This document shows, piece after piece, positions 1-64,000 of a stretch of DNA of 64,000 nucleotides. Every line of letters starts with the position of its first letter. Within the stretch, counting starts at the first letter, position 1. The notes under the pieces were generated by a model, which was not told where the DNA came from, made no database searches, and worked only from the letters and a program-made list of their open reading frames with translations. This DNA is from Corynebacterium pollutisoli (GTDB lineage: Bacteria > Actinomycetota > Actinomycetes > Mycobacteriales > Mycobacteriaceae): assembly GCF_900177745.1 (NCBI RefSeq), contig NZ_FXAR01000002.1, positions 62,001 through 126,000 on the forward strand, written 5' to 3'. Made by a program: the position numbers and the translations under genes.

Positions 1-1
1 G

Positions 2-2008
2 TCGACGATCAACCAGCAGTACGTGAAGAACTACCTGCTGTTCATCGACGCGGAGAACGAGGCGGAGCAGGCCGCCGCCGTCGAGCAGTCCATCCCCCGC
101 AAGCTGCGGGAGATGCGCATGGCCTCCGACCTGGACCGCAATCTGTCCAAGGACGACATCCTCACCCGCTACCTCAACCTGGTGCCCTTCGGTAACCGCT
201 CCTTCGGCATCGAGGCGGCGGCCCGCACCTACTTCGGCATCAGCGCCGCGGAGCTCAGCGTCCCGCAGTCCGCGCTGCTGGCGGGCATGGTCCAGTCCTC
301 GGAGTACCTCAACCCGTACACCAACCCTGACGGGGCCACGCAGCGCCGCGACACGGTGCTGCGCGCGATGGCCAACCAGGGGGTCATCACCGCCGAGCAG
401 GCCGACGCCCACATCGCCGAACCACTCGGCGTGCTGGAGTCCCCCGCCACCCTGCCCAACGGCTGCATCGCCGCCGGGGACCGCGGTTTCTTCTGCGACT
501 ACGCCCTCACCTACCTCGAGTCGAAGGGCGTGGAGAAGGAACGCCTCATGGAGGGCGGCTACACCATCACCACCACCCTCGACCCGCAGGTGCAGGACGC
601 GGCCCGCGCGGCCGTCTCCCGCAACGTCGACCCCATGACCACCGGTGTCGCCGAGGTGATGAACGTCGTCGAGCCGGGCACCGAGTCCCGCGACATCCTC
701 GCCATGACCTCCTCCCGCAATTACGGCCTCAACCTCGACGCGGGTGAGACCGTCCTGCCGCAGCCCAGCTCCCTGGTGGGCAACGGCGCAGGCTCGGTGT
801 TCAAGGTGTTCACCGCCGCCGCGGCCATCGAGCAGGGCATGGGTCTGGAGACGGTCCTCGACGTCCCCGACCGCTACGAGGCCGAGGGCCTGGGCACCGG
901 CGGCGCCCGGAACTGCCCGCCGAACACCTACTGCGTGGAGAACGCCGGCAACTACAAGGACCAGATGACGCTGCGTGAGGCGCTGGCCCACTCCCCGAAC
1001 ACCACGTTCATCCAGCTCATCGAGCAGGTGGGCGTGCCGGCCGTGGTGGACATGTCCGTCAAACTCGGTCTGCGCAGCTACGAGGTGCCCGGCACCTTCG
1101 ACGGGGAGAGCTCCATCGCGGAGTACATGAAGAACGCCAACCTCGGCTCCTACACCCTGGGCCCCACCGCGGTGAACCCGCTCGAGCTGTCCAACGTCGG
1201 CGCCACCCTGGCCTCCGGGGGCCGCTGGTGCGAGCCGAACCCCATCGTCTCGGTCACCGACCGGGAGGGCCAGGAGATCTTCCTCGAGCGCCCCGCCTGC
1301 GAGCAGGCCCTTGACTCGGGTGTGGCGAACGCCCTCGCCGGCGGCATGGCCGAGGACCTCATCACCGGTACCGGCGCCCGCGCGGCGAACGTCACCGGCT
1401 GGGGTGGGCAGGCCGCCGCCAAGACGGGTACCACCGAGTCACACCTGTCTTCGGCGTTCCTGGGCTTCAACAGCGGTTTCGCGGCGGCACCGTACATCTA
1501 CAACGACGGCACCAGCTCCTCCCCGCTGTGCACCTCCCCGGTGCGCCAGTGCGGTTCGGGTGATCTCTTCGGTGGCCGGGAGGCCGCGGAGTCGTGGTTC
1601 CAGACCGCCAACCAGGTGCCCGCCGCCCTCAACGGGGGCCTGGCCGGGCATGATCCCAAGTACGATCTCGGCACCACGCACGGTGTCCTCGCCGAGGTGG
1701 TGGGCATGACCGAGCAGCAGGCGCGGTCCACCCTCGAGGGGCAGGGCTACCGGGTGGAGGTCCGTACCGTCGACGGCACCCAGCCGCGGGGCCGCGTCGA
1801 GCGGGCCCTCAACCAGGGCATCCTCGAGCCGGGCAGCACGGTCATCATCGAGCTCTCCCGCGGCGTCACCCAGGCTCCGGCCCCGCAGCCGGCCCCCGCG
1901 CCGCGTCAGCCGTCGCAGTCTCCCCCGCCGATCCCCCAGATCCCGGACCTCACGCAGGAGGACATCGACGAGATGACCAACCAGCTGCGTGACGCCCTGG
2001 GACTATAG
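2..2008 (+). CDS. Class A penicillin-binding protein with PASTA domain (5' end outside window)
   Basis: Bifunctional cell-wall synthase that polymerises glycan strands and cross-links stem peptides outside the membrane. The reading frame is open from base 2, so the membrane anchor and start of the transglycosylase lie upstream; the first residues (STINQQYVKN) are the conserved end of a transglycosylase motif. Transpeptidase motifs are all visible: SVFK with the catalytic Ser codon near 794, SPN near 992 and KTGT near 1421. A single PASTA domain (about 1680-1860) and a Pro-rich tail follow. A C-terminal PASTA resembles mycobacterial PonA2 rather than PonA1. Its stop touches the stop of the convergent yqeY-like gene with no spacer and no visible terminator. 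Confidence 0.93.
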   Translation, partial: STINQQYVKNYLLFIDAENEAEQAAAVEQSIPRKLREMRMASDLDRNLSKDDILTRYLNLVPFGNRSFGIEAAARTYFGISAAELSVPQSALLAGMVQSSEYLNPYTNPDGATQRRDTVLRAMANQGVITAEQADAHIAEPLGVLESPATLPNGCIAAGDRGFFCDYALTYLESKGVEKERLMEGGYTITTTLDPQVQDAARAAVSRNVDPMTTGVAEVMNVVEPGTESRDILAMTSSRNYGLNLDAGETVLPQPSSLVGNGAGSVFKVFTAAAAIEQGMGLETVLDVPDRYEAEGLGTGGARNCPPNTYCVENAGNYKDQMTLREALAHSPNTTFIQLIEQVGVPAVVDMSVKLGLRSYEVPGTFDGESSIAEYMKNANLGSYTLGPTAVNPLELSNVGATLASGGRWCEPNPIVSVTDREGQEIFLERPACEQALDSGVANALAGGMAEDLITGTGARAANVTGWGGQAAAKTGTTESHLSSAFLGFNSGFAAAPYIYNDGTSSSPLCTSPVRQCGSGDLFGGREAAESWFQTANQVPAALNGGLAGHDPKYDLGTTHGVLAEVVGMTEQQARSTLEGQGYRVEVRTVDGTQPRGRVERALNQGILEPGSTVIIELSRGVTQAPAPQPAPAPRQPSQSPPPIPQIPDLTQEDIDEMTNQLRDALGL

Positions 2009-2482
2009 CTACGCCAACCTGGCGCGCACGGCCGTCGACAGGCGCTTGCCGTCGACCTGGCCGGCGGCGGCCGCGGTGGCGGCCTTCATGACCTGGCCCA
2101 TCTGCTTCATGGAGACCTCGCCGGGCTCGATGCCCTGCTCGGCGGCGACGGTGGCCACCGCGTCGTCGACAAGCTTCTCGACGCCGGCCTCATCCAGCTG
2201 AGCCGGCTGGTACTCCTCCAGCACGGCGACCTCCGCCAGCTCGGTCTCGGCGAGCTCGGGGCGGTTGTTGTCGGTGTAGATCTGGGCCGACTCGCGGCGC
2301 TTCTTGATCTCGCGGGCGATGACCTTGAGGATGTCCTCGTCGGTCGCCTCGTGCTTGGCGCCGGTGGTCTCCTCCCCCTGGATGGCGGCCAGCAGCATGC
2401 GGATGGTGCCGGTGCGGCCCTTGTCCTTGGCCAGCATCGCGGTCTTCAGGTCGGCGCGGATCTTGTCCTTCAGCTCACTCAT
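2009..2482 (-). CDS. GatB/YqeY domain protein
   Basis: A 157-residue protein of the YqeY family, which resembles the tail domain of GatB and is thought to act on tRNA or RNA; its exact role is unknown. Visible family features are an N-terminal LKxDLKxAMLAKDKxR segment, a central EEYQPAQLDE motif and a C-terminal MKQMGQVMKAATA helix. I chose the ATG at 2482 (MSELKDK), nine bases inside a longer open frame, because it matches the family N-terminus. The length is normal for the family. It lies divergent from the metallophosphoesterase, with about 35 bp between starts. Confidence 0.85.
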   Translation of the reverse strand: MSELKDKIRADLKTAMLAKDKGRTGTIRMLLAAIQGEETTGAKHEATDEDILKVIAREIKKRRESAQIYTDNNRPELAETELAEVAVLEEYQPAQLDEAGVEKLVDDAVATVAAEQGIEPGEVSMKQMGQVMKAATAAAAGQVDGKRLSTAVRARLA

Positions 2483-2517
2483 GGGGGCCACGATACTCCG
2501 CCGGTACAGTGGTGCGG

Positions 2518-3426
2518 GTGAAGAAGACCATCTACTCGCTGATCAGTGCCGTCGGCGCCGCCGCCCTCGCCGGGGTGGGGCTGGCCGCGTGGGGCAACAC
2601 CGAGCTGCGTCGTTTCGAGCTCAAGGACGTCACCGTCCCCCTCCTGCCGCCGGGCACGCTGCGCGGGCGCGACGAGTTCCGCCTGCTCCACATCTCTGAC
2701 CTGCACATGATCCCCGGGCAGTCGACGAAGGAGGCGTGGGTCTCCGCCCTCGACTCCCTCAACCCGGACCTGGTGGTCAACACCGGCGACAACCTCTCCG
2801 ATGAGCGCGCCGTCCCCGACGTCCTCCGCGCGCTGGGCCCGCTGCTCAACCGGCCGGGCATGTTCGTCTTCGGCACCAACGACTACTGGGCACCGCAGCT
2901 GCCGAACCCCTTCAAGTACCTCTTCGGCATCCGCCGCATCCCCTCCTACATCGACCTGCCGTGGCGCGACATGCGCGCCGCCTTCATCGAGCGCGGTTGG
3001 CAGGACGCCACCCACCAGCGCCTGGAGTTCCAGGTCGGCCCGGTGCGCATCGCCGCCGCCGGCGTCGATGATCCGCACCACGAGCTCGACGACTACTCGC
3101 TTATCGACGGCCCGCCCAACCCCGACGCCGACCTCTCCCTCGCGCTCCTCCACTCCCCGGAGCCGCGCGTCCTCTCCGAGTTCGAGCGCGACGGCTACCA
3201 GCTCTCCCTCTCCGGCCACACCCACGGCGGCCAGCTGTGCCTGCCGGGTTCGAGGGCGCTGGTGACCAACTGCGGCATCGACCGGGAGCGCGTCCAGGGG
3301 CTCCACGACTTCGGGCGGATGAAGATGCACGTGTCCAACGGCCTCGGTACGTCGAAGTTCGTGCCGCTGCGCCTGTTCTGCCGCCCCTCGGCAACGCTGC
3401 TGCGCATCACGGAAACCGAGTCCTGA
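2518..3426 (+). CDS. Calcineurin-like metallophosphoesterase
   Basis: A 302-residue phosphoesterase with an N-terminal membrane segment (about residues 4-24). The dinuclear metal site is complete: D-x-H (HISDLHM), GD (NTGDNL), GTND in place of GNHD, and the C-terminal GHTHGGQ. The family includes YkuE-like enzymes acting on lipid or nucleotide phosphates at the membrane; the substrate cannot be read from sequence. Three GTG codons compete for the start. GTG 2518 is preferred because a TACAGT -10 box (2505-2510) lies 7 nt upstream, implying a leaderless mRNA. GTGs at 2509 and 2512 fall on or beside that box. The GNHD to GTND change is a known variant position and still supplies Asn and Asp. 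Confidence 0.88.
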   Translation: MKKTIYSLISAVGAAALAGVGLAAWGNTELRRFELKDVTVPLLPPGTLRGRDEFRLLHISDLHMIPGQSTKEAWVSALDSLNPDLVVNTGDNLSDERAVPDVLRALGPLLNRPGMFVFGTNDYWAPQLPNPFKYLFGIRRIPSYIDLPWRDMRAAFIERGWQDATHQRLEFQVGPVRIAAAGVDDPHHELDDYSLIDGPPNPDADLSLALLHSPEPRVLSEFERDGYQLSLSGHTHGGQLCLPGSRALVTNCGIDRERVQGLHDFGRMKMHVSNGLGTSKFVPLRLFCRPSATLLRITETES

Positions 3427-3435
3427 CCTGGCGTT

Positions 3436-3465
3436 TTGCGGCTTTCTGTGAATGTGGGCTATGGT
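3436..3465 (+). promoter_or_regulatory. Promoter of tRNA-Pro
   Basis: -35 TTGCGG at 3436-3441 and -10 TATGGT at 3460-3465 with an 18-nt spacer. Transcription would start near 3472, about 28 nt before the mature tRNA. Pattern match only. Confidence 0.6.
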
Positions 3466-3499
3466 ATTCCAGGTACCACGGAGAACATCCGCGGAACAC

Positions 3500-3576
<77 letters not shown>

Positions 3577-3583
3577 CCAGATG

Positions 3584-3615
3584 ATCCCCCTCACCACACG
3601 GTGAGGGGGATTTTT
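3584..3615 (+). terminator. Intrinsic terminator after tRNA-Pro
   Basis: A perfect 11-bp stem (ATCCCCCTCAC, loop CACACG, GTGAGGGGGAT) ends in a run of five T. It is a canonical terminator for the tRNA transcript. Confidence 0.92.
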
Positions 3616-3636
3616 CGTCGCCCCCGGGCCGGGGGA

Positions 3637-3703
3637 GGTAGATCATCGTGCAGTAGGCCCCTTTTCGCCCCTGCAGAATCTCACTGCTGCACGATGATCT
3701 ACC
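3637..3703. repeat. 20-27-20 palindromic element, copy 1
   Basis: Left arm GGTAGATCATCGTGCAGTAG (3637-3656) and right arm (3684-3703) are complementary at 19 of 20 positions around a 27-nt spacer. The spacer core (TTTTCGC, CCTGCA, AATCT) recurs in copy 2 at 58391-58457, and the architecture recurs in copy 3 at 34608-34674. The TAG stop of the YhgE/Pip gene (3699-3701, minus strand) lies inside the right arm. As RNA it would form a long hairpin at the gene's 3' end. Confidence 0.85.
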
Positions 3704-5096
3704 CGTGCACCCGGCGTCGCTCCACCGCCGCCGCGCCCAGGCCCAGCACGGCCATCGCGCCGAGGACACCGAGGGAGAGCCAGAGGACGCCGAGGGAGCC
3801 GTCGTTACCCGCGACGGTGAGGCCGGAGGTGGCCCACCCCAGCGGGGAGAGGTTGGCCGCGACCTGCCAGGCGGCGGAGATGTCGGTGGTGGTGAGCGTC
3901 TTCCACACCCAGCCGACGACGCCGAGCTGCACCAGCCCAAGCACCCCGGCCGCCGCCGCACCGCCGGCCACGCCGAACAGCCCGAGCAGCGCCCGGGTGC
4001 CCACCGCCGCGGCCACCGCGCCGAGGGCGAGCACCACCGCGGACCACCCGAGCATCACCGACGTCGAGGCCGGGGCCACGAGCCACAGCAGCAGGACACC
4101 CGCCGCGGTGAGGCCGACGGTGGCCGCCACGAGTACCCACCAGCGTCGAGAAGCACCGGCGAAAGCCCCACCGACCATGACGACAGCCGCGATGAGCAGC
4201 GCGAACAGCGGGGAGAGGGCGGGCTCGACCGCCTCCTCGACCTCGCCGACCGGGGCCGGGGAGGCGGGCAGGGCGCGCTGGACGGCGGAGATGCGGTCCT
4301 GGGTGCGGGTGGCCATGTCGTCGATACGCTGGGCACCCTCCTGCAGCGCCTCGACGCCGGAGACGGCCTCGCCGACGCCACCCTGCGCCTGGGTGAGCCC
4401 GTAGGAGAGGTCCTGGGCACCGCGGGTGGCGGAGTAGATGCCGTCGTGGAAGGCGTAGCCGGGGACGCCGAGCTGGTTGGCGATCTCCCGCGAGCCGTCC
4501 TTGAGCGCCTGCAGCTGCTCCGCGACGGGCCCGTCGAGGCGGATGAGCTCCACCTGGCCGCGCAGGTCCATGAGCTGGGCGCGGGCCTCCACCACGTCCG
4601 GGTCGTCGGCGCCGTCGAGGTCGGCGACGGTGGCGTCGATGGCCTCGAGCAGCTGGCCCTGCAGCGCCCCGAGTCCGATGACCTGGTCGACGGCCCCGCC
4701 GACGCCGTCCGCGACCTCGCCCGCGCCCGTCCCCAGCTGGCCGACGCCGGCCTGCAGCTCGACGAGCCCCTGGTGGAGCTGCTGCGCGCCGGTGACGGCC
4801 TCGTTGAACTGGCCGGGCAGCGCCTCGGCACCTGTCTTCATTTCTGCGACGCCATCCGCCAGTTCGCCGGTGCCGGTCGTGAGGAACCCGGCCTGGGCCC
4901 CGGCCTCACCGGCGGCGCGGCGAGCGTCGACAAGCTCCGGGGCGGCGGCGGCGACGGCGGGGGCGGCGGCGGGTTCCTCCCCGCTGCTCCAGGCGGATGC
5001 GGGGTCGAGGTGGGTGGCGGCGGCGACGGCCGCGCCGACGACCAGGGGGACGACCAGCAGCAGCGCTACGACGAGGTGGCGGATGGAGGAGCTCAT
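3699..5096 (-). CDS. YhgE/Pip family membrane protein
   Basis: A 465-residue protein related to the YhgE/Pip (phage-infection-protein) family, often linked to ESX/type VII-like export or ABC-2-like permeases; function is not established. One N-terminal membrane helix (about residues 7-27) is followed by a long helical extracytoplasmic region with many small residues and repeated LQxGxxQL-type heptads, then about five to six C-terminal membrane helices. The ATG at 5096 (MSSSIRH) is chosen over longer starts because a TACTTT box (5105-5110 on the plus strand as AAAGTA) lies 8 nt upstream. Its stop codon is embedded in the palindromic element at 3637-3703. It is divergent from mrpA. Confidence 0.75.
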   Translation of the reverse strand: MSSSIRHLVVALLLVVPLVVGAAVAAATHLDPASAWSSGEEPAAAPAVAAAAPELVDARRAAGEAGAQAGFLTTGTGELADGVAEMKTGAEALPGQFNEAVTGAQQLHQGLVELQAGVGQLGTGAGEVADGVGGAVDQVIGLGALQGQLLEAIDATVADLDGADDPDVVEARAQLMDLRGQVELIRLDGPVAEQLQALKDGSREIANQLGVPGYAFHDGIYSATRGAQDLSYGLTQAQGGVGEAVSGVEALQEGAQRIDDMATRTQDRISAVQRALPASPAPVGEVEEAVEPALSPLFALLIAAVVMVGGAFAGASRRWWVLVAATVGLTAAGVLLLWLVAPASTSVMLGWSAVVLALGAVAAAVGTRALLGLFGVAGGAAAAGVLGLVQLGVVGWVWKTLTTTDISAAWQVAANLSPLGWATSGLTVAGNDGSLGVLWLSLGVLGAMAVLGLGAAAVERRRVHG

Positions 5097-5211
5097 GTCT
5101 ACAGAAAGTACTGGTAGAGGGGGCATCGGATGTGGTAGGCGCACCGGGGGCCCCGGCTGGTAACGTCAGATGAGATTCCGACCATCTATCACCTAAGAGC
5201 GTGGTTTCCCT

Positions 5212-8151
5212 GTGACCCTCATTCTTGTCATAACGCTCGCCGCCGTGGCGGTGGCGGGCGCCCCACCGGCGGTGCGGCTGCTGGACAGAAAGGCAGGGTG
5301 GCCCCTCGCCGCCCTCTTCATCGCGGGGGCGGTGGCGCTCGGTCGAGAACTTCCCGCCGTCATCGACGGCCGACCCCTCACCTTCGACTACGTGTGGGTG
5401 ACGGATGTCGTCGCCCCGGGTATGGATGTCTCGATCGCGCTGCGGGGTGATGCGCTCGGTGTGTTCTTCGCGCTGCTGGCGCTGGTCATCGGCGCGGTGG
5501 TGTTCATCTATTCGGCGGCGTATCTACCGAAGGGCCGGGGCAACACCAGTTTCTACACGATCATGACGGCGTTCACCCTGTCGATCCTGCTGCTGGTGCT
5601 CGCCGACGACGTCATCCTCCTGTTCCTCGCGTGGGAGCTGGTGTCGCTGGCGTCGTTCATGCTCATCGCGCGTTCCGGGTCCTCGGGTGAGGCCGGGTCG
5701 ATCCGTACCCTCATCCTCACGTTCATCGGCGGCCTGACGCTGCTCGTGGCCGTGGCCGTCGCCGCGACGACCGCCGGCACGACGCGTCTGTCGGAGATCC
5801 TGGCCGCCGACTTCTGGGCGGAGCGTCCGGGCGTCACCGCCGGTCTGGCGGTGCTGGTCGCGGTGTCGGCGTTCACGAAGTCGGCGCAGCTGCCCTTCCA
5901 CTTCTGGCTGCCGGAGGCGATGGCCGCCGCCACGCCGGTCTCCGCGTTCCTGCACGCGGCGGCCGTGGTCAAGGCCGGTATCTACCTGCTGCTGCGCTTC
6001 TCCACCGTGTTCCACGACGTCGCCGTCTGGAACGGTCTGCTCATCATCGCCGGTATGACCACCGCGGTCATGTCGGCCGCGTTCGCGGTGCAGAAGACGG
6101 ATCTCAAGCAGCTCACCGCGTACTCGACGGTCTCCCACCTGGGTTGGATCGTCGCGACGATCGGTGTGGGCACCCCCTTCGCCCTCGCTGCCGCCGTGGT
6201 GCACACCGCCGCCCACGCACTGTTCAAGTCGAGCCTGTTCATGCTCATCGGCGTCATCGACCACGAGACCGGGTCGCGTGACATCCGCCGCCTCGGCCGC
6301 CTGTGGGACCGCATGCCCTTCACGTTCGGTTCGGTGGTCATCGGCGCGGCCTCCATGGCCGCGGTCCCGCCGCTGCTCGGCTTCCTGTCGAAGGAGGGCA
6401 TGCTCACCGCCTTCCAGGACGCCCCCTACTCCGGCCTGCTGCTGTTCGTCGCCGCCATCGGTGCGGTGCTGACGTTCACCTACTCCGCGAAGATCGTCTT
6501 CGGCGCGTTCATCGACGGCCCGCGCGACATGTCGAAGGTCCACGAGGCCCCCGTCAGCCTGTGGCTGCCCGCCGCGCTGCCGGGTCTCATGTCCCTGCCG
6601 CTGGCCTTCCTGGTCGGGCTTGCCGACGCCCCCCTCGAGGCCGTCACCGCCTCCATCGGCGCCGAGCACGAGTCGCATCTGGCGCTGTGGCACGGCGTCA
6701 ACACCCCGCTGCTCATCTCCGTGGCGGTGCTCATCATCGGCGTCATCGGCGTGGTGTTCCGCAAGCGGATCTGGCCGGCGCTGGAGGGGCGGAAGATGTT
6801 CCCGTCCTCCGGCAACGAGATCCTCGAGTCCGGGGTCCGCGTCTCCACGCTCTTCGGCCGCGCCGTCGGTGCGATGGCCAACACCCACAACCCCTCGCGT
6901 CACCTGCTGCCGCTGGTGCTGTGCGTCATCGTCCTGGGCGGGGCGACGTTCCTCTCCCCGGGCGTCGACGGCATCACCCCGGCCCCGCGCACCGCGGGCC
7001 TGGACAACCCGTGGGATCTCATCCCGCTGGTCATCATCGCCGTGTCCGTCGTGGGCCTGGCGATCACCAGCTCGCGTCTGTCCGCGGCCGTCCTCATCGG
7101 CACCGTCGGCGTCGGCATGAGCCTGCAGATGATGCTGCTCGGTGCCCCCGATGTGGCGCTCACCCAGCTCACCGTCGAGGCGCTCACCGTCATCGTCATC
7201 ATGATGGTCCTGCGCTACCAGCCGAACCTGTTCCCGAAGGTCCGGTCGGGGCGTCGTCAGATCGGCTCGCTGGTCATCGCCCTCGCGGCCGGTGTGGTCA
7301 CGTTCGGCGGCGTGTTCGCGCTGCTGGGGCGCCGCGAGCGTTCCGAGCTGGCCATGTGGTACCTCACCGAGGCCCCGGAGATCACCGGCGGCCAGAACGT
7401 CGTCGCCACGATCCTCGTCGAGTTCCGTGCCCTGGACACCCTCGGTGAGCTCTCGGTGCTCGGCATGGCGGCGATCGTCATCGCCGCCGTCGCCCACTCC
7501 ATGCCGCGCCACCCCTTCAAGGAGGGCACCCGCCCGGCACCCTTCGGCCAGTCGCAGCTCAACTCCATCCCGATGCGCAAGGTCATCGTGCTGGTCATCC
7601 CCGTGCTGGCGATCCTCAGCGTGCTCGTGTTCCTGCGCGGCCACCAGGATCCGGGCGGCGGCTTCGTCGCGGCGCTCATCATGGGTGCCGCGATCGGCCT
7701 GGCGTACCTGTCCAAGGGCCAGGACGGCATCGTCTTCCGCGAGTCCACCCCGGTGTGGCTCACCGGCATCGGCATCATGACCGCCGTCGGCGCGGGCTTC
7801 ATCGGACTGCTCGAGGGGTCCTTCCTCTACGCCATCCACGGCTACATCCTGGGTGAGCACATGACCACCTCGCTCATCTTCGACCTGGGCATCTACCTGG
7901 CGGTGCTGGGCATGCTCACGATGGCGATCAACGCCCTCGGCGGCTACCTGCGCCCGGGCGTCGACGTCAACGACCTCAACTACGCGCGTATCGACGACGG
8001 CGGTCCCCTCCCCGCCACCCCGACCATCGAGCCGGGCGAGGAGCACGTGGAGGCCTTCCCCGAGCCCATCAACCCGGCGGACGCCCCGCGTTCGGTGCTC
8101 GTCGCCGACGCCGAGACCACGACGGCCACCGACAAGGAGACCGACCGATGA
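5212..8151 (+). CDS. mrpA: Mrp antiporter subunit A with fused MrpB domain
   Basis: Largest subunit (979 aa) of a multi-component Na+(K+)/H+ antiporter in the plasma membrane, homologous to complex I proton-pumping subunits. The N-terminal two-thirds carry the NuoL-like core (for example KSAQLPFHFWLPEAM and a TAYSTVSHLGW segment). A MnhB-type domain follows (about residues 785-910, with GHQDPGGGF), so no separate mrpB exists: genes run A(B)-C-D-E-F-G. The GTG at 5212 starts the MTLILV N-terminus. The stop overlaps the mrpC start as ATGA. The C-terminus ends in a short acidic tail. The complex would support pH and sodium homeostasis. Confidence 0.95.
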   Translation: MTLILVITLAAVAVAGAPPAVRLLDRKAGWPLAALFIAGAVALGRELPAVIDGRPLTFDYVWVTDVVAPGMDVSIALRGDALGVFFALLALVIGAVVFIYSAAYLPKGRGNTSFYTIMTAFTLSILLLVLADDVILLFLAWELVSLASFMLIARSGSSGEAGSIRTLILTFIGGLTLLVAVAVAATTAGTTRLSEILAADFWAERPGVTAGLAVLVAVSAFTKSAQLPFHFWLPEAMAAATPVSAFLHAAAVVKAGIYLLLRFSTVFHDVAVWNGLLIIAGMTTAVMSAAFAVQKTDLKQLTAYSTVSHLGWIVATIGVGTPFALAAAVVHTAAHALFKSSLFMLIGVIDHETGSRDIRRLGRLWDRMPFTFGSVVIGAASMAAVPPLLGFLSKEGMLTAFQDAPYSGLLLFVAAIGAVLTFTYSAKIVFGAFIDGPRDMSKVHEAPVSLWLPAALPGLMSLPLAFLVGLADAPLEAVTASIGAEHESHLALWHGVNTPLLISVAVLIIGVIGVVFRKRIWPALEGRKMFPSSGNEILESGVRVSTLFGRAVGAMANTHNPSRHLLPLVLCVIVLGGATFLSPGVDGITPAPRTAGLDNPWDLIPLVIIAVSVVGLAITSSRLSAAVLIGTVGVGMSLQMMLLGAPDVALTQLTVEALTVIVIMMVLRYQPNLFPKVRSGRRQIGSLVIALAAGVVTFGGVFALLGRRERSELAMWYLTEAPEITGGQNVVATILVEFRALDTLGELSVLGMAAIVIAAVAHSMPRHPFKEGTRPAPFGQSQLNSIPMRKVIVLVIPVLAILSVLVFLRGHQDPGGGFVAALIMGAAIGLAYLSKGQDGIVFRESTPVWLTGIGIMTAVGAGFIGLLEGSFLYAIHGYILGEHMTTSLIFDLGIYLAVLGMLTMAINALGGYLRPGVDVNDLNYARIDDGGPLPATPTIEPGEEHVEAFPEPINPADAPRSVLVADAETTTATDKETDR

Positions 8152-8525
8152 TCCTCGCCCTGACCATCGCGATCCTGGTCACCGGATCCGTGTACCTCAT
8201 CCAGCAGCGCGGCATGGTGCGCATCGTGTTCGGCATGTCCCTGCTGGGGCACGCCGGCAACCTCACCCTGCTGGCCTCTGGTGTGGGTGCTTGGCGCGGT
8301 GAGCCGTTCCCGGACCGCACCCCGCTCGACGTGGCGGCTGACCCGCTGCCGCAGGCCTTCGTGCTGACGGCCATCGTCATCGCCATGGCCACCACGACGA
8401 TCCTGCTCACGCTCGCGGCCCTGGGTCGCGACGACGACACCGACGTGCCCGAGCCGGCGGACGACAACATCGCCGCCGATCCCGTCGCCACCCTCGGCCG
8501 CGCGGCCGGCAACGGAGGCAAGTAA
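8148..8525 (+). CDS. mrpC: Mrp antiporter subunit C
   Basis: A 125-residue NuoK-like subunit with three membrane helices and the conserved GMSLLGHAGNL segment. It sits between mrpA (4-bp overlap) and mrpD (TAATG, 1-bp overlap), so translation is probably coupled. A hydrophilic acidic tail (DDDTDVPEPADDN) is longer than in many homologues. Subunit C is needed for assembly and activity of the Mrp complex. Confidence 0.95.
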   Translation: MILALTIAILVTGSVYLIQQRGMVRIVFGMSLLGHAGNLTLLASGVGAWRGEPFPDRTPLDVAADPLPQAFVLTAIVIAMATTTILLTLAALGRDDDTDVPEPADDNIAADPVATLGRAAGNGGK

Positions 8526-10048
8526 TGGACTGGACTCTCCCGCTCTTCGCCGCCATCCCGCTGTTCACCGCAGCCATCGCGGTGCTCCTGCCGTGGCGCT
8601 GGGCCCGCGACGTACTCCACATCGGCATCCCGGTCGCCGGCATCGCCGCCGGTGTCTGGCTGTTCACCTACACCGCGGAGCACGGCCCCATCGCCCACAA
8701 CGTGGGCCTCTACGTCGGCGGTGTGGCCATCCCGTTCGCGGCGGACACCTTCGCGGCGATCATGATCATCACGACGATGATCGTCGCGGCCACCGCCAAC
8801 TGGTTCGCCACCATCTCCGGTGAGACGGTCTCCCGCTACTACGCCTCGCTGACGCTCATCCTCATCACGGGTGTCAACGGCGCGTTGCTCACCGCCGATC
8901 TGTTCAACTTCTTCGTGTTCATCGAGGTCATGCTGCTGCCGTCCTACGGCCTCATCGCCATGTCCGGCACATGGGCGCGCCTGGCCGGTGGTCGCGCGTT
9001 CGTGCTGGTCAACCTGGCGGCCTCCACGCTGCTGCTCATCGGTGTCGGCGTGCTCTACGGTGTCACCGGCTCGGTGAACATCGCGGCGCTGCAGGGGGTT
9101 GCGGCAGGCAACGGCCCGGCGGTCGTGGCCATGGGTCTGGTGGTCATCGCGGTGGGCGCCAAGGCCGGTGTCTTCCCGGTCCACACGTGGCTGCCGCGCA
9201 CCTACCCGGAGTCCTCGGCGGCGGTCATGGGCCTGTTCTCGGGCCTGCACACGAAGGTCGCGGTGTACATGCTCTACCGCATCTACGTGAACATCTTCGA
9301 CCTCGAGGACCGCTGGAACTGGCTCATCATCGCGATCATGGTCGTCTCCATGCTCATCGGCGCGTTCGCCGGTCTGGCGGAGAACTCGATCCGCCGCGTG
9401 CTGGGTTACCAGATGATCAACGGCATGCCCTTCATCCTGGTCATGCTGGCGTTCACCTCGGATGATCCGCAGCGGGCGCTGGCCGCCGGCCTGCTGTACA
9501 CGCTGCACCACATGATCACCGTCGGCGCGCTCATCCTCACCTCGGGTGCGATCGAGGAGACCTACGCCACCGGCCTGCTGTCGAAGCTCTCCGGCCTGGC
9601 GCGGCGCGATCCGCTGGTGGCGGCGCTGTTCGCCGCGGGCGCGTTCTCCATCGTCGGTTTCCCGCCGTTCTCGGGCATGTGGGGCAAGATCCTCCTCGTC
9701 TTCGAGATCGCCCGCGCCGTCGACTGGTGGGCGTGGCTGGTCATCGCCGTCATCGTCATCGCGTCGATCGGTGCGCTGCTGTCCATGCTGCGCGTGTGGC
9801 GCGATGTGTTCTGGGGCAAGCCGATGCAGCGCTACCCGAAGGAGCTGCGGATCTCCGGCCGCCTCATCGCCCCGTCGGCGGTGCTCATGGTGGGCTCGCT
9901 GGCCATGTTCATCTTCGCGGGCCCGCTCATCGACGCCACCCTCACCGCCACCGAAGGCCTCCTCGATGTCGACGGCTACGCCCATGCCGTCCTCGGCGAG
10001 GACCCGATCGGTGTCCCCGACATGACCGACCTCCAGGGAGGCCGCTGA
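8525..10048 (+). CDS. mrpD: Mrp antiporter subunit D
   Basis: A 507-residue NuoM/NuoN-like membrane subunit with about 14 helices. Visible hallmarks are FFVFIEVMLLPSYGLI (Glu in a membrane helix), KAGVFPVHTWLPRTYPESSA and SGLHTKVAVYMLYR, which in this family carry the proton-path Lys and Glu. It starts at an ATG overlapping the mrpC stop by one base and is followed after one base by mrpE. With MrpA it is expected to form the ion-translocating core. Confidence 0.95.
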   Translation: MDWTLPLFAAIPLFTAAIAVLLPWRWARDVLHIGIPVAGIAAGVWLFTYTAEHGPIAHNVGLYVGGVAIPFAADTFAAIMIITTMIVAATANWFATISGETVSRYYASLTLILITGVNGALLTADLFNFFVFIEVMLLPSYGLIAMSGTWARLAGGRAFVLVNLAASTLLLIGVGVLYGVTGSVNIAALQGVAAGNGPAVVAMGLVVIAVGAKAGVFPVHTWLPRTYPESSAAVMGLFSGLHTKVAVYMLYRIYVNIFDLEDRWNWLIIAIMVVSMLIGAFAGLAENSIRRVLGYQMINGMPFILVMLAFTSDDPQRALAAGLLYTLHHMITVGALILTSGAIEETYATGLLSKLSGLARRDPLVAALFAAGAFSIVGFPPFSGMWGKILLVFEIARAVDWWAWLVIAVIVIASIGALLSMLRVWRDVFWGKPMQRYPKELRISGRLIAPSAVLMVGSLAMFIFAGPLIDATLTATEGLLDVDGYAHAVLGEDPIGVPDMTDLQGGR

Positions 10049-10049
10049 C

Positions 10050-10469
10050 ATGCACCTGTTGCTCTACATTCCCTGGTGGATCAAGGAGATCTTCGTCGCC
10101 GGTTTCCAGGTGGCGTGGGCGGGTTTCCGCCCGGATGCGGGCTATGACCCGGTCGTCGTGCGTTACCCGCTGCGGGTGACCACCGAGTGGCAGATCTTCT
10201 GGTTCACCACGTCCATCACCACCACCCCCTCCACCCTGTCGCTGGGCCTGCGGGCCCCGGAGCACGAGGGGGACCCGCACATCCTGCTGGTGCAGGCGGC
10301 CTTCGGCTCCGACCCGGTGGAGGTCTTCAAATCCCTCGCCGACATGGAGGAGCGCATGGCCCCGCACGTGAAGTCCATCGATCACGGTGTGCCCGGCCAG
10401 GGCTCGGCCACCACGCTGGACCCGAAGTTCTACGAGTATCCGATCGACCGGAAGGAGAAGACCCGGTGA
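10050..10469 (+). CDS. mrpE: Mrp antiporter subunit E
   Basis: A 139-residue subunit with an N-terminal membrane-associated IPWWIKEIFVAGFQVAW segment and a cytosolic domain with the family's TPSTLSLGL motif. MrpE has no complex I counterpart and is important for stability of the antiporter. It is separated from mrpD by one base and its TGA overlaps the GTG of mrpF. Confidence 0.92.
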   Translation: MHLLLYIPWWIKEIFVAGFQVAWAGFRPDAGYDPVVVRYPLRVTTEWQIFWFTTSITTTPSTLSLGLRAPEHEGDPHILLVQAAFGSDPVEVFKSLADMEERMAPHVKSIDHGVPGQGSATTLDPKFYEYPIDRKEKTR

Positions 10470-10738
10470 CCCCCTTCGAGTGGATCCTCGCCGTCTGCAT
10501 CGCCATCATGGCGGCGACCCTGTTGTCCGGTCTGGTGCTCGTGCTGCGCACCTCTGACGTGCTCGCCCGCGCGGTGCTGGCGGACCTCATCTTCTACACG
10601 ATGATCTGTATCTTCCTCACCTGGACGCTGACCAACCCGACGTCGATCGGGTACGAGGTGGCGCTGCTGGCCGCCATCGCCGGTGGCGTGCTGCCGACCC
10701 TGTCCATGGCCCGCATCATCTCGAGGGGGCGTCGATAA
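10466..10738 (+). CDS. mrpF: Mrp antiporter subunit F
   Basis: A 90-residue, three-helix membrane protein. The GTG start at 10466 overlaps the mrpE stop (GTGA) and is preceded by a strong GGAAGGAG ribosome site at 10450-10457. A longer open frame running from 10187 is a shadow inside mrpE. The central RTSDVLARAVLAD segment is typical of MrpF. Its TAA overlaps the mrpG ATG by one base. Confidence 0.93.
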   Translation: MTPFEWILAVCIAIMAATLLSGLVLVLRTSDVLARAVLADLIFYTMICIFLTWTLTNPTSIGYEVALLAAIAGGVLPTLSMARIISRGRR

Positions 10739-11082
10739 TGTCGGTCGCAGAGATCATCGTCTCCGTCCTGGTGGTCGTGGCCACCCTCATGGTGGTGACC
10801 ACGTCGGTCGCCATGTGGCGCGCCCCCGACGCCCTGACCCGCGTCAACCTGCTGGGCCCGGTCATCGGAGTGGGATTCCCCCTGCTCATGGTGTCCAAGC
10901 TCATCATCGACTGGTCCTCCACGGGCTTCGACCTCAACAATTTCGTCCGTGCCGTCCTGGCCATCGCGGGCGTGTGGATCGTCGCCTCGGTCGGTTCGTA
11001 CTACATCGGCCGGTCCATCTACGGTGTGACCGTCGTGGACAAGAAGCACGCGGAGGACCGCGCCTACCAGCCGGGGGCCTAA
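10738..11082 (+). CDS. mrpG: Mrp antiporter subunit G
   Basis: Last gene of the mrp operon: 114 residues, three membrane helices, with the MWRAPDALTRVNLLGPVIGVG segment typical of MnhG/MrpG. Its TAA stop (11080-11082) overlaps the stop of the convergent Ltp lipoprotein gene. I see no terminator hairpin between them, so the two transcripts must read into each other. Confidence 0.93.
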   Translation: MSVAEIIVSVLVVVATLMVVTTSVAMWRAPDALTRVNLLGPVIGVGFPLLMVSKLIIDWSSTGFDLNNFVRAVLAIAGVWIVASVGSYYIGRSIYGVTVVDKKHAEDRAYQPGA

Positions 11083-11699
11083 CCCACCGCGTCCGGGTAC
11101 ATGTTCTCGACCGCCCAGTCGGCCTCCTCCGGGAGGAAGCCGTGCTCCTCGATGAGGAGCGCGCGCAGGTCGTCGAAAAGCATCTGGTCCTCGAAATCGT
11201 AGATCCAGTACGCCGTCTGCAGGGCGTTCTCCCGGTAGTCGATCGCCGCATGATCGACCGCGTACTGCGCCTCCTCCTGGGTGAAACCGCCCTGTTTGAG
11301 GTCGCGGAGCATCCCGGCACGGGAGTTCATGGTGAACTGGTTGAGCTCGTGGATCGCCTCGAGGGCGTTCTCGTTCCAGTCCTCACCGAGATTGTCGACG
11401 GCCCACCGCGCATCCTCCCGGCTGACCCCCTCGTTGATGAGCGCGAACTCGAGCCCGGTCGCCGAGTAGATCTCATAGCTGTTGAGCTCCCGCGCCCGCT
11501 CGAGCGCGAAGCGCTGCGACTCCGCGGGCGGGGTGGTCGGCGCCGGTTCCCGTAAAGGGCGCTCCGTCACCGTGCTTATCGACGCCGGCCCCGTCTCCGT
11601 CACCGCCACCGTCGTCGGCGCCGGTCCCGGTGCCGGGGTGGGCGGGGCGCAGGCGGCCACCAGGAGGATCACCGCGGGCAGGAGTCGAAGGGGGCGCAT
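11079..11699 (-). CDS. Ltp-family lipoprotein A
   Basis: A 206-residue predicted lipoprotein. The signal peptide MRPLRLLPAVILLVAACAPP has a lipobox cleavage before Cys 17. A Thr/Pro-rich spacer is followed by three imperfect repeats of about 45 residues with signatures such as SREDARWAVDNLGEDWNENA and TQEEAQYAVDHA. These match the Ltp fold (host cell surface-exposed lipoprotein), named from a Streptococcus phage lipoprotein that blocks phage DNA entry; many actinobacterial paralogues have unknown roles. The start is the ATG at 11699; the open frame continues upstream into the next gene but belongs to another reading frame there. A homologous neighbour lies immediately upstream. Confidence 0.8.
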   Translation of the reverse strand: MRPLRLLPAVILLVAACAPPTPAPGPAPTTVAVTETGPASISTVTERPLREPAPTTPPAESQRFALERARELNSYEIYSATGLEFALINEGVSREDARWAVDNLGEDWNENALEAIHELNQFTMNSRAGMLRDLKQGGFTQEEAQYAVDHAAIDYRENALQTAYWIYDFEDQMLFDDLRALLIEEHGFLPEEADWAVENMYPDAVG

Positions 11700-11748
11700 A
11701 CCTTCATCCTGGCACCGCGGCGGGATGGTTTCTGCGGAATGGAGGCCC

Positions 11749-12444
11749 CTACAGGTTGGTGAGCGCGTACGACGCCTGATCGGGGGTGTACCCCTCGTAG
11801 ATGAGCTGGTCGTAGAGTTCAGCGTCGGACATGGCGGTGAAGTCGAGATACGAACGCGCGGTGCGGAGGGCGTTGGCGTTCCAGTCGGTCTGGACGTTGT
11901 CGACACCGTACTGGGCCTGCGCGGGGGTGTAGCCCTCGTACTCCAGCTGTTCGTAGAGCCCGCTGCGGGAGAAACCGGAGTAGGCAACGTAATCCTGCGC
12001 CGCCCCCACCGCGTTCGCGTTCCAGTCGGTCTGGACGTTGTCCACCGCGTACTCGGCGGCCTCGGGCGGGTACTGCTCATAGAGAAGTTGCTCATAGAGC
12101 CCCTGGCGGGAGAAGTTCGTGTAGTTCAGATACCGGCGGGCCGACTCCAGCGCCGCATCGTGCTGGCGGGAGGGACCGCCGGCGGATTCAGTCGCGGTCC
12201 CCACCTCAGTCTCCTCAGCAACCGCCCGCGTCGTCGGGGTGGCCTCCCGGGTGACGGTCTCCTGCGCGACGGGCTCGGCCGTGGCCGTGGTGGGGATGCG
12301 GGTGGTGGGCGACGGCCGGGTCGATTCGGCCGCGACGGTGGTGACGGTCTCGGTGACCACGACGACCTCCTGCTCGGCGGGGGAACAGGCGGTGAGGGCG
12401 AGGGCCGCAGCCATCGCCAGCGACATACGGGTGGATGTATTCAT
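11749..12444 (-). CDS. Ltp-family lipoprotein B
   Basis: A 231-residue lipoprotein: signal peptide MNTSTRMSLAMAAALALTACSP with a lipobox Cys at residue 20, then a Thr-rich spacer. Three well-conserved Ltp repeats follow, each containing a GLYEQLxYExYxPxxAxYxVDNVQTDWNANA-like core; the first two are nearly identical at VDNVQTDWNANA. The ATG at 12444 is chosen because it opens the signal peptide. It is 50 nt upstream of lipoprotein A in the same direction and probably co-transcribed. The tandem pair may have arisen by duplication, with B closer to the repeat consensus. A role in phage DNA-entry exclusion is possible but unproven. Confidence 0.82.
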   Translation of the reverse strand: MNTSTRMSLAMAAALALTACSPAEQEVVVVTETVTTVAAESTRPSPTTRIPTTATAEPVAQETVTREATPTTRAVAEETEVGTATESAGGPSRQHDAALESARRYLNYTNFSRQGLYEQLLYEQYPPEAAEYAVDNVQTDWNANAVGAAQDYVAYSGFSRSGLYEQLEYEGYTPAQAQYGVDNVQTDWNANALRTARSYLDFTAMSDAELYDQLIYEGYTPDQASYALTNL

Positions 12445-12513
12445 GTGCTCATCATGCTCCGCGCCCCGGACATGGGATCCACAGGATACGAACAGGTGTC
12501 CTGAATCGGCGAA

Positions 12514-12548
12514 GCCGCCCGCCCCACCAGGTGGTGGGTGCGGGCGGC
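12514..12548 (-). terminator. Hairpin downstream of katA
   Basis: Arms GCCGCCCGCCCCACCA and GGTGGTGGGTGCGGGCGGC pair with one bulge, 15 nt past the katA stop. There is no clear U-run on the minus strand, so this is a GC-rich terminator or mRNA 3' stabiliser. Confidence 0.6.
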
Positions 12549-12563
12549 GCGAGGCCTGAGCGG

Positions 12564-14111
12564 TTACTTCTTGGCGGCGAAGGCAGTCTTCACGCGCTGG
12601 CCGAGGTCCTCGTCGACGCTGGACCAGTACCAGTAGCAACGCTCCTCGACGGACTCGGAGACGCCCTCCATGGCACCGGCGATGTTCTCGGCGAGACGCT
12701 GCTTGGCGGCCTCGTCGAGCACCTCACGGTAGAGGATGCCCGGCTGGATGAAGTCGTCGTCCTCGGGGTGCTGGACGTAGGCGGCGCGGACCAGATCGGT
12801 CCCGTGCGGATCCGGGTTGACGTAGACATCGGCGGCCTGACCGTAGGACTGACCGGAGGAGGAGTCCTCACCGTTGTCCAGGTAACCGGCCCCCTTCTCG
12901 AAGCGGTTCGGCGAGTAGGTCGGCTGATCCTCGTCGTCGAAGAAGTACGCCATGGGGCCGCGGTTGCTGTAGGTGTTGACGTCGTTGATCGGACGGTTCA
13001 CCGGCAGGTCACGGTAGTTGGGCCCGATGCGGTAGCGCTGCTGGTCGGCGTACGCGAAGGCGCGTGCCTGCAGCATGCGGTCCGGGGAGAGGCCGATGCC
13101 CGGGACGAGGTTGCCCGGGTCGAGGGCGATCTGCTCGATCTGCGCGAAGTGGTTGCGCGGGTTGCGGTTGAGGACGAAGTGGCCGACGTCGATACGCGGG
13201 TAGTCCTTCTTGGACCAGGTCTTGGTCAGGTCGAAGGGGTTCCAGCGGTAGTTCTCCGCGTCGGCGGCCGGCATGATCTGGACCTTGACGTCCCAGACCG
13301 GGTAGTCGCCGCGGTCGATGGCCTCGTAGAGGTCCTGGCGGTGGTGGTCGGCGTTGATACCGGCCATCTCGGTAGCCTCGGCGTCGGTGAAGTTCTCCAC
13401 GCCCTGGCGGGAGAGGAAGTGGTACTTCACCCAGAAAGCCTCGCCTGCCTCGTTGACCCACTGGAAGGTGTGGGAGCCGTAGCCGTTCATGTGACGGGTG
13501 GTCTTCGGGGTGCCGCGGTCGCCCATGAGGTAGGTGACCTGGTGCGCGGACTCCGGGGTGCGGGTCCAGAAATCCCACTGCATGTCGGCATCGCGCAGGC
13601 CGTTGCGACCGAGGCGCTTCTGGGAGTGGATGAAGTCCGGGAACTTCACGCCGTCCCGGATGAAGAAGATCGGGGTGTTGTTACCCACGATGTCGTAATT
13701 GCCGTCCTCGGTGTAGAAACGCATCGCGAAACCGTGGACGTCGCGCCAGGTGTCCGGGGAACCCTTCTCACCGGCGACGGTGGAGAAGCGGATACCCATC
13801 GGGGTGACGGTGCCGGGCTGGAAGAGCTTGGCCTTGGTGTACTGGGAGACGTCGGCGGTGACGTGCAGCTCACCGAAGGCACCGTGACCCTTGGCGTGCG
13901 GGATACGCTCCGGAACGTTCTCACGGTTGAAGTGGGCGAGCTTCTCGATGAGGTGGATGTCATTGAGAATGTTCGGGCCCTGCGGGCCGGCGGTGACGGA
14001 GATGTTCTCGGAGGCCACCGGTGCCCCGTTGTGGCGGGTGGTCTGGCCGGTAACGTTCGGGCGAAGTCCGCGCTCGACGATGTCGTTCGCCTTGGAGTTC
14101 TGGTCGCTCAT
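12564..14111 (-). CDS. katA: Monofunctional heme catalase
   Basis: A 515-residue catalase that converts hydrogen peroxide to water and oxygen in the cytosol. Conserved elements are [10 protein letters not shown] (catalytic His), the [22 protein letters not shown] block, [10 protein letters not shown] and the proximal heme-ligand segment [12 protein letters not shown]. The ATG at 14111 is preceded by AGAGGGAG at a good distance, favouring it over an upstream in-frame start. It lies next to sigC, as in C. glutamicum. In C. glutamicum katA is repressed by OxyR; I did not identify an operator here. The product length is typical of small-subunit clade catalases. Confidence 0.96.
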
Positions 14112-14167
14112 GGCTCCCTCTTTCTCGATTGATAATTTACTCCACCTATCGGTGGCTGCTGGTTGAT

Positions 14168-14196
14168 AGCCTAGGCCCATATTGTGAGCCGCGCAA
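14168..14196 (-). promoter_or_regulatory. katA promoter
   Basis: On the minus strand, -35 TTGCGC (14196-14191) and -10 TAGGCT (14173-14168) are separated by exactly 17 nt. This predicts a start near 14161 and a 5' UTR of about 50 nt carrying the AGAGGGAG ribosome site. Confidence 0.65.
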
Positions 14197-14253
14197 CCCC
14201 AGGGTACCTATCCAAACATTTGCCTGCCGTTTGCACTGGTAACGTCGTTAAGC

Positions 14254-14823
14254 GTGACGAAGCACTCCGCCCATGACGACGCCCGCGTCACCGACCTGGC
14301 CCTCCGCGCCGGGCGGGGTGACCGCGGTGCCCTCACGGAGTTCATCCGCGCCACCCAGGACGACGTTTGGCGCCTTCTGGCCCACCTCGGCGGCCGCGAC
14401 ATCGCCGACGACCTCACCCAGGAGACCTACCTCCGCGTCATGAGCGCCCTCCCCCGCTTCGCCGCCCGCTCCTCCGCACGCACCTGGCTGCTCTCCCTCG
14501 CGCGCCGCGTGTGGGTGGACAACATCCGCCACGACATGGCCCGCCCCCGCAAGTCCGTCACCGAGTACGAGGACGCCGCCGCAACCACCCCCGTCGACGG
14601 CGCAAACGCCTCCTCCTGGTCCGAGTGGATCGACGCCCGCACGCTGATCGACGCCCTGCCCCCCGAACGCCGCGAGGCCCTCATCCTCACCCAGGTGCTC
14701 GGCTACACCTACGAAGAGGCCGCCAAGATCGCCGGCGTCCGCGTGGGCACCATCCGCTCCCGCGTCGCCCGCGCGCGGAAGGACCTCATCGAGGCCACCC
14801 GGCCCGACGACCGGGAGCAGTGA
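14254..14823 (+). CDS. sigC: ECF sigma factor (SigC-like)
   Basis: A 189-residue ECF sigma factor. Region 2 includes DVWRLLAHLG and DIADDLTQETYLRVM; region 4 carries a helix-turn-helix (YEEAAKIAGVRVGTIRSRVARARKDL). No anti-sigma gene follows. The position beside katA and asd-lysC matches sigC of C. glutamicum, which controls respiratory functions such as the cytochrome bd branch and heme a synthesis; the same role here is inferred from synteny. Start GTG 14254 is preferred; a TAACGT box at 14240-14245 lies 8 nt upstream, so the mRNA may be leaderless or nearly so. Confidence 0.85.
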   Translation: MTKHSAHDDARVTDLALRAGRGDRGALTEFIRATQDDVWRLLAHLGGRDIADDLTQETYLRVMSALPRFAARSSARTWLLSLARRVWVDNIRHDMARPRKSVTEYEDAAATTPVDGANASSWSEWIDARTLIDALPPERREALILTQVLGYTYEEAAKIAGVRVGTIRSRVARARKDLIEATRPDDREQ

Positions 14824-14929
14824 CGACGACCCTTCGCCCTGAAATAAAGACTGCGTGAACTGCCGCTCATTTCATGCACCCCACCACCATCACCCGCCAC
14901 TTCACCCCAAAGTCCTCTCCGGGAAATGA

Positions 14930-14970
14930 CGAACACCCTCCCCGGGCTGTCGCCGGCGGGAGGGTGTTCG
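14930..14970 (-). terminator. Hairpin downstream of asd
   Basis: Perfect 13-bp arms CGAACACCCTCCC (14930-14942) and GGGAGGGTGTTCG (14958-14970) enclose a 15-nt loop. It sits 13 nt past the asd stop and separates asd from the convergent sigC. The U-tail is weak on the minus strand. Confidence 0.75.
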
Positions 14971-14983
14971 GATCTAAAAGCCG

Positions 14984-16045
<1,062 letters not shown>

Positions 16046-16564
16046 CTAGCGGCCGGTGCCGGCGTAGACGACGGCCTCGGCGTCGCCGCCGAGCTCGAAA
16101 CGCTCGTGCAGGGCGCGGGCGGCGGCATCCAGATCGGCCTCGCGGGTGAGCACCGAGATGCGGATCTCCGAGGTGGAGATGAGCTCGATGTTGACGTTCG
16201 CGTCACGCAACGCCTCGGCGAAGTCGGCGGTGACGCCCGGGTGGGACTTCATGCCGGCGCCGACGAGGGAGACCTTGCCCACCTGATCGTCGTACAGCAC
16301 GTTCGACCAGCCGCTCTTGGCCTGCATCTTCTTGAGCAGCTCCATGGCGCGGGGGCCGTCGGCACGCGGGCAGGTGAAGGTGATGTCGGTGGTGCCGTCC
16401 TCGAGGGAGGAGACGTTCTGCAGCACCATGTCGATGTTGATCTCGGCGTCGGCGACAGCGCGGAACACCGTGGCGGCCTCGCCCGGCTTGTCGGGGATGC
16501 CCAGGATGGTGACCTTGGCCTCGGACTTGTCGGTAGCTACGCCGGTGAGAACTGCTTCTTCCAC
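16046..16564 (-). other. lysC: Internal in-frame start for aspartokinase beta subunit
   Basis: In C. glutamicum the beta subunit (172 aa) is made from a GTG inside lysC at codon 250. Here codon 250 is also GTG (16564-16562), followed by Glu-Glu-Ala, and is preceded by GGAGGAT about 7 nt upstream. The product would be the regulatory ACT-domain half. Conservation of both start and ribosome site argues that the alpha2-beta2 arrangement is kept. Confidence 0.75.
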
Positions 16565-17311
16565 GGGAATATCCTCCATCGAACCGGCGATCAGGGTGCC
16601 GGGATCATTGCTGTAAGACGAGCGAACTCGCAGGGGAACATTGAACGCACGCGCGTACTCCACGGCGCGTAGGACCAGGATCTTCGAACCGACGGCCGCC
16701 AGCTCGAGCATCTCCTCGAAAGAGAGCTTCTCCAGCTTCTGCGCATTCGGGACGATACGCGGATCGGCGGTGTACACGCCGTCGACGTCCGAGTAGATCT
16801 CGCACACATCCGCGTTGAGCGCCGCAGCCAGGGCCACGGCCGTGGTGTCGGAACCACCGCGACCGAGGGTGGTGACGTCACGGGTGTCCTTGTTCACACC
16901 CTGGAAACCGGCGACGATGCAGATCTTGCCCTCGTCGAGCGCCTCACGAACGCGCCCCGGGGTGACGTCGACGATGCGGGCGTTACCGTGACGCTCCGTG
17001 GTGAGCACACCGGCCTGCGAACCGGTGAAGGACTGCGCCTCCGCGCCGAGCGAGGCGATCGCCATAGCCACCAGCGCGTTGGAGATGCGCTCACCGGCGG
17101 TGAGCAGCATGTCCATCTCACGCGCCGGGGGAACCGGGTTGACCTGGGCCGCCAGGTCGAGGAGTTCGTCGGTGGTGTCGCCCATCGCGGAGCAGACCAC
17201 GACGACGTCATTGCCGGCCTTCTTCGTGGCGACGATCCGTTCGGCGACGGCTCGGATACGCTCCGCCGTCTCCAGGGAGGAGCCTCCATATTTCTGAACG
17301 ATCAGAGCCAC
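16046..17311 (-). CDS. lysC: Aspartokinase, alpha subunit
   Basis: A 421-residue kinase that phosphorylates aspartate, the committed step of the aspartate amino-acid family. The N-terminus has the kinase signature (KYGGSS), and the C-terminal third holds two ACT domains that in C. glutamicum mediate concerted lysine-plus-threonine feedback inhibition. The length equals that of the C. glutamicum enzyme. The GTG at 17311 is chosen because it opens the conserved ALIVQKYGG segment and follows a GAAAGG ribosome site; upstream in-frame codons are not family-like. On the minus strand a TACGAT box (17359-17354) is a promoter candidate. Confidence 0.97.
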
Positions 17312-17439
17312 AGTGTGGGCCGCCTTTCGTCTGGGGTGCCAAAGTTCTGCTTCATCGTACCCGGTGACGTGCACTGACGAGTACTTGAGTGCGCGTGCCC
17401 CACCCTGCGCGTTCAGGCGCGTTCACTATGGTTAATTGC

Positions 17440-18294
17440 GTGCACAGCAATCTGCTGGCCGTGTTGTTCGCACTGGCCTCCGCCCTCACCATCGCGTGGG
17501 GCACCGTGGTGCGCCATCGCATCGCTGAACAGGCCCCTTCCGACGGTTCCCTCAAGGGCTCGCCCTTCTGGAACGCCATCTCCCGGCCCCTGTGGTGGGC
17601 CGGCACCGGCACCGCCCTGCTCGGCTACGGCCTGCAGGTGGTGGCCCTCGGCTTCGGCACCCTGCTCGTGGTGCAGCCGATCCTCGTGCTGTCGCTCATG
17701 TTCACCCTGCCGCTGGCCGCGAAATACGACGGCCGCCGCATCTCCGCGCACGAGATGTTCTGGGCGGGCACCCTCACCATCGGCGTCGCCGTGCTGGTCA
17801 TGCTCGGTCGTCCCCTGCCCGGCGACCCGCAGCCCCCGTTGGAACGCTGGCTGCCGGCCCTCGCGGTCGGCGCGGTGGTGCTCATCACGCTGGAGCGGGT
17901 GGCACAGAAGCAGATCCGCCGGGAGAAGGCCCTGCTCCTGGGTATCGTCACCGGTGCCCTCTTCGGTTACGTCGCTGTGCTGAGCAAGGCCTTCGTCGAC
18001 ATCTTCATCCACGGCGGGGTGTGGGCCATCGTCACCAACTGGGAGACCTACGCCCTCATCCTCGGCGCCACCCTGGGAACGATCGTCCAGCAGTACTCCT
18101 TCAACGCGGGCGCACTGAAGAACTCCCTGCCCGCCATGACGATCTCCGAACCGATCGTCGCCTTCTCCCTCGGCTACCTCGTGCTGGGCGAGAAATTCCA
18201 GGTATCCACCGTCTCCGGATGGCTGTTCATGGCTCTGGCGTTCATCGCCATGGTGACGGCGACGGTGGTGCTCTCCCGCAAGGGAGTCAGTTGA
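17440..18294 (+). CDS. EamA/DMT-type membrane transporter
   Basis: A 284-residue protein with about nine to ten membrane helices and small hydrophilic loops, typical of drug/metabolite (EamA-like) permeases. Substrate is not predictable. Start GTG 17440 is chosen over upstream GTG/ATG codons because TATGGT (17427-17432) lies exactly 7 nt before it, indicating a leaderless transcript. It is divergent from lysC, with about 130 bp between starts. Two bases after its stop is one of the GCTTATCGACGCC words described in the findings. Confidence 0.75.
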   Translation: MHSNLLAVLFALASALTIAWGTVVRHRIAEQAPSDGSLKGSPFWNAISRPLWWAGTGTALLGYGLQVVALGFGTLLVVQPILVLSLMFTLPLAAKYDGRRISAHEMFWAGTLTIGVAVLVMLGRPLPGDPQPPLERWLPALAVGAVVLITLERVAQKQIRREKALLLGIVTGALFGYVAVLSKAFVDIFIHGGVWAIVTNWETYALILGATLGTIVQQYSFNAGALKNSLPAMTISEPIVAFSLGYLVLGEKFQVSTVSGWLFMALAFIAMVTATVVLSRKGVS

Positions 18295-18402
18295 GTGCTT
18301 ATCGACGCCACCGGGGCCCGGCACACATTCCGACCGCCAGTACATTCCACGGCAACTAACCCAGAGCGGGGGGAGGTTCGCGCCAAGTTGGCCTGAAACC
18401 GC

Positions 18403-19515
18403 TCAGATCGCCCAGTCGAAGACGGCGAGCATGTACGCGGAGTACCACGCCCCGAACACCACCCAGGCCACCCCGGCCAGGGCACTCCCCCACCGCGGCA
18501 GCCTGTCGACCACCCACAGCCCCCACGGCAGCATGAGGATCACCGCCGGAAGAAGAAGGCGCGGGCGGGAGTGCATGATCCCGTCGGACAGCAGCACGGT
18601 GGCCATGAGGATCGCCGCGAACCACCACACCACCGCCGGCCCCCGCCCCCATGCAGCGATGAGGGCGGCGACGGAGACCAGCATCACCGCGATGGTGAGG
18701 AAGTACCCGGCGTCGGTACCGGTGGTGAGAACCTCCCACACCCAGCGCACGGTGGCTGCGCCGAAGTCGAAGCCCGAGTGCCACCCCTGCGCCTGGATCC
18801 CGAAGTAACCGCCTGCTTCGCGGGTGTGCCAGCTCGCCCAGGCCACGTGGCCGATGAGCAACCACGGAGTCGCCGCCAGGCAGGCCCAGGCCCGCCATTC
18901 CCGGCGCGCCCGCAGCAGCACGAGCAGGCCGAACACAGCGATGAGCGCGACCGCCGTCAGGCGAGTGCCCCCGAGCAGCAGGATGAGGCCGGCCGCCCAT
19001 CCCCATCGGCGGTCGATGAGGGCGACGAGCGCCCAGAACGCCAGGGCCCCGAACAGGGCCTCCGTGTACGGCATGGAGAAGGTGATCGACATCGGCGCCG
19101 CGGACACGAGAATGCCGGCGGCGGCCCGCCCCCACCGGTCGGCACCCATCCGCAGGGCGATGGTCATTGCCCCGGCGGTCATCGCCACGCCTGCCAGGAG
19201 GTTGACCAGGATGGCGGCCGTCACGAAGTCCAGTCCGGTCAGCTGGTGGACAGCCCTCACCAGCAGCGGGAACCCGGGGAAGAACGCCAGCGTCCGGTGG
19301 TGCACCGGCACATCCGTGGTGACGGGGGCTTCAAAGTACCCGTACTCCGCGATCGCCAGGTAGTACTGCGCGTCCCACTTCCCCAGCAGACCGTCCACCG
19401 AGTCGTCGTTCGCCCGCGCCATCACCCCGAGCAGAAGGACCCGGAACACGGCGCCGACGAGGAAGATGAAGGCGGCGTCGATAAGCAGGCGAAACCTCGG
19501 CTGGCTGGCGGTCAC
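18403..19515 (-). CDS. PIG-V/Gpi18-like mannosyltransferase (GT-C fold)
   Basis: A 370-residue polytopic protein with about nine to ten membrane helices. The first extracytoplasmic loop carries the GT-C signature WDAQYYLAIAEYGY, followed by HRTLAFFPGFPLLVR, both matching the mannosyltransferase family that includes eukaryotic PIG-V. Such enzymes use polyprenyl-phosphate mannose outside the membrane; lipomannan or glycoprotein mannosylation is a plausible role in Corynebacterium, but the acceptor is unknown. The start is at 19515, only 44 bp from the divergent small-peptide gene. Confidence 0.72.
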   Translation of the reverse strand: MTASQPRFRLLIDAAFIFLVGAVFRVLLLGVMARANDDSVDGLLGKWDAQYYLAIAEYGYFEAPVTTDVPVHHRTLAFFPGFPLLVRAVHQLTGLDFVTAAILVNLLAGVAMTAGAMTIALRMGADRWGRAAAGILVSAAPMSITFSMPYTEALFGALAFWALVALIDRRWGWAAGLILLLGGTRLTAVALIAVFGLLVLLRARREWRAWACLAATPWLLIGHVAWASWHTREAGGYFGIQAQGWHSGFDFGAATVRWVWEVLTTGTDAGYFLTIAVMLVSVAALIAAWGRGPAVVWWFAAILMATVLLSDGIMHSRPRLLLPAVILMLPWGLWVVDRLPRWGSALAGVAWVVFGAWYSAYMLAVFDWAI

Positions 19516-19559
19516 CGCGCCATCCTATCCAGTGAGCCCACTTTTGTTAGGAGACCCAC

Positions 19560-19655
19560 ATGCTCAGCGTCATTCCGCTTCCGTTTTTCCTGCTTTTCGA
19601 CGGCCTCGCGTCCTCCGTCGTCAACGCCTGGCCGTTCCTCAGCTCCCTCGTCTAG
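19560..19655 (+). CDS. 31-residue hydrophobic peptide (small peptide 1)
   Basis: An ATG preceded by a strong TAGGAG ribosome site (7 nt spacing) opens a 31-codon frame ending in TAG. The peptide (MLSVIPLPFFLLFDG...VNAWPFLSSLV) is very hydrophobic, has no cleavable signal peptide and could span a membrane once. A GC-rich hairpin follows 15 nt after the stop. It is the first of four tiny genes in the same direction between the mannosyltransferase and leuA. Tiny signal-less peptides of this kind recall the corynebacterial outer-membrane pore peptides PorA/PorH, but I recognise no direct homologue. A leader-peptide role is the alternative. Confidence 0.6.
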   Translation: MLSVIPLPFFLLFDGLASSVVNAWPFLSSLV

Positions 19656-19670
19656 CTTTCTCGACACCCC

Positions 19671-19698
19671 GACCGGCACCCCCGCGGGGTTGCCGGTC
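19671..19698 (+). terminator. Hairpin after small peptide 1
   Basis: Arms GACCGGCA-CCCC and GGGG-T-TGCCGGTC fold into a 12-bp GC stem with no U-run. The sequence closely resembles the attenuator hairpin upstream of leuA (20624-20664): both read GACCGGCACCCC ... GTTGCCGGTCG. It may partially terminate or protect the upstream message. Confidence 0.55.
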
Positions 19699-19758
19699 GT
19701 TGCGTGTGTGGCTAATGCGACCGACGGTTCAAAAACTTCTCAAGAAAGTGAGTCCACC

Positions 19759-19920
19759 ATGGACAACATCAAGGACTTCGCCGAGGCTCTGTCTTCCGCC
19801 TTCTCTGACGACCTCTTCGGTGGCATCGTCGATTTCGTCAAGAGCATCTTCGGCGCTTTCGAGGGCCTGCTGTCCTCCACCGGGGGTTCCTCTGAGTCCA
19901 CCGAGGGCTCCTCCAAGTAA
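19759..19920 (+). CDS. 53-residue PorH-like amphipathic peptide (small peptide 2)
   Basis: ATG 19759 follows GAAAGTGAG and opens a 53-codon frame. The N-terminal 40 residues are acidic and amphipathic (MDNIKDFAEALSSAF..., IVDFVKSIFGAFEGLL), and the C-terminus is a Ser/Thr-rich tail (SSTGGSSESTEGSSK). Size, acidity, lack of a signal peptide and the Ser-rich end resemble PorH of C. glutamicum, which is exported, O-mycoloylated on serine and forms outer-membrane channels with PorA. The known porA-porH locus is elsewhere (near groEL), so this would be a distinct set. Homology by eye is weak. Confidence 0.65.
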   Translation: MDNIKDFAEALSSAFSDDLFGGIVDFVKSIFGAFEGLLSSTGGSSESTEGSSK

Positions 19921-19941
19921 GCTCACCTGATCTTCACTCTT

Positions 19942-19972
19942 TCCCGCCCCACCGGTTCGCCGGTCGGGCGGG
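19942..19972 (+). terminator. Terminator after small peptide 2
   Basis: Stem TCCCGCCCCACCGG / CCGGTCGGGCGGGA with loop TTCG, followed by TTGTTGATT. A good intrinsic terminator, so peptide 2 ends a short transcript. Confidence 0.85.
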
Positions 19973-20063
19973 ATTGTTGATTCTGCGGAATTCATCATTG
20001 CCGTAGGTGCCCGCCCTCCGTAGCATCAGTAGCAGTACATCTGTCTACAGAAGGGAGCACCAC

Positions 20064-20168
20064 ATGCTTCACGGTTCCACAGAGGTTGTTAACTGGCTCA
20101 TCGAGCCGATCGAGTTCTTCATCAAGTGGATTCAGTGGCCGTTCCAGGTCGTCATCTCCCACTTCTAA
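20064..20168 (+). CDS. 34-residue Trp-rich peptide (small peptide 3)
   Basis: ATG 20064 lies 7 nt after AAGGGAG. The 34-residue product has a hydrophobic amphipathic core (VNWLIEPIEFFIKWIQWPFQ) with three Trp, and no signal peptide or Cys. It is a sequence relative of small peptide 4: the two share the spacing P-x-EF-x-x-x-W-x-x-x-PF. Each has its own upstream region and terminator, suggesting independent expression. Such a peptide would partition into a membrane; pore formation, envelope binding or a toxin-like role are all possible. Confidence 0.62.
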   Translation: MLHGSTEVVNWLIEPIEFFIKWIQWPFQVVISHF

Positions 20169-20180
20169 GGGAGTGCCCCG

Positions 20181-20216
20181 AACCCCTTGACCCCGGAAAA
20201 CCGGGGCCAAGGGGTT
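20181..20216 (+). terminator. Terminator after small peptide 3
   Basis: Arms AACCCCTTGACCCCGG and CCGGGGCCAAGGGGTT with an AAAA loop form a 16-bp stem with one mismatch, followed by CTTTCTG. Confidence 0.88.
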
Positions 20217-20347
20217 CTTTCTGCCCGCAGCAGGCAACCTGCACGCCAAGCCCCGGGTTGCCACAATTTCCCCAGACGAAAGTCATAGGTCTCCTAGATC
20301 AGATTCTTAGCGTGGACCCTGTTCAACACCAACCGAAAGGATCCACC

Positions 20348-20449
20348 ATGGATTTCAGCTCCTTCGTCAGCTCTTGGGCCATCCTCCCCTTCGAGTTCCT
20401 CTTCAACTGGGTCAAGGCACCCTTCGAATACCTCTCCGCAGTGGTCTAA
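20348..20449 (+). CDS. 33-residue amphipathic peptide (small peptide 4)
   Basis: ATG 20348 follows AAAGGAT and opens a 33-codon frame ending in TAA. The product (MDFSSFVSSWAILPFEFLF...) is hydrophobic with two Trp and pairs with small peptide 3 through the shared P-x-EF-x-x-x-W-x-x-x-PF core, so the two are probably paralogues. Its N-terminal acidic MDF resembles peptide 2. A clear terminator follows, isolating it from the leuA leader. Confidence 0.62.
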   Translation: MDFSSFVSSWAILPFEFLFNWVKAPFEYLSAVV

Positions 20450-20467
20450 GGATCACCCGACCACACC

Positions 20468-20504
20468 CCTGACCACCCTCCACCAGAGGGTCTGGCCAGG
20501 GGTT
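20468..20504 (+). terminator. Terminator after small peptide 4
   Basis: Arms ACCCCTGACC-ACCCTC and GAGGGT-CTGGCCAGGGGT with a CACCA loop, followed by TTTCGTG. It insulates the peptide gene from the leuA promoter. Confidence 0.82.
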
Positions 20505-20527
20505 TCGTGATTCTTCACAGTTATGCA

Positions 20528-20555
20528 TTGCGCCACCCTCGCCAGTGTGTAGACT
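20528..20555 (+). promoter_or_regulatory. leuL-leuA promoter
   Basis: -35 TTGCGC (20528-20533), 16-nt spacer, -10 TAGACT (20550-20555). The ATG of the leader peptide begins 8 nt after the -10 box, so the leader message is leaderless. Confidence 0.75.
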
Positions 20556-20562
20556 TCACAGC

Positions 20563-20619
20563 ATGTTCTCCCGCGCGAACCTCCTTCTTCTTCGCCGCGG
20601 CGGGTCCCAGGTCCACTAG
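20563..20619 (+). CDS. leuL: Leucine leader peptide
   Basis: An 18-residue frame (MFSRANLLLLRRGGSQVH) with four consecutive Leu codons, CTC CTT CTT CTT, three of them the otherwise uncommon CTT. This is the hallmark of ribosome-mediated attenuation: stalling at the Leu codons when charged tRNA-Leu is scarce would favour an antiterminator and switch leuA on. The stop lies just before the attenuator hairpin. Leader-peptide control of leuA is known in Corynebacterium. Confidence 0.85.
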   Translation: MFSRANLLLLRRGGSQVH

Positions 20620-20623
20620 AGAA

Positions 20624-20695
20624 GCGACCGGCACCCCGTCGCGGAGTTTGGTGTTGCCGGTCGCTGCTCCCGCTGAACACCCCATTCATCAGCGG
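20624..20695 (+). promoter_or_regulatory. leuA attenuator region
   Basis: First hairpin: perfect 10-bp arms GCGACCGGCA (20624-20633) and TGCCGGTCGC (20655-20664). Second hairpin: CCGCTGA (20670-20676) and TCAGCGG (20689-20695). The first begins five bases after the leader stop and could be disrupted by a ribosome at that stop. Which hairpin is terminator and which is antiterminator cannot be fixed by eye because neither ends in a clear U-run. Confidence 0.65.
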
Positions 20696-20744
20696 TGAGA
20701 CCTCGCAGGCTACTACAGTGAAGGCCGTTGCCGGCCCCTGGTAG

Positions 20745-22628
<1,884 letters not shown>

Positions 22629-22640
22629 ATCGCCCGACGT

Positions 22641-22676
22641 GGAAAGGGGAGTGCGCAACTGCGCACTCCCCTTTCC
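22641..22676. terminator. Bidirectional terminator between leuA and MerR gene
   Basis: Perfect 17-bp arms (GGAAAGGGGAGTGCGCA and complement) with a two-base loop. It serves both convergent genes; the MerR gene's stop codon begins at 22678, one base beyond it. Confidence 0.9.
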
Positions 22677-22677
22677 G

Positions 22678-23304
22678 CTATTCCACCCCGAGGCGCGTAC
22701 GAGTGGTGTGCTGCTGGGCGAGGAGGATGAGGGCGTCGACAAGCTGGCGACGCAGGAGCGTACCCGTCACCATCTGGACGAGGAGATTGTCCGAGGATCC
22801 GTCGAGGGTGAGGGTCTGCACGTCGAGCGCGCCCATGGCCTCGGCGTGGGCGGCGTACTGGCCGATCATCTCGCAGTCCCACTGCAGGTCGGTGGTGTGC
22901 AGTTCGGAGAGGGCGCTGACGGCGGCCTCGTAGGCGGAGGAGTCGCGGCGGACATTCCACTGGCGGTCGTCGACGATGGTGTCGAGGATCCTCCGGGAAT
23001 CCTCCGCGAAGGCCTCCGCCTCCCGGGAGGGGCGGCCGGCGAGGGCGTTCTGCATGACGGCCATGGTGTCCACGACGCTGCCGGGGCCGTCGAGTTCATC
23101 GAGGACGATCTTGATCTCCGCGAGGGACAGGCGGGCGATGCCGCTCATCACCGCGATGAGTTTGAGGCGCGTGAGGTGTGACTCGGAGTAGGAGGCCTGG
23201 TTGGCCTTGGTCTGTTCGCCGGAGGGCAGCAGACCCTCACGCAGGTAGTACTTGATGGTGGGGACACTGACCCCACTGATCCTGCTCAGCTCGGACATCC
23301 GCAC
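22678..23304 (-). CDS. MerR-family transcriptional regulator
   Basis: A 208-residue regulator. The N-terminus is a winged helix-turn-helix of the MerR type (MSELSRISGVSVPTIKYYLREGLLPSGEQT), followed by the usual LTRLKLIAVMSGIARLSLAEIK helix. The C-terminal 130 residues are helical without metal-binding Cys, so the signal is probably not a metal; TetR-like effector sensing is possible. The GTG at 23304 gives the family-like MRMSEL start; ATG 23298 is the alternative. It is divergent from the exonuclease-like gene (about 90 bp). Confidence 0.82.
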   Translation of the reverse strand: MRMSELSRISGVSVPTIKYYLREGLLPSGEQTKANQASYSESHLTRLKLIAVMSGIARLSLAEIKIVLDELDGPGSVVDTMAVMQNALAGRPSREAEAFAEDSRRILDTIVDDRQWNVRRDSSAYEAAVSALSELHTTDLQWDCEMIGQYAAHAEAMGALDVQTLTLDGSSDNLLVQMVTGTLLRRQLVDALILLAQQHTTRTRLGVE

Positions 23305-23396
23305 CGTTCGATCACCCGCCCCTTTCCCAGTTAAGTTCGTGTCAACATTCTAACCTGTCGGCGTTGTCCCACCTCGCACGCACTAGACTCTGAACA

Positions 23397-24431
23397 ATGA
23401 CCATGATCAACGGCGACTGTGAGTCCACGCCCGCGCCGGCGTACCCGTTCGTTGCTGTGACCACGCAGGCCACCGGGATCCACCCGTCGACGGGTCGTCT
23501 CGTGTCCGTCGACGTCCTCACCTTCGACGAGGACGGGGAGATCGGCGAGGAGTACCACGCCGTTCTCAACCCGGGCAGCGATCCGGGCCCGCACCACTTC
23601 CACGGCCTCACCCATGAGGAGGTCGCGGAGGGGCAGCGTTTCTCGCAGGTGCTCAAGACCCTCGACAGGCTTCTCGACGACCGCACCCTCGTCGTCCACA
23701 ACGCCCCCCGCGTGTGGGGCTTCCTCGTCTCCGAGGCCCGGCGCGCCATGAACGCCGCCGCCCGTTCCAACCGTTCCCGCGGGCGGGGCCGGGGTCGGGG
23801 CCGACGTCGGCGTCAGCGGGTGGGGCACGTTCCGAAGCCGGTGGCGATCGTCGATACGCTGGCGACCGCGCGTCGTCAGCGTATCCCGCTGCCGGACACC
23901 CGCCTGGGCAACCTCGCGGCGGCCCTGGGCATCGACGCGCCGTCGCCCGTCGCCACCGTCGAGCGTGCGCAGCGCCCCGAGCACGAGACGTCACGGGAGA
24001 TCAACGACCTGCTCATCGACGTCTTCTTCGAGCTCCGCGACCGCGGCGACCTCGCTGCGACCACGCCGGATGACCTGCGGGCCGACCGTTTCGGCCTGCA
24101 GCGCTCCCACGTACGCGTCGACGCCATGGAGGCACCCCGCCCGCACCCCAACCCGGGCGTGCACGTCCCGGGAAAGAACCTGGTGCGCGGCATGGAGGTC
24201 GTCGTCGCCCCCGAGGTCGGGATGGACCCCGACCGACTCATCGAGGCGTGCATGAAAGCCGAGCTCGTCTACTCGGAGAAACTCACCCGCACGACCAGCG
24301 TCATGGTGTGCAACGACACCGAGAATCTGCGCGGCAAGGCGATGCACGCGGTGCGCAAGGGCATCCCCCTGCTCACCGACGCGGAGTTCCTCGACGCGGT
24401 GACGCGGGTGCAGGACCGCGCCGGACGCTAG
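23397..24431 (+). CDS. DnaQ-like exonuclease-fold protein with BRCT domain, catalytic residues missing
   Basis: A 344-residue protein with a DEDDh exonuclease-like domain (residues about 15-215), an Arg/Gly-rich insertion (SRGRGRGRGRRRRQR, about residues 123-138) and a C-terminal BRCT-like domain (about residues 260-344). The exonuclease active site is not intact: the usual D-x-E-T-T-G motif reads TTQATG (Asp and Glu replaced by Thr 22 and Gln 24), and the motif II Asp is absent (HNAPRVWGFL). It may be a DNA- or protein-binding relative rather than a nuclease. A TAGACT box (23384-23389) lies 7 nt before the ATG. The corresponding position in C. glutamicum holds a gene usually annotated as a polymerase III epsilon subunit. 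Confidence 0.8.
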   Translation: MTMINGDCESTPAPAYPFVAVTTQATGIHPSTGRLVSVDVLTFDEDGEIGEEYHAVLNPGSDPGPHHFHGLTHEEVAEGQRFSQVLKTLDRLLDDRTLVVHNAPRVWGFLVSEARRAMNAAARSNRSRGRGRGRGRRRRQRVGHVPKPVAIVDTLATARRQRIPLPDTRLGNLAAALGIDAPSPVATVERAQRPEHETSREINDLLIDVFFELRDRGDLAATTPDDLRADRFGLQRSHVRVDAMEAPRPHPNPGVHVPGKNLVRGMEVVVAPEVGMDPDRLIEACMKAELVYSEKLTRTTSVMVCNDTENLRGKAMHAVRKGIPLLTDAEFLDAVTRVQDRAGR

Positions 24432-24446
24432 GACTACTGTGGTGGC

Positions 24447-25724
24447 ATGAGTTCCCCACGTTCCGGTGTCCTGCGCCGCCTGCGATCCCGGGCGGCCACC
24501 ACTGCCGCCACGGTGGCCACCACCGCCTCGCGCCTGACCGGCCGCGGTGCCGGTGGCATGATCGGCGGCCTGGTGGCCAACGCCATCGACCCGTCCATCA
24601 TGGAGAACCTGGGTCGCGGACGTCCGGCGGTGCTGGTCACCGGCACGAACGGCAAGTCGACGACCACCCGGATGCTGGCGGCCGCCGTCCGCACGAGGCA
24701 CACGGTCGCCACCAACGACGGCGGCGACAACATGGACGCCGGCATCATCTCCGCACTGCTGGCCGGCAAGGACGCCTCACACATCGTGCTCGAGGTCGAT
24801 GAACTGCACGTGCCCTCGGTCGCGGAGCGTCTCCGCCCGCAGGCGCTGGTGCTGCTCAACCTCACCCGCGACCAGCTCGACCGCGTCGGTGAGATCAACA
24901 AGATCGAGCGCGCCCTGCGCGGGGCGGTCATGGCGAATCCGGAGATGCTCGTCATCGCCAACTGCGACGACGTCCTCATGACCTCCGTCGCCTACGACGC
25001 CCCTAACGTCGTCTGGGTCTCCGCCGGTGCCGGCTGGATCGGTGACTCCGTCTCCTGCCCGCGCACCGGTGGCCACGTCGTCCGCGAGGTCGACGACTGG
25101 TGGGCGGTCAAGCCGCTGCCCGACGGCCGCACCTTCCGCCGCCCGACCCCCACCTGGACCATCACCGACGACGGCCTGTCCTCCCCGCACGGTGACTCCG
25201 CACTGGACCTCAAGCTGCCGGGCCGCGCCAACCGCGGCAACGCCACCCAGGCCATCGCCGCGGCGGTGGAGGGTTGCGATGTCCCGCTCGCCGACGCCGT
25301 CGCCGCCGCCGAGTCCGTCGACAACGTCGCCGGCCGCTACTCGACGATCCGCCTCGGCGAGCGCGACATCCACCTGCTGCTGGCCAAGAACCCCGCCGGC
25401 TGGCAGGAGGCCCTGTCCATGGTCGACCGCTCGGCGGACGGCCTCGTCATCGCCGTCAACGGCCAGGTCGCCGACGGCGAGGATCTCTCCTGGCTGTGGG
25501 ACGTCCGCTTCGAGGACTTCGAGGGTCTGGCCGTCAAGGCCGCCGGCGAACGCGGCACCGACCTGGCGGTGCGCCTGACCTACGCCGACATCTCCCACGA
25601 ACTCATCCCCGACCCCCTCAAGGCGATCCTCGCCTGCCCCACCGGGCGCATCGAGGTCCTGGCCAACTACACCGCCTTCCGTGACCTGAAGGCCGCCCTG
25701 CAGAAGGAGACCACCCGTGGCTGA
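24447..25724 (+). CDS. murT: Lipid II isoglutaminyl synthase, MurT subunit
   Basis: A 425-residue Mur-ligase-like subunit that activates the D-Glu alpha-carboxylate of lipid II; with GatD it produces D-isoglutamine in peptidoglycan. The ATP-binding motif VTGTNGKSTTTRML is intact, and the C-terminal DUF1727-type domain is present. The Cys4 zinc ribbon found in staphylococcal and streptococcal MurT is reduced here to a single Cys (DSVSCPRTGGH). TACTGT (24435-24440) precedes the ATG by 6 nt. It overlaps gatD by 8 bp. Confidence 0.93.
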   Translation: MSSPRSGVLRRLRSRAATTAATVATTASRLTGRGAGGMIGGLVANAIDPSIMENLGRGRPAVLVTGTNGKSTTTRMLAAAVRTRHTVATNDGGDNMDAGIISALLAGKDASHIVLEVDELHVPSVAERLRPQALVLLNLTRDQLDRVGEINKIERALRGAVMANPEMLVIANCDDVLMTSVAYDAPNVVWVSAGAGWIGDSVSCPRTGGHVVREVDDWWAVKPLPDGRTFRRPTPTWTITDDGLSSPHGDSALDLKLPGRANRGNATQAIAAAVEGCDVPLADAVAAAESVDNVAGRYSTIRLGERDIHLLLAKNPAGWQEALSMVDRSADGLVIAVNGQVADGEDLSWLWDVRFEDFEGLAVKAAGERGTDLAVRLTYADISHELIPDPLKAILACPTGRIEVLANYTAFRDLKAALQKETTRG

Positions 25725-26469
25725 CCTCACCATCGGACTCGTGCTTCCCGAAGTCCTGGGCACCTACGGCGACGACGGCAACGCCCTCGTCCTGCGCCAG
25801 CGCGCCCGCATGCGCGGTGTCGACGCCGAGATCCTCCCCGTCAAGCTCGGCGAGTCAGTGCCCGAGTCCCTCGACCTCTACTGCCTCGGCGGCGGCGAGG
25901 ACACCGCCCAGATCCTGGCGGCGGAGCACCTCATCGCCGACGGCGGCCTCACCCGCGCCGCCTGGGCCGGCCGCCCGATCCTCGGCGTGTGCGCCGGCCT
26001 GCAGGTCCTCGGCGAGTCCTTCCGCGCCGGCGGTCGCGTCATCGACGGCCTCGGCCTCATCGACGCCACCACGGTCGCCCTGCAGACCCGCGCCATCGGC
26101 GAGATCACCTCGACGCCCACCCGCGCCGGCCTCACGGCCGACCTCACAGAGCCGCTCACCGGCTTCGAGAATCACCTCGGAGCGACCCTGCTGGGCCCCG
26201 GTGCCGAACCGCTGGGTCGGGTTACCCGCGGCATCGGCAACTGCGACGTCGCCGCCTCTGCGGATGTCTCCGACGGCACCCGCCAGCGCTTCGCCGAGGG
26301 CGCGGTGCAGGGCAGCGTCATCGCCACCTACATGCACGGCCCGGTCCTCGCCCGGAACCCGCAGCTTGCGGATCTGCTGCTGGCGCGCGCCATGGGCGTC
26401 GCGCTCGGGGAGCTGGAGCCGCTGGAGATCGCGGTCGTCGATAAGCTGCGTCTCGAGCGGCTGAAGTAG
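25717..26469 (+). CDS. gatD: Lipid II isoglutaminyl synthase, GatD glutaminase subunit
   Basis: A 250-residue class I glutamine amidotransferase of the CobB/CobQ-like type that releases ammonia from glutamine and channels it to MurT. The nucleophile Cys sits in GVCAGLQVLG and the catalytic His in YMHGPVLARNP; FENH is also conserved. It starts at a GTG inside the end of murT, so the subunits are translationally coupled. No gene of the next operon overlaps it. Confidence 0.94.
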   Translation: MADLTIGLVLPEVLGTYGDDGNALVLRQRARMRGVDAEILPVKLGESVPESLDLYCLGGGEDTAQILAAEHLIADGGLTRAAWAGRPILGVCAGLQVLGESFRAGGRVIDGLGLIDATTVALQTRAIGEITSTPTRAGLTADLTEPLTGFENHLGATLLGPGAEPLGRVTRGIGNCDVAASADVSDGTRQRFAEGAVQGSVIATYMHGPVLARNPQLADLLLARAMGVALGELEPLEIAVVDKLRLERLK

Positions 26470-26492
26470 AGCCGGACAGCGGTACACTGAAC

Positions 26493-26520
26493 CCCACATA
26501 TTCACACTGTTATATGTGGG
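26493..26520 (+). promoter_or_regulatory. Inverted repeat in the 5' leader of the lipoprotein-CDF operon
   Basis: Perfect 8-bp arms CCCACATA (26493-26500) and TATGTGGG (26513-26520) around a 12-nt loop. A TACACT -10 box (26483-26488) would start transcription at the left arm. The right arm ends in GGG, which belongs to the GGGAGG ribosome site of the next gene, so folding would hide it. As DNA it could equally be an operator. Confidence 0.5.
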
Positions 26521-26530
26521 AGGTGCGCCC

Positions 26531-26977
26531 GTGCGCCGTTGGACTCTGACCCTGCTCGCCGCCTCCGGGCTGGCCCTCGGTGCGTGCGGGGCCATCCCCG
26601 CCGACACCGAGGGCACCCTCGACCGGGCCACCGGCGGCACCCTCGTCGTCGGCGTCTCCGAGCACCGCCCGTGGACCACCATCGGGGACGCCGGGGAGAT
26701 CACCGGCACCGAGGCGGACCTCATCACCTCCTTCGCCGAGAGCATCGACGCGCGCATCGAGTGGCACACCGGCCCGGAGAGTGTCCTCGCGGACATGACC
26801 AAGGAGGGCGAGCTCGACGTCGTCATCGGCGGGCTCACGGCCGACGCCCCCTGGTCCGACAAGATGGCGCTCACCCGCCCCTACTCCGGTGACCAGGTCA
26901 TGGGCCTGCGGATGGGTGAGAACGAGCTCCTCGTCGCCCTCGAGCGCCACCTCGCCCGGGAGCACGGGGAGATCTGA
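26531..26977 (+). CDS. Small lipoprotein resembling one lobe of a solute-binding protein
   Basis: A 148-residue lipoprotein. The GTG at 26531 follows GGGAGG and opens a signal peptide (MRRWTLTLLAASGLALGACG) with a lipobox Cys. The rest resembles the amino-acid-binding (SBP_bac_3) fold: GGTLVVGVSEHRPWTT, GTEADLITSFAES, GELDVVIGGLTAD and ALTRPYSGDQ. Full proteins are about 250 residues with two lobes; here the second lobe is missing and the chain resumes at the terminal helix (ENELLVALERHL). It overlaps the first CDF gene by one base (TGATG), so it may deliver or sense a ligand for those transporters. Confidence 0.7.
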   Translation: MRRWTLTLLAASGLALGACGAIPADTEGTLDRATGGTLVVGVSEHRPWTTIGDAGEITGTEADLITSFAESIDARIEWHTGPESVLADMTKEGELDVVIGGLTADAPWSDKMALTRPYSGDQVMGLRMGENELLVALERHLAREHGEI

Positions 26978-27978
26978 TGGCGGCCGCCGGTTCCGGACAC
27001 GACGCCCTCCCGGAGAAACAGCAACGGGCCCTGCGGCAGGCGATCCGCCTCGAGTGGCTGACCATCGGCCTGCTCGTCGTCAGCGCCACCCTCATCTACC
27101 TGGTCATGGGCCAGTCCCAGGCCATGCAGGCCGCGCTTCTCGACGACCTGCTCTCCTTCCTCCCGCCCATCGCCTTCCTCGTCGCCGCCCGCGTCATCCG
27201 CATAGGCGCCAACCGGCGTTTCCCCTTCGGGCACCACCGCTCGATCGGCGCCGCGCACCTGGTCTCCGCGACGGCGCTGCTGCTCATGGGCGGGTTCCTC
27301 GTGGTCGACTCCGTCCTGGGGCTGACCGCCGGGGAACGCCCGCCCATCGGCCTCACCGTGCTCTTCGGGCAGGAGATCTGGGCCGGATGGCTCATGGTCG
27401 CGGTCATGGCGGCGACCGCCTCGCCCCCGGTGATCCTCGGCCGGAAAAAGCTGGCCCTGGCGAAAACGCTGCACGACAAGGTGCTCTACGCCGACGCCGA
27501 CATGGCCAAGGCGGACTGGCAGACGGCGCTGGCCACCATCGTCGGTGTGCTCGGCATCGGGGTGGGCCTGTGGTGGACGGACGCGGTCGCCGCGATCGTC
27601 GTCGGCGCGTCGATCGTCTGGGACGGCTGGAACAACCTCACCGCCGCCGTGCAGGATCTCCTGGACACCCGCGCCCTCACCTTCGACGAGGAGGAGCACC
27701 CGCTCATCGGCGAGGCCGAGGACCTCGCCCGCGGCACCGCCTGGGTGGCGGACGCCGAGGCCCGGGTCCGCGACCAGGGGCATGTCTTCCACGTCGAGAT
27801 GCTCGTCGTCCCCGTACCGGGACACGATCCGACGATGATCGAGCTCGACAGCCTGCGCCGCCAGCTGCACCAGCTGGACTGGAAACTCCACGACGTCCAG
27901 GTCGTCCCCGTCTTCGACATCCCCGACCACCTGCGCGACTCCGGCGCGCACGCCACCGCGGAAGGAGAATCCCCGTGA
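26977..27978 (+). CDS. CDF-family cation efflux protein, paralogue 1
   Basis: A 333-residue cation diffusion facilitator with about six membrane helices and a C-terminal cytosolic domain. Family features are RRFPFGHHRSIG after helix 2, a TM5 metal-site region reading ADADMAKADW, and a ferredoxin-like tail. Canonical zinc CDFs have HxxxD pairs in helices 2 and 5; here these are Asp-based (DD...SF and D-x-x-x-D), suggesting a different metal. The start ATG overlaps the upstream stop. It shares clear end-to-end similarity with the next gene. Confidence 0.85.
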   Translation: MAAAGSGHDALPEKQQRALRQAIRLEWLTIGLLVVSATLIYLVMGQSQAMQAALLDDLLSFLPPIAFLVAARVIRIGANRRFPFGHHRSIGAAHLVSATALLLMGGFLVVDSVLGLTAGERPPIGLTVLFGQEIWAGWLMVAVMAATASPPVILGRKKLALAKTLHDKVLYADADMAKADWQTALATIVGVLGIGVGLWWTDAVAAIVVGASIVWDGWNNLTAAVQDLLDTRALTFDEEEHPLIGEAEDLARGTAWVADAEARVRDQGHVFHVEMLVVPVPGHDPTMIELDSLRRQLHQLDWKLHDVQVVPVFDIPDHLRDSGAHATAEGESP

Positions 27979-28952
27979 GCCACCTGCGCGACACACCGGA
28001 GAACATGCCGGAGGACATCGAACGCACCTCCCGGAAGGCCATCTGGGTCGAGTGGGCCTCCATCGGTTACCTCATCCCGTCCGTCGCCCTCACCGCCCTC
28101 GTCGCCGGCCAGTCCGACGCCATGCGTGCCGCCTGGGTGGAGGACGCGCTCACCTTCCTGCCGCCGATCGCCTTCCTCATCGCCATGCGGCTCATCCGCC
28201 ACAAGCGCAACGCCCGGTTCCCCTACGGCCACCACCGCGCCGTCGGCATCGGCCAGCTCGTGTCCGCGACGGCCCTGCTCGCGATGGGTGCGCTCCTGAT
28301 CTTCGACTCCGCGCGCGGGGTGCTGGCCGGGGAGCGCACCGCCATCGGCATCATGGTGCTGTTCGGGCACGACATCTGGGCGGGGTGGGTGATGATCGTC
28401 GTCGTCAGCCTCTTCGGCATCCCGCCGGTGGTCCTGGCGCGCTACAAACTGCGCTACGCGAAGGTGCTCAACAACAAGGCCCTCTACGCCGACGCGGACA
28501 TGAGCAAGGCCGACTGGATGACCGCCGTGTCCACCAGCATCGGCGTCCTCGGCATCGGCCTCGGCCTGTGGTGGACCGACCCGCTCGCCGCCATCTTCGT
28601 GGGCGTCTCCATCGCAGGCGACGGCTACCGCAACCTCAGGTCCGCCATCACCGGACTCACCGACATCCAGGCCCTCACCCACGACAGCGAGGAGGTCAAC
28701 CCGCTCATCGAACGGATCGAATGCTGCGCCACCGACACCCCCTGGGTCACCGACGCCGCCGTCCGCGCCCGTGACCTCGGGCAGGTGCTGCACATCGAAC
28801 TGTTCGTCGTCGCCGAGGGCCACACCCCCACCGCCGAGGATCTCGAGGACCTGCGCGACCGGGTCCGCGATCTCGACTGGAAGGCCCACGACATCGCCGT
28901 CGTGCTGGTGACGGAGGTGCCCGACCACCTCCTCGACGAGGCCGCGTCCTAG
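27975..28952 (+). CDS. CDF-family cation efflux protein, paralogue 2
   Basis: A 325-residue paralogue of the preceding gene, sharing [41 protein letters not shown] and [19 protein letters not shown]. The GTG at 27975 overlaps the upstream stop (GTGA) and follows GAAGGAG. CDF proteins work as dimers, so co-expression of two paralogues suggests a heterodimer, though two homodimers of different specificity are also possible. Its stop overlaps the recR stop by four bases on the opposite strand. Confidence 0.85.
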
Positions 28953-29605
28953 ATCTGCAGACGTCCGCTCAGCGCCCGCGACAGCGTCAGCTCATCGACG
29001 AACTCGAGGTCGCCGCCGAGCGGCATGCCGGATGCCAGGCGGGAGACCACCAGGTCGGGGAAGTCCTTGAGCAGGCGCGCCAGGTAGGAGGCCGTGGCCT
29101 CGCCCTCCGTGTTGGGGTCGGTGGCGATGATGACCTCGTGGATCACGGGCGCGACGTCGTGAAGCGGGGTGTCGGGGGTCGAGTCCGCAAGCTCCCGGTC
29201 AGGCAGCACGCCGCCGATGCGCTGCAGCAGTTCGGTGATGTGGAGGTCCTTCGGGCCGACGTTCGCCAGCGGGTCGAGCGCCCCGCCGAGGACGTGGTAG
29301 CGGCCGCTGTACTCGCCGGTGCGCTCGATGACCTGGATGTCCTTCGGCTCCTCGACGACGCAGATCATCCCGCGGTCGCGGCCCGAATCGGCGCAGATGC
29401 GGCACACCTCCTGCCGGGAGATGTTGCAGCAGATGCGGCAGAACGTCACGCCGTCGCGCACGGCCTCCAGCGCCGCGGTGAGACGGTTGATGTCGTCCGG
29501 CTCGACGGCCAGCAGATGGAAGGCGATACGCTGCGCGCTCTTCGGCCCGACACCCGGCAGCCGGGAGAGCTCGTCGATGAGATCCTGCAGCGGTCCTTCA
29601 AACAC
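28949..29605 (-). CDS. recR: Recombination protein RecR
   Basis: A 218-residue recombination mediator that works with RecO and RecF to load RecA at gaps. It shows the helix-hairpin-helix ([20 protein letters not shown]), a Cys4 zinc finger ([16 protein letters not shown]) and a Toprim domain (CVVEEPKDI). The GTG at 29605 opens the family-like [13 protein letters not shown]. It is downstream of dnaX and ybaB, the classical order, although a hairpin separates it from ybaB. Confidence 0.96.
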
Positions 29606-29645
29606 GTGGTCGCCTTTCTTCGGTGGTCCAGTTGGAGAATAACGA

Positions 29646-29675
29646 CAACCCCCGATTCAACCGAATCGGGGGTTG
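29646..29675 (-). terminator. Hairpin between ybaB and recR
   Basis: Perfect 13-bp arms CAACCCCCGATTC and GAATCGGGGGTTG with an AACC loop, 12 nt after the ybaB stop. It would reduce read-through into recR; the U-tail is short. Confidence 0.75.
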
Positions 29676-29687
29676 CGGGTGACGTGA

Positions 29688-30011
29688 CTAGCCGAGCATC
29701 CCGCCGAACGGGTCGCCGCCCTGGGACAGCGGACCCATCTTCTCGGCGGCGAGGTTGCCGGCCTGCTCGTGGGCGGCGCGGAAGGCGCCGGTGACGAGGT
29801 CCTGCAGGGTCTCCACGTCCTCCGGGTCGACGACCTGCGGGTCGATGACGACGTTGGTGACCTCGCCACCACCGGTCATGGTGACCTTGACGAGACCGTT
29901 GCCGGCCTCACCGGTGACCTCGGTCGCGAGGATCTCCTGCTGCGCCTGCTGCAGCTTGGCCTGCATCTCCTGGGCCTGGGCGAGGAGCTGGGACATATCC
30001 GGCTGAGTCAT
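29688..30011 (-). CDS. ybaB: YbaB/EbfC nucleoid-associated protein
   Basis: A 107-residue DNA-binding nucleoid protein of the YbaB/EbfC family. The N-terminal coiled helix ([20 protein letters not shown]) and the [16 protein letters not shown] strand pair are characteristic. ATG 30011 follows AAAGGCACCACC. It lies between dnaX and recR, as in most bacteria. Confidence 0.94.
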
Positions 30012-30060
30012 GGTGGTGCCTTTCATCGGGAGTGTTTTTGTCGTCGGCAAGTCTACCGAC

Positions 30061-32328
30061 TCACAGGCGACGCGCGCCGAGTTCCTGCTCCAGCAGCTCC
30101 ACCGCGATGGTCGTCGCGTCGCGCCGGTCGAAGTTGCCCGGCTCCTGCGCGGCCTGCAGCATCTCCTCCTCTTCCTCGCTTTGCGACGTCGCCGCCGTCA
30201 CCGTTGACGCCGCCGGTTGCGGTTCCGGGGCGGGTGCCGGTGCCGGTTCCTCCGGCGGGGCCTCATGGTCGTCCATCGGCTCCGGCGGCAGGGGCACCCC
30301 GTCGTCGAAGGAGGGCCGGGCGGCGCGCTCGGCGGCCTGACGGGCGGCGTTGGCCCGCCCGCGTTCGGCGATGCGCTGCCAGGAGGGCTTGTTCTCCGCG
30401 GCGGGCGGTGTCGGGGTGGGTGGTGTCTGTGCCGGCTTCGCGGGAGTGGGAGCAGGAGCCGGGGAGGCGTCACCGCCGAGAGCACGCGGCTTCCCCCACG
30501 ACGAGGTCGTCGGGGGGTCGGCGGGTGTCTCAGCGGGGGCCGGACTCTCGGGCTCCTCGGGGGCATCAGCGCTGCCGGCAGAGCCGGTGCCGGCGCCTGC
30601 GGTCTCACGCGGAGCGGGGGCCTGCGACTGCGGGTTCCACGTTTCCTTCTTCTCGACCGGACTGAACCCGGCGGCGGCCGGGTCGGTACCGATGACACAG
30701 TGGACCTGCAGCTCGCGGCGCGCCTCCTCGGACACCACCTTCGCGATGACCGCGTTGTTCGACTCCGCGTTGAGCCGCTCCGCCAGGGCACCGGTGTTGT
30801 GGCCGAGGACGAGGGTGTCGTCCTTGAGGCCGAGCACGCGGGCCTCCGCCAGCATGATGGCGGCCACCTTGTTCTGGCGGGCGACCTCGTCGCGGATGGC
30901 GGACCAGCGGGAACGCAGCGTCTCGACGGGGTCCTGCACCGGCTCGGGCTCCGGTGCCGGCTCGGGGGCCTTCGGCGGTTCGGGGGCCGCCTGCGCCGCA
31001 GGCTCCGGTGCCGACTCCGGCTTCGGTGCCGACTGGGGCTCCGACGGCTGCGACGGCGCGCGGGCCGCCTCAGCTGCCTCGGCCGCCTTCTTCTCCGCCT
31101 CCTCGCGGGCCCGACGCACGGAGGGGCGCTCGAAGACCTTGCCCGAGGAGGCGGAAGAGGCGGGGGCGGCAGCCGGGGCGGGCTGCGCCGCCGGGGCGGC
31201 CACGGCGGCCACTCCCCCGGCACCCTGCACGGGTGCGGCGGGCAGCAGCAGGTGGGCGCAGAGGATCTCCAGCAGCAGGCGCGGGGAGGTGGCTCCGCGC
31301 ATGTCGGCGATGCGGTCGTTGACGGTGGCGGCGAGCTGCGCGAGCTGCCCGGCGGTGAAACCCGAGGCCTGCCCGGACAGGACGGTGGCGCGGTCGGTGG
31401 GGGCGTCGACGAGCCCGAGGTCGAAGGCGTCGGGCACGGCCTGCAGCACCATGAGGTCACGGAGCCGCTCGAGCAGATCCTCGACGAAGCGGCGGGGGTC
31501 GTGGCCGGCCTCGATGACGTCGTCGACGGTCTGGAAGAGCGCGGCGCGGTCGCCGGTGGCGAGGGCGTCGACGGCGGCGTCGATAAGCGAGAGATCGGTG
31601 ACGCCCAGCAACGGCAACGCCACCTCGTACGTCAGGCCCTCCGGGCCTGAGCCGGCGATGAGCTGGTCCAGGATGGACAGCGAGTCGCGCGGCGAACCGC
31701 CGCCCGCGCGGATGACCAGCGGGTAGACCGAATCGTCGACGTGCACACCTTCGGAGGCGACGGTGCGCTCCAGCAGCCCGCGCATCGACTGCGGCGTGAG
31801 CAGGCGGAACGGGTAGTGGTGCGTACGCGACCGGATGGTGCCGATGACCTTCTCCGGTTCCGTCGTGGCGAAGATGAAGATGAGGTGCTCCGGCGGCTCC
31901 TCCACGATCTTGAGCAGCGCGTTGGAACCCTCGCGGGTGATCATGTGCGCCTCATCGATGATGAACACGCGGTAGCGGGACTCGGCGGGCGCGAAGATGG
32001 CGGAATCGCGCAGCTCACGCATGTCGTCGACACCGCGGTGCGACGCGGCGTCCAGCTCCGTGACATCCAGGTTGCCCGGCCCGCCCGGGGCCAGCGACAC
32101 GCACGACGGGCACACGCCGCACGGGTTCGACGTCGGCCCCTCGATGCAGTTGAGGGAGCGCGCCAGGATGCGCGCCGACGAGGTCTTGCCGCAACCACGC
32201 GGACCAGAGAACAGGTAGGCGTGGTTGATGCGACCGGAGTCGAGGGCCACCGACAGGGGTCGGGTCACCTGCTCCTGGCCGACGACCTCGGCGAAGGAGG
32301 CGGGACGGTATTTCCTGTAGAGAGCCAC
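30061..32328 (-). CDS. dnaX: DNA polymerase III gamma/tau subunit
   Basis: A 755-residue clamp-loader ATPase. It has the Walker [15 protein letters not shown], a Cys-rich zinc module (NPCGVCPSC), the DEAH-type IIDEAHM and sensor residues in the N-terminal 370 residues. A long Pro/Ala/Glu-rich linker splits the C-terminal half, where a tau-like polymerase-interaction region (about residues 480-570) is recognisable. The GTG at 32328 is preceded 7 nt upstream by TAGAGT (32341-32336), so the mRNA is probably leaderless. No slippery run suggesting a programmed frameshift was seen. Confidence 0.96.
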
Positions 32329-32346
32329 GGCGCCAACTCTACCCGG

Positions 32347-32865
32347 CTAGCGGGTCCAGTCGAGCAGATCGATCCCGGCCTCTCCCAGGGCCTGCTGGAG
32401 GGCTCCCGGGCCCTCGTCGACGGCGTAGGCGTACTCGGAGTCGGTGAGCATGACCAGCTGCAGCAGCACGGTCAGCCGCTCGGGCTCCGTGACACGCGGC
32501 GTCTCCCCGCCCCACAGGTACGGGGGCACGAACAGGGCATGGCCGACGGAGTCGACCTCGATGAGCTGCGGCAGCATCGTGCCCGGCTGGGCGGGCAGGA
32601 TCCCGCCCGCCGCCGTGAGCTTCCCGACGGCCGCCCGCAGCACCGCCGTCAGATCCGCTGCGTCTGCGCGGGCCACGACGATGAGCTCCGAACGCACGTC
32701 GATGCCCTCGTCGACGGCGACGAGCCCGGTGTCGACGTCCGCGAAACCGAGCGTCACCGCCACAGCCTGCCCGTCGCCGAGATCCGCGGTGACGACATCC
32801 TCGCCGACCTCCAGCTCACCTGGGATGAGCTGGTCGATCCAGTAGATGGTGTCGTCGCGGTTCAT
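32347..32865 (-). CDS. Suppressor-of-fused-like domain protein (tentative)
   Basis: A 172-residue soluble acidic protein with no signal peptide or membrane segment. The C-terminal part (FVPPYLWGGETPRVTEPERL, then LLQLVMLTDSEYAYAV) resembles the conserved end of bacterial suppressor-of-fused (SUFU-like) proteins, whose function is unknown and which often serve as immunity-type proteins. It lies directly between aspT and dnaX in the same orientation; its start is one base from the aspT stop, so it is likely co-transcribed with aspT. The family call is by eye only. Confidence 0.5.
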   Translation of the reverse strand: MNRDDTIYWIDQLIPGELEVGEDVVTADLGDGQAVAVTLGFADVDTGLVAVDEGIDVRSELIVVARADAADLTAVLRAAVGKLTAAGGILPAQPGTMLPQLIEVDSVGHALFVPPYLWGGETPRVTEPERLTVLLQLVMLTDSEYAYAVDEGPGALQQALGEAGIDLLDWTR

Positions 32866-34137
32866 CTACGCGCCGAGCTTCTCGACGGCCGCCAGCAGCA
32901 CACAGGTGGCCACACCGTCCATGGCGACCTCCAGCTCCTCCACCGGGGGCAGCGAGGGGGCCAGGCGGATGTTGCGGTTGTTCGGGTCATCCTTGAGCGG
33001 GAAGGAGGAACCCGCACCCGTCAGCGCGATGCCGGCCTCCTTGGCCAGCTCCACCACGCGGGAGGCGGTGCCGTCGATGACGTCGAGGGAGATGAAGTAA
33101 CCACCCTGCGGGGACGTCCAGCGGGCCACCTCGTACTCGCCGAGACGACGCTCGAGGATCTCGAGGACGCGGGTGAACTTCGGGGCCAGCGACCCGGCGT
33201 GCTTGCGCATGACGGCGCGGACACCCTCGGCGTCACCGAAGTAGCGGGCGTGGGCCAGCTGGTTGACCTTGTTCGGGCCGATGCCGCGGACACCGGCGAG
33301 GGACAGGTACCAGTCGAGGTTCTCCCGGGAGGAGTGGAAGAAGCTCACGCCACCGCCGGCGAGGGTGATCTTGGAGGTCGAGGACATCGCCCAGAAACGG
33401 TTCGGGTGGCCGGCCTCCGCGGCCATGCCCACGACGTCGTGGACCGGCGGAAACTCGTCGGTGAGGGTGTGCACGGCGTAGGCGTTGTCCCACACGATGC
33501 GGAAGTCCGGGGCGGCGGTCTCCATGGCGGCGAGCTCACGGCACACCTCCTCCGAGAAGGTGATGCCGGTCGGGTTTCCGAACACCGGCACCGCCCACAT
33601 GCCCTTGACCTGCGGATCCTTCACCAGCTCCTTGATGGCGTCAACGTCGGGGCCGTCCTCGAGCATCGGGACGGTGACCATCTCGAAGCCGAACTGCTCG
33701 GAGATCGTGAAGTGGCGGTCATAGCCCGGGACGGGGCAGATCCAGCGGACCTTCTCCTCCTCGCGCCACGGACGCTCGGAGTCGTTGTTGCCGAAGGCGT
33801 ACGACCAGGACACCAGGTCGAACATGATGTTGAGCGAGGAGGCGTCACCGGCGATGAGCAGCTCCGGATCCACGCCGAGGACGTCGGCCCACAGCTCACG
33901 GATGTCACGGATGCCCTTGAGATTGCCGTAGTTGCGTACGTCCGCCCCGTCGGCGTCGGTGTGATCATCCTCCCCCGGCAGCGCCAGCAGATGCTCGGCG
34001 AAATCGAGCTGCTCGGAGGACGGCTTGCCGCGGGTGAGGTCGAGCTTGAGGTTCTTGGCCTTGAGGTCGTCGTACTCTGCGCGGACCTGCGCCGCGAACT
34101 CAGCGAGCCGGTCGGATTCGAAGTCGAGGAGCGTCAC
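32866..34137 (-). CDS. aspT: Aspartate aminotransferase (AspT type)
   Basis: A 423-residue PLP enzyme that interconverts aspartate and oxaloacetate with 2-oxoglutarate. It belongs to the subgroup found in C. glutamicum (cg0294). Visible features are GDASSLNIMFD, the PLP-region NPTGITFSEE, DNAYAVHTL and the Schiff-base Lys in MSSTSKITLAGGG. GTG 34137 opens the conserved TLLDFESDRL; a longer frame to 34287 crosses the SRP RNA flank and is rejected. The gene supplies aspartate to lysC upstream in metabolism. The SRP RNA gene lies 85 bp upstream on the same strand. Confidence 0.93.
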   Translation of the reverse strand: MTLLDFESDRLAEFAAQVRAEYDDLKAKNLKLDLTRGKPSSEQLDFAEHLLALPGEDDHTDADGADVRNYGNLKGIRDIRELWADVLGVDPELLIAGDASSLNIMFDLVSWSYAFGNNDSERPWREEEKVRWICPVPGYDRHFTISEQFGFEMVTVPMLEDGPDVDAIKELVKDPQVKGMWAVPVFGNPTGITFSEEVCRELAAMETAAPDFRIVWDNAYAVHTLTDEFPPVHDVVGMAAEAGHPNRFWAMSSTSKITLAGGGVSFFHSSRENLDWYLSLAGVRGIGPNKVNQLAHARYFGDAEGVRAVMRKHAGSLAPKFTRVLEILERRLGEYEVARWTSPQGGYFISLDVIDGTASRVVELAKEAGIALTGAGSSFPLKDDPNNRNIRLAPSLPPVEELEVAMDGVATCVLLAAVEKLGA

Positions 34138-34221
34138 GTTAGGGGCCTGCCTTCCATCGGGAGTGTTCGGCCACAATGTTAGACGCTCACGCCGCAAAGT
34201 GAGATTCCCCCGAATCAAAAA

Positions 34222-34312
34222 AGGGGATCCCGCGCACCCGTCAGAGCTCGCTGACCCTTGCTGCATTCCTGCCCTGGGGGAGTTCACAAGATGAACGCCG
34301 CGCGGGATCCTG
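34222..34312 (-). ncRNA. ffs: Signal recognition particle RNA (small bacterial type)
   Basis: Reading the minus strand, the RNA begins near GGCAGGATCCCGCGC and ends GCGCGGGATCC, so the ends pair as GGATCCCGCGC / GCGCGGGATCC. The central apical domain contains GGCAGGAATGCAGCAAGG, the Ffh-binding internal loops and a stable tetraloop. A run of six U (34222-34217) ends transcription. It is about 90 nt, the size of 4.5S RNA. It lies between aspT and tRNA-Ser. Confidence 0.93.
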
Positions 34313-34382
34313 CCGACAACTCTAACCCATGCCCGCCGTGAAGAGCCAACTCCCCCGCTTATCGACGCCCCTGACCTGCGAT

Positions 34383-34412
34383 TTGTGTTTTCAGCGCGAT
34401 GTTGTGTACTGT
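34383..34412 (+). promoter_or_regulatory. Promoter of tRNA-Ser(GGA)
   Basis: -35 TTGTGT (34383-34388), 18-nt spacer, -10 TACTGT (34407-34412). Start near 34419, about 39 nt before the mature tRNA. Confidence 0.55.
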
Positions 34413-34457
34413 TTCACGAGAACACAGCGACCACGGTTACCGCGGTTGTGGTGCTCA

Positions 34458-34543
34458 GGAGGATTCGACTAGCGGCCTATGTCACACGCCTGGAACGCGT
34501 GCGGGTAGCAATACCCTCGTGGGTTCAAATCCCACATCCTCCG
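34458..34543 (+). tRNA. tRNA-Ser (anticodon GGA)
   Basis: Acceptor GGAGGAT pairs with ATCCTCC; anticodon stem CACGC/GCGTG encloses CTGGAAC (anticodon GGA); a long variable arm and a GGGTTCAAATCCC T-arm are present, as expected for serine. CCA is not encoded. Confidence 0.97.
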
Positions 34544-34552
34544 CAGATGACT

Positions 34553-34587
34553 TTCAGGGTCTTCCACCGTTGGTGGGAGGCCCTGAA
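34553..34587 (+). terminator. Hairpin after tRNA-Ser(GGA)
   Basis: TTCAGGG-CTTCCACC pairs with GGTGGGAG-CCCTGAA around GTT with small bulges. It is followed by GTGCTTTTCG, a modest U-tail, and begins 10 nt after the tRNA. Confidence 0.75.
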
Positions 34588-34607
34588 GTGCTTTTCGACG
34601 CAGGGAA

Positions 34608-34674
34608 GGGTGATCGCCGGTACGTTCTGCGGTTTTTCCACCCCGAGAATCGCGGAACGTACCGGCGATCTACC
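34608..34674. repeat. 20-27-20 palindromic element, copy 3 (divergent)
   Basis: Left arm 34608-34627 and right arm 34655-34674 (GAACGTACCGGCGATCTACC) pair at 18 of 20 positions around a 27-nt spacer. The outer GGTAGATC end matches copies 1 and 2, while the inner half (GCCGGTACGTTC) differs on both arms, so pairing is kept by compensating change. The spacer begins TGCGGTTTT as in copy 2. The aquaporin stop codon is 10 nt away. Confidence 0.75.
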
Positions 34675-34683
34675 TGTCGGGCG

Positions 34684-35454
34684 CTAGCGGACCTCGGCAG
34701 GGGCTCCGATGTCCTCCATGAGGTGATCCGACTGGTCCGGGAAGAGGAACTTGTAGGTGAAGCCGGCGATGGCGGCACCGAGCAGCGGGGCGACGAAGAA
34801 GGCCCACACCTGCATGAGGGGCTCCGAGCCTGCGTAGACGGCCACGCCGAGGGAACGGGCCGGGTTGACGGAGGTGTTGGAGATCGGGATGGAGATGAGG
34901 TGGATGAGCGTGAGGGCCAGGCCGATGGCGACGGGGGCGAAGCCCTGCGGGGCGCGACGGTCGGTGGCGCCGAGGATGATGTAGAGGAAGATCGCGGTGA
35001 GGACGGTCTCGGCGATGAGGACGGCGGCCAGGGAGTAGCCGTCCGGGGAGAGGTCGCCGTAACCGTTCGTCGCGAAGCCTGATTCGACGGCGGAGAAGAC
35101 CTCCTTGCCGGAGTCGATGACCCACAGGACGCCACCGGCGGAGACACCGCCGATGAGCTGGGCGAGCCAGGAGGGGACGACGGCGGCGGGCTCGACGCGC
35201 CCGGCCAGGACCGCGCCGAGGGTGACGGCGGGGTTGAAGTGGCCGCCGGAGATGTGGCCGACGGCGTAGGCCATGGTGAGGACGGTGAGACCGAAGGCGA
35301 GGGAGACGCCGACGAAGCCGATGCCCATGTTGATGTTGCTGTTGTCGCCGGCGAGGACGGAGGCGGCGAAGATGGCGCTGCCGGCACCGCCGAAGACGAG
35401 GACGAAGGTTCCGAGGAATTCTGCCGCGAGTCGCGACGTCATGCTGGAGTGCAT
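34684..35454 (-). CDS. aqpZ: Aquaporin (MIP family channel)
   Basis: A 256-residue six-helix channel for water (AqpZ type). Both NPA boxes are present: [12 protein letters not shown] in the first half and [11 protein letters not shown] in the second. The aromatic/Arg filter Arg follows the second NPA, and no glycerol-channel-specific Asp after it is seen, favouring water. ATG 35454 (MHSSM) is preceded by AGGGG; upstream in-frame starts are less likely. A TAAAAT box lies about 45 nt upstream on the minus strand. Its 3' end abuts palindromic element copy 3. Confidence 0.9.
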
Positions 35455-35505
35455 GATGCCCCTACTGTCTGTGGACATTCAGGACACCCCGGATTTTAGC
35501 CTGCT

Positions 35506-35934
35506 CTAAGGTTTCTGCGACTCCAGCTCGCGGACTCGGGCGCGCAACTCCTTCTCCCGCTTCCAGCGCTTGGACACGTCGCGCAGGATGGCGGCGATGC
35601 CCTCGATGCGGCCGGCGTCGTCGTGAAGCATCATGATGGAGAACTCGAGCGACATGGTGGAGCCGTCCTTGTGCAGGCCGGGGACGGCGAGCGGGTCGGC
35701 GCCGTACTTCGTCTCGCCGGTCTCCATGACGCGCTCCCAGCCCTTCCAGTGCACGTCGCGGTGCTTCTCGGGGATGATGATGTCGAGGTTCTGGCCGACG
35801 GCCTCGGCGGGGGTCCAGCCGAAGATGCGCTCGGCGCCGGCGTTCCACAGTTCGATGGTGCCGGAGCGGTCGCAGTAGATGATGGCGTCGAGGGTGTCCG
35901 CGACGATGCGCTCGGCGATTTTGTCCTGGTTCAT
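35506..35934 (-). CDS. Stand-alone PAS-domain protein
   Basis: A 142-residue protein consisting almost entirely of one PAS/PAC fold (LDAIIYCDRSGTIELWNAGAERIFGWTPAEAVG, then HKDGSTMSLEFSIMMLHDDAGRIEGIAAILRDVS) and a short charged C-terminal helix. No kinase, GGDEF or DNA-binding domain is attached and none is encoded nearby, so it may signal through a partner or bind a small ligand such as heme or flavin on its own. It lies between aqpZ and gluQ in the same direction. Confidence 0.85.
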   Translation of the reverse strand: MNQDKIAERIVADTLDAIIYCDRSGTIELWNAGAERIFGWTPAEAVGQNLDIIIPEKHRDVHWKGWERVMETGETKYGADPLAVPGLHKDGSTMSLEFSIMMLHDDAGRIEGIAAILRDVSKRWKREKELRARVRELESQKP

Positions 35935-35956
35935 ACGGACAAAACTACCAAGGTGA

Positions 35957-36862
35957 TCAGCGCCACACCAGCGGTTCGCGCGGCAGATCCGCCGGATCGA
36001 AGACGTCGCGGAGCTTCTGCAGGGTGTTCACGCCCGGGTACCCCATGGAGGCGGCGAGCTTCTCGACAATGCGGTGGACCGGGTCGTCGAGAAGCATCTC
36101 GCGCAGCGTCACGGCACCGTCGCGCTTCGCGAGACGCTGTCCCTGCTCGTTGACGACGAGCGGCACGTGGGCGTACTCCGGCAGATCAATGCCGAGCAGC
36201 GTCGCCAGGTAGGCCTGGCGCGGGGTGGACGAGAGCAGGTCGTCGCCGCGGACCACCTGGTCGATGCCCTGATAACCGTCGTCGACGACGACCGCCAGGT
36301 TGTACGCCCAGTCGGGTGCCTGGCCGCCGCGCCGCAGCACGAAGTCATCGACCTCGGTGGTGTACGAACCGTGGTAGCGGTCCTCGACGGTGAACTCGTC
36401 GACGTCCGCCCGCAGGCGCAGCGCCGGGGTCCGGCCCTGCGCGGCGAGCTCCTGCCGCTTCACCTCCCGCTCCGCATCCGACAGATCCCGGCACGTGCCC
36501 GGGTAGGAACCGGCAGGCGTGTGCGGGGCGCGGGCCGAATCCTGGATGTCCTTGCGCGAGCAGTAGCACTCGTAGACCAGACCGCGGGCGCCGAGCATGT
36601 CCAGCGCCCGCTGGTACGCGGGGAACCGCTCCGACTGGTACAGGATGTCCCCGTCGAAGGTGAGGCCGAGCGTGAGCAGATCGTCGATCTGCCGGTGCGC
36701 CGAGTCGATCGTCGAACGCTGCGTGTCGATGTCCTCCACCCGCAGCAGGAACTTCCGGCCCGTGTGCCGGGCGAAGAGCCAGGCGATCAGGCCGGTGCGG
36801 AGATTGCCGAAGTGCAGGTCTCCGGAAGGCGACGGGGCGTAACGGCCGGCATGCTCAGTCAT
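35957..36862 (-). CDS. gluQ: Glutamyl-Q tRNA(Asp) synthetase
   Basis: A 301-residue truncated GluRS paralogue that attaches glutamate to the queuosine base of tRNA-Asp instead of charging a tRNA end. It has the HIGH-like [11 protein letters not shown], the zinc Cys set ([10 protein letters not shown] ... PGTCRDL) and the KMSKS-like RLAKRDGA, and lacks the anticodon-binding domain. TACTCT (36874-36869) lies 6 nt upstream of the ATG. Its divergent neighbour encodes a queuosine-precursor transporter and tgt is 1.5 kb away, together forming a queuosine-salvage group. Confidence 0.93.
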
Positions 36863-36931
36863 GATTCCAGAGTAGCGGGAATGACGGAACCCGCCCACGC
36901 TCTGCAGCAGCGGTGTGGGATCATCCTTGTC

Positions 36932-37615
36932 GTGACCAACACCGATCCCGCACCTGGGCAGGGGATGACCACGACCCGGTTCATCCCCCTGCAGCGCAGC
37001 TACTACCCGATCATCGTGGCGTTCTTCGTCGCGGTGTTCCTCATCTCCAACATCCTGGCGACGAAGGGCGTGGCCATCGGCCCGCTCATCACCGACGGCG
37101 CCTTCTTCCTCTTCCCGCTGGCCTACGTCCTCGGCGACGTCCTGGCCGAGTGCTACGGCTTCCGGGCGGCCCGGCGCGCCATCTTCACCGGTTTCGCGGT
37201 GACCCTGCTGGCGGTGGTGTCGTTCTACGTGGCGATCTGGCTGCCGCCGGCGGACTTCTACGGCTCGCAGGACGAGTTCGCGCACATCCTGGGCCTCGTG
37301 CCGCAGATCGTGCTGGCCTCACTGACGGGGTACGTCGTGGGACAGCTGCTCAACTCGTGGGTGCTGGTGAAGATCAAGCAGCGCACCGGCGAGAAGTCGC
37401 TGTGGGCGCGCCTCATCGGCTCGACGGTGGTGGGTGAGTTCGGCGACACCCTGCTGTTCTGCCTCATCGCGGCCCCGGTGATCGGGATTGCGACGGTCGC
37501 CGACCTCATCAACTACGTGGTCGTGGGTTTCCTGTGGAAGACGCTCATCGAGGTGGCGCTACTGCCGCTGACCTACGCGGCGATCGCGTGGGTGAAGAAG
37601 CGGGAAGGCTACTGA
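36932..37615 (+). CDS. yhhQ: Queuosine-precursor transporter (YhhQ/VUT family)
   Basis: A 227-residue membrane protein with six helices. Family signatures are [42 protein letters not shown] and [17 protein letters not shown]. YhhQ-type proteins import preQ0, preQ1 or queuine. GTG 36932 gives a 10-residue longer N-terminus than ATG 36965; either is possible. It is divergent from gluQ (about 70 bp) and upstream of tgt. No de novo queuosine genes are seen in the window, so import would be the source. Confidence 0.9.
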
Positions 37616-37621
37616 GTTCAC

Positions 37622-37659
37622 CGCATATTAATGTGCAGTTGACGGCACTTTAATATGCG
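37622..37659. repeat. AT-rich palindrome at the ABC-gene truncation point
   Basis: Arms CGCATATTAATGTGC and GCACTTTAATATGCG pair at 14 of 15 positions around an 8-nt loop. It is strikingly AT-rich for this genome and lies 6 nt after the yhhQ stop and 13 nt before the first in-frame codon of the truncated ABC gene. It could terminate yhhQ or mark a deletion or insertion scar. Confidence 0.7.
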
Positions 37660-37672
37660 TGGGGAAAGGTGA

Positions 37673-38374
37673 CGCGGGTACGAGTCCGTTCACGGCCAGC
37701 TCTCCGGCGGCCAGCAGCAGCGCGTCGCCCTGGCCCGCGCCATGGTCACCCGCCCCCAGGTCATGCTTTTCGACGAACCGTTGTCCAACCTCGACGCCAC
37801 CCTCCGCGAGCGCATGCGCCTGCGCATCCGCCAGCTGCAGCGCGAGCTCGGGGCCACCGCCGTCTACGTCACCCACGACCAGTCCGAGGCGATGGCGATG
37901 AGGGACCTCGTCGTCGTCATGAACGCCGGGCGCATCGAGCAGGTGGCCTCCCCCTCCGAGCTCTACCGCCGCCCCGCCACCCGTTTCGTCGCCGGCTTCG
38001 TCGGCCGCGCCAACCTCATCGACGTCGACGACGCCTGCGTGGAGGAGGACGGGGCGCGCATCACCGCCTTCGGGCAGGGGATCACCGTCCCCGCGCACCC
38101 CGACCTCGCGGACGGCCACGCCCCGGCGGTGCTGCTCATCCGCCCCGAGGCCCTGCAGCTCACGCCGGTCCAGCCGGACACCCCGGACGCCGGGGATCTG
38201 GCCACCGTCACGGTCTCCGCGTTCATGGGCGAGCGCATCGACTACGAGCTCGACTGGCAGGGTCAGCGGCTGCTGGCCAGCCTGGCCAACCCGGAGGAGT
38301 CCGACGTCCACCCGGAGGGTACACGCGTCCGGCTGTCGACCCCCGGCTCCCGCGCCTGGGCGCTGCCGGCGTAG
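37673..38374 (+). pseudogene. N-terminally truncated ABC transporter ATPase
   Basis: The frame begins right after an in-frame TGA (37670-37672) and reads directly into [23 protein letters not shown] (ABC signature), then [12 protein letters not shown] (Walker B), the THDQSEAM switch His and a C-terminal TOBE-like domain ending normally. About 130 N-terminal residues, including Walker A, are missing, so it cannot bind ATP normally. The remaining part resembles MalK/UgpC/PotA-type sugar or polyamine importers. No permease or binding-protein genes are nearby. An ATG at 37742 could initiate a fragment. Confidence 0.85.
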
Positions 38375-38377
38375 GCA

Positions 38378-39619
38378 CTACTTCTTCTTCGCGTAGTACC
38401 GGCCCATGAACTCCGCACGGTACTCCTCGAAGTACCCTCCCTCGATCGAGGCGCGGACATTGTCCACCAGCCTGATCATGAAGCTCAGATTGTGGATCGT
38501 GCACAGCGTCATCCCGAGGAACTCGTTCGCCTTGAACAGGTGCCGCAGGTAGGCACGGGAGTAGTTCTCCGAGACGTAGCCGCCGAACTCCTCGTCGATA
38601 CCGCGGAAGTCCCGCTTGAACCCGGCGTTGACCAGGTTGAGACGCCCGTCGAGGGTGTACACACCACCCCGGCGCGCCAGGCGGGTCGGGGCGACACAGT
38701 CGAAGGTGTCCGCGCCCGCCTCCACGGCGGTGAAGATGTCGTCCGGCTCGGAGATGCCCAGCAGGTGACGCGGCTTGTCGACGGGCAGTTCATCGCACAC
38801 CCACCCCACGATCGTGCCCAGATTCTCCTTCTCCAGCGCCCCACCGATGCCGTATCCCCCGAAGCCGCGCTGCCCGGCGGCGACGCTGGCGTCGGAAAGC
38901 TCCACGAGATCGCGGGTGGCCTGCCGGCGCAGGTCCTCGTACTGGGCTCCCTGGATGACACCCCACAGCGACTGCAGCGGCCTGCCCTCGCGCAGCGCGG
39001 TCTGGCGGTTGTGCTCGTCGATGCAGCGCGCCGCCCACCGGTGGGTGCGCTCGACGGAGGCCTCCTGGTACGAGCGGGTGTCCATGAGGGTGGTCAGCTC
39101 GTCGAAGGCGAAGATGATGTCCGCGCCGAGCTGGTGCTGGATCTGCATGGAGATCTCCGGCGTGAAGCGGTGGCGGGAACCGTCGATGAAGCTGACGAAG
39201 TCCACGCCCTCCTCGTCGACGCGCGCCATGCTCTTCTTCTCGCGGCCCCAGTCCTGGCCGTCCTTCTGCTCCATGGTGAGCGTCTTCTGGAAGCCGACAC
39301 CCTGGCTCATCACCTGGAAGCCGCCCGAGTCGGTGTAGGTGGGCCCCGACCAGTTCTCGAAGCGCCCCACTCCCCCGGCCTCGTCGACGATGTCGGCGCC
39401 GGGCTGCAGGTAGAGGTGGTAGGCGTTCGACAGGATCGCCTGCGCGCCGGTCTGCTCGATCTGCTCCGGGGTAAGTGTCTTCACCGTGGCCTTCGTGGCG
39501 ACCGGGATGAACGCCGGCGTCTGAATGTCCCCGTGCGGGGTGTGGATCGTGCCGGTGCGCCCGTGGCGGCCGGGCCCGGAGCCGAGTTCGGTCCCGAGCG
39601 TGAATGACAGGTCGGTCAT
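38378..39619 (-). CDS. tgt: tRNA-guanine transglycosylase, atypical
   Basis: A 413-residue TIM-barrel enzyme that swaps guanine 34 of GUN-anticodon tRNAs for a deazaguanine. Present are the TDSGGFQV motif, the FDCVAPTRLARRG nucleophile region (Asp 307) and NYSRAYLRHLFK. Atypical points: the zinc-ligand motif CxCxxC normally just before NYSRAYL reads EEFGGYVSENY (residues 344-352), so all three Cys are absent although His 376 remains; the base-specificity loop reads GYGIGGALEK; and a roughly 20-residue insertion lies at about 112-135. These differ from both the bacterial preQ1 and the eukaryotic queuine enzymes I know. Overlaps the MmpL gene end by 4 bp. Confidence 0.9.
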   Translation of the reverse strand: MTDLSFTLGTELGSGPGRHGRTGTIHTPHGDIQTPAFIPVATKATVKTLTPEQIEQTGAQAILSNAYHLYLQPGADIVDEAGGVGRFENWSGPTYTDSGGFQVMSQGVGFQKTLTMEQKDGQDWGREKKSMARVDEEGVDFVSFIDGSRHRFTPEISMQIQHQLGADIIFAFDELTTLMDTRSYQEASVERTHRWAARCIDEHNRQTALREGRPLQSLWGVIQGAQYEDLRRQATRDLVELSDASVAAGQRGFGGYGIGGALEKENLGTIVGWVCDELPVDKPRHLLGISEPDDIFTAVEAGADTFDCVAPTRLARRGGVYTLDGRLNLVNAGFKRDFRGIDEEFGGYVSENYSRAYLRHLFKANEFLGMTLCTIHNLSFMIRLVDNVRASIEGGYFEEYRAEFMGRYYAKKK

Positions 39620-42099
39620 GGGGTGACCTTCTCCATTTCCTTGCGATGCAGTTGTTCGGCGGCGTGCCGCTCCTCCCACTCCTTCTCCAGGGCGGCGCCC
39701 TCGATGTCCATGCGGGGGATGAGGCGGTTGAGCCAGCGGGGGATCCACCAGGTGGCGTTGCCCATGAGGAACATCGTCGCCGGCACGAGGGCCATGCGGA
39801 CGAAGAAGGCGTCGAAGAACACGCCCACGCCGAGGGCGAAGCCGAAGATCTGGATGAACGGCAGCGGCTGGTCGATGAACGCGATGAACACGGCGATCAT
39901 GATGAGCGCGGCGGCGGTGACGACGCGGGCACCGCGGGTGAAGCCGACGATGGTGGACTCCTCGACGGCGTCGAGCCGGGACACCGCCCGCGGGGTGTCG
40001 GGGTCCGGGTTCTCGTGGGCCTTGACCCGCAGGTTGATGTAATGCTCGCGCATGCGGGTGACCAGAAAGACCTGGTAGTCCATCGCCAGACCGAAGGTGA
40101 CGCCGATGAGGAAGATGGGCATGAAGGAGATGAGCGGCGCCGGGGTGTTCACCAGGTCCCACAGCCCCTCCTGCCACACGAGCACGGTCATGCCGAAGGC
40201 GGCGCCCACGGAGAGCAGGAAGCCGAGGCCGGCGACGAGCGGCACCATGACCGAGCGGAACACGCCGAGCAGCAGGAAGATCGCCAGTCCGACGACGATG
40301 CCCAGGTACAGCGGCATCGCCCCGGAGAGCCGTTCGGTGATGTCCATCTGCACGGCGGTCAGGCCCGTGAGGCCGATGTCGGCGCCCGTGGCGTCGGCGA
40401 TCTGCTCCCCCTGCTCGCGCAGGGCGTGGGAGACCTGGGTCGTGTACTGGTCGTCGGGCCCCGTGAACGGGGTGACCAGGATCTGCGCCGCGTTGGTGTC
40501 CGGGTTCATGCCGATGAGCTGCGCGTGCTGCACGCCGCCGACGTTCTTCAGCTGGCCGACGGTGTACAGGTAGGAGCTGGTCACCGCCGCTTCCCGACGA
40601 TCCACCGGCTCCCCCTCCGCCGCCATCGACTCCTGGGCCTGCACGAGCGGGGCCAGGGCCGGGGCGTCCGGGTTGACGTCGTCCGCGTCGACGATGACGA
40701 GGAAGGGGGCGTTGACGCCCTCGCCGAATCCCTCGGCCATGAGGTCGGCGGACTTGCGCTGCGTGGTGTCCAGGTTGGACGTGGAGTCCGAGGGCAGCGA
40801 GAGCTCCATGTTGAGCACCGGGTAGGACAGGGCACCGAGGGTGAGCACGACGACCGCCATGACCAGGCCCGGGACGCGGCGCACGAAGCGGATCCAGCGG
40901 TTGCCCATGGTCGGCTTCGCGCGGCGGCGCTTCCCGTCGCGGACGTCCTTTTTCAGACGGTTGCCCGCCACACCGGGGACGCGGCCCTTGAACGTGCGGT
41001 CGCCCAGCACGCCGAGGAGAGCCGGGATGAACGTGAGCGCCACGAGCACCGCGACGAACACGGTGAACGCGGCCGACAGGCCCATCGCGGTGAGGAACTC
41101 GATGTTGACGATCGTCAGCGCGGCCAGCGCGATGATGACCGTGGCACCCGCGAAGACGACGGCGGATCCGGCGGTACCCACCGCCATGCCCGCGGCCTCG
41201 TCGGCGGGCATGCGCGTGCGTTCCGCCCGGTAGCGGGAGAGGATGAACAGCGCGTAGTCGATGCCCACGGCCAGGCCGATCATGACGGCCAGCACCGGGG
41301 TGATGTTGTTGAGTTCGACGAAGGCCGTGGCGATCATGATCGTCAGCGCGCCGATGCCCACCCCGATGACGGCGGTGAGCACCGGCAGACCGGCCGCGAT
41401 GAGGGAACCGAAGGTGACGATGAGCACCACGAACGCGATCGCCAGGCCGATGATCTCACTGCTCGTCTTCACCGTGATGGGGTCACCGAAACCGGCGCCG
41501 CCGGCCTCCACGGTGATGCCCTGCTCACGGCCCATGTCCATCGCCTCGTTGACGATGCGCCGGTGCTCGTCCGTGACGTCCATCGACGAGGGCACGTCAA
41601 TGGTGAAGGTGGTGTAGCCGATCCGCCCGTCGTCGGAGAGCATGCGCAGGTTGTACGCGTCATCCCGCGCGGTCTCCTCCGGCAGACCCTGCTCCGTCAT
41701 CATCTCGACGACCCCCTCCTGGAGGGCCGGCGAGACCTCGACGGGGTTGCCGAAGCGTTCCGTGCCGGTGAGGTCCGGCAGGTTGTCCCGGATGTGGGTG
41801 ACCACCGTGTCGATGGCCGCCGAGTTCTCCGGGTCGGCCAGCTGCTCGCCCTCCGGCGCGGCGAACACCACGTTGACGCCCGCCGCGTTGACGGGGTTGC
41901 CGCCCTCGGGGAACTTCTGCACCAGGACCTTCGTCGCCTCGATCGCGGGGGTGCCGCCGATGGAGAACTCGTTGGAGAAGGGCTTCTGGAAGGAGACGGC
42001 GGCACCGGCGACACCGGCCAGCGTCACCAGCCACAGGAGGATGACAATCCACTTGCGGTGAAAGGACCAGCGTCCCAGCTTGAACAGAAATTTAGCCAC
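39616..42099 (-). CDS. MmpL-type RND transporter
   Basis: An 827-residue MMPL-family exporter with two related halves, each a membrane helix, a large extracytoplasmic domain and five more helices. It shows the Asp-Tyr motif of RND proton relays (GIDYALFILSRYR and AMDYQVFLVTRMREHY). In Corynebacterium such proteins (CmpL) move trehalose mycolates or other lipids to the envelope; which one this is cannot be decided by eye. GTG 42099 follows GAGGAAG. Its stop overlaps the tgt start, suggesting co-transcription. Confidence 0.9.
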   Translation of the reverse strand: MAKFLFKLGRWSFHRKWIVILLWLVTLAGVAGAAVSFQKPFSNEFSIGGTPAIEATKVLVQKFPEGGNPVNAAGVNVVFAAPEGEQLADPENSAAIDTVVTHIRDNLPDLTGTERFGNPVEVSPALQEGVVEMMTEQGLPEETARDDAYNLRMLSDDGRIGYTTFTIDVPSSMDVTDEHRRIVNEAMDMGREQGITVEAGGAGFGDPITVKTSSEIIGLAIAFVVLIVTFGSLIAAGLPVLTAVIGVGIGALTIMIATAFVELNNITPVLAVMIGLAVGIDYALFILSRYRAERTRMPADEAAGMAVGTAGSAVVFAGATVIIALAALTIVNIEFLTAMGLSAAFTVFVAVLVALTFIPALLGVLGDRTFKGRVPGVAGNRLKKDVRDGKRRRAKPTMGNRWIRFVRRVPGLVMAVVVLTLGALSYPVLNMELSLPSDSTSNLDTTQRKSADLMAEGFGEGVNAPFLVIVDADDVNPDAPALAPLVQAQESMAAEGEPVDRREAAVTSSYLYTVGQLKNVGGVQHAQLIGMNPDTNAAQILVTPFTGPDDQYTTQVSHALREQGEQIADATGADIGLTGLTAVQMDITERLSGAMPLYLGIVVGLAIFLLLGVFRSVMVPLVAGLGFLLSVGAAFGMTVLVWQEGLWDLVNTPAPLISFMPIFLIGVTFGLAMDYQVFLVTRMREHYINLRVKAHENPDPDTPRAVSRLDAVEESTIVGFTRGARVVTAAALIMIAVFIAFIDQPLPFIQIFGFALGVGVFFDAFFVRMALVPATMFLMGNATWWIPRWLNRLIPRMDIEGAALEKEWEERHAAEQLHRKEMEKVTP

Positions 42100-42168
42100 G
42101 GTAAATGGGCTTCCTCATGTGAGAGACAACCAAACACGGCCAGTCTACCGAGGCACCCCGACATGAAC

Positions 42169-42197
42169 GAAGGCCCCGACCATCGGTCGGGGCCTTC
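42169..42197 (-). terminator. Terminator after tRNA-Ser(CGA)
   Basis: Perfect 13-bp arms GAAGGCCCCGACC and GGTCGGGGCCTTC with a 3-nt loop, 7 nt beyond the tRNA 3' end on the minus strand, followed by GTTCATGTCG. Confidence 0.85.
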
Positions 42198-42203
42198 ACA
42201 CTG

Positions 42204-42291
42204 CGGTGGCGGAGGGATTTGAACCCTCGGTTGGGGGTTACCCAACAATCGCTTTCGAGGCGATCACCTTCGGCCGCTCGGACACGCCACC
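42204..42291 (-). tRNA. tRNA-Ser (anticodon CGA)
   Basis: On the minus strand, GGTGGCG pairs with CGCCACC; anticodon stem ATCGC/GCGAT encloses CTCGAAA (anticodon CGA). A long variable arm (TGGGTAACCCCCA region) and a GGGTTCAAATCCC T-arm are present. CCA is not encoded. Confidence 0.97.
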
Positions 42292-42352
42292 TTGTTCGGG
42301 TCGATGAGACGACCTCGGTCAAGACTAAACGAGCGTGTCGCGGCCTGACAAA

Positions 42353-42562
42353 TTAGCGGTCGCGCTTGGCGTCCTGGGCGGAGCCGAGGATGCGGTCGCC
42401 CGCCTCCTTGACGTCACGACCAGCCTCGCGGGCACCTTCCTTGAAGTCGGCCTTGGTCTGGTCGGCCTTGCCCTCGTGCTCGAGGCGCTCGTTGTCGGTC
42501 ACCTTGCCGGCGCCCTCCTTGATCTTGCCGCCGAGCTTCTCTGCCTTGTCTCCGATGCTCAT
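42353..42562 (-). CDS. CsbD-family stress protein
   Basis: A 69-residue, highly charged helical protein of the CsbD family (MSIGDKAEKLGGKIKEGAGK, then LEHEGKADQTKADFKEGARE). CsbD-like proteins are general-stress proteins of unknown biochemical role. ATG 42562 follows GAAAGGTAATGAC. It lies between tRNA-Ser(CGA) and tadA on the same strand. Confidence 0.88.
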   Translation of the reverse strand: MSIGDKAEKLGGKIKEGAGKVTDNERLEHEGKADQTKADFKEGAREAGRDVKEAGDRILGSAQDAKRDR

Positions 42563-42628
42563 GTCATTACCTTTCGTTGATGTGACGTAGATCCCACTGT
42601 ACCGACGCATGTCGAATGGCGCATAACA

Positions 42629-43105
42629 TTAACGTAAAGATTCGAAGAAGCCCTCCAGCAGCGCAGCACACTCGCCCTCCAGCACCCCGCCCCGCACCTG
42701 CGGACGATGCAGCTGACCGGGGGCACGGACGGCGTCGATAAGCGAGCCGCAGGCGCCCGTCTTCGGCTCCCACGCCCCGAAGATGAGCTCCCCCACCCGC
42801 GCGCCGAGCAGCGCGCCCGCGCACATGGTGCACGGTTCCAGGGTGACCACGAGCGTGCACCCGGTCAAACGCCACGCGTCGCCGTGCTTATCGACGCCCC
42901 GCCGGATCGCCAGCACCTCCGCATGCGCGGTCGGATCGCCGTCGGCCTCCCGCCGATTCGTGGCGACCGCCAACTCACGGCCGTCCGGCCCGTAGAGCAC
43001 CGCCCCCACCGGCACATCCCCGGGCGGCGTCGTGCGGGCCACCTCCAGGGCGCGCCGCATGAGACGCTCCGCGCGTTCCAGACCTTCCTCGCGGGGCAGA
43101 ATCAA
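42629..43105 (-). CDS. tadA: tRNA-specific adenosine deaminase
   Basis: A 158-residue zinc enzyme that converts A34 to inosine in tRNA-Arg(ACG). The catalytic motifs HAEVLAI and PCTMC are intact. Two copies of its substrate, tRNA-Arg(ACG), lie 2 and 6 kb away. The TTG at 43105 overlaps the stop of the upstream partner gene (TTGA), suggesting coupled translation; ATG starts further in (MRRALEVAR) would shorten the first helix. Confidence 0.92.
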   Translation of the reverse strand: MILPREEGLERAERLMRRALEVARTTPPGDVPVGAVLYGPDGRELAVATNRREADGDPTAHAEVLAIRRGVDKHGDAWRLTGCTLVVTLEPCTMCAGALLGARVGELIFGAWEPKTGACGSLIDAVRAPGQLHRPQVRGGVLEGECAALLEGFFESLR

Positions 43106-43599
43106 TCGTCGAGCCCCGCGACGTCGACAAGCTCATCGGCGAAGCCCAGCTCCTCCGCGATGCGGACCAGCTGCTCCGAGGGCCACAGATCATCATCGTC
43201 GGCGATGACCCCCAGCACCTCCTCGCTCAACCCCAGATCCGCGAGCAAGTCGAAATCACCGTCCGCCCACCCGTCGACGTCGTCGAGCTCATCCGGATCG
43301 AGGTCCGGGATCTCCGCGTCGAGCTCCGTGAGGATCTCCGCCGCGAAATCATCGTCGACCGCCATCGTCGCGTCCGAGACCAGCGCCTGCACGCCGTTCG
43401 GGGTGGGGCGGACAATGACGAAATAATCGTCGTCCACGCACAGCAGGGCGAAGGCCGGACCCTCACTACGCAGCGCGAGCACCGCCTTCACCGAGGTGTC
43501 CAGCGAGGAGAAGTCGTCGTCGAAGGCGCGCACCTGCCAGTGGCCGTCCACCCGCGTGGCGGTGACGGCGAAGCTCGGGCCGTACTCCTCGTGTTCCAT
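43102..43599 (-). CDS. tRNA adenosine deaminase-associated protein
   Basis: A 165-residue acidic protein commonly found upstream of tadA in actinobacteria and named for that linkage; its role is not known. It has an N-terminal beta-rich domain (SFAVTATRVDGHWQVRAF) and a very acidic central stretch (ELDAEIPDLDPDELDD). ATG 43599 has TAGTCT (43612-43607) 7 nt upstream, so the mRNA is probably leaderless. It overlaps tadA by four bases. Confidence 0.85.
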   Translation of the reverse strand: MEHEEYGPSFAVTATRVDGHWQVRAFDDDFSSLDTSVKAVLALRSEGPAFALLCVDDDYFVIVRPTPNGVQALVSDATMAVDDDFAAEILTELDAEIPDLDPDELDDVDGWADGDFDLLADLGLSEEVLGVIADDDDLWPSEQLVRIAEELGFADELVDVAGLDD

Positions 43600-43636
43600 A
43601 CCGGTGAGACTAGTCCTGTTGTGGGACACTTGTCAG

Positions 43637-44644
43637 GTGACCTCGACGAACGTTACCCGCTCCATCTGCATCCTCGGCCTGGGCCTGATCGGAGGCTCGC
43701 TCATGCGCGACCTCGCCGCCCGGGGAGTCCACGTCTACGGCTACAACCGCTCCGGCGCCGGCGCCCGCGCCGCCAACGACGCCGGTTTCGACGCCTCCGA
43801 CGACCTCGCCGACACCCTGCGTCGCGCCGAGGAGGACAAGGCCCTCATCGTCATGGCGGCCCCCATGCCCGCCATCCCCGGCATGCTCGACGCCATCGTC
43901 GACCACGCCCCCTCCTGCGGCTTCACCGACGTCGTCTCCGTCAAGGCCGAGGTGTACGCCCTGGTCAAGGAACGCGGCCTCCAGGACCGCTACGTCGGCG
44001 GCCACCCCATGGCCGGCACCGCCGACTCCGGCTGGTCCGCCTCCCAGGAGGGCCTGTTCACCCGCGCCGCCTGGGTGATCACCTACGACCACGCCCCCGA
44101 CGCCTCAGACGAGTGGATCTCCCTGTGGACCGACGTCGTCCGCATGATCCTCGCCGTCGGCGCCGACGCCATCCCCGCCCGCGTCGACCACCACGACGCC
44201 GCCGTCGCCCGTATCTCCCACCTCGTGCACGTCTTCGCCGAGACCCTCGCCATCGTCGGCGACAACGGCGGCGCCCTCGCCCAGTCCCTGGCGGCCGGCA
44301 GCTTCCGCGACTCCACCCGCGTCGCCGGCACCCAGCCCTCCCTCGTGCGCGCCATGTGCGAGACCAACGCCGACGCCGTCGTCGTCGCCCTCGACGAGGC
44401 CCTCGACCTGCTCAACGACGCCCGCGCCTCCCTGGCCAAGCCCCGCCCCGACATCTCGCAGCTCGCCGACTCCGGCTACGCCGCGCGCGTCCGCTTCGAG
44501 GCCCGCCACGGCGCCCGCGGCGAATCCGTCTCCCCCGTGAAGATCTCCTCCCGCCCCCTGCTGCGCCTCCACCCCGGCGCGGCCGGCTGGGTCAGCCAGC
44601 TCGTCCAGGCCGAGTCCCTGGGTGCGCGCATCGACATCTTCTAG
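43637..44644 (+). CDS. tyrA: Prephenate dehydrogenase
   Basis: A 335-residue enzyme for oxidative decarboxylation of prephenate (or arogenate) in tyrosine synthesis. The dinucleotide-binding GLGLIGGSLMRDL and the GGHPMAGTADSGW block (catalytic His) are clear; there is no chorismate-mutase or ACT domain. GTG 43637 lies 6 nt after a GACACT box, so it is probably leaderless. It is divergent from the tadA operon. The corresponding aminotransferase (pat) is 5 kb downstream. Confidence 0.93.
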   Translation: MTSTNVTRSICILGLGLIGGSLMRDLAARGVHVYGYNRSGAGARAANDAGFDASDDLADTLRRAEEDKALIVMAAPMPAIPGMLDAIVDHAPSCGFTDVVSVKAEVYALVKERGLQDRYVGGHPMAGTADSGWSASQEGLFTRAAWVITYDHAPDASDEWISLWTDVVRMILAVGADAIPARVDHHDAAVARISHLVHVFAETLAIVGDNGGALAQSLAAGSFRDSTRVAGTQPSLVRAMCETNADAVVVALDEALDLLNDARASLAKPRPDISQLADSGYAARVRFEARHGARGESVSPVKISSRPLLRLHPGAAGWVSQLVQAESLGARIDIF

Positions 44645-44707
44645 GGGGATCAACACTCGAGTGTGCCCCCGGGTGCCGCGGAACCGGCGTGCATTCGGGG
44701 CATGAAA

Positions 44708-44737
44708 AATCCCGGTTCCTCGCGAGGAACCGGGATT
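44708..44737 (-). terminator. Terminator after first tRNA-Arg(ACG)
   Basis: A perfect 15-bp inverted repeat (AATCCCGGTTCCTCG and complement) continued on the minus strand by a run of five U. It lies 5 nt after the tRNA CCA end. Confidence 0.93.
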
Positions 44738-44742
44738 GACAA

Positions 44743-44818
44743 TGGTGCGCCCGGAGGGATTCGAACCCCCAACCTTCTGATCCGTAGTCAGATGCTCTAT
44801 CCGTTGAGCTACGGGCGC
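44743..44818 (-). tRNA. tRNA-Arg (anticodon ACG), copy 1
   Basis: Acceptor GCGCCCG/CGGGCGC, anticodon stem TCTGA/TCAGA with loop CTACGGA (anticodon ACG, the TadA substrate), GGTTCGAATCC T-arm, CCA encoded. Identical to the copy at 49078-49153. Confidence 0.98.
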
Positions 44819-44902
44819 TTGCTGTCCGGCTGCTGCCGTGCAACGAGATGTAACATTACATGGCAGCAGTCAGAACAGACAAATCGCCAGGTCAGGACCG
44901 TT

Positions 44903-46507
44903 TTAGACGACGAGGCCGAAGACCGGGACGGCGATGAAGTAGGCGGCCAGGGTGATGAGGACAACCGCGATGAGGTTGAGCCAGATACCGCCCTTGATCA
45001 TGTCGCCGATCTTGACGTAACCGGAGCCGAAGGCGATGGCGTTCGGCGGGGTCGCGACCGGCAGCATGAACGCACAGGTGGCGGACAGGGCGACCGGGAT
45101 GGTGAGCAGCAGGACGTTCATCTCGGTGGCCCCGGTGAGACCGATACCGACGGCGACACCACCCATGATGGGCAGGAAGGTCGCGGCGGTCGCGGTGTTC
45201 GAGGTGAACTCGGTGAGTACGAGGACCAGCAGGGCGACGGCGCCCATGAGCAGGAAGGTCGGCAGGACCTGCAGGCCCTTGGCGGCCTCACCGATCCACA
45301 GGGACAGGCCGGTGTTGGTGAACATGGCGGACAGGGAGAGGCCGCCACCGAACAGCAGCAGGACGTCCCACGGCAGCTCGTTGGCGGTCTTCCAGTCGAG
45401 CAGGCGGACACCGGTCTTGCCGTCGGCCGGGATGGTGAACATCAGCAGGCCGGCGATGATGCCGACGATGGCGTCGTTGTAACCGAGGGCGGAACCGGTC
45501 CAGTCCATGATGAGCGGGATGAAGACCCAGGACAGGGCGGCCAGCACGAAGATGATGGTGACGGAGATCTGCGGCTGGGTCCACGGGCCCATCTTCTTGA
45601 TCTCCTCGCGGATGAGCTCACGACCACCCGGGATCTCGTCCATCTCCGGCTTGAACACGGTGATGAGCACGAGCCAGGCGATGATGGTGAAGATCACGGC
45701 CACCGGAACACCGACGAGCATCCACTGGCCGAAACCGATGACGATGTCGTGGGACTCCGCCATGTAACCGGCGAGCAGGGCGTTCGGCGGGGTACCGATG
45801 AGGGTACCCAGGGAGCCGATCGACGCCGAGTAGGCGATGGCCAGCATGAGGGCGGTCGAGAACTTCTTCTGCTTGCGCATACCGCCTACGAGGCCGGCGG
45901 TCAGGGACAGCACAGACAGGCCGATGGGCAGCATGACGACGGCGGTCGCGGTGTTGGACACCCACATGGACAGGAAGCCGGTGGCGATCATGAAGCCGAG
46001 AATCAGTCGCTTCGGGCTGGTGCCCACGGCCAGAACGACGGCCAGCGCCAGGCGGCGGTGCACATTCCAGCGCTGCAGACCCAGAGCCAGCAGGAAGCCA
46101 CCCATGAACAGGAAGATGGTGGAGCTGGCGTAGGGGGAGCCCACGGCAGCGAACGCCGCGACGCCCGCGAGCGGGAAGATCGCGATCGGCAGCAGTGCGG
46201 TCGCAGCCAGCGGAATGGCCTCGGTCATCCACCAGGCACCCATGAGAACAGTGGTGGCGGCGACGACACGCATGGCCTGATGAGAGTAATCGGTCTCCGG
46301 GTCGGCGCCGGCGGACTGCATGACAGTCTCGGGGGCATCGGAGGGGAAGATGAAGTAGACGACGGCCGCGAGGACCAGACCGAGGATGATGCCGAAGGCC
46401 TGGCGATGCCACTCGCGGGGGTCGCGGGTCTCGCTGAGGTCGCCCGGTGCCGGTTCGACCGCCGCCTCTGCCTTTCGGGTCTCCACGTCGGAGTGAGGAG
46501 TGCTCAT
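44903..46507 (-). CDS. dccT: Dicarboxylate:sodium symporter (DASS family)
   Basis: A 534-residue membrane protein of the SLC13/DASS family with about 12 helices. The two SNT-type motifs (MWVSNTATAVVMLP and EFTSNTATAATFLP), which bind Na+ and substrate, are intact, as are GTLIGTPPNALLAG and ATPPNAIAFG. It matches DccT of C. glutamicum, which takes up succinate, fumarate and malate; its position two genes from tyrA fits that genome. ATG 46507. The 236-bp upstream gap holds its regulatory region. Confidence 0.9.
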   Translation of the reverse strand: MSTPHSDVETRKAEAAVEPAPGDLSETRDPREWHRQAFGIILGLVLAAVVYFIFPSDAPETVMQSAGADPETDYSHQAMRVVAATTVLMGAWWMTEAIPLAATALLPIAIFPLAGVAAFAAVGSPYASSTIFLFMGGFLLALGLQRWNVHRRLALAVVLAVGTSPKRLILGFMIATGFLSMWVSNTATAVVMLPIGLSVLSLTAGLVGGMRKQKKFSTALMLAIAYSASIGSLGTLIGTPPNALLAGYMAESHDIVIGFGQWMLVGVPVAVIFTIIAWLVLITVFKPEMDEIPGGRELIREEIKKMGPWTQPQISVTIIFVLAALSWVFIPLIMDWTGSALGYNDAIVGIIAGLLMFTIPADGKTGVRLLDWKTANELPWDVLLLFGGGLSLSAMFTNTGLSLWIGEAAKGLQVLPTFLLMGAVALLVLVLTEFTSNTATAATFLPIMGGVAVGIGLTGATEMNVLLLTIPVALSATCAFMLPVATPPNAIAFGSGYVKIGDMIKGGIWLNLIAVVLITLAAYFIAVPVFGLVV

Positions 46508-46689
46508 GGTGGGTGCACGATCCTTCTGTGGTGTGTTTTTAACAGGACTGGGTGAAGCGATCGCAAAATTGAGAGCACTTCCTACGTGTTACATAAATGG
46601 ACGACACCACTTTTGGCCAATCCAGTGCATCAGGTCACCCCATTGGGGAATACGACCTTCACCTGCCGAAAAAGGCCTCTGCGACGACG

Positions 46690-46713
46690 AAAATCCCCCC
46701 AGTTCGGGGGGAT
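46690..46713 (-). terminator. Terminator after mgtE
   Basis: Arms ATCCCCCC and GGGGGGAT (46693-46700, 46706-46713) with loop AGTTC, followed on the minus strand by TTTTCG. The remaining 180 bp toward dccT shows no gene; it is AT-richer and should contain the dccT promoter. Confidence 0.88.
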
Positions 46714-46743
46714 CGGGAACTTAAACGGAAGCTGGAAGAAGCA

Positions 46744-48102
46744 TCAGAGTCCGAGTACAGATTTCGCGATGAGAAAGTAGATGATGAGGCCCGTCGCGTC
46801 CGACAGTGTCGAGATGAACGGGTTGGAGAACACCGCCGGATCCGCCCCGACCTTCTTCGCGATGATCGGCATGACCCCACCCACCGTCGCCGAGAACGTG
46901 CACACGAGCAGCAGCGTCGAACCGATGACCATGCCGATGCTGAGCCCGTAGACCAGCGTCGCCAGCACGAAACCGAGCGAACCGAGCACGGCACCCAGCA
47001 GCATGCCCACGCGGATCTCACGCCACGCGACAACGGCGACGTCCCGCGGTCGCACGTCGCCGAGGGCCAGGGCACGGGTGACGGTCGTCGCCGCCTGGTT
47101 GCCGGTGTTGCCGCCCGTGCCCGTGAGCAGCGGGATGAACAGGCTGAGCACCACCGCGGCGGCAAGGGTGTCCTCGAAGGTGTCGAGCACCTGCACCGTG
47201 AGCAGCGCAGAGACGGCCAGGACGAGCAGCCACACGATGCGCGACTTCACGATCTTCACCAGCGGCGTCGACAGGTACGGCTGCTGCAGCGGCTCGGAGG
47301 CACCCGATCGGGCGGTGTCCTCCGAGTCGGCCTCCTCGAGGATGTCGGCGGCGTCGTCGAAGGTGAGCACGCCGACGAGGCGTTCCGATTCATCGACCAC
47401 CGGCATCGCCAGCATGTCCAGCGGCACGAACCAGCGGGCGGTGGCCTCCGCCTCGTCCTGCGCGTGGGCGAACACCGGCGTCGCCATGAGGTCGGCCACC
47501 GGGGTGGCCCCCTCCGCCGTGAACAGGTCGCGCAGCGAGGTCACGCCCACCAGGCGCCGGTCGCGGGTGATGATCGGCAGCGTGTAGATCGTCTCGACGT
47601 CGGGCGCCACGCGCCGCAGCTTCTGCAGGATCTCCTCGGCGGTCATGTCGTCGTAGATGTGCGGCACCTCCGGCGACATGCGACGACCGATCGACCCCTT
47701 CGGGTAACCGAGGACGACACCGGTGATGTCACGCTCCGTCGTGTCGAGGGTGCGCATGAACCGTTCGGCGATCTCGGCCGGCAGCTCGTCGAGAAGCGAG
47801 ACCCGGTCGTCCGGATCGAGCTCCCCGAAGAAATCGGTGACCGACTCGTCGCCGAGGGCGTCGATGAGATCCGCCTGATGGGCGGCGTCGAGTGCATCGA
47901 ACACCGCGATCGCCCGCTGCCGTGACAGCAGACGCAGGATCACCGCCGCACGGACCGCCGAGGAACGCTCGACGAGGGCGACGACGTCCTTGATCGGGGG
48001 ATCGTCGAGAAGCTCGGAGAGCTCCGCCGCGCGTTCCGGAGGAACTCCCCCGTCCGCACGGATGATCTTCTCCAGACGGTCGAGGGCATCGACGTCGGCC
48101 AT
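46744..48102 (-). CDS. mgtE: Magnesium transporter MgtE
   Basis: A 452-residue Mg2+ channel. Order: N-terminal superhelical domain (to about 130), paired CBS domains (about 135-255) that sense cytosolic Mg2+, and five C-terminal membrane helices with the pore segment GTGGNTGNQAATTVTRALALG. ATG 48102 (MADVDAL) sits 7 nt after GGGAGGTG and is preferred over an upstream in-frame ATG. It is transcribed toward dccT and ends in its own terminator. Confidence 0.93.
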   Translation of the reverse strand: MADVDALDRLEKIIRADGGVPPERAAELSELLDDPPIKDVVALVERSSAVRAAVILRLLSRQRAIAVFDALDAAHQADLIDALGDESVTDFFGELDPDDRVSLLDELPAEIAERFMRTLDTTERDITGVVLGYPKGSIGRRMSPEVPHIYDDMTAEEILQKLRRVAPDVETIYTLPIITRDRRLVGVTSLRDLFTAEGATPVADLMATPVFAHAQDEAEATARWFVPLDMLAMPVVDESERLVGVLTFDDAADILEEADSEDTARSGASEPLQQPYLSTPLVKIVKSRIVWLLVLAVSALLTVQVLDTFEDTLAAAVVLSLFIPLLTGTGGNTGNQAATTVTRALALGDVRPRDVAVVAWREIRVGMLLGAVLGSLGFVLATLVYGLSIGMVIGSTLLLVCTFSATVGGVMPIIAKKVGADPAVFSNPFISTLSDATGLIIYFLIAKSVLGL

Positions 48103-48165
48103 GGCGGCACCTCCCTTCATCCGCTGGTCAACGCTACCTGATCGGGAAGAGGATGGCTGTCGGGA

Positions 48166-48972
48166 CTAGAACTCCTCCAGCGGGATGATGCGCGGTGGCC
48201 CGCCCCAGATCTCCCACGGGTCCACCCGGTCGCCGGAGATGAGGCCGAGCTGGTTCCCCGCCGGGTCGACGATTCCCGCCAGCATGCCGGCCGGTGCCCG
48301 GTACGGACCGTACAGCGTCTCACCACCGAGTCGCGGGACCAGCTCGAGGGCCTTCTCCATGTCGTCGACCCGGATGTGCAGGCTCCACCCCGGCATGGTC
48401 CACGACGGGGTGGGAATGCAGCCAACCTCTTCGGTGATCCCGGCGCGCTCGGTGGCGTGGTAGAAGGGTGGGCCGCCCATGGTGATCTTCGGCTCGTACT
48501 CCTCGACCCAGCGCCACCGGAAACGGGTGGCGTAAAACGCTTTCGAGCTGCGGTGATTCCACGAGTACAGGTCGATCCACGCGGGTGTGCCGTGCCCCTC
48601 ATCCCAGACGAATCCACCGTCACCCTCCCACAGGCCGATCGAGTCGTGCACCTCGATGACTGCGGTCGGGTTCTCCTGCGAGTTGTGCAGCGTGATGTTG
48701 CGCCAGGGGTCGGTGCCCATGATTCTCCGGATCTTCGCCCGGAGGTCGTTGACCTTGAGGTACACGCGCCATCCGGAGCCGTCACCGCCGAGATGGCAGC
48801 CTCCCACGATGTCGTTGCCGCGGTAGATCCAGCCCTCGTCGTCGCTCTCCGTGTGGAACTCCCAGCCGAAGAGTTCCCGGTAGAACTCCTGCGCTGTCCA
48901 TGTGGCGTCGTCGTCGGCCGCCATCCGCAGATCCATCCAGGCCGGGTCGCCGGCCCTGTGCTTTCTCGTCAT
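48166..48972 (-). CDS. Two-domain VOC/glyoxalase-like protein
   Basis: A 268-residue protein with two tandem vicinal-oxygen-chelate halves (AQEFYRELFGWEFHTESDD ... and AFYATRFRWRWVEEYEP ... SLHIRVDDMEKALELVPRLGGE ... GIVDPAGNQLGLI). The ending is typical of the antibiotic-resistance/bleomycin-binding-like branch, but the substrate is unknown. ATG 48972 lies 7 nt after TACCGT on the minus strand, indicating a leaderless mRNA. Confidence 0.8.
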   Translation of the reverse strand: MTRKHRAGDPAWMDLRMAADDDATWTAQEFYRELFGWEFHTESDDEGWIYRGNDIVGGCHLGGDGSGWRVYLKVNDLRAKIRRIMGTDPWRNITLHNSQENPTAVIEVHDSIGLWEGDGGFVWDEGHGTPAWIDLYSWNHRSSKAFYATRFRWRWVEEYEPKITMGGPPFYHATERAGITEEVGCIPTPSWTMPGWSLHIRVDDMEKALELVPRLGGETLYGPYRAPAGMLAGIVDPAGNQLGLISGDRVDPWEIWGGPPRIIPLEEF

Positions 48973-49042
48973 GCGGGTGACGGTAGGACACGGGCCGGAC
49001 ACAGGTCCCGGAGGTGTTCGAAGGCATACCCGGGGCAGGAAA

Positions 49043-49072
49043 AATCCCGGCCCCTGCAGAGGAACCGGGATT
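49043..49072 (-). terminator. Terminator after second tRNA-Arg(ACG)
   Basis: AATCCCGG (49043-49050) pairs with CCGGGATT (49065-49072); inner bases extend the stem imperfectly. A short U-run (AAAAA on plus) follows on the minus strand. It is a diverged copy of the terminator at 44708. Confidence 0.85.
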
Positions 49073-49077
49073 GACAC

Positions 49078-49153
49078 TGGTGCGCCCGGAGGGATTCGAA
49101 CCCCCAACCTTCTGATCCGTAGTCAGATGCTCTATCCGTTGAGCTACGGGCGC
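49078..49153 (-). tRNA. tRNA-Arg (anticodon ACG), copy 2
   Basis: Same 76-nt sequence as the copy at 44743-44818, with encoded CCA. It follows tRNA-Ser(GCT) on the minus strand by one base, so the two are one transcript. Confidence 0.98.
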
Positions 49154-49154
49154 G

Positions 49155-49243
49155 CGGAGACGAGAGGATTCGAACCTCCGGCCCGCCGCAAAGCAGGCAA
49201 CTCCTTAGCAGGGAGCCCCATTCGGCCACTCTGGCACGTCTCC
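49155..49243 (-). tRNA. tRNA-Ser (anticodon GCT)
   Basis: Minus strand: GGAGACG/CGTCTCC acceptor, CTCC/GGAG anticodon stem with CTGCTAA loop (anticodon GCT), long variable arm and GGTTCGAATCC T-arm. CCA is not encoded. Confidence 0.97.
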
Positions 49244-49323
49244 AGCCGCACACCTGAATGGTGCAACTGCAGGAATCCTACCCGTCGGGCCGCCGGAGAG
49301 CCAAACCGCCTAGAATCAGCCGC

Positions 49324-50346
49324 ATGATCCGCCCTGACCTCGCAGCCCTGCCCGCCTACGTTCCCGGAAAGCGCCGGCCTGATGCGCTGAAGCTGTCCTC
49401 CAACGAGGTGGCCACCACTCCGTTGCCGGCGGCGGTGGAGGCGATGACGCAGGCGGCGATGCAGGCGAACCGCTACCCCGACATGTTCGCGATGGACCTC
49501 AAGGAGGCCCTGGCCGAGCATTTGGAGGTCACCCCGGAGCAGGTGGCGGTCGGTTGCGGTTCCTCGGCGCTGTGCCAGCAGCTGGTGCAGATCACCGCGG
49601 GCCCGGGCGATGAGGTCATCTTCGCGTGGCGCAGCTTCGAGGCGTACCCGATCTTCACGCAGGTGGTCGGCGCGACCCCGGTGCCGGTCCCGCTTCTCGA
49701 CGACGGCCGCCACGACCTCGACCGCATGGCCGAGCTCATCACCGACCGCACGAAGCTGATCTTCCTGTGCAACCCGAACAACCCCTCCGGTGCCGTCATC
49801 ACGGACGCGGAGTTCCACGACTTCATGGCGCGGGTGCCGGAGAGTGTCGTCGTCGGCCTGGACGAGGCGTACTTCGAGTACAACCGCGCGGAGGACACGG
49901 TGATCGGCACCGAGGCGGTCACCCGCTACCCCAACGTCGTGGCGCTGCGGACCTTCTCCAAGGCGTACGGCCTGGCGGGTGTGCGCGTGGGCTACGCGTT
50001 CGGCTCCACCGAACTCATCGGCGCACTGGACAAGGTGTGCATCCCCTTCGGCGTCAACGCGGTGGCGCAGGCGGCGGCCGTCGCCAGCCTGGCCAGCGCC
50101 GATGAGCTGCTGGAACGCACCGAGGAGACCGTCGCGCAGCGCGACCGCGTGGCCGACGCCCTCGGCGCGCGTCGCAGCCAGGCGAACTTCATCTGGCTGC
50201 CGGGTGTCGACGCGCAGGACGTCGCCGAGCGCCTGGCCGAGCAGGGCGTGCTCGTGCGCGCCTTCCCGGAGGGCGTGCGCATCACCGTGACCACCGAGAA
50301 GGAGGCCGACCAGCTGCTGGCGGCCTGGGAGAAGGCAGGACTGTAA
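49324..50346 (+). CDS. pat: Aromatic amino acid / histidinol-phosphate-type aminotransferase
   Basis: A 340-residue PLP aminotransferase of the HisC family. It shows LSSNEVATTPLP, GCGSSALCQQL, NPNNPSGAV, the VVVGLDEAYFEY Asp and the Schiff-base Lys in RTFSKAYGLAGVRVGYA. Position and N-terminus match Pat of C. glutamicum, which makes phenylalanine and tyrosine from the keto acids supplied by prephenate enzymes such as TyrA. A TAGAAT box (49311-49316) lies 7 nt before the ATG (leaderless). The holin-like gene follows 3 nt after its stop. Confidence 0.9.
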   Translation: MIRPDLAALPAYVPGKRRPDALKLSSNEVATTPLPAAVEAMTQAAMQANRYPDMFAMDLKEALAEHLEVTPEQVAVGCGSSALCQQLVQITAGPGDEVIFAWRSFEAYPIFTQVVGATPVPVPLLDDGRHDLDRMAELITDRTKLIFLCNPNNPSGAVITDAEFHDFMARVPESVVVGLDEAYFEYNRAEDTVIGTEAVTRYPNVVALRTFSKAYGLAGVRVGYAFGSTELIGALDKVCIPFGVNAVAQAAAVASLASADELLERTEETVAQRDRVADALGARRSQANFIWLPGVDAQDVAERLAEQGVLVRAFPEGVRITVTTEKEADQLLAAWEKAGL

Positions 50347-50349
50347 GTC

Positions 50350-50727
50350 ATGATCCGACTGCTGCTGAGCATCATCACCACCGCGATCGCGCTGTTCTTC
50401 GTCACGCGCATCGTGCCGGGCATCTCCGTCTCGCCGGCGGATGATCCGTGGGCGTTCATCTGGGTGGCGGTGCTGTTCATGGCCGTCAACGCGGTCGTCA
50501 GCCCGGTCGCACACGCGATCGGCACGCCGCTGACGGTGCTGACGCTGGGCCTTTTCGCGCTGGTCATCAACGCGCTGCTGTTCATGTTCACCGGCTGGTT
50601 GTCCGGGGTGCTGGGCCTGGGTCTGCAGGTGGACGGTTTCATCGCGGCGCTCATCGGCGCGGTGGTCATGGGCGTGGCGACGTGGGTGCTGGGGCTCGTC
50701 ACCGGGATGGTCGCCCCGAGGCGTTAA
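50350..50727 (+). CDS. Four-helix membrane protein (phage-holin-4/Mycobact_4TM-like)
   Basis: A 125-residue protein with four membrane helices, including AVNAVVSPVAHAIGTPLTVLTLGLFALVINALLFMFTG, the signature of small proteins annotated as phage holin family 4. In bacteria these are chromosomal and there is no lysis gene or phage gene nearby, so a lytic role is unlikely. It begins three bases after pat and is probably co-transcribed. Its stop overlaps the moaD stop by four bases. Confidence 0.8.
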   Translation: MIRLLLSIITTAIALFFVTRIVPGISVSPADDPWAFIWVAVLFMAVNAVVSPVAHAIGTPLTVLTLGLFALVINALLFMFTGWLSGVLGLGLQVDGFIAALIGAVVMGVATWVLGLVTGMVAPRR

Positions 50728-50981
50728 CCTCCGGCGAACGGCGGCAGCACGTCGACCCGCGCGGCCCCCTCCAGGGAGGCGTCGCGGGTCGAGTTGCGTC
50801 CGTCAATGAGGAACGTGCAGCGTTCGAGGACCTCGGCGAAGCTCATGCCGGCGTCGGTACGGCCCGTGTGGGCGGAGGCGCGGTCGTCGAGAAGCTGCCC
50901 GAGAGTGGCCGGGACGTCGGCGACGGTCTCGGAGTCGCATCCGGCGGCGGCGCGGGCGGCGGCGAAATAGTGAATTTCCAC
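50724..50981 (-). CDS. moaD: Molybdopterin synthase sulfur carrier subunit
   Basis: An 85-residue ubiquitin-fold carrier ending in the Gly-Gly tail (VDVLPPFAGG) that is adenylated by MoeB and thiocarboxylated, then donates sulfur with MoaE to build molybdopterin. GTG 50981 opens the typical MEIHYFAAARAAAG start; an in-frame ATG at 50996 overlaps the -10 box and is less likely. It is divergent from moeA, and their -10 boxes overlap. Confidence 0.9.
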   Translation of the reverse strand: MEIHYFAAARAAAGCDSETVADVPATLGQLLDDRASAHTGRTDAGMSFAEVLERCTFLIDGRNSTRDASLEGAARVDVLPPFAGG

Positions 50982-50994
50982 GGCTCCAGTCTGC

Positions 50995-51002
50995 ATTATC
51001 AT
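50995..51002. promoter_or_regulatory. Overlapping divergent -10 boxes of moaD and moeA
   Basis: On the plus strand TATCAT (50997-51002) ends 7 nt before the moeA ATG. On the minus strand GATAAT (51000-50995) serves moaD. The two boxes share four bases, so the promoters are mutually exclusive at any instant. Confidence 0.6.
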
Positions 51003-51009
51003 GGTCCGC

Positions 51010-52149
51010 ATGCGCACTCCCGAGGATCACGCCGCCGCCGTCGCTGCGGTCCTGCCCGCGCGCGGCACCGAGACCGTGCCGCTCGGGGCGGCCCTCGGCC
51101 GGGTGCTCGCCGCGCCGTTCCACGCGGTGGCCGATTCGCCGCTGTTCGACAACTCCCAGATGGACGGTTTCGCGCTGCCCTCCCCCGGCGGCACGTACGA
51201 GGTCGGCCCCACCATCGCCGCCGGTCAGGATCCCGACGCGCTCTATCCGGAGGGTCTCGGCGGGCGGGCCGCGCCGATCATGACGGGGGCGCGCCTCCCG
51301 CGCGGCACCGTCGCCGTCGTCGCGGTGGAGACCTGCGAGCCGCCGGAGTTCCTGGAGCCGGGTACGCGGTTGCGCACTCCGCCCGCCCCGGAGGGTCAGT
51401 TCATCCGCCGCGCCGGCGTCGATGTCACCGCAGGTCAGCTGCTTATCGACGCCCCCGTCCCCCTCACCCCGCTCCACCTCGGTGTCCTCGCCGGGCAGGG
51501 GGTCTCCGAGGTGGAGGTGCTCGCGCGGGCGGGCGTGCTCCTGTGTACCGGCGGCGCCGAGGTCGGGGTCGGCGGGGCGGCGGGCATCCCGGACGTCAAC
51601 ACCCCGCTGCTGCGCGCTCTCTGTGAGCGGGCGGGGATCGACGTGCGCGGCGTCGTCCGGACCGACGATGATCCGGAGGCGCTGGCCCGGGAGCTGGAGG
51701 CGGGCGTCGATAAGCATCGTCCTACCGCGATCATCACCTCCGGCGGCATCTCCGCGGGCAAGTTCGAGGTGGTCCGCCAGGTGCTCGAGGGCGGCTGGTT
51801 CGGCAAGGTCGCGCAACAGCCGGGCGGCCCGCAGGGCATCTCGACGTTCCGCGGCGCGCCGGTCATCTCCCTGCCGGGCAACCCGATCTCCACGCTGGTC
51901 AGCTTCCGGCTCTTCGTCGCCCCGCTGCTCGGGCACGCGCCGCCGCCGGTCGAACTCCCGGTGGCCGCCGACGCCCCCGGGCTGCCCGGCCGCGACCAGT
52001 TCCTCCGCGGCACCCACGGTGCCCGGGCCGTTCCCCTCGGCGGCGCCGGATCGCACTTCCTCGGGCAGGCCGCCGACGCCACCTGCCTCATCCGCATCCC
52101 CGCCGGCGGCGCGTCCGCGGGCGACAACGTCACCGTCTACCCGCTCTAG
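51010..52149 (+). CDS. moeA: Molybdopterin molybdenumtransferase
   Basis: A 379-residue enzyme that inserts molybdate into adenylated molybdopterin. Visible features are FDNSQMDGFAL near the N-terminus, GARLPRGTVAVV, and the MoCF domain (TSGGISAGKFEVVRQVL, then LPGNPISTLVSFRLF). The ATG at 51010 is preferred to that at 51001 because TATCAT lies 7 nt upstream of it. The protein is slightly shorter than E. coli MoeA. It leads a moeA-mogA-moaE-moeB operon. Confidence 0.93.
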   Translation: MRTPEDHAAAVAAVLPARGTETVPLGAALGRVLAAPFHAVADSPLFDNSQMDGFALPSPGGTYEVGPTIAAGQDPDALYPEGLGGRAAPIMTGARLPRGTVAVVAVETCEPPEFLEPGTRLRTPPAPEGQFIRRAGVDVTAGQLLIDAPVPLTPLHLGVLAGQGVSEVEVLARAGVLLCTGGAEVGVGGAAGIPDVNTPLLRALCERAGIDVRGVVRTDDDPEALARELEAGVDKHRPTAIITSGGISAGKFEVVRQVLEGGWFGKVAQQPGGPQGISTFRGAPVISLPGNPISTLVSFRLFVAPLLGHAPPPVELPVAADAPGLPGRDQFLRGTHGARAVPLGGAGSHFLGQAADATCLIRIPAGGASAGDNVTVYPL

Positions 52150-52159
52150 GAGCCCTGTC

Positions 52160-52630
52160 ATGCGTACCGGCCTGGTCATCGTCGCCTCCACCCGCGCGGC
52201 GGCGGGCACCTACCCCGACCGCTCCGGACCCCTCGCCGTCGAGTTCCTCCGCGGACTCGGCCTGGACACCCCCGACGCCCGGGTCGTCGCCGACGCCGAC
52301 ATCCCCGCGGCTGTCGCGCAGGCCCTCGCGGAGGGGCCGTCCGTGCTGCTCACCTCGGGTGGCACCGGCGTCACCCCGGACGACCGCACCGTCGACGCGA
52401 TCGTCCCGCACCTCGACCGGGAACTGCCCGGCATCGTCCACGCCTTCTTCACCCGCGGCCTGGAATCCACCCCGACGGCCGTTATCTCCCGGGCGGTGGC
52501 CGGCCTCGCGGGCCGCACGTTCGTCATGACCCTGCCGGGATCCACCGGCGGCGTCCGCGACGGCTGCGCGGTTCTCGAGCCCCTCCTCCCGCACCTCCTC
52601 GACCAGCTGGAAGGCCACCATGACCACTGA
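52160..52630 (+). CDS. mogA: Molybdopterin adenylyltransferase
   Basis: A 156-residue MoCF-fold protein (MogA/MoaB type) that adenylates molybdopterin before metal insertion. It has the TSGGTGVTPDDRT motif and LPGSTGGVRDG. ATG 52160 is 8 nt after AGGAG. It overlaps moaE by 11 bp. The MoaB-type short form without a MoeA fusion is usual in actinobacteria. Confidence 0.9.
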   Translation: MRTGLVIVASTRAAAGTYPDRSGPLAVEFLRGLGLDTPDARVVADADIPAAVAQALAEGPSVLLTSGGTGVTPDDRTVDAIVPHLDRELPGIVHAFFTRGLESTPTAVISRAVAGLAGRTFVMTLPGSTGGVRDGCAVLEPLLPHLLDQLEGHHDH

Positions 52631-53081
52631 CCCCGCCTACGTCGCCGAGCAGACCGGCCAGGTCATCGCCGCATTCATGACCACCGACCCCCTCGAGCCC
52701 CGCATCGCCGAGGCCCGCGCCGCCACCCTCACCGACGCCATGGGCGCGCTCGTCTTCTTCGAGGGCGTGGTCCGCGATCACGACGGCGGGCAGCGGGTGC
52801 GCACGCTGACCTACACCGCCCACCCGAGCGCCGACGAGGTGATCGGGGCGGTGACGCACGCGGTCGTCGACAAGCATCCCGACGTGCGCCTGTGGACCGC
52901 CCACCGCACCGGCCCCCTGCGCATCGGCGACACGGCCTTCGTCGTGCTCGCCGCCGCCGCGCACCGGGGGGCCGCCTTCGCCGCCGCCTCCGAGCTGGCC
53001 GACCGCGTCAAGGCGGAGGTGCCGATCTGGAAGGAACAGGAGCTCACCGACGGCTCCTCCCAGTGGGTGGGCCTGGAATGA
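52620..53081 (+). CDS. moaE: Molybdopterin synthase catalytic subunit
   Basis: A 153-residue subunit that transfers sulfur from MoaD thiocarboxylate to precursor Z. It has FFEGVVRDHDGG, LTYTAHPSAD, HRTGPLRIGD and the catalytic Lys in VPIWKEQEL. The start lies inside the end of mogA and the stop overlaps moeB by four bases, consistent with translational coupling. Confidence 0.94.
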   Translation: MTTDPAYVAEQTGQVIAAFMTTDPLEPRIAEARAATLTDAMGALVFFEGVVRDHDGGQRVRTLTYTAHPSADEVIGAVTHAVVDKHPDVRLWTAHRTGPLRIGDTAFVVLAAAAHRGAAFAAASELADRVKAEVPIWKEQELTDGSSQWVGLE

Positions 53082-54079
53082 GCCGCTACCTGCGCCAGGA
53101 GACCCTCATCGGGGACCGTCAACAGCTGCTTGCCGACGCCCACGTCGCCGTCGTCGGCGCCGGCGGCCTCGGCTCGCCCGCGTTGCTCTACCTCGCGGGG
53201 GCCGGGGTCGGGCGGATCACCGTCATCGACGACGACATCATCGAGACCTCCAACCTCCACCGCCAGGTCATCCACACGGACGAGCGTGTGGGGCATTCTA
53301 AGGCGGCGTCGGCACGCGAGTCGATGCTGGCGCTCAACCCGGAGGTGCGCGTCGACATCATCACGCAGCGCCTCACCTGGCCGCGTGCTCTGTCGGTGCT
53401 GGACGGTGCCGACGTCGTCCTCGACGGCGCCGACAACTTCCCCACCCGCCACGTCGTCTCCGCGGCGTGCGCCCACCTGGGGATCCCCCACGTGTGGGCC
53501 TCCATCCTGGGGTTCGACGCCCAGCTCTCCGTCTTCCACGCCGACCACGGCCCCGTCTACGACGACCTCTTCCCCACCCCGCCCCCACCGGGTTCCGTGC
53601 CCAACTGCGCGCAGGCCGGGGTGCTGGGTCCGGTCGTCGGGGTCGTCGGCTCCGCCATGGCCGCCGAGGCGTTGAAGCTGCTCACGGGCCTGGGCGAGCC
53701 GCTCATCGGCACCCTCGGCTACTACTCCTCCCTCACCGGCCGCTGGGAGTACATCCCCGTCACCGGCCGACCGGAGACCGTCGCGCGGCTGCGCGTCGAA
53801 GGCCCACCCGTCAACGTCGTCCCCGAGGTCACCGGGATCCCCGCCGACGCCGTGCTTCTCGACGTCCGCGAACCCCACGAAACCGTCCACGGCACCATCC
53901 CCGGCGCGGTGTGCATCCCCCTGGGCGAGGTCCTCGCCGGCGCCCCGGTGCCGCCCGGCGAGCTGGTGGTCTACTGCGCCGCCGGGGTGCGGTCCGCGCA
54001 GGCGGTGCAGGCACTGCTCGCCCGCGGCGTCCCGGCGGTGAGCCTGCGGGGCGGCTATCAGGGCTGGTCACTGCGCTAG
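53078..54079 (+). CDS. moeB: MoeB-type adenylyltransferase with rhodanese domain, zinc motifs absent
   Basis: A 333-residue E1-like enzyme that adenylates the MoaD C-terminus. The N-terminal ThiF domain has GAGGLGSPALLYLAGAGVG, TSNLHRQ and DGADNFPTR; the conserved Cys in VPNCAQAGVLG is present. The two CxxC zinc pairs of E. coli MoeB are missing (GPVYDDLFP replaces GPCYRC; no second pair). A C-terminal rhodanese domain (about residues 245-333) carries an active-site loop YCAAGVRS, so sulfur activation and transfer are combined in one chain. Confidence 0.9.
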   Translation: MSRYLRQETLIGDRQQLLADAHVAVVGAGGLGSPALLYLAGAGVGRITVIDDDIIETSNLHRQVIHTDERVGHSKAASARESMLALNPEVRVDIITQRLTWPRALSVLDGADVVLDGADNFPTRHVVSAACAHLGIPHVWASILGFDAQLSVFHADHGPVYDDLFPTPPPPGSVPNCAQAGVLGPVVGVVGSAMAAEALKLLTGLGEPLIGTLGYYSSLTGRWEYIPVTGRPETVARLRVEGPPVNVVPEVTGIPADAVLLDVREPHETVHGTIPGAVCIPLGEVLAGAPVPPGELVVYCAAGVRSAQAVQALLARGVPAVSLRGGYQGWSLR

Positions 54080-54118
54080 GCTGACGCCATGAACACGCTC
54101 AAGACCTGTAGTCGTGAG

Positions 54119-54149
54119 AAACCCGGTCCAACGACGTTGAACCGGGTTC
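54119..54149 (-). terminator. Terminator after tRNA-Ser(TGA)
   Basis: AACCCGGTCCAACG pairs with ACGTTGAACCGGGTT with one mismatch, 7 nt past the tRNA 3' end on the minus strand, followed by TCTCACG. Confidence 0.82.
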
Positions 54150-54155
54150 CGGGAG

Positions 54156-54240
54156 CGGAGACGGCGGGATTTGAACCCGCGGAGGTGTGACCCTCGCTGG
54201 TTTTCAAGACCAGTGCATTCGGCCGCTCTGCCACGTCTCC
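54156..54240 (-). tRNA. tRNA-Ser (anticodon TGA)
   Basis: Minus strand: GGAGACG/CGTCTCC acceptor, CTGGT/ACCAG anticodon stem with CTTGAAA loop (anticodon TGA), variable arm GAGGGTCACACCTC and GGGTTCAAATCCC T-arm. CCA is not encoded. Confidence 0.97.
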
Positions 54241-54301
54241 TTGCCCGGCACACTTTACCCGAGCCACCCCCGCACCTGGAATTTCCCTACCCTGGGATGC
54301 C

Positions 54302-55258
54302 ATGAAGGCTATTGAACTGACCGACCAGGACGATCCCCGCTCCCTCGCGCTCGTCGAGACCGACACCCCGCAGCTCCAGGACGGTGAGGTGCTGGTCAAG
54401 GTGCACGCCGCCGGCGTCAACCGCGGCGATCTGCTGCAGGCCCGCGGCCACTACCCGCCGCCGCCGGGTGCTTCCGAGATCATCGGCCTCGAGTGCGCGG
54501 GCATCATCGAGGATCCGGGCACCACCGGCCGGGAGAAGGGCGAGGAGGTCGCCTGCCTGCTGGCCGGCGGCGGTTACGGCGAGTACGTCGCCGTCCCGGA
54601 GGGGCAGCTCATGCCGATCCCGGAGGGCTACTCGCTCACCGAGGCCGCCGCCGTCGTCGAGGTCGCCTGCACCGTGTGGTCGAACCTGGGCATGCTCGCC
54701 GGCCTGCGCGAGGGCCAGACGGTGCTCATCCACGGCGGTGCGGGCGGCATCGGCACGTTCGCCATCCAGCTGTGCAAGCAGCTCGGTGCCACCGTCGCGG
54801 TGACCGCCGGCAGCGCCGAGAAGCTGGAGACGTGCCGCGAGCTGGGGGCGGACATCCTCATCAACTACAAGGAGCAGGATTTCTCCGAGGAGCTCACGGG
54901 CCGCTGCGACATCATCCTCGACATCATGGGCGCGAAGTACCTCAAGCAGAACCTCCGCTCCCTGGCGGAGGACGGCCAGCTCATCATCATCGGCCTGCAG
55001 GGCGGCGTGAAGACCGAGATCAACCTCGGCGCGCTCCTGCCCCGCCGCCTCACCGTCCGCGGTACGACGCTGCGCGCGCGTTCCCTGGAGGGCAAGGCGG
55101 AGGTCGTGCGTTCCACGGTCGAGAACGTGTGGCCCCTGCTTGCCGACGGCCGCGTCAGGCACCACATCCACGCCACCTTCCCGCTCTCCGAGGCAGCGGC
55201 CGCCCACGAGCTGCTCGACTCCGGTGAGGTCACCGGCAAGCTGGTGCTCGAGGCCTAG
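54302..55258 (+). CDS. NADPH:quinone oxidoreductase (zinc-less MDR family)
   Basis: A 318-residue medium-chain reductase of the QOR/PIG3 type. It has HAAGVNRGDLLQARGHYPPPPG, GLECAGII, and the NADPH motif HGGAGGIGTFAIQL; no structural zinc Cys cluster. It reduces quinones or enones in one- or two-electron steps; the natural substrate is unknown. TACCCT lies 8 nt before the ATG. In M. tuberculosis a homologous pair (Rv3777/Rv3778c) precedes the same wzm-wzt-glfT1 region, so the arrangement is ancient. Its stop overlaps that of the next gene. Confidence 0.85.
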   Translation: MKAIELTDQDDPRSLALVETDTPQLQDGEVLVKVHAAGVNRGDLLQARGHYPPPPGASEIIGLECAGIIEDPGTTGREKGEEVACLLAGGGYGEYVAVPEGQLMPIPEGYSLTEAAAVVEVACTVWSNLGMLAGLREGQTVLIHGGAGGIGTFAIQLCKQLGATVAVTAGSAEKLETCRELGADILINYKEQDFSEELTGRCDIILDIMGAKYLKQNLRSLAEDGQLIIIGLQGGVKTEINLGALLPRRLTVRGTTLRARSLEGKAEVVRSTVENVWPLLADGRVRHHIHATFPLSEAAAAHELLDSGEVTGKLVLEA

Positions 55259-56460
55259 GCGAGGGAGGCGACGACCCGGGTGAGGTGCTCGAGGTCGTGA
55301 CGCGTGGTGAACGGGCTCAGCGAGACCGTCACCGCCCCGCCGACCTCCTCGACACCCATGTCGGTGGCCAGCGGGGAGTCGGGCAGAATCGTCGTGACCA
55401 GCCCGTTGTCCAGCAGACGCTGGTGAACCGTCGCGGCGGGCACACCGCGCACCGCGAAGGACAGGCGCGGGATCCGCTCCCCGCGTCCCCCGTCCCCGGC
55501 CTCCCCGGAGACACCGAGGATGTGCGCCGACGACAGGGGGCCCAGCAGTTGCACGAGGTCCCGGGTGAGCCCGTCGAGGTACTCCGCCAGCTCCTCCATG
55601 GAGCGGTGGAGACGGGTGCGCCGGGTACCGCCGCCCTCCCCGCCGAGATCCGCGAGGTGATCCACCAGCGCGGGCACGCCACCCGCCAGGCCCGGAGCCA
55701 CAGAGGTCTCCGGCAGCGGGTCGATGCGGCGGAACATGGCGGTGTCGCGGAACACCAGGGCCGCGACCTGCGGGCCACCCAGCTGGGCGACGTCCACGGC
55801 GACGATGTCCGCGTCCCACTCGGCGACGTCGAGGGGGCGGTAGGGCAGGTAGGCGGCGGCGTCGACAAGCACCCACGCCCGGGAGCGGGAACGGGTGTGG
55901 TCGATGATCTCTGCCACCGGGGCGACCGTGCCCAGGTGCGGATGCGCCGCCGACAGGGCGACGAGACGGGTCGAACCGTCGACAAGATGGCGGTACTGCG
56001 AGGCCGGCAGCGCCCCGGTCCCCAGATCCGGCTGGGCCGTGCGCACCTCCCCCGCCAGCTCCGTGAAAGGCTCGTGCACCTGCGCGTCAGTGAGCCCGGA
56101 GAGCACCACCGAGGAGTTCCGGCGCACCAGCGGGCGCAGCGCCCGCGCCAGCCGCGAATACAGAACCGGCAGGTCGGGCCCCAGGATCACCCGGTCCGGG
56201 GTGACGCCGCACAGGTCGGCGACGGCGAGGCGGGCGTCGTCGACAAGCGACTCCCCCTGGAGACGACCCGGGGCGTAGGCCCGGGAATGCGACCCCGACG
56301 GGGCCTCCATCTCCGCGGCCGCCGCGGCCAGACGGAAGGACCGCGACACCGCCGCCGACACCCGCTCCGGAATCTGCGGGCACTGGTGCGCATTGAGATA
56401 GGTCCACCCATCGCCCAGGGACAGATACCGTCCCCGCACCCCGGCGACGTCATAGACCAT
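55255..56460 (-). CDS. Class V aminotransferase/cysteine desulfurase-like protein lacking the PLP lysine
   Basis: A 401-residue protein with the fold-type I layout of SufS/Csd enzymes (YDVAGVRGRYLSLGDGW at the start, VDAAAYLPYRPLDV for the PLP Asp region). Where active enzymes read SxHK-x-x-GP, this one has DVAQLGGP, placing Gln 226 at the Schiff-base Lys. The desulfurase active-site Cys loop is also not recognisable. From memory, the M. tuberculosis orthologue Rv3778c likewise lacks the Lys, so this is a conserved pseudoenzyme rather than a decayed copy. ATG 56460 follows AGAGGAGAAG. Possible roles are ligand binding or scaffolding. Confidence 0.82.
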   Translation of the reverse strand: MVYDVAGVRGRYLSLGDGWTYLNAHQCPQIPERVSAAVSRSFRLAAAAAEMEAPSGSHSRAYAPGRLQGESLVDDARLAVADLCGVTPDRVILGPDLPVLYSRLARALRPLVRRNSSVVLSGLTDAQVHEPFTELAGEVRTAQPDLGTGALPASQYRHLVDGSTRLVALSAAHPHLGTVAPVAEIIDHTRSRSRAWVLVDAAAYLPYRPLDVAEWDADIVAVDVAQLGGPQVAALVFRDTAMFRRIDPLPETSVAPGLAGGVPALVDHLADLGGEGGGTRRTRLHRSMEELAEYLDGLTRDLVQLLGPLSSAHILGVSGEAGDGGRGERIPRLSFAVRGVPAATVHQRLLDNGLVTTILPDSPLATDMGVEEVGGAVTVSLSPFTTRHDLEHLTRVVASLA

Positions 56461-56670
56461 TACTTCTCCTCTCACACGCGTCCGTCCAGTATGCCCCTTC
56501 GCGGTGCCGAAAGCACCTTCGCCCCCGCCACCCCGTATCAGCCCGGAAACACCTGGTGAACACCCCTGTCCCCGCCCCGCAGCCTACCCTTTTTCACACC
56601 GAATTCACAGGGGGCGACGCGGGCCGGGGCGGATGCCCACCATCGGCGCACGCGGGGTTAGGGTGGTCGT

Positions 56671-57570
56671 GTGCAGGAACAATCCCCCACCCGAGAACAA
56701 CTGCGTGCCGACGTCGCCCGCATGACGACCAGCGCCGTCACAGACCCGCCGGCCTCGCAGTCCAAGACCTTCAGCGCCGCCTGGCGCGACCTCGTCCGCG
56801 GATTCCACCAGCACGAGCTGTGGCTCCAGCTGGGCTGGCAGGACATCAAACAGCGCTACCGCCGCTCCACGCTCGGCCCGCTGTGGATCACCATCGCCAC
56901 CGGCGTCATGGCCCTCGCGCTCGGTCTGCTGTACTCGATGCTCTTCCAGATCCCGCTCGCCGACTTCCTGCCGCACGTCACCGTCGGCCTCATCATGTGG
57001 GGTTTCATCTCCGGCTGCATCAAGGACGGCGCCGAGATCTTCATCGACAACGAGGGCCTGATCAAACAGCTCCCCTCCGCACTGTCGGTGCACGTCTACC
57101 GCCTCGTGTGGAGGCAGGCCCTGTTCCTCGCCCACAACCTGGTCATCTGGGCGGTGCTCATGATGATCTTCCCCCGGCCGCTCGGCTGGGACCTGCTGCT
57201 GGCCATCCCCGCGATGGCGCTGCTCATCCTCAACGGCGTGTGGGTGACCATGTTCTTCGGCATCGTCGCCACCCGCTACCGCGACGTCGCGCCGCTGCTC
57301 GAGGCCATGGTCCAGCTGCTGTTCTACGTCACCCCCATCGTGTGGACCACCCAGACCCTCAAGGAGCAGGGTGGCGAGATCGCCCAGCGCGCCCTCCTCG
57401 CCGAGGTCAACCCCCTGTTCCACTACATGGAGATCATCCGCGCCCCCATGATCGGCCAGCCCATCGCCGCCTACCACTGGTGGATCGTGCTGGGCTGCAC
57501 CGTCGTCGGTCTGCTGCTGGCCCTGCTCGCCATGAAGCAGTGGCGTTTCCGCGTGAGCTACTGGGTCTAG
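56671..57570 (+). CDS. wzm: Galactan ABC exporter, permease (Wzm)
   Basis: A 299-residue ABC-2 permease with six membrane helices. An N-terminal amphipathic segment (HQHELWLQLGWQDIKQRYRRSTLGPLWITI) and the C-terminal HYMEIIRAPM region are typical of O-antigen or galactan exporters. In mycolata the Wzm-Wzt pair is placed next to GlfT1 and is proposed to move the lipid-linked galactan across the membrane. TAGGGT (56659-56664) lies 6 nt before GTG 56671, so the operon message is leaderless. It is followed by wzt after 10 bp. Confidence 0.9.
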   Translation: MQEQSPTREQLRADVARMTTSAVTDPPASQSKTFSAAWRDLVRGFHQHELWLQLGWQDIKQRYRRSTLGPLWITIATGVMALALGLLYSMLFQIPLADFLPHVTVGLIMWGFISGCIKDGAEIFIDNEGLIKQLPSALSVHVYRLVWRQALFLAHNLVIWAVLMMIFPRPLGWDLLLAIPAMALLILNGVWVTMFFGIVATRYRDVAPLLEAMVQLLFYVTPIVWTTQTLKEQGGEIAQRALLAEVNPLFHYMEIIRAPMIGQPIAAYHWWIVLGCTVVGLLLALLAMKQWRFRVSYWV

Positions 57571-57580
57571 GAGGACTCCC

Positions 57581-58390
57581 TTGGTATCCATCGACACCTA
57601 CAACGCCTGCGTCGACTTCCCCATCTTCGACGCCAAGTCGCGTTCCATGAAGAAGGCCTTCCTGTCCACCGCGGGCGGCGCGATCGGCCGCAACTCCGAC
57701 AACACCGTCGTCGTCGAGGCGCTCAAGGACATCAACCTCCACCTGCGCGAGGGCGACCGCGTCGGCCTCGTCGGCCACAACGGTGCCGGCAAGTCCACCC
57801 TCCTGCGCCTTTTGTCCGGCATCTACGAACCCACCCGCGGCTCAGCCGACATCCGGGGCCGCGTCGCGCCGGTCTTCGACCTCGGCGTGGGCATGGACCC
57901 GGAGATCTCCGGCTACGAGAACATCATCATCCGCGGCCTCTTCCTCGGGCAGACCCGCAAGCAGATGAAAGCCAAGATCGACGAGATCGCCGAGTTCTCC
58001 GAGCTCGGCGAGTACCTCGACATGCCGCTGCGCACCTACTCCACCGGTATGCGCGTCCGCCTGGCCCTCGGTGTCGTCACGTCGATCGAGCCCGAGATCC
58101 TGCTTCTCGACGAAGGCATCGGCGCCGTCGACGCCGCCTTCATGGCCAAGGCCCGCGTCCGGCTGCAGGAGCTGGTCAAACGCTCCGGCATCCTCGTCTT
58201 CGCCTCGCACTCCAACGACTTCCTGGCGCAGCTGTGCAACACCGCCCTGTGGATCGACCACGGTCAGATCCGCTCCGCGGGGCTTGTCGACGAGGTCGTC
58301 GAGGACTACGAGGGCAAGGGCGCCGGCGACTACGTGCGCACCCTGCTCAAGCGCTTCGAGGCGGAGGAGTCCGGCTCCGGGCAGTCCTGA
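57581..58390 (+). CDS. wzt: Galactan ABC exporter, ATPase (Wzt)
   Basis: A 269-residue ATPase with Walker A GHNGAGKSTLLRLL, signature YSTGMRVRLALGV, Walker B EILLLDEG and switch His SHSNDF; no C-terminal carbohydrate-binding domain, as in mycobacterial Rv3781. The TTG at 57581 is the best start: it follows GGAGG by 6 nt and gives MVSIDTYNACVDF. Palindromic element copy 2 begins on the base after its TGA. Confidence 0.92.
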   Translation: MVSIDTYNACVDFPIFDAKSRSMKKAFLSTAGGAIGRNSDNTVVVEALKDINLHLREGDRVGLVGHNGAGKSTLLRLLSGIYEPTRGSADIRGRVAPVFDLGVGMDPEISGYENIIIRGLFLGQTRKQMKAKIDEIAEFSELGEYLDMPLRTYSTGMRVRLALGVVTSIEPEILLLDEGIGAVDAAFMAKARVRLQELVKRSGILVFASHSNDFLAQLCNTALWIDHGQIRSAGLVDEVVEDYEGKGAGDYVRTLLKRFEAEESGSGQS

Positions 58391-58457
58391 GGTAGATCAT
58401 CGTGCAGTAGTGCGGTTTTCGCGCCTGCAAAATCTGACTACTGCACGGCGATCTACC
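58391..58457. repeat. 20-27-20 palindromic element, copy 2
   Basis: Left arm GGTAGATCATCGTGCAGTAG (58391-58410) is identical to copy 1; the right arm (58438-58457) pairs at 18 of 20. The 27-nt spacer shares TTTTCGC, CCTGCA and AATCT blocks with copy 1. It starts directly after the wzt stop codon and ends 35 nt before the nuclease-like gene; TTTTCTC follows, giving a plausible terminator tail. Confidence 0.85.
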
Positions 58458-58492
58458 TTTTCTCCCTCTATGCTGTGCCCCGAGGGGGGCTC

Positions 58493-59407
58493 ATGGAGTT
58501 CGGGAATGATCAGATCGTGGATTCGGCCGCGCTGCGGGCGCGCGGGCTGAGCCAGAGGCAGATCGAGAGGTTGGTCCGCGCGGGCCGTCTGCACCGCGTG
58601 GAACCGGGGGTGTTCACCACCTCACCACCGGAGGGGAAGCTCCTGCTGCGGGCTCTCGTGCACCGACGCCCTGACCTGGTGTTCACGGGCCGCACCGCCC
58701 TGCAGCTGCGCCAGGGCGGGGCGATCACGCTGCCGGTCCAGGCGGTGACCTCCGTCGGCCGCTCGGGCCACTCGTCGGCGAAACTCTCCCTGGTCCGCCG
58801 CAGGGAGACCCGGCACGAGGAGGTCGCGGGCTTCCGGGTGACTCTGCGGGCGGTGTCGGTGGGGGACGCGGACGAGGTGACGGACGCGGAGCTCATCGCC
58901 TACCTGGAGGGGGAGTTCACGGGCCACCAGGGCAAGGAGGCCCTGGCGGCGGAGGTGGCGACGATGCTGCGGGTTCCGGCGCGGTTCCACAGGTTGGTGT
59001 CCGGGGCGGCGATCGGGGCGGACAGTGAGGCGGAGCGGGAGGTGGCGCGGGCGCTCATCGCGCGGGGTGTGGCCATCGAGCAGAACGTGTTCATCGAGCA
59101 CTACTACTTCGACATCGTTCTGCCGGAGGCCGGGATCATCGTGGAGATCGACGGGTACCAGTTCCACAGCGCGGAGAGTCGGGAGTCCTTCGTGCAGGAC
59201 CGGTGGAAGGCGAATCTGGCGACCCGGCGCGGTTACCGGGTGCTGCGCTACTCGGGCAGTTGTGTGCGGCATCATCTGGAGCCGGTGGTCGAGCAGATCG
59301 TCGCAACGGCGCAGGGGTCGTCCGTGCAGCTGGTCACGGAGCGTCTTCCGGTGTGGAAGTGGCACCACGTGTTCACCAGGGGGCCCGCATGGTGGGGTGG
59401 GGACTAG
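58493..59407 (+). CDS. AbiEi-like winged-helix plus DUF559 endonuclease-fold protein
   Basis: A 304-residue protein. The N-terminus resembles the winged-helix of AbiEi-type antitoxins (ALRARGLSQRQIERLVRAGRLHRVEPGVF). The C-terminal 110 residues are a Vsr/DUF559-like PD-(D/E)XK domain with YYFDIVLPEAGIIVEIDGYQFH and DRWKANLATRRGYRVLRYSG, keeping the Asp, Glu-x-Asp and Gln/Lys pattern. Such proteins are widespread in actinobacteria with unproven function (nuclease or DNA repair are guesses). ATG 58493 follows GAGGGGGG. It separates wzt from glfT1, which are adjacent in mycobacteria, so it looks inserted. Confidence 0.78.
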   Translation: MEFGNDQIVDSAALRARGLSQRQIERLVRAGRLHRVEPGVFTTSPPEGKLLLRALVHRRPDLVFTGRTALQLRQGGAITLPVQAVTSVGRSGHSSAKLSLVRRRETRHEEVAGFRVTLRAVSVGDADEVTDAELIAYLEGEFTGHQGKEALAAEVATMLRVPARFHRLVSGAAIGADSEAEREVARALIARGVAIEQNVFIEHYYFDIVLPEAGIIVEIDGYQFHSAESRESFVQDRWKANLATRRGYRVLRYSGSCVRHHLEPVVEQIVATAQGSSVQLVTERLPVWKWHHVFTRGPAWWGGD

Positions 59408-59417
59408 ACTGACCGTC

Positions 59418-60332
59418 ATGCCGACCACGATTCCCCATCTTGACCGCGCCGATTCTGTGGCGGCGGTGATCGTCACCCATAAGCGCGTGGAGTTGCTGCG
59501 CGCGTCGCTGGAGCAGGTGGTGGCGCAGTCGCACCCGGTGGAGTGGGTGATTGTGGTGGATAACGGGTGTGAGGCGAGCGTCGAGAAGCTGGTGTCGGAG
59601 CTGGCGGGTGACCGCGCGGTGTATCTGCCGAGTCGCACGAACCTGGGCGGGGCCGGCGGTTTCGCGTACGGCTTCCTCACGGCGTTGGCGCTGGGGGCGG
59701 AGGCGATCTGGTGTGCGGACGATGACGGTCGGCCGGCTGATGCCGACGTTCTGGCCACGCTTGTCGATGTCGCGGAGCGGCACCGTCTCCACGAGGTGTC
59801 CCCCGTCGTGTGCAACATCGACGATCCGGAGAAGCTGGCGTTCCCGCTGCGGCAGGGGCTGGTGTGGCGGCGACGGCGCGACGAACTGGAGGGGGAGGTC
59901 GTGGAGGGGATCGCGAGCCTGTTCAACGGGGCGCTCATCAAGGCCCGCGCGATGGAGATCATCGGCGTGCCGGACTACCGCCTGTTCATCCGCGGCGACG
60001 AGGTGGAGTACCACCGTCGCCTGGTGCGGTCCGGTCTGCGTTTCGGCACGGCGCTGACCACGGCGTACCTGCACCCGGACGGCTCGGACGAGTTCAAGCC
60101 GATCCTCGGCGGGAAGATGCACACGCAGTACCCGGACAACGCGTCCAAGCGGTACTTCACCTACCGCAACCGCGGCTACATCATGAGCCAGCCGGGCATG
60201 CGGAAGCTGCTGCCGCAGGAGTACGCGCGGTTCGGCTGGTTCTTCCTCGTGCAGGAGAAGGACCCGAAGGGCTTCCTTGAGTGGCTGCGGCTGCACCGCC
60301 AGGGGCGCAACGAGCGTTTCACCCGCCCCTAG
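59418..60332 (+). CDS. glfT1: Galactofuranosyltransferase GlfT1
   Basis: A 304-residue GT2 glycosyltransferase that adds the first galactofuranose residues to the decaprenyl-linked rhamnosyl acceptor, starting the galactan of arabinogalactan. It shows AVIVTHKRVELLRASLEQVVAQS, NLGGAGGFAYG, the metal-binding DDD of IWCADDDGRP and the W/N motif FNGALIKARAMEIIG. TAGACT (59405-59410) is 7 nt before the ATG (leaderless). Its TAG overlaps the stop of the GtrA gene on the other strand. Confidence 0.9.
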   Translation: MPTTIPHLDRADSVAAVIVTHKRVELLRASLEQVVAQSHPVEWVIVVDNGCEASVEKLVSELAGDRAVYLPSRTNLGGAGGFAYGFLTALALGAEAIWCADDDGRPADADVLATLVDVAERHRLHEVSPVVCNIDDPEKLAFPLRQGLVWRRRRDELEGEVVEGIASLFNGALIKARAMEIIGVPDYRLFIRGDEVEYHRRLVRSGLRFGTALTTAYLHPDGSDEFKPILGGKMHTQYPDNASKRYFTYRNRGYIMSQPGMRKLLPQEYARFGWFFLVQEKDPKGFLEWLRLHRQGRNERFTRP

Positions 60333-60733
60333 CGGAAGATGAACACCCGCTGCACGATGAAGTTGATGACGGTGGCGGTGCCCTGCGCGATGACGAAGGC
60401 CACGACGATGGCCAGCGAATCGTTCCACTCCCAGCCGCTGAACAGGCGGTACAGGGCGGCGTGGAGTCCGACGTTGACGAAGTAGGTGATCGTGTACAGG
60501 GCCGCGACCATGAGGAAGCGGCGCGTGGAGGGGGCCGCCTGGAAGGTCCAGCGGCGGTTGATCAGGTACGCGGTGATCGTGCCGAAGATGAAGCCGACGG
60601 AGCGGGCCAGGACGGGCCCGGCACCGAAGAAGATCTGCAGGACCCAGGTGAGGCCGAGGTCGACGACGGCGGAGATCGCGCCGGAGATGATGAACTTACC
60701 GGCCTGCGTCTGGAGGCTTGAGCGAGTGGACAC
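60329..60733 (-). CDS. GtrA-like membrane protein (Rv3789 type)
   Basis: A 134-residue protein with four membrane helices (QAGKFIISGAISAVVDLGLTWVL, SVGFIFGTITAYLINRRWTFQ). The NRRWTF motif is typical of GtrA proteins. Its mycobacterial counterpart Rv3789, beside dprE1, has been proposed to translocate decaprenylphosphoryl-arabinose or anchor arabinogalactan enzymes. GTG 60733 has TAGGGT 8 nt upstream; longer starts are not family-like. Confidence 0.88.
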   Translation of the reverse strand: MSTRSSLQTQAGKFIISGAISAVVDLGLTWVLQIFFGAGPVLARSVGFIFGTITAYLINRRWTFQAAPSTRRFLMVAALYTITYFVNVGLHAALYRLFSGWEWNDSLAIVVAFVIAQGTATVINFIVQRVFIFR

Positions 60734-60744
60734 GAGGTACCACC

Positions 60745-61659
60745 CTACTCCGCGGCACCCCGCCCGAGGAGGCAACGGTAGATGTCGAGCCGGTCGACGG
60801 GGGACCGGGCGTGTTCGCCGTAACCGCCGACGTCGGCGAGCAGGGTGAGCGATTCGACGCACAGTTCGCGGACGCGCACGCCGGTGAGGGGGGTGCCGTC
60901 GTCATCCTCCCAGCCCAGGGCGGCCATGGTGGTCTCGAGGATGTGGTTGCCCAGGGCCTCGTCGCCCATGCAGGCCAGGGCGAGGGCGACGGACCAGAAG
61001 GCGTCGCGCGCGGGCGGTTGCTTCTCGACGGGCAGCCCCCGCAACAGCTCCGCCGTCCCGCGCGCCAGGTCGGGCTCGCGGGTGAGGTCGAGGGCCTGGA
61101 GGAGGGGCACGAAGTCGAAGATGCCGGAGCGGGTGATGATGTCGCGGACCTCGGGGTTCGTCGCCTCGAGCACGGTGCGGATGGTGGCGGTGCCGGTGAG
61201 CGCGGCGTTGATGTCGGCGAGGTCGAACTCCCGGTCGCCGAAGGCCCCGGACCCGCCGACGCACAGGGCACGGGGCGTGCCGGCGTCGCGCGGGTAGGAC
61301 TCGACGGCCGTGATGGTCACGTCCCACAGACCGAAGTGGTAGCTGATGCGGTCGCCCTCACCGGCGAGGTGCTCGTGGATGGGGTCGGCGGCGTCGAGCC
61401 GCTCCTCCCGGTCGTCCGCGGTGGAGAAGTGCCACGGGGTGGCGCCGGGGCTCTCGCAGAACCCGAAACTGGTGCCGAGGATCTCGTGCAGGTCCGCCAG
61501 GTGAAGCGAGTCGTTGAGGCCGATGTGGCGGTGTACCTCGGCGTCGGCCCGCACGTTGGAGGCCTGGAGGATGACGGTGCGCGCCTGGCGTTGCCGCTGG
61601 GCACGCACGGCCGCCAGGTCGACGACCTGGCCTGCGTGGCCCGCACCGTTGTTGGACAT
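60745..61659 (-). CDS. pRiA4b ORF3-like domain protein
   Basis: A 304-residue soluble protein. The N-terminal part (about 25-170) resembles the pRiA4b ORF-3 family: a beta-rich segment with SLHLADLHEILGTSFGFCESPGATPWHFS and a YHFGLWDVTITAVE strand. The C-terminal half is helical and unassigned. Function is unknown. TACCCT (61671-61666) lies 6 nt before the ATG (leaderless). It lies upstream of the GtrA gene with a 11-bp gap. Confidence 0.6.
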   Translation of the reverse strand: MSNNGAGHAGQVVDLAAVRAQRQRQARTVILQASNVRADAEVHRHIGLNDSLHLADLHEILGTSFGFCESPGATPWHFSTADDREERLDAADPIHEHLAGEGDRISYHFGLWDVTITAVESYPRDAGTPRALCVGGSGAFGDREFDLADINAALTGTATIRTVLEATNPEVRDIITRSGIFDFVPLLQALDLTREPDLARGTAELLRGLPVEKQPPARDAFWSVALALACMGDEALGNHILETTMAALGWEDDDGTPLTGVRVRELCVESLTLLADVGGYGEHARSPVDRLDIYRCLLGRGAAE

Positions 61660-61678
61660 GCCACCAGGGTAGCGATTT

Positions 61679-62179
61679 TCAGTCCGCCACCGGCAGCGGC
61701 AGCACCTGCGCGCCGTACTGTTCCTGCAGGTATTTCCGGGAGCGTCGCTGCGACTCGATGGTGTGCCACGCCTCGACGAGTTCCGCCGCAGCCGTCGCAT
61801 ACGCCCAGGCCAGACGTCCTTCCGGCGCACCGTGGTACGCCTCCGCGAGCTTCTCGACGTCCACCTCCCCCGGCTCCTCGAACCGCGGCAGGGTGAGCTG
61901 CGGGCTGGCCTCCTTCGCGGCTTTCGCCGCCGCCCTGTACTCCGCCAGCTGCGTCACGACGCCCCGTCGGATCTGCTCCAGACCGTCCGTCCCGGTGTGC
62001 ACGACGTGCGCGTCGGCGGTGAGATCCACCAACCGCCCCGGGTCGACCTCCCCCGCGCCGAGCAGCCACGCGCCGGACAGGATGCCCGACGCCGACGGCG
62101 CGTCCGGGGAGGTCTGCACGTGCCACACGGCCGTGACCTCGTCCTGCTCATCGACGACCGCGATCACCCGGTGCGTCAT
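61679..62179 (-). CDS. Uncharacterised protein, 166 aa
   Basis: No family recognised. The N-terminus is a short beta-rich segment (MTHRVIAVVDEQDEVTAVWHV), followed by a mixed region and a helical C-terminus (AEAYHGAPEGRLAWAYATAAAELVEAWHTIESQRRSRKYLQEQYG). No signal peptide, membrane helix or Cys. It starts inside the end of the next upstream gene (4-bp overlap), so the two are co-translated, and lies 19 bp before the pRiA4b-like gene. Confidence 0.7.
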   Translation of the reverse strand: MTHRVIAVVDEQDEVTAVWHVQTSPDAPSASGILSGAWLLGAGEVDPGRLVDLTADAHVVHTGTDGLEQIRRGVVTQLAEYRAAAKAAKEASPQLTLPRFEEPGEVDVEKLAEAYHGAPEGRLAWAYATAAAELVEAWHTIESQRRSRKYLQEQYGAQVLPLPVAD

Positions 62180-62697
62180 GCCCGCGCCACCAGTCGACGG
62201 TGGGAGACCTCGGACACCGCGAAGACGACCGCCGCGGCGACCGCACCGATCCACGTGTTGGGGCGCCGGACGCCCTGCCTGCGCAGCCAGGCGGCGACGC
62301 GGCGCTGCACGGCGGCGTCGAGACGCACGAGCACCGCGATGACCAGCAGCGCCAGGAGGATGACCGTCCACGTCTGCGCGGCGGAGGCCGTCGAGAAATC
62401 CCCCGGCGGGGTGTCCGACCCCGGCCCCGGCACCGACCCGATGTCACCGATCGAGCGACGGAACTGGTCCATCACCACCCTCGGATCATTCCCCGGATCC
62501 TCGTCGAAGGAGTTGAGCACCGCCACCAACGCACCCCCGCCGAGGAGGATGCCTCCCGTGGCCAGCACCCGCAGCGGGCCGGAACGGATGTAATCCGGCA
62601 GCGCGATGGCATTCCCCACCAGTCCGGCCTGCGTGATCCGGCCAGCCAGCGTGTCATCGAGGGCGTAGAAATCGGTGTGGTCGGTCTTGTCGCTCAT
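62176..62697 (-). CDS. Uncharacterised membrane protein, 173 aa
   Basis: No family recognised. A cytosolic N-terminal region (to about 42) precedes a membrane helix (LRVLATGGILLGGGALVAVL), an acidic extracytoplasmic loop, a second helix (TVILLALLVIAVLVRL) and a weakly hydrophobic third segment near the C-terminus. TAGGGT (62710-62705) lies 7 nt upstream of the ATG, so it is leaderless. Its promoter overlaps that of the divergent 90-residue gene. It begins a three-gene cluster with the two genes downstream. Confidence 0.72.
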   Translation of the reverse strand: MSDKTDHTDFYALDDTLAGRITQAGLVGNAIALPDYIRSGPLRVLATGGILLGGGALVAVLNSFDEDPGNDPRVVMDQFRRSIGDIGSVPGPGSDTPPGDFSTASAAQTWTVILLALLVIAVLVRLDAAVQRRVAAWLRRQGVRRPNTWIGAVAAAVVFAVSEVSHRRLVARA

Positions 62698-62727
62698 GCC
62701 TTAAACCCTAGTGTCTACGCTGGTGGC

Positions 62728-63000
62728 ATGTTGTTCGGAAAAAAGAAGACCACCGGCGGCTCAGACAACTACGACGAGGAGCGCGACCTGCGCGAAGGCC
62801 GCTTCCTCGCCGCGGAGCAGACCAACCTGCCCCTCAACGACTTCATGACCCGCCTCATCGCGCAGGAACTCCCCATCCTCGACTCCCGCGAACGCACCGA
62901 GGTCTACCGCCTCCTCCGCGAATACGCTGCCGGCGGCGGCCCGGAGATCACCACGCAGGAGGACCTGCCGGCCGGGATCCGCGAGATCTTCGACCTGTAG
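62728..63000 (+). CDS. Uncharacterised 90-residue protein
   Basis: A small soluble protein (MLFGKKKTTGGSDNYDEER...), Glu/Arg-rich, with a helical core (LPLNDFMTRLIAQELPILDSRERTEVYRLLREYA). No known domain. TACGCT (62716-62721) is 6 nt upstream of the ATG, implying a leaderless message. The two -10 boxes of this divergent pair are 5 bp apart. A bidirectional-looking terminator follows. Confidence 0.72.
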   Translation: MLFGKKKTTGGSDNYDEERDLREGRFLAAEQTNLPLNDFMTRLIAQELPILDSRERTEVYRLLREYAAGGGPEITTQEDLPAGIREIFDL

Positions 63001-63017
63001 CGGCCCCCGGGAATCGC

Positions 63018-63053
63018 AAAAACTCCCGTCGTGGCGAACCACGCGGGAGTTTT
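63018..63053. terminator. Terminator between the 90-residue gene and small peptide 5
   Basis: AAAAACTCCCGTCGTGG and CCACGCGGGAGTTTT pair around CGAA with one unpaired base; A/T runs on both sides let it work in both directions. Confidence 0.85.
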
Positions 63054-63116
63054 CTGCTTTCATCCCCTTACTTTGCTGCTCTGCTCATGGACAGAGCAGG
63101 CGTCGAGGGGAGAAGT

Positions 63117-63135
63117 CTAAGTCAGAGAGACTTAG
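63117..63135 (-). terminator. Small hairpin at the 3' end of small peptide 5
   Basis: Perfect 7-bp arms CTAAGTC and GACTTAG with a 5-nt loop; the stop codon lies in one arm. A second hairpin (CTGCTCTG/CAGAGCAG, 63076-63099) follows. They may protect or end the peptide mRNA. Confidence 0.55.
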
Positions 63136-63248
63136 AAGACGTTGATGACGTTAGTCAGCAGGATGTTGATCCAGTCGATGACGAGCTTACCGAGGCCGCC
63201 AACACCGGCGACGACGTCAGAGGAAACTCCGAAGAGGTTGTTGATCAT
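63132..63248 (-). CDS. 38-residue hydrophobic peptide (small peptide 5)
   Basis: ATG 63248 lies 7 nt after AAGGAGATC. The product (MINNLFGVSSDVVAGVGGLG..., ending NVINVF) is hydrophobic and uncharged except for two Asp and one Lys, with a Ser-Ser pair and Gly-rich turn followed by an amphipathic stretch (KLVIDWINILLTNVINVF). Length, composition and absence of a signal peptide resemble PorA-type pore peptides and the 19.5-20.5 kb cluster, but sequence identity is not obvious. It sits next to dprE1 with a long upstream region. Confidence 0.65.
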   Translation of the reverse strand: MINNLFGVSSDVVAGVGGLGKLVIDWINILLTNVINVF

Positions 63249-63848
63249 TGTGATCTCCTTGATTCGTATTGGGGAGACACGATCCGGTTGGTCCGTGCCT
63301 GTGACACCAACAATCGCATGGATCCCGCCGCCCCTCAAGCCGTCCACCCGAAAACGGCATGCGAAAGTGGGCGCCCATGAGGCGGAAACTACATGAAAAC
63401 CGAGGTCAGACGGCACGTTTTCACGCCTGACGGGCGCGCGGAAAAAATTTTTCCCGCCTCGCAAAACACCCCAATCCAGGGGTGATTTCCCGTCGAGAAG
63501 CGGCTTTCGCGTTGAGCGCTCGCCATGAGATCCGAGCCCTATACGGCAGATCCACTTCGTATGGGAAGTTGACCTCAAAGTAGCACCCCCTATCGTCGTC
63601 AGACAATAAGACGTTTCATCCTCTAGCAGATCCGCTACCCCCGGTTACCCCCACCACCCCCGCGTGGCGCTGCTCAGCTGGGATATTACACCGTTACATC
63701 CCCCTGCGAAACTCTACCCCCGTAACGAAATTGTCTGTCAGTTCCCTGGGACCGGGGAACACCCCGCGCTCGGCTGTCGGCTCATGTCCGGGGGCAGGGC
63801 TACGCTGGACGCAGATACCCAGATCTGTCGAAAGAAGAATTCGCGAAG
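63249..63848. other. 600-bp non-coding region between small peptide 5 and dprE1
   Basis: No credible gene on either strand. It is AT-richer than the window average and holds a near-perfect A/T palindrome GGAAAAAATTTTTCC (63440-63454). The left part is the upstream region of small peptide 5 (minus strand); the right part holds the dprE1 promoter, where TACGCT near 63812 is a candidate -10 box. The size is large for this compact genome, so extended regulation is likely. Confidence 0.5.
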
Positions 63849-64000
63849 ATGGAACTCCAGACCACACCGACGTCCCTGACCGGCTGGGGCCGTACCGCCC
63901 CCTCGACGGCGCACGTCCTGGCGACGCCGGACGTCGAGAAGATCATTGAGGCGGTGGCCCGGGTCGCCGACGACAACGCCGACAAGCCCGCCCACCTGCG
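63849..64000 (+). CDS. dprE1: Decaprenylphosphoryl-ribose oxidase DprE1 (3' end outside window)
   Basis: The first 50 residues read [20 protein letters not shown] followed by [20 protein letters not shown], matching the N-terminus of DprE1, the FAD enzyme that oxidises decaprenylphosphoryl-ribose on the way to the arabinose donor DPA. The gene runs off the window before the FAD-binding motif. Context (glfT1, GtrA gene, wzm-wzt nearby) supports the call; dprE2 should follow. A GAAAGAAG segment precedes the ATG. Confidence 0.88.

Follow-up and report, generated by a model that had tools for sequence, protein, structure and literature searches.

Introduction

The closest described counterparts of the protein reported here are the bacterial tRNA-guanine transglycosylases (TGTs) of the TIGR00430 family, exemplified by the enzymes of Zymomonas mobilis and Escherichia coli. 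The usual chemistry of the family is the attack of an aspartate on C1' of G34, assisted by a second aspartate. The zinc domain has been named one of two hallmarks of TGTs (PMC6165067), and TGT is said to need zinc for its activity (PMC9508795). Among the open-access papers found in searches for zinc-free or actinobacterial TGTs, no title or abstract opening names a zinc-free TGT, and neither PMC11570991 nor PMC11130926 uses the word 'zinc' in its main text.

Two described types are relevant to the insertion of queuine. The TGTs of the Chlamydia trachomatis type carry a GG[LS][AS]G loop, reported as typical of queuine TGTs, and occur in genomes with tgt and a QPTR transporter gene that lack QueA, QueG and QueH; queuine insertion is predicted for them (PMC11570991). 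Eukaryotic QTRT1/QTRT2 is a two-subunit zinc enzyme, in which the absence of side chains at positions 232-233 of QTRT1 makes room for the cyclopentene-diol, while the Z. mobilis TGT has a valine (PMC6165067). As for Actinomycetota, most gut members are predicted queuine salvagers without QueA and QueG/QueH (PMC11130926), and most Mycobacteriales species are described as retaining only tgt (PMC11570991). The salvage route that the gene described below probably serves is known; what is new is that a whole group of TGTs has naturally lost its zinc site.

A Tgt with an intact active site and no zinc cysteines

The window, a 64,000-nucleotide stretch of the Corynebacterium pollutisoli genome, encodes a 413-residue Tgt at 38378..39619 on the minus strand; the open reading frame runs from 39619 to 38378, and the initial annotation had given no strand. 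The protein belongs to the NCBIfam equivalog family TIGR00430 (408.1 bits against a cut-off of 306.75, spanning model positions 9-365 of 368) and scores 399.7 bits against PF01702, whereas the archaeosine TGT model TIGR00432 gives 101 bits, below its cut-off of 350. Searches of PADLOC (E <= 10) and PHROGs (E <= 0.001), either of which may lack a DpdA model, returned no family. With a single PF01702 match, the C. pollutisoli genome encodes no second TGT, nor a non-catalytic subunit of the QTRT1/QTRT2 type.

Residues D97, D173, Q223, G259-G260 and D307, which we take to be the catalytic aspartate pair and the base-binding residues, align with their counterparts in E. coli and Z. mobilis Tgt and are invariant in a 44-row alignment. 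The initial annotation had already noted the retained nucleophile Asp307 (codon 38699..38701, minus strand), to which the alignments with both enzymes add Asp97. In fold, catalytic aspartates and base-binding residues, the protein is thus alike to the bacterial enzymes; it differs from them in lacking the zinc cysteines, in a specificity loop three residues shorter, in a 22-residue insertion and in a genome without QueA, QueG and QueH. The replacement of CxCxxC by FGGYVS at residues 345-350 (codons 38570..38587, minus strand) was read correctly from the start: alignment with Z. mobilis and E. coli Tgt places the cysteine columns at F345, G347 and S350. His376, at the position of the fourth zinc ligand, is still a histidine and is all that is left of the canonical CxCxxC...H site, so we file the protein, by its sequence, as a variant rather than as a canonical zinc Tgt.

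The gene does not look like a sequencing error or a pseudogene, because its closest named relative, from a Corynebacterium sp. MAG, is 95% identical (among the best 80 of 575 relatives, a sample that leans to near relatives), because 22 other rows of the genus share the motif xGG[YH]VS (19 named Corynebacterium loci and L161, L165 and L171, which carry the window's genus code) and because dN/dS is 0.007-0.18 in six pairs, indicating purifying selection. The relatives' motif, the TIGR00430 score and dN/dS likewise rule out a chance or misread frame. The same data bear on whether the loss of zinc marks the decay of a catalytically dead or merely structural homologue, as the stated zinc requirement (PMC9508795) and the degenerate TGT domains of a related genus (g30, see below) could suggest. 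The intact, invariant active-site residues, the low dN/dS and the status of the gene as the sole TGT of its genome, near genes for YhhQ and GluQRS, make such a homologue very unlikely.

In an AlphaFold model of the protein (mean pLDDT 85.8, pTM 0.87), the former zinc subdomain is confidently predicted, with pLDDT 93-97 in the blocks covering residues 331-360; this is the C-terminal region for which the initial annotation had proposed structure prediction. The loop block 261-270 reaches pLDDT 76, and residues 108-129 fall below 50. VIA-align superimposes model residues 1-410 on Z. mobilis TGT entries with Z 47-49, the 359-371 aligned residues agreeing to 1.8-2.1 A and in the best matches to 1.8-1.9 A, which places the barrel and the C-terminal subdomain within the TGT fold, and the model of a zinc-type Nocardia control has matching C-terminal helices. 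Both models were built on one alignment and AlphaFold models no metal, so they show no more than that the sequence is compatible with the fold. Residues W326, Y330 and H333 of Z. mobilis Tgt, which have a role in the dimer, correspond to Y353, Y357 and H360 of the protein.

Loss of the zinc ligands across relatives

How widespread is the loss? In an alignment of actinobacterial TGT loci, all three cysteines are missing from 49 of 168 rows and all three are present in the other 119, with no partial site. Besides the window gene, the zinc-less rows come from Corynebacterium (19 loci), from Gordonia (7 loci) and from further genomes of the family (22 loci, under 11 genus codes that include the window's own). 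Some genes were reached twice and stand in the 168 rows as pairs (e.g. L064/L085, L076/L087 and L078/L086), and kept outside the set were L001 (the window gene itself), L178 (distant), L179 (partial), L180 (missed by the single-sequence search) and the degenerate L181-L183. The partial gene L179, which carries the window's genus code, reads FPDSPTEGF at the site and also has no cysteines.

The initial annotation had considered that cysteine ligands might be supplied from another position. We looked for these in the 168-row alignment and found none: no column gains a conserved cysteine or histidine in the 49 zinc-less rows, which rules out relocated zinc ligands of this kind. A metal might still be held by other ligands, either by His376 together with Asp or Glu residues or by a partner protein, and His376 is indeed present in 49/49 zinc-less rows. 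However, it is equally invariant in the zinc-type rows, no new Cys or His accompanies it, and the motif has been replaced differently in each sub-group: xGG[YH]VS in Corynebacterium and the window's genus code (xGGYVS in the window's form), GPSEVS in the g3 rows, and a form one residue shorter, xNYT-S, in Gordonia and others. We consider a metal bound in this way highly improbable. To judge from the sequences, the varied replacements are what one expects of a ligand site freed from constraint.

The zinc-type actinobacterial TGTs (Nocardia, Rhodococcus, Mycolicibacterium, Brevibacterium and others) are about 60-68% identical to the window protein, among the best 80 of 575 relatives. They have the same type of loop and the insertion and often the same YhhQ/GluQRS neighbourhood, and yet retain CxCxxC; alignment columns 95, 217, 219 and 254 also separate the two sets. 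In a tree rooted on E. coli, from which the motif and insertion columns had been removed, the 33 zinc-less of 68 rows form one group inside 34 zinc-type actinobacterial rows, with an SH-aLRT value of 80 on a branch that is not starred; the branch leading to E. coli is extremely long. In a second tree (47 of 108 rows zinc-less), rooted on the distant actinobacterial L178, the zinc label needs two changes, because two g7 rows stand next to L178; the starred branches force the same count, and the 60 zinc-type rows other than L178 form one side of a starred branch. For the trees, the zinc-type set was thinned manually, and the near-copies L009/L010 were taken out. The simplest reading of these sequences would be that the zinc site was lost once, before Corynebacterium, Gordonia and the genera related to them diverged.

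The specificity loop and the insertion are general

Two further features had been put forward as peculiarities of this protein, and neither kept that status. Residues 255-264 do read GYGIGGALEK (codons 38828..38857, minus strand), and the loop, which continues after GYGIGG as ALEKENLG, is three residues shorter than in E. coli. However, GGA[LIM]xK is found in 168/168 actinobacterial rows, in the form GGALEK in 142 of them. Similarly, the insertion estimated at roughly 20 residues is real and comprises 22 relative to E. coli Tgt (V108-K129, codons 39233..39298, minus strand), but it is common to the catalytic actinobacterial rows inspected, apart from the distant L178 and the partial L179. Both features are general to the actinobacterial TGTs aligned, and we rejected them as marks of a separate class. 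Of the three features, only the loss of the cysteines distinguishes a sub-group.

The loop is also not the GG[LS][AS]G loop reported for the Chlamydia-type queuine TGTs (PMC11570991), which speaks against queuine insertion. By analogy with QTRT1, the shortened loop may avoid a clash with the position of Val233, that part of the loop being deleted. It would represent a second way for a bacterial TGT to accept queuine.

Queuosine pathway genes and the predicted substrate

Two further queuosine-related genes lie in the window near tgt: a queuosine-precursor transporter gene of the YhhQ/QPTR family (Vut_1) at 36965..37615 on the plus strand (TIGR00697 119.5 bits against 50.95; PF02592 173.3 against 27.2) and a gene for the tRNA glutamyl-Q(34) synthetase GluQRS at 35957..36862 on the minus strand (NF004315 314.1 bits against 250; TIGR03838 289.1 against 276.7). 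Profile searches of the C. pollutisoli genome found none of QueA, QueG and QueH, which gives it the same combination of tgt and QPTR genes as the Chlamydia type.

This pattern extends to relatives. Among 44 genomes searched, YhhQ was found in 41, and GluQRS scored over its cut-off in 32, just below it in 10 and as fragments in 2; QueH was found in none, QueG in none over its cut-off (with 4 partial matches below it) and QueA in 4. QueC matches occurred in 27 of the 44 genomes, 18 of them over the cut-off, but outside G015 none of them extends over more than 72 of the 210 model positions; the short ones may be other ATP-pyrophosphatases, a weakly held reading of the sequences. In a wider sample of 251 family genomes, TGT and YhhQ tend to occur together: both are present in 233, neither in 12, TGT only in 5 and YhhQ only in 1 (Fisher p 8e-16, in species that are not independent). 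All five TGT-only genomes carry the window's genus code. C. glutamicum, included as a control, gave matches to both the TGT and the YhhQ family. QueA-family genes occur in 26 of the 251, namely in 22 of the 238 with a TGT and in 4 of the 13 without, and none of the 26 falls under the 11 genus codes in which zinc-less TGTs were seen. Such genes need not serve queuosine, because 4 of the 26 genomes have no TGT at all. These four (G112, G128, G167 and G179, all of genus g29) also lack a YhhQ match, and their QueA-like enzyme perhaps acts outside queuosine synthesis. The one QueC match among the 44 genomes that spans the model lies in a small Corynebacterium MAG (G015:C23:20979-21617, locus L088).

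GluQRS acts on Q34 in tRNA-Asp, so Q should be the end product. Since YhhQ and GluQRS are encoded and QueA, QueG and QueH are absent, the enzyme most likely inserts queuine directly after its import. We accordingly favour, with a probability of about 0.75, a working zinc-free Tgt that puts imported queuine in the place of G34 in GUN-anticodon tRNAs, as part of a YhhQ-Tgt-GluQRS salvage route. In this route, YhhQ would import queuine, and Tgt would swap G34 of these tRNAs directly for it, with Asp307 attacking C1' of G34 and Asp97 assisting; GluQRS would then make glutamyl-Q on tRNA-Asp. The GGALEK loop, shorter by three residues, would avoid the clash that Val233 causes in preQ1 enzymes, as other queuine TGTs do with small residues. 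The C-terminal zinc subdomain would be kept as a fold that has lost its metal cross-link and is held together by metal-free packing. With eukaryotic QTRT1/QTRT2 the protein would have the queuine substrate in common, as it does the catalytic aspartate, while the single TGT of C. pollutisoli sets it apart from that two-subunit zinc enzyme (PMC6165067).

Gene content can mislead about the substrate, because a Bartonella genome with only tgt and QPTR proved to use preQ1 (PMC11570991) and a preQ1 transporter is encoded beside tgt in Bifidobacterium breve (PMC11130926). A preQ1-inserting TGT whose pathway ends at preQ1-tRNA, as in Bartonella, has these precedents. Against it stand GluQRS, present in nearly all genomes tested and acting on Q and not on preQ1, a loop that is not of the GGLAVG preQ1 type, and the absence of QueA, QueG and QueH, which lead from preQ1 to Q; we regard a preQ1 end point as unlikely. 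The initial annotation had suggested a distinct Tgt class with queuine, or even another deazaguanine, as its substrate. Queuine gains support from the pathway context and the other deazaguanine is not favoured, given GluQRS, while the proposed class dissolves into the wider actinobacterial GGALEK group, for which salvage had already been predicted (PMC11130926, PMC11570991).

A natural zinc-less group makes it possible to test directly what zinc contributes to TGTs, be it in folding, in the dimer or in the grip on tRNA. The group would also exemplify how a protein can shed zinc through a change of the protein itself.

An MMPL transporter and degenerate TGT domains

Upstream of tgt, a gene for an MMPL-family transporter (39616..42099, minus strand; PF03176, 273 bits) overlaps the tgt start by 4 nt, the stop of the one and the start of the other sharing ATGA. 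In 17 of the 19 named Corynebacterium loci, tgt is preceded on its own strand, within 150 nt, by an MMPL gene; the two exceptions are L006, whose flank extends over only about 400 bases, and L019, where no MMPL gene is seen. In genus g30, MMPL and TGT form one open frame of 1424 codons. Tsukamurella is described as having an MMPL-TGT fusion (Tpau_4044) and an MFS-TGT fusion (Tpau_0550) (PMC11130926), and g30 is probably Tsukamurella because such fusions are described there. The altered partner that the initial annotation had envisaged is not borne out in a genome with one TGT, although the overlap, and the fusion in another genus, point toward queuine transport as a possible function of the MMPL protein.

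Linkage to MMPL does not correlate with the loss of zinc. MMPL genes also lie beside zinc-type tgt in g20 and g24 and within 7 kb of it in g5 and g31, and none was found near the zinc-less tgt of g3, g4, g6, g7 and g8; altogether, MMPL was near tgt in 12 of the 20 regions examined. Neighbours were searched with single-sequence queries, and loci from the genome search extend only some 1.4 kb beyond the gene at either end.

A TGT without a YhhQ match was seen in five genomes of the Corynebacterium type (G130, G169, G202, G268 and G283) and at the named loci L017, L018 and L020. The five genomes carry the window's genus code; in the three whose tgt region was examined, MMPL was within 3 kb of tgt in 3/3, on the opposite strand in two, and it is upstream of tgt at all three named loci. 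These gene positions fit MMPL as a possible second transporter. The MMPL protein of C. propinquum failed to support preQ1 salvage in E. coli, for which the authors consider poor expression a possible reason (PMC11130926).

Genus g30 also contains degenerate second TGT domains, two of them in MFS-TGT fusions (L181:4466-7651, plus strand, G096; L182:1923-5507, plus strand, G073) and a third at L183:4736-5950 (minus strand, G073). In all three, SGGFQ no longer follows the first Asp, QG is without its Gln, the first loop Gly is gone, and Ala replaces the Asp of FDE. L181 and L182 retain the nucleophile Asp, whereas L183 has a Glu aligned with it; QTRT2 is also described as having a Glu at this position (PMC6165067). 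More than one stretch of TGT match occurs in 15 of 16 g30 genomes, stretches that may be pieces of one gene. One could picture a membrane-linked module around a metal-free transglycosylase, in which MMPL would hand queuine or a queuine-containing compound to Tgt and, in the probable Tsukamurella, the degenerate MFS-TGT would act as a QTRT2-like accessory subunit, a picture that we consider unlikely.

Between the YhhQ gene and tgt, positions 37742-38374 (plus strand) match model positions 149-326 of 357 of a MalK/UgpC-type ABC ATPase, its C-terminal half, with in-frame stops upstream. From its sequence it looks like a decayed remnant, and a stretch like it is present in the close relative L002.
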